IMG/VR virus record: IMGVR_UViG_3300037488_000375
Coordinates: 1-23,029 of that record
Length of the DNA: 23,029 bases
Reading direction: 5' to 3' (one strand)
Source of the DNA: a virus
Shown: piece after piece, positions 1 through 23,029 of the stretch
Position numbering within the stretch: position 1 is the stretch's first letter
How the letters are laid out: every line of letters begins with the position of its first letter
Notes under the pieces: generated by a model
What the model saw: the letters and a program-made list of their open reading frames with translations, nothing else
What the model was told of the DNA's origin: nothing
Databases searched by the model: none
Program-made: the position numbers and the translations under genes

Positions 1-626
1 GCTGGCGCTGCCTCAGCTGCCGGTGCTTCGGCCTCTGCTGCAGGTTCATCACGCTCACCATCCATGCCGACCCAGTCGACGATCTCAAAGACCGGCGTGT
101 AGATGCGACCGTACGACTTGTGCTGATAGTGCTCTTTCTTCAAGCGCACCACCGGCACCGGCTTGCTCTGATCCTTCTCGACCTGCTGAGCAATCGCTAC
201 TGCAAGTGTCTGCACTGCACGCTTGCCGCCGACGGATGTCACGGTATAACGCGCTTCCATGTCTTTGTCTGCGCCAGTGAGGCACTTCATCGACATGCCG
301 ACCTGCGGCTCCCAACCCTTCTTGGCGTTGGGTGGCGCTGCTTCCATCTCTGGCAGCGGCTCGGTAACAGATACCATCTTCTCACCCAGCACTTCGCCTT
401 CACCCCAGGCGATGAAACCATGCAGGAACGAAAACGGATTGACCGCCCACGTTGCATCGTCCTCGACTTCAGTTTGGTCAGCACCAAAGACCCAATGACC
501 TGTCTTGTCCATCTTGATGATGACGGAACCAGCAGGCCCGACTTCAGTCTCGAGCGCGCGTAGTGCGGTGGAAAGGGTAGAAACTGCAGGCAGGTTAGCG
601 CCTTTGAAGGTTACTAGATTGGACAT
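1..626 (-). CDS. Conserved phage protein next to DUF2800 nuclease (3' end cut by window)
   Basis: The start is ATG at 626 with a good Shine-Dalgarno (AAGGAG) seven bases upstream; the frame stays open to base 1, giving at least 208 residues. The protein begins MSNLVTFKGANLPAV and has no membrane segment. Near the middle it carries the string WAVNPFSFLHGFIAW, and its visible C-terminal end is rich in Ala and Glu (residues about 198-208), as in acidic tails of single-stranded-DNA-binding proteins. It follows the DUF2800 nuclease gene by 11 bases, so the two are probably co-transcribed. I recognise the type as a conserved phage protein but know no proven function. A role in replication or recombination, perhaps ssDNA binding, is inferred only from neighbourhood and the acidic tail. 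Confidence 0.85.
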   Translation of the reverse strand, partial: MSNLVTFKGANLPAVSTLSTALRALETEVGPAGSVIIKMDKTGHWVFGADQTEVEDDATWAVNPFSFLHGFIAWGEGEVLGEKMVSVTEPLPEMEAAPPNAKKGWEPQVGMSMKCLTGADKDMEARYTVTSVGGKRAVQTLAVAIAQQVEKDQSKPVPVVRLKKEHYQHKSYGRIYTPVFEIVDWVGMDGERDEPAAEAEAPAAEAAP

Positions 627-637
627 TACTGTACTCC

Positions 638-1759
638 TTAGGAAAGTTTATTCAATGCAGCCGTCAGTTGACGACCGATTTGCAACACCGCTGGCCTCGG
701 ATCAGACTCCGGTGCCAACGTACTACCCGACGACACAGCAACTACCAGATCGGCGGGGAAGTCTAGTTTAGCCTTTTTCAAGACTTTTTCCAGCTGCGCA
801 GGCGACTTTATCTTCGTGTCGTATGCGTCTTCAATACCTTTGGCGTCAACCCACGCCTCAATCGCTTCTTCTTTGACCCACTGGCGCCGCGCTTGTTTCG
901 GCACTAGCTTGTACCCTGGCACCGGCTGACCGTTCTCCAGCATGTTGAACGCCAGCTCACGCAAGTCATTCAGATAACTCTCAATCGCTGCGGCCTGCTG
1001 CAGCTGCTGACTGATCTGCTCAGCGGGCAGGTTGACCAGCTGCAGCTTCAGCGCACGCTCGACAGCGCCAGTCATCTGCGGGCAGATCGGCTTGGCGGCA
1101 CACCAGCGGCAGTGGTCACCCCACTGCATCGGCGCGTTCGGCCAGCTCGAGAGCCGCACGGCGTATAGCAGCTCTTGCTCGAACTCCTTGACGCGCTCGA
1201 ACGTCGTCACCCAACGTTTAATCATCGGTGGTTGCACGATGATGCACTCGATCTCATCGGCGCCTTCGAACACCCACTTAGCTGCTTCGGTACGCATGGC
1301 AGCAGCAGCGTAGAAGAGCAGCTGCGGATTCTCGACAGCGTCGACGACTACCCCGTCACCGAACTTCCAATCGATAACGAATGCACGGTTATCACGGCGG
1401 CCAAGCAGATCAGTGCTGCCGAAAACATCAGGTAGAAAATCACCAAACCCAACGCGAGTTTCAACCATGTACTCCATTCGCTTTTCCGGATCAATTTCAT
1501 CGAGGGCCGCGAGAGCGGGAATAATTTTCTCATCGATTAGCTCCTGTGTGAGTACCTGATCTTTGTAGGCAGCGCCGATGCACTGCGCGGGTTTCTTGTC
1601 GAACTCCAAGAGCTCAGCGATGACGTTGTGCAGCAGCGTGCCACGGTCGGCGTGCTCGTTCGATGGCTTGGGCGGCATCTTGGCGCACAAGGCAACAGAC
1701 GCTGGGCAGTTGATGACGCGCTTGGCGGTGGAACCGCCGACAATATTAGAGTGATTCAT
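638..1759 (-). CDS. Cas4/RecB-like PD-(D/E)XK exonuclease, DUF2800 family
   Basis: 373 residues. It shows the plan of Cas4/AddB-type nucleases: an N-terminal Cys (C18 within NCPASVALC), a His in GTLLHNVIAEL (H44), an acidic PDVFGSTDLL followed by the FVIDWKFGDG motif (Asp and the E/DXK-type DWK), and a C-terminal Cys cluster CRWCAAKPIC at about 218-228. In this family the four cysteines hold a [4Fe-4S] cluster, and the His, Asp and Lys residues form the metal-dependent nuclease site. DUF2800 proteins occur in phage replication modules with PolA-type polymerase, VRR-NUC protein and an SNF2 helicase; the last two are present across the divergent promoter. The likely job is end resection in recombination-dependent replication. 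It is not a CRISPR gene here, as there is no array or other cas gene. The start overlaps the upstream gene by 14 bases. Confidence 0.9.
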   Translation of the reverse strand: MNHSNIVGGSTAKRVINCPASVALCAKMPPKPSNEHADRGTLLHNVIAELLEFDKKPAQCIGAAYKDQVLTQELIDEKIIPALAALDEIDPEKRMEYMVETRVGFGDFLPDVFGSTDLLGRRDNRAFVIDWKFGDGVVVDAVENPQLLFYAAAAMRTEAAKWVFEGADEIECIIVQPPMIKRWVTTFERVKEFEQELLYAVRLSSWPNAPMQWGDHCRWCAAKPICPQMTGAVERALKLQLVNLPAEQISQQLQQAAAIESYLNDLRELAFNMLENGQPVPGYKLVPKQARRQWVKEEAIEAWVDAKGIEDAYDTKIKSPAQLEKVLKKAKLDFPADLVVAVSSGSTLAPESDPRPAVLQIGRQLTAALNKLS

Positions 1760-1943
1760 TGCGCGCCTCCATCATGGCGTCGGCCCATTCGTAACAATAC
1801 AAGCAAACATCTTTTTCGTTTATATCTTCGTTTTCAGCTATAGCCTTAAATGCCGCGTCAATTAACGCTACCATCGTTTGTGCAGCGAAGTAATCGCGCA
1901 AGTCCATGCCCTGCTGGTTTGTCATGTTGGGGAATGCTTTCAT
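1746..1943 (-). CDS. Small conserved phage protein, first gene of leftward early operon
   Basis: 65 residues beginning MKAFPNMTNQQGMDLRDYF. I chose ATG at 1943 because AAAGGAG lies nine bases upstream and it falls just behind the leftward promoter; the longer open frame up to 2003 would start inside the -35 box. The sequence is mostly helical and acidic, with two nearby cysteines in CLYCYEW (about residues 48-54) but no complete zinc site. This type of small protein is common in phages of proteobacteria; its function is unknown. Its stop codon lies inside the start of the DUF2800 gene, so translation of the two is probably coupled. Confidence 0.75.
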   Translation of the reverse strand: MKAFPNMTNQQGMDLRDYFAAQTMVALIDAAFKAIAENEDINEKDVCLYCYEWADAMMEARNESL

Positions 1944-1974
1944 ACTGTACGCTCCTTTAGTGTTTTGAGCCTCA

Positions 1975-2003
1975 ACTGTACCCCCGCAAATAATTCTTGT
2001 CAA
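1975..2003 (-). promoter_or_regulatory. Leftward sigma70-like promoter
   Basis: Read on the minus strand, a perfect -35 box TTGACA (2003-1998) is followed after exactly 17 bases by TACAGT (1980-1975), four of six matches to the -10 consensus. The predicted transcript starts near 1968 and would have a leader of about 25 bases ending in the AAAGGAG of the 65-residue gene. It would drive the leftward operon (small gene, DUF2800 nuclease, conserved protein). The -35 box overlaps that of the rightward promoter. Confidence 0.65.
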
Positions 2004-2026
2004 ATACTTTTTTAGGGTGTTATATT
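1997..2026 (+). promoter_or_regulatory. Rightward sigma70-like promoter, likely giving a leaderless mRNA
   Basis: TTGTCA (1997-2002) is followed after 18 bases by TATATT (2021-2026), each five of six to consensus. Transcription should start about 2032-2034, on or next to the ATG at 2033 of the VRR-NUC gene, so the first message would have essentially no leader. In agreement, there is no Shine-Dalgarno before that ATG. It should drive the whole rightward block to 7173. Confidence 0.6.
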
Positions 2027-2032
2027 TCGGCC

Positions 2033-2305
2033 ATGCTTGAAAAAGAAATTGAGAACTACTTTGTGTGGGCTGTCGAGCGGGCTGGCGGCAAGACGTACAA
2101 GTTCAAGTCTCCCACACAACGCGGGGTTAGTGACCGCTTAGCGTGTATGCCTGATGGCACCACGTGGTTTGTGGAGTTGAAAACGAAAGGTGGCCGACTG
2201 TCACCGTTACAAAAACGATTTGCCGCTGACGTTACTGCGTTGCAGCAGAACTACGCGTGCTTATGGACGAAGGAGCAGATAGATGAGTGGATTAAGCCGA
2301 GATGA
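2033..2305 (+). CDS. VRR-NUC domain nuclease
   Basis: 90 residues, the usual size for stand-alone phage VRR-NUC proteins. The PD-(D/E)XK core is visible: N-terminal Glu in MLEKEIENYF, the GVSDRLACMPDG loop with the metal-binding Asp (about residue 32), and FVELKTKGG with the E-X-K pair (about 45-50), then the LSPLQK helix typical of the family. Family members are structure-specific DNA nucleases related to Holliday-junction resolvases. The start MLEKEIE is chosen by family similarity; an open frame reaches back to a TTG at 1997, but that lies in the promoter. No ribosome binding site precedes the ATG. The likely role is processing of branched DNA in replication together with the downstream helicase and the divergent DUF2800 nuclease. 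Confidence 0.9.
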   Translation: MLEKEIENYFVWAVERAGGKTYKFKSPTQRGVSDRLACMPDGTTWFVELKTKGGRLSPLQKRFAADVTALQQNYACLWTKEQIDEWIKPR

Positions 2306-2501
2306 GATTAATCGAATTATCTACGACAACGGGCTATTTCACGGCACTATGGCGTTGGGCGTGGTGATGGATGCTGACCACTTAGAACGCTTTGCCAACC
2401 TAGTCGCAGCAGCGGAGCGCGAGGCGTGTGCTGTCATTGCGTTCAATGCAAAGACTTATCTGGAAGCAGCCGCAGCTATCCGCGCAAGGAGAGAACAATG
2501 A
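2283..2501 (+). CDS. Small accessory protein with shared AEREACA...AIRARREQ end
   Basis: 72 residues starting MSGLSRDEINRIIYDNG, overlapping the VRR-NUC gene by 23 bases with a weak GAAGGAG upstream. The N-terminal half is a short acidic helical segment. The C-terminal half (AAEREACAV ... AIRARREQ) is shared with the 110-residue protein at 2897, also at DNA level. Proteins ending in this way are common in phages of Burkholderiales; their function is unknown. The last codons of the gene double as the ribosome binding site (AAGGAG) of the next gene, and its stop overlaps the next start as ATGA. Confidence 0.75.
   Translation: MSGLSRDEINRIIYDNGLFHGTMALGVVMDADHLERFANLVAAAEREACAVIAFNAKTYLEAAAAIRARREQ
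2412..2430 (+). repeat. Repeat A copy 1 (19 nt, coding, AEREACA segment)
   Basis: This stretch matches 3125-3143 at 18 of 19 bases and encodes the same EREAC residues in the same frame. With the 27-nt repeat further downstream it marks a C-terminal module shared by two otherwise different genes. The spacing between the two repeats differs (44 versus 59 bases), so the insert between them has diverged or been exchanged. Confidence 0.8.
2475..2501 (+). repeat. Repeat B copy 1 (27 nt, gene end plus next gene's RBS and start)
   Basis: Identical over 27 bases to 3203-3229. It encodes the last residues (AIRARREQ, stop) of the upstream gene, holds the AAGGAG ribosome binding site, and ends in the ATGA overlap that starts the downstream gene. 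The downstream genes after the two copies are unrelated (Cys-containing DUF1660-like protein here, helical protein at 3226). Confidence 0.9.
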
Positions 2502-2704
2502 TTGAACGGCTGTTATGCGCTTTGTTTAACCATAGGTATGTAGTGCTTTTGTCTTTTAGCCCTACATCACGCAAGGTGGGTTGTACTCGTTGCGATAAAG
2601 AATGGGGGATGAACGATTCTGAACGCGCATTCATTCCGTGGGATAAAGAACTAGAAGAAATGTACAAGCTCATTGGGCAGTGGCCACTAACAAAGGAGAA
2701 ATAA
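2498..2704 (+). CDS. DUF1660-like small Cys/His protein
   Basis: 68 residues. ATG at 2498 overlaps the upstream stop as ATGA and has AAGGAG eight bases ahead, within the upstream gene. The protein begins MIERLLCALFNHRY, has a central CTRCDKEWGMND and an acidic C-terminal half (PWDKELEEMY). C7, H12 and the CTRC pair are arranged as in DUF1660 prophage proteins, which I take to bind zinc. The function of the family is unknown; it is usually found among early accessory genes. The assignment rests on the C...H...CXRC pattern and size only. Confidence 0.75.
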   Translation: MIERLLCALFNHRYVVLLSFSPTSRKVGCTRCDKEWGMNDSERAFIPWDKELEEMYKLIGQWPLTKEK

Positions 2705-2706
2705 CA

Positions 2707-2904
2707 ATGGCTAAGTTACCTTACACAATCACGATCTGCCCAGACGAGCCGAACCCGAAGCAGTTCACCGCGATGACGCCACAGTTGATCAACGCTATGC
2801 GATTTGGTTACGACATGACGATTGATCAGCGGCAGCAAATGTACCCGTCAGCGCCGCAGGGTATAACGCAGATCAATAATCACAAGGAGAAGAACAGTGG
2901 ATGA
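2707..2904 (+). CDS. Small hypothetical phage protein
   Basis: 65 residues starting MAKLPYTITICPDEPNPKQ, with AAAGGAG 8 bases upstream of ATG 2707; the frame also has an earlier ATG at 2680 but it lacks a ribosome binding site and lies inside the previous gene. There is no membrane segment or recognisable motif. The C-terminal codons contain the AAGGAG that serves the next gene, whose GTG start lies before this gene's stop. Function unknown. Confidence 0.65.
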   Translation: MAKLPYTITICPDEPNPKQFTAMTPQLINAMRFGYDMTIDQRQQMYPSAPQGITQINNHKEKNSG

Positions 2905-3229
2905 GGATAAAGCAGAAGTAATGCCAAATATAGATTACATATATTCGGCTGTGATAGCGGACAGTGAGGCACTGGAAGATGCAAAGATGACGTTGGAGAT
3001 CATTAAGAAAACTGATCCGGGCGTTTACGATGAGATGATTAACGACACGCTTTCTTTGATTCGCAAAGCGTTGAGCAGTTCTATCCTTAGTGTTGTCGAT
3101 AGGATGGTTAAAGTAGAAGTAGAAGCAGAGCGCGAGGCGTGTGCAAAGGTATGTGAGGCTGAAGGGGAACGAGTCGATGCGTCTTGGGCAAGTTGTGCGT
3201 TCGCTATCCGCGCAAGGAGAGAACAATGA
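2897..3229 (+). CDS. Small accessory protein with shared AEREACA...AIRARREQ end
   Basis: 110 residues from a GTG start at 2897, chosen because AAGGAG precedes it by eight bases and no ATG lies in frame nearby. The N-terminal two thirds are acidic and helical (MDEDKAEVMPNIDYIYS...). The C-terminal third repeats the module of the 72-residue protein at 2283: EAEREACAKVCEAEGE followed by AIRARREQ. The AEREACAKVC phrase is widespread in phage proteins of Burkholderiales, with no known function. The stop is in an ATGA overlap with the next gene. Confidence 0.75.
   Translation: MDEDKAEVMPNIDYIYSAVIADSEALEDAKMTLEIIKKTDPGVYDEMINDTLSLIRKALSSSILSVVDRMVKVEVEAEREACAKVCEAEGERVDASWASCAFAIRARREQ
3125..3143 (+). 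repeat. Repeat A copy 2
   Basis: Second copy of the 19-nt coding repeat at 2412-2430, with one mismatch, in the same reading frame relative to the protein it encodes (AEREACA). Confidence 0.8.
3203..3229 (+). repeat. Repeat B copy 2
   Basis: Exact second copy of the 27-nt element at 2475-2501. It again ends one gene and supplies the ribosome binding site and start of the next. Two exact copies 728 bases apart could recombine and delete or reassort the three genes lying between them. Confidence 0.9.
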
Positions 3230-3432
3230 GTGACAAACAACCCGAAGCATTGAGGCTGGCTGAGGAGTTCGAGGCAACAAAATCCTACCTTGGCGCAAAA
3301 GCCGCTGCTGAACTACGTCGGCTGCATGAAGTGAATGCGGAGTTGGTGGAGGCCGTGAAAGCAGCATTAAGCGATGACCAACCGTACATAGAAAAATGCA
3401 AAGCAGCACTCGCCGAAGCGGAGGGGAAATGA
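3226..3432 (+). CDS. Small helical accessory protein (EALRLAEE / AAAELRRLHEVN type)
   Basis: 68 residues, nearly all predicted helix: MSDKQPEALRLAEEFEAT, then AAAELRRLHEVNAELVEAV with heptad-like spacing of Leu, Val and Ala, suggesting a short coiled coil. The string ELRRLHEVNAEL is a phrase I know from many small phage and prophage proteins of beta-proteobacteria, function unknown. It starts in repeat B and ends in the AEAEGK-stop segment that forms repeat C, whose GAGGGG serves as the next gene's ribosome binding site. Confidence 0.75.
   Translation: MSDKQPEALRLAEEFEATKSYLGAKAAAELRRLHEVNAELVEAVKAALSDDQPYIEKCKAALAEAEGK
3416..3432 (+). repeat. Repeat C copy 1 (17 nt, gene end plus next gene's RBS and start)
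   Basis: Identical over 17 bases to 3571-3587. It encodes the terminal AEGK and stop, contains a GGAGGGG ribosome binding site, and ends in an ATGA overlap. It plays the same part as repeat B but with a different sequence. Confidence 0.8.
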
Positions 3433-3587
3433 ATCAACCTTGGTATATAAAACTTGGCTGGTGGCTGTGCGAAAAAACAGGGCATCTTGGTGTTAGCCGC
3501 GCATGGATTTTCAACGGCTACTATCACCGCGACTGTGCGTGGTGCGGAAAGATTGTGAGCGAAGCAGTCAAAGCGGAGGGGAAATGA
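3429..3587 (+). CDS. Small Trp- and Cys-rich hypothetical protein
   Basis: 52 residues, ATG at 3429 overlapping the upstream stop as ATGA, with GGAGGGG just ahead. It begins MNQPWYIKLGWWLCEKTGHLG and has a CAWCGK pair near residue 38-43; C14, H19 and the CXXC could form a small metal site, much as in the DUF1660-like protein earlier in the array. The ending KAEGK-stop matches the preceding gene (repeat C). Function unknown. Confidence 0.7.
   Translation: MNQPWYIKLGWWLCEKTGHLGVSRAWIFNGYYHRDCAWCGKIVSEAVKAEGK
3571..3587 (+). repeat. Repeat C copy 2
   Basis: Exact second copy of 3416-3432, 155 bases downstream. Recombination between the two would remove the 52-residue gene cleanly and keep the reading frame junction and ribosome binding site intact. 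Confidence 0.8.
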
Positions 3588-3889
3588 CTGACAGAGAACT
3601 GATGCAACAGGCGCTGGAGGCGTTGGAGGTTTCGACCGATTGGGATATGAACGCAACTGGCAAACAGGCGCAGTCTATTCAAGTCATTAACGCCCTACGC
3701 GCCCGACTAGCGCAGTCGGCGTATCGCCGTGGAGATCGGTTGTTGTGTCTGGAAACGGATGAACACTGCGTCATTTATGTGTCGGGGACAGACCGGCAGT
3801 GGGTCAAATTTCCTGATTCTCACGTTGGCATGTACACGAACGAACAGGTCGCTGAGATGTTTGAGCTAATACAGAAGGAAGCTATATGA
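3584..3889 (+). CDS. Small accessory protein with NALRARLAQ linker
   Basis: 101 residues, starting MTDRELMQQALEALEV; such MTD(R/K)EL...QALEAL starts are common in phage accessory proteins. The first 40 residues are helical and end in the phrase INALRARLAQ. The second half (RRGDRLLCLETDEHCVIYV...) looks like a small beta-rich domain and is unrelated to the neighbour's second half. The LRARLAQ coding segment is also found in the next gene (17 of 18 bases), so the protein reads as an N-terminal module joined to an exchangeable C-terminal part. ATGA overlaps join it to both neighbours. Confidence 0.75.
   Translation: MTDRELMQQALEALEVSTDWDMNATGKQAQSIQVINALRARLAQSAYRRGDRLLCLETDEHCVIYVSGTDRQWVKFPDSHVGMYTNEQVAEMFELIQKEAI
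3698..3715 (+). repeat. Repeat D copy 1 (18 nt, RARLAQ linker)
   Basis: Matches 4003-4020 at 17 of 18 bases. In both genes it encodes RARLAQ and lies between a helical N-terminal segment and a different C-terminal region, the expected place for domain shuffling. Confidence 0.7.
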
Positions 3890-4287
3890 CTGACAAAGAA
3901 CTGGAAGATTTTATACATCACGGGGAGACGGGCTTTGTTGGTTTTGCAATGATGTTTGGTGATGGGTGGGCACAGCAAGCGATTGCAATAGCCAAAGAAC
4001 TCCGCGCCCGACTCGCGCAGCCTGAACCGGAGCCGGTGGCGTGGGGAGTGCCAAATACTAGGCCAACAGAGAAAGCGCAGTTCATGATGTTGCTGCATTC
4101 GGCAGACGGTTGCCAGTATCCAGACCAGCTAGTTCCACTCTACACCGCCCCACCACAGCGCGAATGGCAAGGGCTGACGGATGAGGAGTACGAAGCAATG
4201 GCGGAACACTATGTGACCAACTGTTATTTTGACACTTTGGAATATGCCCGCGCCATCGAAGCCAAGCTAAAGGAGAAGAATGCTTAA
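3886..4287 (+). CDS. Modular accessory protein (LRARLAQPEPEPVAW ... PLYTAPP ... REWQGLTDEE)
   Basis: 133 residues, from an ATGA overlap with AGAAGGAAG upstream. Order of parts: MTDKELEDFIHHGE N-terminus, the KELRARLAQ helix (about 39-47), a PEPEPVAW linker, a middle segment ending LVPLYTAPP (about 84-93), and a REWQGLTDEEYEAM C-terminal helix. The phrases PEPVAW, PLYTAPP and W.GLTDEE are widely repeated in phage and prophage proteins of Burkholderiales and related groups. No function is known. It overlaps the helicase start by eight bases, and its last codons provide the AAAGGAG for that gene. Confidence 0.8.
   Translation: MTDKELEDFIHHGETGFVGFAMMFGDGWAQQAIAIAKELRARLAQPEPEPVAWGVPNTRPTEKAQFMMLLHSADGCQYPDQLVPLYTAPPQREWQGLTDEEYEAMAEHYVTNCYFDTLEYARAIEAKLKEKNA
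4003..4020 (+). repeat. Repeat D copy 2
   Basis: Second copy of the RARLAQ-encoding 18-nt segment, one mismatch from 3698-3715. Confidence 0.7.
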
Positions 4288-5620
4288 GCTACGCCCTTAT
4301 CAAGACGAAGCGGCTGACTTCCTGTACGAGCGTGACCGCGCGATGATCTTGGCGCCCGTGGGCGCAGGCAAGACCGCGATCACGCTGACCGCCATGCAGG
4401 CGATGATCATGGACGGCCACGTAGGGCGCTTCTTGGTGCTGGCGCCCAAGCGCGTCTGTACCGACGTCTGGCCAATCGAGGCGCCGAAGTGGGCGCCTGA
4501 CTTAGATTGCCGCGTGGCAGTAGGCACGCCCAAGGAACGAAGTGCAGCACTGGAGTCGTTTTTGCCGATAGTGGTCACTAACTACGACAACATTGGCTGG
4601 TTGACCGAACAGGACTTGTCTGACTTCGACGCCATTGTGTTTGACGAGCTGACTAAACTGAAGAACCCATCCGGCGCCAGATTCAAGGCGCTGCACAAGA
4701 TCATCGACCAGTTCAAGATTCGCTGGGGTCTGACCGGATCGTTCACCAGCAACGGGCTAGAAGACGTCTTCGGGCAGTGCAAGATCGTCGATGAGAAGCT
4801 CTTAGGCCGCGCCAAGGGCGCCTTCTTGCAGCAGTACTTTGTCTGCATGAACCGCGACTTCGGCGAGTGGATGCCACGCCCCGGCGCCCTGCTGCAGATC
4901 ATGGAGAAGATCAAGCCCGCGACGTACGTGCTGGAGCCTGGCGAGTACCGCGACAAGCTGCCGCCCTGCCACGTCGTCGAGCTGCGTTGCCAGCTGGATG
5001 ACCGCGGGCCGTACGAGAAGATGAAGCGCGACTTTGCGGTACAGTTTCCGACTGCCGAGGTGCTGGCTGCCAACGCTGCCGCCGTGACGTCTAAGCTGCA
5101 GCAGATGGCCTCCGGCTTTGTGTACGACAGTCAGCGGGTGGCGACTGCCGTGCCTGGGCAGTTCGCAGCGACCAAGCAGTCGATCTGGTTTAGCAGCCAC
5201 AAGTTTGAGCGATTGGATGAGTTACTCGAGGAGAACCAGCATGCCAATACGATCTTGGTTTACCAGTTTCAAGAGGAGCTGGCGGAAATTAAGCGTCGCT
5301 ATCCGAAGGCGCAGACGCTTGATGACGAGAAAGCGATTGAACGCTGGAACGCTGGACATATCGAATTGCTGGCCGTCCATCCAAAAAGCGCAGGACACGG
5401 GCTTAACCTACAGCACGGAGGATGCGTTATGGCTTTTATATCTCTACCGTGGAGCCTTGAGCTGTACGAGCAAACCATCGGACGTTTGCATCGTTCCGGC
5501 CAACTGCGCGAGGTATGGGTGTATATCCTCGCCGCTGAAAACACGGTCGACGAAAAAATCTTTGCCGCCCTTCACGACAAACGAGCAATCTCAGACATCG
5601 CAATGGAGGCCTTGAAATGA
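4280..5620 (+). CDS. SNF2-type superfamily 2 DNA helicase/ATPase
   Basis: 446 residues with all main SF2 motifs: Q-like LRPYQDEA (4-11), Walker A APVGAGKT (25-32), motif II FDELTKLKNP (DE at 122-123), motif III LTGSFTSNG (151-159), motif V HPKSAGHGLNLQ and motif VI QTIGRLHRSGQ near the C-terminus. The GAGKT, DE-x-x-KLKNP and GR.HR.GQ forms are typical of compact SNF2-like phage helicases. These translocate on double-stranded DNA using ATP and sit in replication modules with VRR-NUC and DUF2800 proteins, as here. The likely role is remodelling forks or recombination intermediates. The start ATG 4280 follows AAAGGAG at six bases and lies within the previous gene. It is complete in length. Confidence 0.95.
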   Translation: MLKLRPYQDEAADFLYERDRAMILAPVGAGKTAITLTAMQAMIMDGHVGRFLVLAPKRVCTDVWPIEAPKWAPDLDCRVAVGTPKERSAALESFLPIVVTNYDNIGWLTEQDLSDFDAIVFDELTKLKNPSGARFKALHKIIDQFKIRWGLTGSFTSNGLEDVFGQCKIVDEKLLGRAKGAFLQQYFVCMNRDFGEWMPRPGALLQIMEKIKPATYVLEPGEYRDKLPPCHVVELRCQLDDRGPYEKMKRDFAVQFPTAEVLAANAAAVTSKLQQMASGFVYDSQRVATAVPGQFAATKQSIWFSSHKFERLDELLEENQHANTILVYQFQEELAEIKRRYPKAQTLDDEKAIERWNAGHIELLAVHPKSAGHGLNLQHGGCVMAFISLPWSLELYEQTIGRLHRSGQLREVWVYILAAENTVDEKIFAALHDKRAISDIAMEALK

Positions 5621-5814
5621 ACCTTGCAGAACAACATGCCGCACGCTTGCTAGACCGCGCGCGGGACGAGCACGACATCAGAGCGGCGGAGCTGTTGCGC
5701 CAGTTCGGGCGGGTGTACGCCGTGGCCACTGAGATGGCACGCGCCAAGACGCACGAACAGCGCAACGCGGCGTACAACGAGATGATCGATTTAATCAGAG
5801 GCAAAGCCGATTAG
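5617..5814 (+). CDS. Small helical hypothetical protein
   Basis: 65 residues (MNLAEQHAARLLDRARDEH...), highly charged and helical throughout, in an ATGA overlap with the helicase stop and with GGAGG upstream inside the helicase gene. There is no recognisable domain. Its tight coupling to the helicase suggests a function in the same early stage, but nothing more can be said. Confidence 0.75.
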   Translation: MNLAEQHAARLLDRARDEHDIRAAELLRQFGRVYAVATEMARAKTHEQRNAAYNEMIDLIRGKAD

Positions 5815-5823
5815 GAGGACACC

Positions 5824-6108
5824 ATGCCATTACTCACCGCCGCCGTACTCGCGGCTGCCGGACACTCGGTTAGCGCCAACAACTACTTAAGCTACACCAA
5901 CGACATCAGCGTGCAGACGGTGCTCACGCAAGACCGCCCCGACTGGTGCCGAGGTCGCAAGCTGATGTTCGACATTGACGGGTTGCAGCGTGCCTACTAC
6001 GGCTGCTGGAACGACTCACAAGGGTTTGCGCACATTTTGATGGTCGACGGCAGCCAGCGCATCATGCCGATTACGCAATTTTCTAAACTGACTGGAGATG
6101 GGAAATGA
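5824..6108 (+). CDS. Hypothetical protein with weak signal-peptide-like N-terminus
   Basis: 94 residues, ATG at 5824 with a strong AGGAGG. The N-terminus MPLLTAAVLAAAGHSVSA is hydrophobic and small-residue rich, ending in a possible signal peptidase I site (SVSA-N), but it lacks the usual basic residue, so export is uncertain. The rest has two cysteines (C42, C56 approximately, in DWCRGRK and YYGCWND) that could form a disulfide in the periplasm. A small exported protein of an early phage operon could act in superinfection exclusion; this is speculation from topology. The family is not recognised. Confidence 0.7.
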   Translation: MPLLTAAVLAAAGHSVSANNYLSYTNDISVQTVLTQDRPDWCRGRKLMFDIDGLQRAYYGCWNDSQGFAHILMVDGSQRIMPITQFSKLTGDGK

Positions 6109-6251
6109 CTGACTTTACCAAGTACGAAACACAGCGCGAGATTCTGATCGACTATCTGCATGTGATGATTGCCCGCAGCGATTGGCATGGCGTCTCGGAC
6201 GTCGCCAACGATCTGCGTGAGCTGGAGGCCGAACAACGTGAGAAGAATTGA
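6105..6251 (+). CDS. Small conserved phage protein (MTDFTKYETQREIL type)
   Basis: 48 residues, starting MTDFTKYETQREILIDYLH and ending EAEQREKN. ATG at 6105 overlaps the upstream stop as ATGA, with GGAGATGGG ahead. It is helical, with a W-H-G turn in the middle (SDWHGVSDVANDLREL). I recognise it as a common small protein in phages of proteobacteria, function unknown. Its last codons contain the start and ribosome binding site of the next gene. Confidence 0.75.
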   Translation: MTDFTKYETQREILIDYLHVMIARSDWHGVSDVANDLRELEAEQREKN

Positions 6252-6411
6252 CTACTGGAAGGCTAAGCTGCCTGCTGCACGCGCCGAGGAGCGCGCGCGG
6301 CAGCGCGAGCTGAACCAAATGGAGCGCGCATTCCAACGCGCGGTAGACGAAGTAGCACGAATTGAAACAAGGATAGAAGATGAAAAAGCTAAGCTGGCGC
6401 GCACTAAATGA
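6238..6411 (+). CDS. Small coiled-coil protein (DYWKAKLP type)
   Basis: 57 residues from a GTG start at 6238. No ATG is available; GTG is chosen because GGAGG (6224-6228) lies nine bases upstream and because the protein then begins MRRIDYWKAKLP, close to relatives that start at the DYWKAKL phrase. An ATT at 6247 is the only other candidate. The rest is one long charged helix with coiled-coil character (RAEERARQRELNQMERAFQR...). It overlaps the previous gene by 14 bases and the next by 32. Function unknown. Confidence 0.65.
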   Translation: MRRIDYWKAKLPAARAEERARQRELNQMERAFQRAVDEVARIETRIEDEKAKLARTK

Positions 6412-6574
6412 TCAGCTGCCCAAGCTCTCGGAAGACGAGGTGTTCGCCATGTTGACCGCTGAGCTCTTGCATGAGAAGCGCAGCTCGATCCTGCAGCGGC
6501 TGCACCAGCGCTACTGCGCGCTGCGTGACGCCCGTGAGCGGGTTGAGATATTGAACCAGGCGGCCAAACCATGA
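6380..6574 (+). CDS. Small helical hypothetical protein
   Basis: 64 residues (MKKLSWRALNDQLPKLSEDEV...), ATG at 6380 with AAGGA eight bases upstream, inside the previous gene. It is helical and basic/acidic mixed, ending in VEILNQAAKP with an ATGA overlap to the zinc-ribbon gene. This short type occurs in many phages and might be a regulator or a partner of a phage enzyme; there is no diagnostic motif. Confidence 0.7.
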   Translation: MKKLSWRALNDQLPKLSEDEVFAMLTAELLHEKRSSILQRLHQRYCALRDARERVEILNQAAKP

Positions 6575-6816
6575 AATGTATGACCTGTAATGAACGCACC
6601 TACGTCGTCAACGTCATCAAGATGGCAGGCGGCCTGCGGCGTCAGCGCAAGTGCAAAGCCTGCGGGGCGGGCGCCTACAGCGCCGAGGTGTGGCTGCGCG
6701 CAACGGCCAATGGGGCTGAACCTGTTTATACTAAAGAAGAGGCAGCGTTAATAAAAAAGAAAGCGGTTGACGCACGCCGTGCAAATGAAGATAGGAGGAA
6801 GAAAAATGCTACGTGA
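6571..6816 (+). CDS. Zinc-ribbon protein (NrdR-like N-terminus)
   Basis: 81 residues. Two CXXC knuckles, CMTC (3-6) and CKAC (28-31), flank a basic stretch (GGLRRQRKCK), the pattern of a four-Cys zinc ribbon like the DNA-binding N-terminus of NrdR; the ATP-cone that would make it NrdR is absent. The C-terminus is lysine-rich and helical (EEAALIKKKAVDARRANEDRRKK). It probably binds DNA or RNA and may be an early transcription regulator. The family is common among phages and its exact role is not established. Confidence 0.75.
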   Translation: MKCMTCNERTYVVNVIKMAGGLRRQRKCKACGAGAYSAEVWLRATANGAEPVYTKEEAALIKKKAVDARRANEDRRKKNAT

Positions 6817-6988
6817 TGGATACTTCATCAAAGAGGCGCCACCTAAAATCGGTGCGCATTACACGCCGCAGTTCTACCAGAAACCCACAACGCCTGAAGA
6901 GCGCTTTGTGCAAGACGTGATGTTGGGTATGATGCCCTACAAGGAATCACCGCTCACCAAGTTCTTGGGGAGGCTGCTACGGATATGA
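6806..6988 (+). CDS. Small hypothetical protein
   Basis: 60 residues from ATG 6806, which has AGGAGG ten bases upstream; an earlier in-frame ATG at 6767 lacks such a site. The protein (MLRDGYFIKEAPPKIGAHYTP...) is rich in Pro and aromatic residues in its first half and ends in a short amphipathic segment LTKFLGRLLRI. It has no recognised domain. It overlaps its neighbours at both ends. Confidence 0.6.
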   Translation: MLRDGYFIKEAPPKIGAHYTPQFYQKPTTPEERFVQDVMLGMMPYKESPLTKFLGRLLRI

Positions 6989-7173
6989 AAGACCTCGTTG
7001 TGGTGTACTACGCGGCCATCGCGGTGGCCACGTTTACCTTTTTGGCTATCGGTCTGCCCGAACCCAAGGGGCCGTCACCGGCTGAGTGTGGCGTAAAAGA
7101 TACAGTTATTTGGCAGACAACGCGGGATCGCATCATCTGCCAGCAGTTACGCCAGCAGCGTTACCGCATGTGA
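6985..7173 (+). CDS. Small single-span membrane protein
   Basis: 62 residues. One clear hydrophobic span (about residues 4-24: VVVYYAAIAVATFTFLAIGL) is followed by a Pro-rich turn and a polar tail with two Cys (AECGV, RIICQQ) and many Gln/Arg. Topology is likely N-in with the tail in the periplasm. As the last gene of the rightward block and next to the lysis genes, it could act at the inner membrane in lysis or exclusion, but it does not match a known spanin closely. Its last 27 bases overlap the endolysin gene tail to tail. Confidence 0.65.
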   Translation: MKDLVVVYYAAIAVATFTFLAIGLPEPKGPSPAECGVKDTVIWQTTRDRIICQQLRQQRYRM

Positions 7174-7659
7174 CTTGACCTCGGCGACCCGACGTAGCCA
7201 GCCTTTGCCGAAGGTGGCGAACGTCGGCAGCGACCGATAGAACGCTTCTTTCTCGTCACTAAACTTAGCAATCAGCGCATCTGGGTCAGCGTCACGCAAC
7301 GCCTGCATCGTCTTGGGGCCGATGGCGCCATCCGGTGTCGTACCAATCGCTTTCTGCATGGTGCGGATTGCTCGGCTAACACCCGCGTTAATCGCAAAGT
7401 CGAACATCAGGTAGTCCAGCCCCGAGGGCAGCTCGTCACCTTTGACGGCGTCCCAGTATTGTTTGCGGTACATGGGCGCGACTGTTGCTGGCGTTAACGC
7501 GCGCATGTCTGCTTCGCTAACCGCCTTGCCGACCCACGTCTCCCACACCCGCTTGGTAACGCCCAGATTGGTCATGCCGCCAGGGTCTTTTGGGTGGTTG
7601 ACAAAGCCGCCCTCATGCTCGAGCACGGCGGCTAAAGCGTCGTCAAAGTTCTCTTTCAT
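7147..7659 (-). CDS. Endolysin, glycoside hydrolase family 108 with peptidoglycan-binding domain
   Basis: 170 residues. The N-terminal GH108 signature is plain: VLEHEGGFVNHPKDPGG then MTNLGVTKRVWETWVG, with catalytic Glu 16 in the EGG motif. The C-terminal half (AIRTMQKAIGTTPDGAIGPKTM...) is the PG_binding_3 domain. Such proteins are N-acetylmuramidases that cut the glycan strand from the cytoplasm side once the holin opens the membrane. There is no signal peptide, so release depends on the holin, whose gene is directly upstream with an ATGA overlap. There is only a weak ribosome binding site, so translation is probably coupled to the holin. Confidence 0.95.
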   Translation of the reverse strand: MKENFDDALAAVLEHEGGFVNHPKDPGGMTNLGVTKRVWETWVGKAVSEADMRALTPATVAPMYRKQYWDAVKGDELPSGLDYLMFDFAINAGVSRAIRTMQKAIGTTPDGAIGPKTMQALRDADPDALIAKFSDEKEAFYRSLPTFATFGKGWLRRVAEVKSHAVTLLA

Positions 7660-8066
7660 TTTTTAGCCCGTATGTCGATGATCTTTTCAAGCGTGCGGCC
7701 ACCAAAGTAAAACGACATGACCAACATGCCCCACTGGCCTAATAGCTCCACAAACGAGTCGGCGATGTCGAGCGCCGACGCATCGAGAATAGCCAGCACC
7801 AGATATGCGACCAAAATGTAGATCAGCGTGATTGGGCGGATGTTCTTGGACAGCCAGCTGTCGCTGGCCATGTCGGCTTTCTGGCGCTCAGTCAGGTTGT
7901 CTTGTTCGGTTTCGTATAACTTGGTTTCGTTGGCCATCTTAGCCAACTCGCCGTCCTGCGCCATCTTGGCGAGCTCCAGCTGCGCCTTTGCTTTGGATTC
8001 AGGATCAGGAATTAGTTTGTCAATCAGTTTGCCGCCAATACCCAGCAACGCATCTAAACCTAGCAT
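7656..8066 (-). CDS. Holin (GTA_holin_3TM-like)
   Basis: 136 residues from ATG 8066, which follows AAGGAGG; a longer frame to 8117 has no better start. The N-terminus (MLGLDALLGIGGKLIDKLIPDPESKAKAQLELAKMAQDGELAKM) matches the charged amphipathic head of gene-transfer-agent-type 3TM holins. Hydrophobic spans follow WLSKNIRPI at about 79-96 and again at about 108-123, and the tail is basic (IRAKK). The position immediately before the endolysin supports the role: timed permeabilisation of the inner membrane. Confidence 0.8.
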   Translation of the reverse strand: MLGLDALLGIGGKLIDKLIPDPESKAKAQLELAKMAQDGELAKMANETKLYETEQDNLTERQKADMASDSWLSKNIRPITLIYILVAYLVLAILDASALDIADSFVELLGQWGMLVMSFYFGGRTLEKIIDIRAKK

Positions 8067-8067
8067 G

Positions 8068-8685
8068 TCAACCTCCTTGTTGAAACATCCACCAGATACC
8101 CCAGCCAAACCCGGCAAGGATGGCCGCGATGACGATCGCGCCGATTACTAGCTCTACATGCGCCATCAGCTCTTGCTTGAGGCGCTTCTTGCGCATAGCT
8201 TCGGCTTTTTCGTGCAGCCGTTTCTCGGTCTCTGCACGACGCAACGCCTCTGCTTTGGCCTCGCGGTCAGCTCTGAGCTTGCCCATACGTGCCCAGAACT
8301 CTTCCCACATCCCCGCTTCTTGGAAATGGTAAATAAAAATGTGCTTGATGTTGTCGTAATACTGTTTGATCTGGCGGTCGATGACCATCATCTCAATCAC
8401 GTATTCGGCGTCAGATATATGCTCTGGCACCGGTTGGCCTTTGGCAACCGCGGCTTCTTGCGCTATCCGCGCCTCTTCTAACTGGTTGCGCTGCTGTTCG
8501 TATTTGCCTGCGGCGGAAAAGAATTTGGTGACCCCCGACATGGAGTCGGCTAACGTCTTGCCGGATTCAACCGCACCGTTGACTTCATCAAAGGCTTCAC
8601 GCGCTAATGCAGCAGCTTCCTTGACGCCAGTAACAATCGCCTTGACGCCCGCGACCGCCAAGCCAATTGTTACGGGGTCAATCAT
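8068..8685 (-). CDS. Coiled-coil protein with C-terminal membrane anchor, lysis region
   Basis: 205 residues. The N-terminus has a small-residue helix (MIDPVTIGLAVAGVKAIVTGV), the middle holds long charged helices (about 135-175, LRADREAKAEALRRAETEKR...), and one strong transmembrane segment lies near the C-terminus (about 180-200, VIGAIVIAAILAGFGWGIWW). It sits between the small TM protein and the holin, separated from the latter by one base. Similar proteins occur in marine and freshwater podoviruses without known function. It could be a lysis accessory or a virion-associated protein; I cannot tell which. Confidence 0.75.
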   Translation of the reverse strand: MIDPVTIGLAVAGVKAIVTGVKEAAALAREAFDEVNGAVESGKTLADSMSGVTKFFSAAGKYEQQRNQLEEARIAQEAAVAKGQPVPEHISDAEYVIEMMVIDRQIKQYYDNIKHIFIYHFQEAGMWEEFWARMGKLRADREAKAEALRRAETEKRLHEKAEAMRKKRLKQELMAHVELVIGAIVIAAILAGFGWGIWWMFQQGG

Positions 8686-8903
8686 TTGTCTTGCTTAGCC
8701 TCTAACCGGTCGAATATCTTGCCAAGCATCTCGCGGATGTCGCGCAGATCGTCTTTGTAATCCTCGCGGCTGACATAGGTGTGGGGCATGGCACGCACGT
8801 CGACATCCAATCGGTCAATCGATTTGTGGATGTTGTTCAGTATCCAGCCGCCAAAGAAACCTGCGATTGCCACCGCGATGTTGAAGAGAACTTGCGTGTC
8901 CAT
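8682..8903 (-). CDS. Small TM plus coiled-coil protein, spanin- or holin-like
   Basis: 73 residues: a transmembrane span at about 5-24 (VLFNIAVAIAGFFGGWILNN), then a charged helical tail (SREDYKDDLRDIREMLGKIFDRLEAK). This single-span, N-anchored, coiled-coil layout is that of inner-membrane spanins and of some small lysis proteins commonly found beside phage holins. No outer-membrane lipoprotein partner (lipobox) is seen nested in or next to it, so the spanin call is tentative. It has no clear ribosome binding site and begins three bases after the stop of the gene before it. Confidence 0.75.
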   Translation of the reverse strand: MDTQVLFNIAVAIAGFFGGWILNNIHKSIDRLDVDVRAMPHTYVSREDYKDDLRDIREMLGKIFDRLEAKQDK

Positions 8904-8905
8904 GA

Positions 8906-9430
8906 CTATTCATAAATGATGTTGATTGATCCAGCATCAAAGGTATCTGTGCCGTTGACGGTGGTGATACGGACGCGATCGAGTGTACCGCCGAGGGCAA
9001 TTGAACCATAAGTAAAATCAGTTCTGGCGCTCGATGAATCCGCGCAAGCGCCTCCGCCTGCCCAAGTATTTCCTGTTAATAACGATATGATTATTGCGCC
9101 ATTTTTTGTTCTTGCCGCCGCGTTTGAATCGCCGATTGCAAACCCAGAAGTGTATTGAACTGATTGAACAGAACTTAAACCAACTGCGCTGCCAACAACA
9201 GAATAGCCTGAAGTTGTTACTGAACCCGCGCCAATTTGAATCTGCATGACAGAAGTTCCGTTCGTACTCACCCCACTAAACATCACCGTAATCCGCCGCA
9301 CCCAACTCGGAATCGACGTAAAGTCCACCGACGTACCTGATGCTGTAACCGCAGTACCTCTCTGCAAGCTGTCATACACCGCACCGCTGTTCGTGGTAAC
9401 ACCTGCGCTACCGTTAATCGTGACAGTCAT
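8906..9430 (-). CDS. Tail appendage/receptor-binding protein, paralogue 1
   Basis: 174 residues, Gly/Ser/Thr-rich, beta-structured. Residues about 28-60 (TASGTSVDFTSIPSWVRRITVMFSG) and the end (DTFDAGSINIIYE) match the 194-residue protein at 10394-10978 closely, while the middle differs. I recognise the SVDF..IPSWV...V.F.GVS and DTFDAG.INIIYE phrases from appendage proteins of aquatic phages; they are thought to form a jelly-roll-like trimer tip. The stop lies just before the lysis genes. ATG at 9430 is preceded by AAGGAG and overlaps the upstream stop as TAATG. Confidence 0.75.
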   Translation of the reverse strand: MTVTINGSAGVTTNSGAVYDSLQRGTAVTASGTSVDFTSIPSWVRRITVMFSGVSTNGTSVMQIQIGAGSVTTSGYSVVGSAVGLSSVQSVQYTSGFAIGDSNAAARTKNGAIIISLLTGNTWAGGGACADSSSARTDFTYGSIALGGTLDRVRITTVNGTDTFDAGSINIIYE

Positions 9431-9666
9431 TATGCTTCTCCTTCAGCACACGATAGTGCCTTTAGTTCATCCGTCGTCGTGCAAGCATCTACCTGACTGG
9501 TAATGTCTCTTAGACGCTGCTTCTCAGCCACAATCGCTGCTGTATCGCTACCAGACTCTAAGGCGCGTTGGAATAGCACATCCTGAGCAGCTAGGAGTGG
9601 TGTGCGTTCAGCACGAAGCCGATCTTTGGTCAGGGCTTTGGCTTTGTCGATGTCAACCGTAATCAT
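9430..9666 (-). CDS. Small tail-assembly-type protein
   Basis: 78 residues (MITVDIDKAKALTKDRLRAERTPLLAAQD...), helical and charged. The MITV.I.KAK...R..R pattern is that of small proteins commonly found next to tail fibre genes and annotated as fibre assembly or chaperone-like proteins. It overlaps both neighbours by a base or four (ATGA, TAATG). The role as a chaperone of the adjacent appendage proteins is inferred from position. Confidence 0.65.
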   Translation of the reverse strand: MITVDIDKAKALTKDRLRAERTPLLAAQDVLFQRALESGSDTAAIVAEKQRLRDITSQVDACTTTDELKALSCAEGEA

Positions 9667-9860
9667 GCTTTCACCTCTGCACCAGTAAAGTCAGCAGTCC
9701 ACGCATTACGGAATGTGCGGTCTGTCGGAATGTCAGCAGCGTCAACGATCAGGTACGGCTTTCCGCTAGGGATGTCACGCATGGCTAGTTCAAACGATTC
9801 GATTGGCACAATGATCGAAATGCCACCTTCGTCGTTAGGAAAAATAATTCGTTGGTTCAT
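9663..9860 (-). CDS. Small tail-region protein (RIIFPNDEGGISIIVP type)
   Basis: 65 residues starting MNQRIIFPNDEGGISIIVP, with IVDAADIPTDRTFRNAW in the second half. This type regularly comes as a pair with the MITV protein downstream in phage tail modules, as it does here. It is probably a small tail assembly or structural factor; no biochemical function is known to me. AAAGGA precedes the ATG at 9860. Confidence 0.7.
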   Translation of the reverse strand: MNQRIIFPNDEGGISIIVPIESFELAMRDIPSGKPYLIVDAADIPTDRTFRNAWTADFTGAEVKA

Positions 9861-9870
9861 GATTTATCCT

Positions 9871-10383
9871 TTAGCGGAATATGGCGAAATGCGCCAAAGT
9901 AGTATCCGTACGAGCCGCTCCTTGCGTTGTAGAAATCTGCACTAATGATGCAGAACTTGTTCTACTGGTGTTGATGTTAGTGGTAACAGGAGCATTACCA
10001 GTTGATTGATGATTAAGACAAACAACCGCATAGCCCGCATCCGGCATCGCGGTAGTAAAGGTTACGGTGTAGTCGCCTGTACCGTTATCCAAAATACTCG
10101 CTATGTTGAACGACGCACGAACACCTGTCATTGAAGCAGGGTTGGTTACCGTCGCACCGTTAAAGTTTACCCACGCACGACAGAACGTACCAATCTGCGT
10201 ACCGGCGCTATCCTGAATCGTAGGGGGCGTAGAAACAACGTTTGACCTAATCGCCCCTAAAAACTTAACGTTTTGTGAAGTATCAATACTGACCGCAGTT
10301 ACCGGCGATCCGTTACCAGTCTGAATAAGCAACGTGCTTGTAGCCGCCGCTTGTAGCGTATCTGCGACAACAGTTCCAGCCAT
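9871..10383 (-). CDS. Tail fibre/appendage protein
   Basis: 170 residues. The N-terminus MAGTVVADTLQAAATSTLLIQTGNG and the SIDTSQNVKFLG phrase are typical of short phage fibre subunits whose first part forms an attachment or shaft strand. The rest is Thr/Ala/Gly-rich beta structure ending TTLAHFAIFR. It lies between the two paralogous appendage genes and differs from them. It probably forms part of the receptor-binding apparatus. Confidence 0.7.
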   Translation of the reverse strand: MAGTVVADTLQAAATSTLLIQTGNGSPVTAVSIDTSQNVKFLGAIRSNVVSTPPTIQDSAGTQIGTFCRAWVNFNGATVTNPASMTGVRASFNIASILDNGTGDYTVTFTTAMPDAGYAVVCLNHQSTGNAPVTTNINTSRTSSASLVQISTTQGAARTDTTLAHFAIFR

Positions 10384-10393
10384 GATTTACCTC

Positions 10394-10978
10394 TTACTCG
10401 TAAATGATATTAATAGTGCCAGCGTCAAAGGTGTCGGTACTAGTTGATGTAATAACAACACGATCTAAAACACCGCCAAGCGCAATAGTTCCACCATTTC
10501 CACAAAATGAAGCTACGGAAGCTCCAGTTAAACCAACGAATGTTCCGCTTGCAACATAAGTATTCCCAGTAATCAAATCTATAGTAAGTTTTCCATGAGC
10601 AACAGAAGCTGCTGAATTTGTTCGTATCAAAAAACCAGTAGTTTCAGCGGCTACCAATGGAGTACCGCTGCCTTGTTGAAGAAAATGATACCCAACATAT
10701 CCAGATGTTGTTGTTGAGCCAGACCCCACTCGAACCAATATGCTAGCTGTTGAACTTAAGCTAACACCACTAAAAATTACATTAACACGCTTCACCCACG
10801 ACGGTATGCCGGTAAAGTCGATCGACGTACCGGATGTCGATGCCACAGCAGTACCACTCACAATCGGAGCCAGCGTACCTGTGACATTCACCAACGTCTG
10901 TGTCGTACTACCCGCTACCGCTGGAGCAGATACCGTAATCGAGCCGGATGTATCGCCTGATAGAACTAAAGAAGCCAT
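10394..10978 (-). CDS. Tail appendage/receptor-binding protein, paralogue 2
   Basis: 194 residues. Shares with the protein at 8906-9430 the central SGTSIDFTGIPSWVKRVNVIF, TTTSGY, ITGNTY/LTGNTW, ALGG.LDRV and the terminal DTFDAGTINIIYE. Its N-terminus (MASLVLSGDTSGSITVSAP) is a different, fibre-type attachment segment of the LSGDTSGS kind. Middle loops between the conserved strands differ in length and sequence between the two paralogues, as expected for variable receptor-contact loops. AAAGGA precedes ATG 10978. Confidence 0.75.
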   Translation of the reverse strand: MASLVLSGDTSGSITVSAPAVAGSTTQTLVNVTGTLAPIVSGTAVASTSGTSIDFTGIPSWVKRVNVIFSGVSLSSTASILVRVGSGSTTTSGYVGYHFLQQGSGTPLVAAETTGFLIRTNSAASVAHGKLTIDLITGNTYVASGTFVGLTGASVASFCGNGGTIALGGVLDRVVITSTSTDTFDAGTINIIYE

Positions 10979-10988
10979 GATTAATCCT

Positions 10989-11879
10989 TTATAAAACGAC
11001 CCAGCGTGAGCCGGTAGAGACGGTGACGACGACTGGCGCGGTGATCGCGGTCAGCGACACCGACTGCGAGTTATTCACCTCGTACGTACCTTCGCCGCCG
11101 GTGCCGGTGCCCAACACCGTGATCGTCGTGTTAGCGCTAATGCCCGAACCCAAGATCACCGAACCCACACCCAAGGCACCCGAGGTGACGCTATCAATCG
11201 TCAGCGTCGTGCCTGCGATACTGCCGGTGCCAACGAAGCCGCCACCCAGCGTGATCGGGCCGGTGGTCATGGCATTCTTGGTCGATGGGATTGTATAGCT
11301 GATCGTGACCACTTGGTCGTTCTCGATGAACACTTCGTCCGGCCCACCGCCGGTAGCGCCCGCATCGCCCCCTACCTGACCCCAAGCGCCGTTGACGTAG
11401 CCCTCGAACAGATCGAGCGTGGTGTTGTAGCGGAACATGCCTTCCGTCGGCGAGGCAGGCCGGTCGGTCGTTGCCCCCACGGGCATCTGCACGTAGCCGG
11501 TGCCGGAGAAGGTGACATCCAGCGTGGCGGAGAGCGTCGTGAACGCTCCGGTGTTCGGTGCCACGTCGCCAATCGCTGGCGGCGAGCCGAACGACAGGTT
11601 GTCCACAGGCACCAAGATGTTGTCGGTGGTGTACTGCTGGACGTCGTTGCTGTCGGTGACTAAGAACTTGTACGCGATGGTCGGCTGCAGCCAGATGTTG
11701 GCCATGCCGCGCGAGTCAAGGATGATCGGGTTGGTGTTAGCAGTCGCACCCGTCTGGCTGGTATAGGTCGCAATCGGCGTGGTCGTGCCGCCTGCGTAGG
11801 TGTAGACCTTACCGGCAACGAGCGGGTCGCCGTTAGCGTCGAAGAATTGCTGCTTGGGTGTTGGGGTCAAGGATGCCAT
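10989..11879 (-). CDS. Tailspike-like/tail fibre protein with mosaic C-terminus
   Basis: 296 residues. The N-terminal domain (about 1-95: [21 protein letters not shown] ... [12 protein letters not shown]) is the head- or tail-binding domain common to podovirus spike and fibre proteins. The middle carries a [16 protein letters not shown] / [11 protein letters not shown] segment frequent in fibres. The tip module begins at about 182 ([19 protein letters not shown]) and ends in [12 protein letters not shown], like the 497-residue fibre, but here it is split by a roughly 73-residue Gly/Thr-rich insert (about 212-284). The position at the end of the ejection genes matches P22 gene 9 (tailspike). 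No enzymatic domain is seen. Confidence 0.8.
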
Positions 11880-11883
11880 GTAA

Positions 11884-13779
11884 TTACTTCCCTAAGTTGT
11901 TCTGACTTTCGGCAGCTAACGCATTAGATATCTGCACGCCGCCCAGTGTCAATGGCGACCGCACCCCAAAGCCTGTCTCACCGCTCGTCATGCGCGCAGC
12001 GCCTTTAACCCCCCGCGCAAATGGATCGGTCAGCTTTTCACCTTTGGCTTTGCGTGCTAATGCTTTTTCCAACACGTCGGCTGCTACACGCGGGTCTAGC
12101 ATTTCTGCCGCTAGTTCTAGCGCCGCCTTTTCGTTAATCTTGCCCTGCAAACGATCAATAATTGTGTTTGCGATAGTAGCTAGTTTGCTAAAAAACGCAG
12201 GGGATTTAGCCAACTCTGCTGCGGGGATAGCTTTACCGCCCGCCGCGCCAGCTTTGGCTTGCGAAGTAAACTCAGCCTCTCGCGCCAAATCCTTGCGGAT
12301 GTTTTCAACAATAGCGGCCTGTTGAGGGGTTAAAACGTCTGTTAGTTGAGTAAACCGGCTTTCGCCCGTCGACCGCTTTATTGTCCCCGGCGCATTTCTT
12401 ACCGCTTCCGAGAAAGCGCCCGCGCGTTCGCCTACCGCTGTTTCAACCGCTGGCTTTAGCTTACCTTCAAGATACTGCCCAACCTGCATGATGTTGATAG
12501 GTTTGCTTGCTTGCGCGAAAGTTTCTTGCGCCGTGCGGTAGCCTGGCACAGCGTCAGTCAGCAGCTCACGAACATCGCGCAGCTTACCTCTAATAAACTT
12601 GGTGTCTTCTTTAGCAAGCCGCGTTTTAATGCCGTCGATCACAGACACAATCTCGCCTGCATCCGACCGCAAAGTACCTGTCTTACTATCGGCGATTAGA
12701 TCGTTGCGAATCTGCCGCATCTCACGCACCAACTCACGGTTGCCTGGGTTTTTGGCAATCAAATCATCTAACACAGGAATGACGCCGCTAACATCAACGG
12801 TGCCTTGTTTAGCTGCTGTGTATAACGGCGTGCTTACCTTGGAGCGCGCGCGTTCTGCAGCAGCCATCGCCGCTTCATCTTGCGCTATAGGTGATAGCGC
12901 TCGTTCGCGCGCCGCTTTGTTAGCGGCATCACGTTCGCGGTATGCTGTGGTCATACGATCTGCAACTTCAGCTTGCAAGGCCGCGTATCTTGTTGACCCT
13001 ACCGGTGCAGCAGCAACACCCGCTGTTGGCATCCCGCCCGCCACGTATTGATCGTAATTGCGCAGCGCGTTTACGATAGCTTGGCCTCTACCTTCAGCGG
13101 CATCAACCAATGCGGCAAATTTAGGGTTAGCAACGCGGCCTAGATAGTTTGTCGTTGCGCCGCCTACCTTACCGCCAAACTCAATCGTCGGAGATATCAG
13201 CGAAAATGGGTCGGTACGACGTGCGCCAGTCTGCAACATTGATGCTGCTTGGCTTAGAGGCGCCGATACAGCGGGCGCTACTTTAGCCGTAGCTTTAGCA
13301 CCCATTTTAGCTAAGCCTGCGCCGCCACTTAATAAAAGCGACAGATCGGAAATAGCTGTGACGGGTTGCTCGGCAAGCGTTCGCTTTATAGCGTCAAAGC
13401 TGCCATATTTGTTTGCGTACTCTCCGCCTACTGTACGCGCCACATTAGTTGCACGTTGCGCTGCTTCAGGATTGTTGTCCAGCGAATCAATAAAATCCCG
13501 TGCTTGCTTGGGTATGCTCATGCGCAGCGTACCGGCGGCCAAATCTAATATGCCTGTAAGCGTCTGCGCTGGGTTTTCAACAGCTTCTATTAAACCTGAA
13601 ACTTGCTTTTTTAAGTCGCCAGGCGCGCTAAAAACCGCTTCCATAGGCACATCAATTAAGTCGTACCGACGACGCGCAGCAGGTACACCTTCGTCTTGCG
13701 GCGCGGGCGCTACAGGAGTAGCCGTAGATACGTCAAAACCAGCGCCCGCTGGTTTTGCTGTAGCAAGGTCAAAGGCCAT
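11884..13779 (-). CDS. Presumed ejection / internal virion protein (P22 gp16 position)
   Basis: 631 residues, Ala-rich and largely helical. The start [25 protein letters not shown] is an unstructured, repeat-like N-terminus (FDLATAKPA / FDVSTATPV) known from large virion proteins of aquatic podoviruses. A hydrophobic stretch near 145-180 ([19 protein letters not shown]) could insert in a membrane during DNA delivery. The order fibre, cupin, DNA-transfer protein, 570-residue protein, this one, then spike copies P22 genes 7-20-16-9, so I assign it by synteny as an ejection protein forming part of the trans-envelope channel. No lytic transglycosylase motif is seen. Confidence 0.65.
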
Positions 13780-15491
13780 TATTTAACCTCTTCAAACTGT
13801 TTGCCATCAGGGCTGACATACGCGCGGTTGCCGTCTTTGTCCGTATGTAGCGTCCAACCCTTACTATTCTTTGCTGGCGTTTTGTCGCGCGGGCCCGTCT
13901 TAAGTATGGGTGAAACCGTTACAGGTTCAGTGCTAATGCCTGTCCCTTCAATCGCTGATTTAGGAATGGTCTTTGAGCGTGCGTTCCATTTATCTGCGGT
14001 CGCAGTAGCAGCTTTATGGGCAAGTTCGGCCAGACGCTTGAGCGAAGTTGCTTCATACGTAATTTGACCTGCTTTAGCCCGCTCCAAAAACTCACGGTCT
14101 TTATCGGTAAAGCCCTGCCCAGAGCCTAGACCGGACGACTTAATCGCACCAAGGGTGCTATCCGCCAAAGAGGATAGGAGGACTTCAGTATTGGTAATAG
14201 CTTCGCTGTCGCTGCCGCCGCCCAAACGAAGAAACTTGGACATTTGCAGCTTGATGTTTGCAGCCGAACCGGTAATAACTTGACCGCTTTGCAACAGGCC
14301 TAGAATGCGGTTTGCCGTGTTCGCTGCTTCAGGCGCGCGTTCTGCGGCGTCCATTAACGCAACATCTTTATCCGCAATACCACCTGCAAATTTTTCGCCG
14401 TATTTCTTCTCTGTGGACAGCCCAACAGTAAGCGTGGTGCCCTTACCTTTTTCAGCGCCCGCAATCATTCGCTCAAGCCCCGCAATCTCTTCCTTAATTG
14501 CTGGCGTTTGTGGTTGCTTACGCAAATTAGCTATGTCTTGTCTAGCCCGCTGAACGTTAGCAAAATCGCCAGTATATTGCCTAGACTTAATTTGATTTTC
14601 AAATCGCTGTTGCAGTATTTTGGCTGTTTCTTTTGCTCTAGGGTCACGCGAACGAAGCAATTCCGCAACGCCTGGCGCCAAAGGTGTATTTTCGGCGGAC
14701 ACCGTAACACCGGCTTCCGGCGGTGCTGTTGTGACCGCAGACGTTGCTGCTGGTGCGGCGGCATGTGTCATCTCACTACCTGTTGCAGCACTTGGCTGAC
14801 CGCGTGTAGAAATAAACTCTCCCTTCGACATTACTTTTGCGTCAGGGTCGTTTATCACCTTATCCATTAAATAGTCAGCATACGCGGCTTCATCTTCACC
14901 GGCTGCCGACTTCATTAGCGCATCTGGCGACGCTAATTGTGAGATTAATTTTTGTTGAAACGCAGGAAAATCCTCGTCGTTGTACGGCATCATGCGCAAG
15001 ATATTTTCGGCGGCTTCGTCCGAAATAGTTTTGTTAGCGCGGGATTCATACAGCATATCAATAGCGGCTTGCCGATTAGGAAAGCTGCTAATCATTCTAA
15101 TGGCGTCTTCACGACGCGCTTTATCCAAATCATAGCCGCGCTTAGCACGTTGCGATTCCAAATCTTTTATTTGCGCGGCGCGATAATCAGCCTCGCCTCG
15201 CGCTTTGCGGCGATCGTCAATTTGTTTAGCCAGTGCTAAACCCTGCGCGCCAAACTGCGTAGCTAAGTGGTTTAAGTTTATATCGTCGTCAAGGTTTGGT
15301 GAGCTTGCCAACCACTGCGTCATCGCATTTTTGTTACGCGACTCATCTGCAAACTCTTTCATCTTGAGCATGTTCATGAATTGCGTCTGCTGCGCACCTT
15401 GCAGTTCGGCTGCGCGCGCGGCGTGCACTAGCGGTGATTCGACTTGAATCGGCTTAATACTAAGCGCTATGCTTGGGTCAATTTGGGCCAT
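13779..15491 (-). CDS. Presumed ejection / internal virion protein (P22 gp20 position)
   Basis: 570 residues. The N-terminal 200 residues are charged helix (ELQGAQQTQFMNMLKMKEFAD, QIDDRRKARGEADYRAAQIKD), consistent with coiled coil; a low-complexity Ala/Thr/Pro linker follows (about 240-275); the C-terminal third has a conserved-looking helical part (GSAANIKLQMSKFLRLGG ... FTDKDREFLERAKAG). Such two-part helical proteins are the usual middle ejection proteins of P22-like phages. The assignment rests on gene order, size and composition, not on a unique motif. The stop overlaps the next start as TAATG. Confidence 0.65.
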   Translation of the reverse strand: MAQIDPSIALSIKPIQVESPLVHAARAAELQGAQQTQFMNMLKMKEFADESRNKNAMTQWLASSPNLDDDINLNHLATQFGAQGLALAKQIDDRRKARGEADYRAAQIKDLESQRAKRGYDLDKARREDAIRMISSFPNRQAAIDMLYESRANKTISDEAAENILRMMPYNDEDFPAFQQKLISQLASPDALMKSAAGEDEAAYADYLMDKVINDPDAKVMSKGEFISTRGQPSAATGSEMTHAAAPAATSAVTTAPPEAGVTVSAENTPLAPGVAELLRSRDPRAKETAKILQQRFENQIKSRQYTGDFANVQRARQDIANLRKQPQTPAIKEEIAGLERMIAGAEKGKGTTLTVGLSTEKKYGEKFAGGIADKDVALMDAAERAPEAANTANRILGLLQSGQVITGSAANIKLQMSKFLRLGGGSDSEAITNTEVLLSSLADSTLGAIKSSGLGSGQGFTDKDREFLERAKAGQITYEATSLKRLAELAHKAATATADKWNARSKTIPKSAIEGTGISTEPVTVSPILKTGPRDKTPAKNSKGWTLHTDKDGNRAYVSPDGKQFEEVK

Positions 15492-15497
15492 ATAAAT

Positions 15498-16169
15498 TTA
15501 CCCTTGGAGATACTTCATATAGGTGTCAAAGTTCTGCTGTTGTTGCCGTGCAGCAGTCTGACCTTGAGAATAGTTAAGTGCTTGACCTAAACCGCTGGCA
15601 AGCGCATTTGCTGTACCCGCGTAGGCAGACGCGCGCGCGTTACCAGAACCCACAGCTAAATTACTTAGACTTGACCCCAACTGCCCCGCCGCGTTACCTA
15701 ACGTGTTGGAGGATGTTTGCGCTGCGCCCGCTAAAGATAGTAGTGGGTTCATTTCAGCAGATCGGTTGGTTTGATAGCGGTTAAAGGCGTTCATAAATTC
15801 TTCCGATCCCAGCTCTTGACCGTACCGGGTAAGCCCCCGCAACGTAGAGCCGGATCGCCCCATACCGCCAGCTAACGCGCTGTTTTCTATGGCACGTAAG
15901 CCTTCGCGGCGGCGGAACTCATACCCAGGGTCAACTTCAAAGTCTTTTAAACTAAAAGGCTTGTAGTTCATCGCCATAGGTAAAAGTTTGTTAAGCCCTT
16001 GTAAGCCCGCTTCGCGGAACGGTGCTTGCAACTGAACTTGACGCTCAAACATTTCCCGTTCGGCAGCCGCGCCTTCTCGAGCACCTTGCAACTGTGCTTT
16101 GGCTGCTTTATTAGCGCTGTACGCTTGAACTGCGGTGCTACCCGCAATAGCTACCATACCCCAAGTCAT
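15498..16169 (-). CDS. DNA transfer / internal virion protein (P22 gp7-type)
   Basis: 223 residues. A hydrophobic Ala-rich N-terminus (MTWGMVAIAGSTAVQAYSANKAAK) is followed by a charged helix (REGAAAEREMFERQVQLQAPFREAGLQGL), the phrase DPGYEFRRREGLRAIENSALAGG, which is characteristic of phage DNA transfer proteins, and a Gln/Ala-rich C-terminus. The family is packaged in the virion and released into the cell during infection. It is first of the three consecutive ejection genes. AAGGAG precedes ATG 16169, in an ATGA overlap with the cupin gene. Confidence 0.8.
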   Translation of the reverse strand: MTWGMVAIAGSTAVQAYSANKAAKAQLQGAREGAAAEREMFERQVQLQAPFREAGLQGLNKLLPMAMNYKPFSLKDFEVDPGYEFRRREGLRAIENSALAGGMGRSGSTLRGLTRYGQELGSEEFMNAFNRYQTNRSAEMNPLLSLAGAAQTSSNTLGNAAGQLGSSLSNLAVGSGNARASAYAGTANALASGLGQALNYSQGQTAARQQQQNFDTYMKYLQG

Positions 16170-16693
16170 GTTGTTTCTCCTTTTGCTTCTAGCTGAAGCA
16201 ACTCATCCATAGTGCCAATTAAATTCATATCGCCGTACGTTGGCGCAATAACTTCATGCTCAATTTGCGCTAGGTCGTCTTCTGACCCAAAAGCAGTTAA
16301 GTGAACCGTAGTCCACAACGTGTCTTCCTCTGCGTACACCGCGCGTTTTAGCCCGACTTCAGATACAAACGTACACGGCGCTTCCAACTGTTTCTCACCA
16401 AACTCAGTAAACACCCGCACTTTTCCTTTACTAATAAAGTTCAAATGCTGATGCCGATGTATTTTGCCGATGATAACGGTGCCTTTGGGGATAAACATCT
16501 CTCTTGCATACGCATGGCACCCGAACGTGTCATCTTTAGGGGTGAAGTAATGCGTAAGTTTGCAATCCTCAAGCGTAGACTCTACTGCGCCGGAGTCTAT
16601 AAGCGCCTGCAGCCCAGTCTGCACCGCCATTACGTCTTCGCGGAACTTTACTTTTGTTTCAGTATTCGCAAGATCGTTCACATCACCACCCAT
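16166..16693 (-). CDS. Cupin-like protein in the tail operon
   Basis: 175 residues as drawn from ATG 16693. A GTG at 16681 (giving MNDLANTETK...) forms a GTGA overlap with the upstream stop and may be the true start; neither has a clear ribosome binding site. The core has the cupin pattern: GKIHRHQHLNFISKG (H79, H81, H83) with a later KQLEAPCTFVSEVG strand pair and TVHLT at the C-terminal side. The histidines could bind a metal ion. I recognise the protein as a conserved companion of structural genes in aquatic podoviruses; it lies where P22 has gene 14. It may be a virion part or a small sugar-binding or assembly factor, unproven. Confidence 0.75.
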   Translation of the reverse strand: MGGDVNDLANTETKVKFREDVMAVQTGLQALIDSGAVESTLEDCKLTHYFTPKDDTFGCHAYAREMFIPKGTVIIGKIHRHQHLNFISKGKVRVFTEFGEKQLEAPCTFVSEVGLKRAVYAEEDTLWTTVHLTAFGSEDDLAQIEHEVIAPTYGDMNLIGTMDELLQLEAKGETT

Positions 16694-18171
16694 CGTGAGC
16701 CGCTGGCTACTGTCACCGTCGTGCCGCTCGCCACCGTAACCGGCCCGGCTGACATGCCCGACGTACCTGCTGCAATGGTATAGCTGACATCAATCGTTAG
16801 ATTATTGACAAATATGCCATTGCCCGCTATGAAATGCTCAGATGTTAATTCACCCGTGCTGGGTTTGTATAGTAATTTTGCATTGCTGGTATAGATGGTC
16901 GACAACGCGCCGGAGGTGGCTGCCGCAAAGGTCGGGTAGACATTCGTTGCGGTTGTGGTGTCGTTTGTGATCGTCGCGCCCGAGCCGCTGGCTACCGCCC
17001 AGACAGCCGTCGTGCCATTCGAGGTCAGAACGTAGTTGTTCGCCCCAATCGGCAGGCGGGTCGAGCTGTTGGCCCCGTTGCCAATGATTAGGTCGCCCGT
17101 GCTGGTAACTGGCGACAAGGCATTAAACGCTGCGCTGGCAGTTGTTTGGCCTGTACCGCCGTTAGCAATCGGCAGCGTACCCGTCACTTGGGTAGTCAGG
17201 TCAACCCCAGTCAGCGTGCCACCGAGTGTCAGGCTGCCGCTGGACGTGACCGTGCCGGACAGGCTGATGCCGTTGACCGTGCCGGTGCCGGAGACGCTGG
17301 TGACCGTGCCCACGTACTGATCGTTGGAGGTGATGGTGAAGTTCGGATACGTGCCGGTGACGCTGGTCGTACCTGCGCCTGTCAGCGATACGATCTGGTC
17401 GGGTGCGGTGTTGGTGACGGTAAAGCTGGGGTATGTGCCTGTCACGCTCATACCCGTGCCAGCCGCTATGGAAACGACTTGGTCTGGTGCGGTATTAGTT
17501 ACGGTAAAGCTGGGGTAAGTGCCTGACGTGCTAATGCCTGTGCCACCAGTAAGTGACACCACTTGATCAGGCGCCGTATTTGTAATGGTAAAGCTAGGGT
17601 ACGTGCCCGAGGTGCTGATGCCTGTGCCGCCGGTCAGCGACACCACCTGATCTGGCGCCGAATTATCAATCGTGACCGCCACCGAGCCGTTATAGGTTGT
17701 ACCAACGCTGTACGAAATGCCAGTACCCGCCGTCAACGCATTGGCTACACTGCCTGCTTGGCCGGTTGTGTTTTGGTTAAGCGTTGGCACGTCGGCAACC
17801 TGAATGGCGCTTAAAGCCGCGTTGGTGCCGTTTGAGCGCAGGTAGTAGCCTGACGTCTGCGTGCCTGTTAGCGCGGTAATGGCGGCTGCTGCCGTAGTCT
17901 GGCCTGTGCCACCGTTATCGACATCCAACGTGCCTGCCAGCGTGATGGTGCCTGATGTTGTGACAGGGCCGCCTGAAGTCGTTAGGCCTGTCGTGCCGCC
18001 GGAGACATTGACCGAAGTGACCGTGCCTGACCCGCCACCACCGCCGGAGTTGGCTTTGTTCAGCAGGTTTAGGAAGAACCGATACCAGTCACGCGACACC
18101 ATCCCCGTCCGGTCGTCGGTAATCGGCGACTGGTTCTTGGGTATCTGCGGTTCGTTATCGGCGTTAGGCAT
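16678..18171 (-). CDS. Tail fibre with 28-residue tandem repeats (P22 gp26 needle position)
   Basis: 497 residues. N-terminus: MPNADNEPQIPKNQSPITDDR then GMVSRDWYRFFLNLLNKA, a typical fibre attachment segment, and a poly-Gly linker. The shaft is Gly/Thr/Ser-rich with two DNGGTGQTTAAAA / ANGGTGQTTASAA phrases and four 28-residue repeats (APDQVVSLTGGTG...). The tip (about 455-497) has VSYTIAAGTSGMSAGPVTV and ends GSRWVVM. It probably forms a long trimeric beta-fibre. It follows the gp10-like gene by an eight-base overlap, exactly where P22 carries its tail needle gene 26, so it may close the tail and also bind the host. Confidence 0.85.
   Translation of the reverse strand: MPNADNEPQIPKNQSPITDDRTGMVSRDWYRFFLNLLNKANSGGGGGSGTVTSVNVSGGTTGLTTSGGPVTTSGTITLAGTLDVDNGGTGQTTAAAAITALTGTQTSGYYLRSNGTNAALSAIQVADVPTLNQNTTGQAGSVANALTAGTGISYSVGTTYNGSVAVTIDNSAPDQVVSLTGGTGISTSGTYPSFTITNTAPDQVVSLTGGTGISTSGTYPSFTVTNTAPDQVVSIAAGTGMSVTGTYPSFTVTNTAPDQIVSLTGAGTTSVTGTYPNFTITSNDQYVGTVTSVSGTGTVNGISLSGTVTSSGSLTLGGTLTGVDLTTQVTGTLPIANGGTGQTTASAAFNALSPVTSTGDLIIGNGANSSTRLPIGANNYVLTSNGTTAVWAVASGSGATITNDTTTATNVYPTFAAATSGALSTIYTSNAKLLYKPSTGELTSEHFIAGNGIFVNNLTIDVSYTIAAGTSGMSAGPVTVASGTTVTVASGSRWVVM
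17323..17658 (-). repeat. Four in-frame 84-bp tandem repeats in the tail fibre gene
   Basis: Units on the minus strand: 17658-17575, 17574-17491, 17490-17407, 17406-17323, each 28 codons starting APDQ(V/I)VS and ending TYP(S/N)FT(I/V)T. Units 1 and 2 are nearly identical in protein, unit 3 changes GGTGIST to AAGTGMSV, unit 4 changes it to GAGTTSV. At DNA level they differ mostly at third positions, so the array is old enough to have drifted but keeps its period and frame. Confidence 0.9.
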
Positions 18172-19597
18172 TGGTGCCGGTCAACACTAACTCGGCACCC
18201 ATGATGGCGATCTTGACGGGGTCGGTGCCGGACACCTCGTAGACACGGTCGCGCAGCTTTTCGGTCATGCCCAGCCGCCGCCAGAAGGCACGGTAGCCGT
18301 AGTTGCCGATCTTGCCCATGCCCGTCCAATGCTCGTTTGACCAGGTGTGGCCACCGTCATCCGACCAGCGCATGATGACCTGCGGGTCGTTGCCTTGGCC
18401 GGTGATCAGACCGACACCTGTCTCGCATTCGAGCTGCAGCGTGTGCTGAGCGGTACGCTTTAAGTTGTTCTGGCCGGTGGGCAGCGCCCGCCACGACCGC
18501 AGCCACTTCTGTGGCAGGTTGTCGTCAGCAAACACGTCCAAGTCGTACGCGTAAATCTTGCCGTTCTGGAAGTCACCAACGACGACTTCGTTGTTGTAGA
18601 ACATCTGGCAGTTGGCACGGTGGCGGATAAAGTCACCGTTAGCAAAGCCTGCACGCTCATGCCATGCGCCGGTGGCTACGTCAAACACCCAAGTTTTCTG
18701 GGCGGTCGGAAAGCTCAGCACGTAAAAGGCATGGCCGTCTTGCTGATAGGTAAACCCAATAGCGTCTGAAATCGTGCCGTAGCTCTGGATAGCAAATTCA
18801 ACCGCATGGGTTGAGATGCGCTGGCCGGTATAGCCTTGGGCACGGAACACCACGCCTTGGCCACGGGCATCTGCCCCAAGCCAGAATAGCGAGTTGTCCA
18901 TCTTGGCAACCGAGTAAGTAGCTGCGCAGCCCAGCTCGTTGACAGCACCTTGGATGCGAGCCAACGGGAAGGGTGAGGTGCCTGCGTTGTACCAGACCTC
19001 AACCGACTGGGTGCCAAACAGCCAGACCTCGCGGTGGTCGACAAACAGCGACACCAAGTTGTCCGGCATACCTTCGGCGCTGGCAAAGCTCAACGGGTCA
19101 AGCTGCGTGCCATCCAGCAGCTCAGACACCCAAAACTTCTGGGAGTTAGGCTCCTGGAAGATAAAGTATCCATCTAAATAGCCGACTGTTACCGCGCCGG
19201 GAAAGTCAACGTCCGTGATCTCGGCGTACGCTTCGGTCGACGCGTCGTAGATAAACCCTTCAGGGTTAGCCGCGATGAAGAGCTGCGTGCCATTGTCGAC
19301 CATCGACACAGGCCCGGTGCCCGACACGCCGCCAATCTGGGTGACCGTCCAGTTGGTGTCAACCCGATACAGCCGAGAGCCTGACACCACGTAGCCATAG
19401 CCGCCGTACGACCACAGGCCGCGGATGGGGCCAGTACCGACGGTGGCCAATCGGCGTAAGCCTGGCGCGCGGTTCAGGTACGCAGGCTCGTTGCCTTCTG
19501 GCGACGGGGTAATTTCTGGGTACAGGTTGACCATACGTGCCGCCGCAGCGTTCAAGCTGCGCGCGACGTACGATTGACCTAAGATTGGCGTACGCAT
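18164..19597 (-). CDS. Packaged DNA stabilization protein, P22 gp10-like
   Basis: 477 residues, close to P22 gp10 in size (472). The start MRTPILGQSYVARSLNAAAARMVNLYPE is the hallmark of the Phage_stabilise family, and the remainder shows successive beta blades (GLWSYGGYGYVVSGSRLYRVD, SMVDNGTQLFIAANPEGFIYD, VWLFGTQSVEVWYNAG, TWVFDVATGAWHERAGF) as expected for its beta-propeller. In P22 the hexameric gp10 plugs the portal after packaging, between gp4 and the needle gp26. Its neighbours here are the gp4-like gene (before, with an endonuclease gene in between) and the fibre in needle position. Confidence 0.9.
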   Translation of the reverse strand: MRTPILGQSYVARSLNAAAARMVNLYPEITPSPEGNEPAYLNRAPGLRRLATVGTGPIRGLWSYGGYGYVVSGSRLYRVDTNWTVTQIGGVSGTGPVSMVDNGTQLFIAANPEGFIYDASTEAYAEITDVDFPGAVTVGYLDGYFIFQEPNSQKFWVSELLDGTQLDPLSFASAEGMPDNLVSLFVDHREVWLFGTQSVEVWYNAGTSPFPLARIQGAVNELGCAATYSVAKMDNSLFWLGADARGQGVVFRAQGYTGQRISTHAVEFAIQSYGTISDAIGFTYQQDGHAFYVLSFPTAQKTWVFDVATGAWHERAGFANGDFIRHRANCQMFYNNEVVVGDFQNGKIYAYDLDVFADDNLPQKWLRSWRALPTGQNNLKRTAQHTLQLECETGVGLITGQGNDPQVIMRWSDDGGHTWSNEHWTGMGKIGNYGYRAFWRRLGMTEKLRDRVYEVSGTDPVKIAIMGAELVLTGTNA

Positions 19598-19659
19598 AGC
19601 TTGTCCATAATTAAGTTTTCATGGTACGCTAAAACTTTACTGCACAACCTTTCAAATCT

Positions 19660-20154
19660 ATGGCTGACATAACTGCGGAATACGTAAGAACAATGCTTTC
19701 CTATAATCCTGAAACCGGCGTGTTTACCTGGCGGGTAAAACCTAATCGTCGCATTCGGGTGAATAGTGTGGCTGGATCTATCAGTGATACAGGTTACCGC
19801 ACAATTCGGCTTAAACGTCGTCCGTATAAAGCTAACCGTTTGGCGTGGCTTTATATGACGGGCGCGCATCCGAAACAGGTAATTGACCACATTGACGGAA
19901 ACCCTTTGAACAACGCGTTTAACAATCTTCGAGATGTGACTATTGCACAAAACGTGCAAAACCAAAAACGGGCGCATGTAAGAAATAAACATGGTTTTCT
20001 TGGGGTTTCGTGGCATATCGCAGGTAAATGCTGGCGCGCACGCATATGTGTTGACGGCAAACACATTCTTTTGGGGTACTTTAAAACCCCAGAAGAAGCG
20101 CATAACGCGTATTTGCAAGCCAAGCGTAAATATCATCTTACCTGTACCATTTAA
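19660..20154 (+). CDS. Free-standing HNH homing endonuclease with AP2 domain
   Basis: 164 residues. N-terminal NUMOD/HNH_3-like part: MLSYNPETGVFTWRV, GYRTIRLKRRPYKANRLAWLY, then the catalytic HNH core VIDHIDGNPLNNAFNNLR (H77, N84-N85, N89). The C-terminal AP2 DNA-binding domain spans about 112-155 (GFLGVSWHIAGKCWRARIC ... GYFKTPEEAHNAY). These enzymes cut a specific site in relatives that lack the gene and spread by repair. The gene sits alone on the plus strand between the leftward gp4-like and gp10-like genes, 62 and 14 bases away. It has no Shine-Dalgarno, and no good promoter is visible in the 62 bases before it. Confidence 0.95.
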   Translation: MADITAEYVRTMLSYNPETGVFTWRVKPNRRIRVNSVAGSISDTGYRTIRLKRRPYKANRLAWLYMTGAHPKQVIDHIDGNPLNNAFNNLRDVTIAQNVQNQKRAHVRNKHGFLGVSWHIAGKCWRARICVDGKHILLGYFKTPEEAHNAYLQAKRKYHLTCTI

Positions 20155-20168
20155 TAGTTGTCTATTTG

Positions 20169-20879
20169 TTAAAAATTGCCCGCGTAGATGTTGTAACGTT
20201 GCCGGTTAGCCACGATTGCATAAGGCATCGACATCACGTCATCTGGGTTGTTGATACGCTTCAGATTCCGCTTAGATGTCATTGCGATCCGCGTTACCTG
20301 CGGCATAGGCTCAACACCAAACTCGTTGGCAATTTCCATCGCCAAGTTGTATTTGAACGCCCGCAGGTAACCCGGCGGGAAGGACAGTACGGTGTTGAGC
20401 GTAGCTGGCTTATCCAGCTGTTGCACCGACACAAAATGCCATTCCAAAAGCCGTGTAGGCTTTGGATAGATGGTCATTGTGATGTCAGGAAACGTATTGT
20501 TGACGAACATGACCTGCGGATACGTGCTGGTCACGGTCTTAACCGCAATGCCATCGTACTGCTGCTGGTTGATCAGCTTAATGCCGTACGAGACGTTGGT
20601 CTGCGGGTCACGGAAATACGTGGCGTCGTCAATCAGAATAGGACGATTGCCGACAAAGTCGCCGGTCGGCCCTAACGTGCGGGTAATCGTGTCGGTTGGC
20701 CAGTTGAATATCTGGTCTTCCGTACAGAAAACGGCCAAACGCTCAGTGTTCCACGAATCAATCATCTGATTCATGGCAGTCAGCGCATCCTGCGCTGCTT
20801 GTGGGGAAGGCTCTTCACCTTCAGCCAGCTGGCCGATAAGCCGGAGGGCCGCTTTAATCTGGTCGAAGGCGGTTGCCAT
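20169..20879 (-). CDS. Head-tail adaptor, P22 gp4-like tail accessory factor
   Basis: 236 residues. The N-terminus (MATAFDQIKAALRLIGQLAEGEEPSPQAAQDALTAMNQMIDSW) and the YLRAFKYNLAMEIANEFG helix are characteristic of the P22 gp4 family (P22 gp4: 166 residues; many relatives are somewhat longer, as here). In P22 twelve copies assemble under the portal ring and gp10 docks on them. Position between coat and gp10 genes agrees. AAGGAG lies six bases ahead of ATG 20879. Confidence 0.85.
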   Translation of the reverse strand: MATAFDQIKAALRLIGQLAEGEEPSPQAAQDALTAMNQMIDSWNTERLAVFCTEDQIFNWPTDTITRTLGPTGDFVGNRPILIDDATYFRDPQTNVSYGIKLINQQQYDGIAVKTVTSTYPQVMFVNNTFPDITMTIYPKPTRLLEWHFVSVQQLDKPATLNTVLSFPPGYLRAFKYNLAMEIANEFGVEPMPQVTRIAMTSKRNLKRINNPDDVMSMPYAIVANRQRYNIYAGNF

Positions 20880-20888
20880 TCAAGCTCC

Positions 20889-21089
20889 TTATTCTGCCGC
20901 TGCTACCTCTACAGGTGGGCGGCTACGACGACGTTTGGGTTCCAGCTCGTTGACTGGCGCCGCTTCTTCGAGAGCCGAAGGCGTGTCGGGATTATACCGC
21001 TCCCATCCGTTTTGTTCATCAAAATCGGCCTCTAGCGCCATGATGGCGACTTTAGTGCCGTGAACCGGGTGTCGGAGATAAATTGTCAT
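20889..21089 (-). CDS. Small hypothetical head-region protein
   Basis: 66 residues (MTIYLRHPVHGTKVAIMALEADFDEQNGWERY...), with an Arg-rich stretch PKRRRSRPP and an Ala/Glu tail. The MTIYL(R)HPVHGTKVA start is known from small virion-region proteins of podoviruses. The start ATG at 21089 has no Shine-Dalgarno and begins seven bases after the base of a stable hairpin, so initiation here is unusual. Function unknown; perhaps a minor head or assembly factor. Confidence 0.7.
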   Translation of the reverse strand: MTIYLRHPVHGTKVAIMALEADFDEQNGWERYNPDTPSALEEAAPVNELEPKRRRSRPPVEVAAAE

Positions 21090-21096
21090 AGGGTGT

Positions 21097-21116
21097 ATAG
21101 GGGCCGAAGCCCCTAT
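21097..21116 (-). terminator. UUCG-loop hairpin 3 of 3, possible attenuator
   Basis: Eight-base-pair perfect stem (21097-21104 with 21109-21116) closed by a C-UUCG-G tetraloop in the minus-strand RNA. It follows the stop at 21120 by a few bases. There is no U-run after it in the transcribed (minus) direction, only UACACCC; the six T on the plus strand would suit antisense transcription. It may be a weak terminator, an RNA-stability element or a cap on the next start. Confidence 0.6.
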
Positions 21117-21119
21117 TTT

Positions 21120-21404
21120 TTAAGCAACAACAGCAAATTGCCACTTCGTGCCGTCAGACACAAACAGCTTGCCAGCGCCTGTTGCGTTGCTGGTGGTGCC
21201 GATTGAACCTTTAGGTGCGGAAGTAGTGGTGGAGTTAGCGGTAATTGCGGTAGTCAGAAAATACAAGCCAGCGGTTGCATTAGCGACGACTGCACTTGTG
21301 GTAGCAGTAGACGTAATGGTCGGGGCAGTAATTGCACCGGTAACCGATACGCTTTCAAACTCTGGATCTGAGTACGCAACACCAACAGCTTTAGTGTTAG
21401 GCAT
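21120..21404 (-). CDS. Small head-region structural protein
   Basis: 94 residues, almost all Ala/Thr/Ser/Val beta-type sequence: MPNTKAVGVAYSDPEFESVSV then TSTATTSAVVANATAGLYFLT and the end LFVSDGTKWQFAVVA. This composition and its place directly after the coat gene group suggest a head decoration or head-fibre protein. The ending (G.LFVSDGTKWQ) resembles sequence found in capsid- and fibre-associated phage proteins. AAAGGA precedes the ATG at 21404. Confidence 0.65.
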   Translation of the reverse strand: MPNTKAVGVAYSDPEFESVSVTGAITAPTITSTATTSAVVANATAGLYFLTTAITANSTTTSAPKGSIGTTSNATGAGKLFVSDGTKWQFAVVA

Positions 21405-21422
21405 GATCTATCCTTTAAATAA

Positions 21423-21440
21423 CGGGGGCCGAAGCCCCCG
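21423..21440 (-). terminator. UUCG-loop hairpin 2 of 3, likely partial terminator
   Basis: Seven G-C-rich base pairs (21423-21429 with 21434-21440) around a UUCG loop in the minus-strand RNA, six bases after the stop at 21447. The RNA continues UUAUUU, so this copy has the best terminator tail of the three. It lies between the 137- and 94-residue head genes; AAAGGA of the next gene comes directly after it. Confidence 0.65.
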
Positions 21441-21446
21441 AGGTTT

Positions 21447-21860
21447 TTAGCCAACGCGATACAGAGTCCAAGTACCAACGCCGCTCTTGCGAGCACGGAA
21501 GATTTGCGCCGTGCCAGCAGTTGCGACGACGGTCATCAGACCAACCAGCGTCCAACCAGTGTTGGTTACCAGTGTAATCACACCAGAGGTGTTGCCGTCA
21601 ACGTTGATTACCGAGAAGTCAAACGAAACGCCTGGCTTGTCGGAGTTAGGCAGTGCAGCTTCCAGATCAGCTACGGTTGGCAGCGTGTAGCTGGCAGCCG
21701 ATGCGCCTGGGCTGCCAAGCAGAATGCCGTTAAGCACTTGCGCTGCGGTCAGCGTTGCGGTTGCAGTAGCCGTTGCCGGTACTGGGATAACTTGAAAATT
21801 GGTTTCGTTGAGGTTGCCATCACCAATCTGATAGCCGCCTGCGCCGTTAGGAAGAGCCAT
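21447..21860 (-). CDS. Head decoration / head-fibre-like protein
   Basis: 137 residues starting MALPNGAGGYQIGDGNLNE. The first 20 residues resemble the N-termini of small virion proteins found just downstream of coat genes in aquatic phages. The rest is beta-rich (ATATATLTAAQVLNGILLG ... NTGWTLVGLMTVVATAG) and ends in ARKSGVGTWTLYRVG. The coat-adjacent position between two hairpins suggests an abundant but sub-stoichiometric head surface protein. AAAGGA precedes ATG 21860. The call is by position and composition. Confidence 0.65.
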   Translation of the reverse strand: MALPNGAGGYQIGDGNLNETNFQVIPVPATATATATLTAAQVLNGILLGSPGASAASYTLPTVADLEAALPNSDKPGVSFDFSVINVDGNTSGVITLVTNTGWTLVGLMTVVATAGTAQIFRARKSGVGTWTLYRVG

Positions 21861-21889
21861 GATGAATTCCTTTCAAATAGAGTCGTCAA

Positions 21890-21907
21890 TGGGGGCCGAA
21901 GCCCCCA
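21890..21907 (-). terminator. UUCG-loop hairpin 1 of 3, after the coat gene
   Basis: Seven-base-pair G-C stem (21890-21896 with 21901-21907) with UUCG loop in the minus-strand RNA, starting seven bases after the coat stop at 21915. No U-run follows (AUUGACG), so it is likely to protect the coat mRNA 3' end or slow polymerase rather than fully terminate. Confidence 0.6.
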
Positions 21908-21914
21908 CCAGTGC

Positions 21915-23029
21915 TTAGCCCCAGAGGCGGCAAGCCATTTGTGGACGGATTGTGCTGTAACCGTACAGAACGTCGATACGGCAAGGCAGACGGTCGTTGT
22001 TGATGTCGTACTGACGAACAACACGCATCGAAATACCGTTGTGAACTTGGCGAGAAGCCATGTCCACGCCTTGTGGCATCAACAGGTCGGCGGTTGCGAA
22101 GGTGATCGCATCCTTGTGATAGACCAAGTTCTGTGGGTACGAAGTTGCAGCCGAACCCAACATAGTGACTACAGCGCTTGCTGCAGGCAGCGTGGTCACG
22201 GTAGCCAGTGCTTGGCTTGCCGAGTACAGCGCTGGGAAGATCGACAGGGTTGCAGTCGACGAACCGGTAGCAGCAGCAGTTACGGTGAACTGTTGCAGCG
22301 AACCAGTCGACTCACGGGTTTGTGGGTTGACAGCAAACACGCCAGCGATGGTAAACACGTCGCCAACGTTCCAAGTCTTGCTCGAGCCGGTAAAGCTGAT
22401 TGGCAGAGTGGACTGACCTTCGGTCGTGACAGTCGAAGTCACGGTGATCGAAGTACCCCAGTCACCGTTGGTGTGCTGCTTGATCGACTGAGACATGTTG
22501 ACTTCGTCAAAGCCGAGCACGCCCATGCCCATCATGCCGTTCTTGAACTGGCGGCTGATGGTGTCGGTTGGGTTAAACAAACCTTTCATGCCTTCAACCA
22601 GACCAGCGTTAGCGGCTGGGTTAACGGTTGCGTAGCGCGGCGCCATCACAGCAGCGTTTTCGTTCAGCTTCTGCTGAGCCTGCAACAGAACGAGCGAAGT
22701 CGATGGGGTGGTGCCAGGGGTGCCGACCGAGTTACCGATGTTTTTGTATGCGTTAGCAACGTCAGCATCGATGCTGGAGGCCAGCTGCGAAATACGAGGC
22801 TTCAATACACGCTCTGCGAAGTCATCCAACTGCATGGTGAGTTCAGCGGAGGTGAAGTTCACGCCGATGTGCTTCTGCGAAGCAACAGTCAGAGTGGTGA
22901 ACTGTTCGTTGTCGTCCTGCACTTGCAGAGCGGCACCGTCGGTTACCAACGCGCGATCTGGTAAACGGATACGCAGTGTGGAACCAATTTTTGCGCCTTC
23001 AACGGCGAAAGAGTCGTCGTATTGACGGT
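21915..23029 (-). CDS. Major capsid protein, P22 coat family (5' end beyond window)
   Basis: 370 residues are in the window; the frame is open to the right edge, so the N-terminus is missing (P22 coat has 430). The first visible residues are RQYDDSFAVEGAKIGST, then RIRLPDRALVTDGAALQVQD; the HIGVNFTSAELTMQLDDFAERVL segment and the later WNVGDVFTIAGVFAVNPQTR phrase are family hallmarks, the latter in the inserted I-domain-like region. The end is YSTIRPQMACRLWG. The protein builds the icosahedral shell with HK97 fold. The apparent start at 22949 would be a TTG inside the conserved region and is not real. A hairpin follows the stop. Confidence 0.93.
   Translation of the reverse strand, partial: RQYDDSFAVEGAKIGSTLRIRLPDRALVTDGAALQVQDDNEQFTTLTVASQKHIGVNFTSAELTMQLDDFAERVLKPRISQLASSIDADVANAYKNIGNSVGTPGTTPSTSLVLLQAQQKLNENAAVMAPRYATVNPAANAGLVEGMKGLFNPTDTISRQFKNGMMGMGVLGFDEVNMSQSIKQHTNGDWGTSITVTSTVTTEGQSTLPISFTGSSKTWNVGDVFTIAGVFAVNPQTRESTGSLQQFTVTAAATGSSTATLSIFPALYSASQALATVTTLPAASAVVTMLGSAATSYPQNLVYHKDAITFATADLLMPQGVDMASRQVHNGISMRVVRQYDINNDRLPCRIDVLYGYSTIRPQMACRLWG

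Follow-up and report, generated by a model that had tools for sequence, protein, structure and literature searches.

Antisense homing endonuclease genes with a stop-free complement, a proposed ribosome bridge, between the gp4-like and gp10-like genes of phage late operons

How a mobile gene can lie against the direction of a tightly coupled phage operon, and be expressed there, is the question raised by an open reading frame at 19660-20154 (+) in an IMG/VR virus record of 23,029 bases, the whole of which is called the window here. The features of the locus are as follows, in window positions.

18164-19597, minus strand: gp10-like packaged-DNA stabilisation/head closure protein (PF11134; phrog_578, head closure Hc3), downstream in the late operon
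19579-20136, minus strand: late-strand open frame (185 aa counted from its ATG), complementary to the endonuclease gene in codon register, the proposed ribosome bridge
19598-20168, insert of 571 nt lying between the gp10 start codon and the gp4 stop codon, absent in most sampled relatives
19601-19606, plus strand: TTGTCC, putative -35-like element, common to the window and L004/L006
19622-19630, plus strand: TGGTACGCT, putative weak extended -10; L004/L006 have TGGTATACT in the same place
19660-20154, plus strand: HNH_3+AP2 homing endonuclease gene, 164 aa, ATG start, antisense to the late operon
20169-20879, minus strand: gp4-like head-tail adaptor (phrog_12985, weaker phrog_637 head-tail adaptor), upstream in the late operon

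The sequence-only reading had placed an HNH-AP2 gene on the plus strand between minus-strand gp4-like and gp10-like genes, and Pfam, PHROG and the ORF positions agree with this. The 185-aa open frame opposite the endonuclease was absent from that reading and is central to the account proposed here. We consider it likely that the locus carries a mobile antisense HNH-AP2 gene with its own promoter, the stop-free complement of which acts as a ribosome bridge; cutting, transcription and ribosome passage enter this account as predictions. With slightly less confidence, we think that two HNH architectures have both been shaped so that their opposite strand forms a stop-free, protein-less ribosome bridge that keeps translation of the operon continuous.

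The product of the plus-strand gene matches Pfam HNH_3 (E 6e-12, residues 56-99) and AP2 (E 6e-7, residues 115-158; 30.1 bits, under the curated cut-off of 33.3), and its best PHROG family is phrog_99, HNH endonuclease (E 4e-65). A profile built from 42 relatives matches I-HmuI (1u3e, E 2.6e-9) and also plant AP2 proteins. The AlphaFold2 model has a pLDDT of 93.3 and a pTM of 0.78. Foldseek by itself returned no PDB match for this model at E <= 0.001; when the Foldseek candidates were re-examined with VIA-align, the model aligned to 1u3e with a Z score of 8.3 over 92 residues at 2.7 Å. The HNH part comprises model residues 5-105 and is similar to 1u3e by sequence and fold, and residues about 104-164 match AP2 domains with Z scores of 6.0-8.0 for the four best VIA-align entries. 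Ten residues are invariant in the 42-sequence alignment, including D76, H77, L90, R91, N98, and N101, and N85 and N89 are conserved in at least 90% of the sequences; the catalytic Asp-His and Asn of the HNH domain are probably among these conserved residues. I-HmuI is an intron-encoded HNH homing endonuclease. The likeness to it is confined to the HNH part, whereas the gene in the window is free-standing and encodes a C-terminal AP2 domain. A location within an intron or intein is excluded, as the gene lies between the gp4 stop and the gp10 start and both neighbours align full-length to relatives. What lies at 19660-20154 (+) is a mobile homing endonuclease gene of the HNH-AP2 type, free-standing, with a product that would cut DNA. 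The gp4-like gene carries the annotation 'tail adaptor' in the relative DSL-LC05, and the available portion of the DSL-LC05 paper (PMC10611076) does not use the term HNH. Three large late proteins of the window (11884-13779, 13779-15491, and 16678-18171, all on the minus strand) had no PHROG match at E 0.001, and the latter two, which the Pfam scan covered, had no Pfam match either.

Relatives were collected with two gp10 queries (best 80 matches each) and an L115 query (likewise best 80). Junctions were counted as distinct when at least one base differed over the junction plus 60 bp, a definition under which near-copies remain, and as empty when at most 16 nt separated the first base of the gp4 stop from the gp10 start (12 nt in one earlier count). 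Among the matches listed, the gp10-sampled set held 127 distinct junctions, with 92 empty, 13 carrying HNH-AP2, 6 carrying NUMOD4-HNH and 16 carrying another gene; for the 12 with gp10 at least 85% identical to that of the window, again among the matches listed, the counts were 8 empty, 3 with another insert and 1 with HNH-AP2. The full set, made up of the gp10-sampled loci, loci from HNH queries and a genome scan, contained 337 loci, 268 with both flanks, and 215 distinct junctions, of which 95 were empty, 40 held HNH-AP2, 63 held NUMOD4-HNH (a label given by Pfam in three members and by tblastn in the remainder) and 17 held something else, among the matches listed. The sequence-only reading had proposed a search for relatives with directly adjacent gp4 and gp10 genes; these were found, and they place the hotspot in P22-type late operons precisely where the gp4 stop meets the gp10 start. 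In 68 of the 95 empty junctions of the full set the distance is 2 nt (TGATG or TAATG type overlap), and since the two genes overlap or almost touch at empty sites, translational coupling between them is implied.

Every HNH insert at the junction among the matches listed is antisense (103/103; 40 HNH-AP2 and 63 NUMOD4-HNH). In L008, a P22-type phage that is only distantly related, an HNH gene of this kind lies in sense between gp4-like and gp10 genes, indicating that the orientation is not dictated by the site. Away from the junction, HNH-AP2 relatives are mostly co-oriented with their neighbours: among 47 genes with both flanks scored, a count that includes near-copies, 26 were same/same, 13 mixed and 8 opposite/opposite. 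The longest ORF of the non-HNH inserts is on the sense strand in all 16 examined. With sense-ORF ends searched from -25 to +20 of the A of gp10, the longest sense ORF ending near gp10 stops at -6 to +1 of this A in the 17 non-HNH inserts; in 14 of them the same ORF starts at -44 to +12 of the gp4 stop and thus spans the insert, and in the other three (L209, L214, and L223) the ORF adjoining gp10 is the last of several.

Comparison of near-identical inserts shows that the element is mobile with short co-converted flanks, as judged from sequence identity. The inserts of L144 and L147 are 99-100% identical, and their flanks are 53-86% identical except for the adjoining 100 bp, at 88% and 94%. The pairs L133/L138 and L003/L118 have the same pattern, and L003/L119 has a sharp drop in identity on the gp10 side, from 100% to 64%. 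When identity over the last 150 bp is set against the 500-bp mean, L144/L147 show an excess of 7 points on the gp4 side and 15 points on the gp10 side; by the same measure, empty-site pairs show +2.4 (sd 3.4, n 189) for gp4 and +3.5 (sd 3.5, n 392, maximum 13.1) for gp10. In L144/L147, the restriction of raised identity to the 100 bp adjoining the junction fits an endonuclease target there. The window and its closest relative among the matches listed (L038, gp10 99% identical), which has a different insert of 160 nt, share flanks of mostly 90-100% identity, dropping to 70% and 84% in the 50-bp bins that adjoin the junction. This dip fits local exchange, yet it is weaker evidence than L144/L147, as identity is 76-89% in six further 50-bp bins and, for the last gp4 bin, also low in the other comparisons of the window (62-76%). 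The tree of junction HNH-AP2 copies needs 5 changes and may be compatible with a single origin; the junction copies are related to one another, so their counts are not independent events. The sequence-only reading had held that presence of the gene in all relatives, under strong purifying selection and with no cutting activity, would speak against a homing endonuclease. Presence in all relatives is not what is found, since 92 of the 127 gp10-sampled junctions are empty among the matches listed. Purifying selection is indeed strong, with dN/dS between HNH genes of 0.06-0.21 in 14 of 16 chosen pairs (dS is saturated in the other two), and this is expected for an active homing endonuclease.

The same reading had described the gene as having neither a clear promoter nor a Shine-Dalgarno sequence, and for the window copy this stands. 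A sigma-70 consensus scan of 19400-20400 gave no plus-strand promoter, its sole match being on the minus strand, and no Shine-Dalgarno sequence is visible before the endonuclease ATG. The window leader contains TTGTCC-18-TACGCT at 19601-19630, with a weak extended -10-like element recognised only via relatives; L004 has TTGTCC and TATACT at the same position, plus an SD-like GAGG. In relatives, a conserved putative extended -10 directly precedes the gene. Long early antisense transcription of the late region, which the same reading had offered as an expression path, is not called for by any result. One HNH-AP2 clade has the block ATGGTAAACT at -17..-8 of the start codon, and pairwise identity of its core among 10 representatives is 0.85, compared with 0.38 at 4-fold sites and 0.46 in the part of the leader before the block. 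The block reads as an extended -10 (TGGTAAACT) near enough to the ATG for the transcript to be leaderless. The motif TGNTANNNT occurs in 30/38 junction HNH-AP2 genes versus 5/18 sense-oriented ones (background 0.042 per 60 nt), at positions fixed within clades, and SD-like 4-mers have the reverse trend (9/38 versus 11/18). In NUMOD4-HNH genes, TGNTATANT lies at exactly -36 or -35 in 43/61 (background 0.0028 per 60 nt), and an SD-like 4-mer at most 16 nt from the start used is present in 48/63. Where another gene stands between gp10 and the HNH gene, the TGNTATANT motif stays with the HNH gene in 9/11. The conserved local motif of the lineage may be a promoter. When single-leader -10 scores were compared with shuffles, 0 of 15 representative leaders passed 0.05 (best 0.052, combined P 0.069). 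A target-like operator in the leader, as for I-TevI, was also considered and rejected: in 18 leaders and both directions, 1 of 36 tests fell below 0.05 (0.047, L123).

Folding suggests a hairpin that would hide the Shine-Dalgarno sequence in NUMOD4-HNH leaders. In 38 of these, the mean unpaired value of the Shine-Dalgarno sequence is 0.09 in read-through RNA, 0.63 in RNA starting at the promoter and 0.33 with shuffled upstream sequence. For this hairpin there are 0 compensatory changes, every shuffle scores equally high, and RNAalifold gives no pair. In L115-type NUMOD4-HNH leaders, CTCC just past the -10 can pair with the GGAG Shine-Dalgarno, a pairing that would silence read-through transcripts and spare those from the gene's own promoter. 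Among the six HNH-AP2 leaders with a Shine-Dalgarno sequence, it is hidden beyond shuffles in L061 and L107, but not in the other four.

In the complement frame that is codon-aligned with the HNH gene, stop codons arise solely from TTA, CTA, and TCA codons of the endonuclease. The codon, frame and leader tests covered 99 of the 103 HNH inserts, omitting a remnant (L102), a copy with a broken endonuclease (L154) and two copies with an uncertain start (L112 and L103, with 1 against 11.5 and 1 against 4.8 expected of these codons). Codons were counted in 20 HNH-AP2 and 38 NUMOD4-HNH representatives (copies of equal length and at least 85% identity merged), and the expectation was taken from each gene's own third-base composition. 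The 20 antisense HNH-AP2 genes contain 2 TTA, CTA, and TCA codons where 113.4 are expected (Poisson P about 4e-46, ignoring kinship), and the 38 antisense NUMOD4-HNH genes contain 1 where 262.3 are expected (P about 3e-112, ignoring kinship). The corresponding values are 137 versus 143.1 in 18 sense-oriented HNH-AP2 genes and 569 versus 621.2 in 64 gp10 genes of the same phages. The window endonuclease has none of the three codons. The depletion is found in the aligned complement frame only, with 0.1 (HNH-AP2) and 0.03 (NUMOD4-HNH) stops per gene, compared with 5-12 in the other two frames. Leu/Ser columns have undergone at least 54 (HNH-AP2) and 72 (NUMOD4-HNH) synonymous changes, indicating ongoing selection rather than mere inheritance. 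The exceptions, 4 in 99 copies, each consist of one codon, located at 156 of 160 in three cases and at 179 of 180 in the fourth, all within the last 5 codons of the endonuclease at the gp4 edge. A first null based on the family's own codon usage gave P values of 0.07 and 0.085; since the three codons are already missing from that usage, this null carried no information, the sense-oriented controls likewise exceeded it (P 0.03), and the third-base expectation was used instead. A junction copy cut by a contig end (L156) has 1 versus 8.6 expected, and its frame ends as ATGA on gp10. The sense copy of L008 is not depleted (4 versus 5.3). Of the nine antisense HNH-AP2 genes at other sites, six are without marked depletion (L015, L020, L026, L174, a Vibrio phage, and Kapi1), and the others have 0 versus 7.0 (L025, where the complement frame ends 3 nt before the next ORF), 1 versus 7.1 (L125) and 2 versus 5.8 (L011).

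In the window the ATG of the complement frame is found 35 nt downstream of where the gp4 stop begins; the frame's own stop starts 16 nt past the A of the gp10 start, giving an overlap of 19 nt with gp10. A frame covering the entire HNH gene is present in 95 of 99 copies, and 94 of these 95 have an in-frame start codon at -50 to +40 of the gp4 stop, which is ATG in 91. In 84 of the 95 there is no gene between HNH and gp10; all 84 end at -20..+16 of the A of gp10, a closeness partly forced by leaders of at most 62 nt, and 62 of them end as ATGA. The ATGA comes from the usual Met-Lys start of gp10, but being in the matching frame does not; leader length is 2 mod 3 in 9 of 11 distinct lengths (P 0.0014 if independent). 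In the 11 covering frames followed by an intervening ORF, the start of this ORF falls between 1 nt upstream and 30 nt downstream of the position where the bridge stop begins. The remnant in L102 has lost most of the endonuclease and kept TGATG...ATGA with a 45-codon frame, and in L154 the endonuclease frame is broken, yet a 205-codon sense frame is present. A strict SD 4-mer precedes the bridge ATG in only 3 of 91, so ribosome entry would need re-initiation.

These observations can be joined in the following model. The probable targets of the endonuclease are insert-free phages, which would be cut at the gp4/gp10 junction or close to it, and the gene would then be copied in with short flanking tracts. 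Once there, the antisense gene would be transcribed from a small extended -10 promoter of its own, situated at the gp10 end. At empty sites translation of gp4 and gp10 is probably coupled through TGATG or TAATG, and selection on the element keeps its complement stop-free in the single frame that matches the endonuclease codon for codon. Read along the late mRNA, that frame extends from near the gp4 stop to the gp10 start; in the simplest mechanism, ribosomes leaving gp4 would go on through the insert and restart at gp10, as they likely do at empty sites. The stop-free complement best explains why the late operon tolerates the insert. Points against this account include the weak -10 of the window (TACGCT), the single-leader scores that do not pass their shuffles, the scarcity of strict SD 4-mers at bridge ATGs, the sense copy of L008 and the mixed depletion at other sites.

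That the codon depletion is a functionless by-product of codon usage or base composition has practically no probability, and nothing was found in its favour: the expectation already includes third-base composition, GTA, ATA, GCA, CCA, ACA, GGA, and CGA are freely used in the antisense HNH genes, gp10 and the sense-oriented HNH-AP2 genes use TTA, CTA, and TCA about as expected, and the Poisson values above are extreme even as figures that ignore kinship. It is also quite improbable that the two strands hold two genes and that the late-strand frame, 185 aa long in the window, has a functional protein as its product. In nearly all copies the frame is open and it is well positioned for coupled translation, and in 118 NUMOD4-HNH pairs the amino acid identity of the complement is 0.350, slightly above the null of 0.321, so that a weak effect at the protein level is possible there. 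In 404 deep HNH-AP2 pairs, however, identity is 0.265 compared with 0.255 when synonymous codons are resampled, and the 4-fold sites of the endonuclease, which are the first positions of the other frame, agree in just 0.38 of comparisons between representatives. Amino acid selection in both frames, which would mark an overprinted pair, is thus not seen for HNH-AP2; what is conserved in the complement frame is openness, far more than sequence, and a protein is not clearly conserved.

Another proposal, which we regard as unlikely, is that the open complement prevents Rho-type polarity, with ribosomes shielding the late mRNA, rather than coupling gp10 initiation. Such shielding needs translation in one frame only, as observed, and the 17 non-HNH inserts also have a sense ORF ending at gp10; the exact ATGA/TAATG geometry at the gp10 start, with 62 of 84 frames ending as ATGA, and the leader lengths modulo 3 favour coupling. 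Polarity protection is a close variant of the bridge, and coupling and polarity may both be at work. There is perhaps a modest chance that the endonuclease gene of the window is weakly expressed and decaying, with its homing cycle almost over, a reading compatible with the bridge. Its -10 is weak and it has no Shine-Dalgarno sequence where L004 has both, and the window-L004 dN/dS of 0.21 is the highest of the 14 finite values. Decay is harder to reconcile with an intact 164-aa frame, the presence of all ten invariant residues, a confident model and the lack of TTA, CTA, and TCA codons.

The ribosome-bridge account can be compared with known phage systems. HNH-AP2 or IPA-HNH phage homing endonucleases, with N-terminal HNH and C-terminal AP2 domains, are established, in a paper the title of which places nuclease genes at boundaries of exchange (PMC10448857). 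Those genes have the same architecture as the window gene, but the bridging arrangement was not found in the available portion of that paper, where the word 'antisense' has 0 occurrences. According to the accessible parts of PMC2988022, the homing endonuclease genes of T4 are all in sense except segD, which is antisense to genes 23/24 and for which no promoter was identified, and antisense transcripts are mentioned among the consequences that invasion by endonuclease genes may have. Like the window gene, segD is free-standing and antisense to late head genes, but it belongs to the GIY-YIG family (PMC2988022); it has 9 TTA, CTA, or TCA codons in 223. T4 mobE and other sense homing endonuclease genes overlap the upstream gene as UAAUGA, suggestive of translational coupling, as described in the accessible parts of the same paper; there the endonuclease itself is coupled in sense, whereas at gp4/gp10 its complement would be. 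No report of a stop-free complementary bridge was found in open-licence full-text literature, as represented mostly by titles and the beginnings of abstracts.

If correct, the bridge would be a new route by which a mobile gene becomes harmless to its host, and a case in which a reading frame is selected for readability and not for an encoded product. It would suggest, in a form open to testing, how mobile genes persist within phage operons that are tightly coupled, and show why antisense orientation need not damage an operon. A naturally occurring open frame that is selected although it yields no product would also be a confounder for studies of antisense ORFs and new genes. The hotspot itself provides a large natural series of empty sites, HNH-AP2 and NUMOD4-HNH inserts, other genes and remnants in which the homing life cycle can be followed.

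Several further occupants of the junction were observed. The junction of L317 (1762 nt) contains HNH-AP2 and NUMOD4-HNH genes together, both antisense, with a sense ORF in between. At the same junction, L038 (1994-2155) and L044 carry a 53-aa sense ORF that has a TAATG start, ends as GTGA on gp10 and has no Pfam or PHROG match. HNH-AP2 genes antisense to their neighbours also occur in other phages, at 2983-3480 of L341 (Vibrio phage 1.242.O) and 2977-3477 of L340 (Kapi1). Sense inserts with the common start M..V.IS.LP.AT... are present at the junctions of L071, L209, L214, L216, L223, L232, L245, and L246; in L071, the one member for which the family comparison was made, the insert corresponds to phrog_6002, a virion structural protein.
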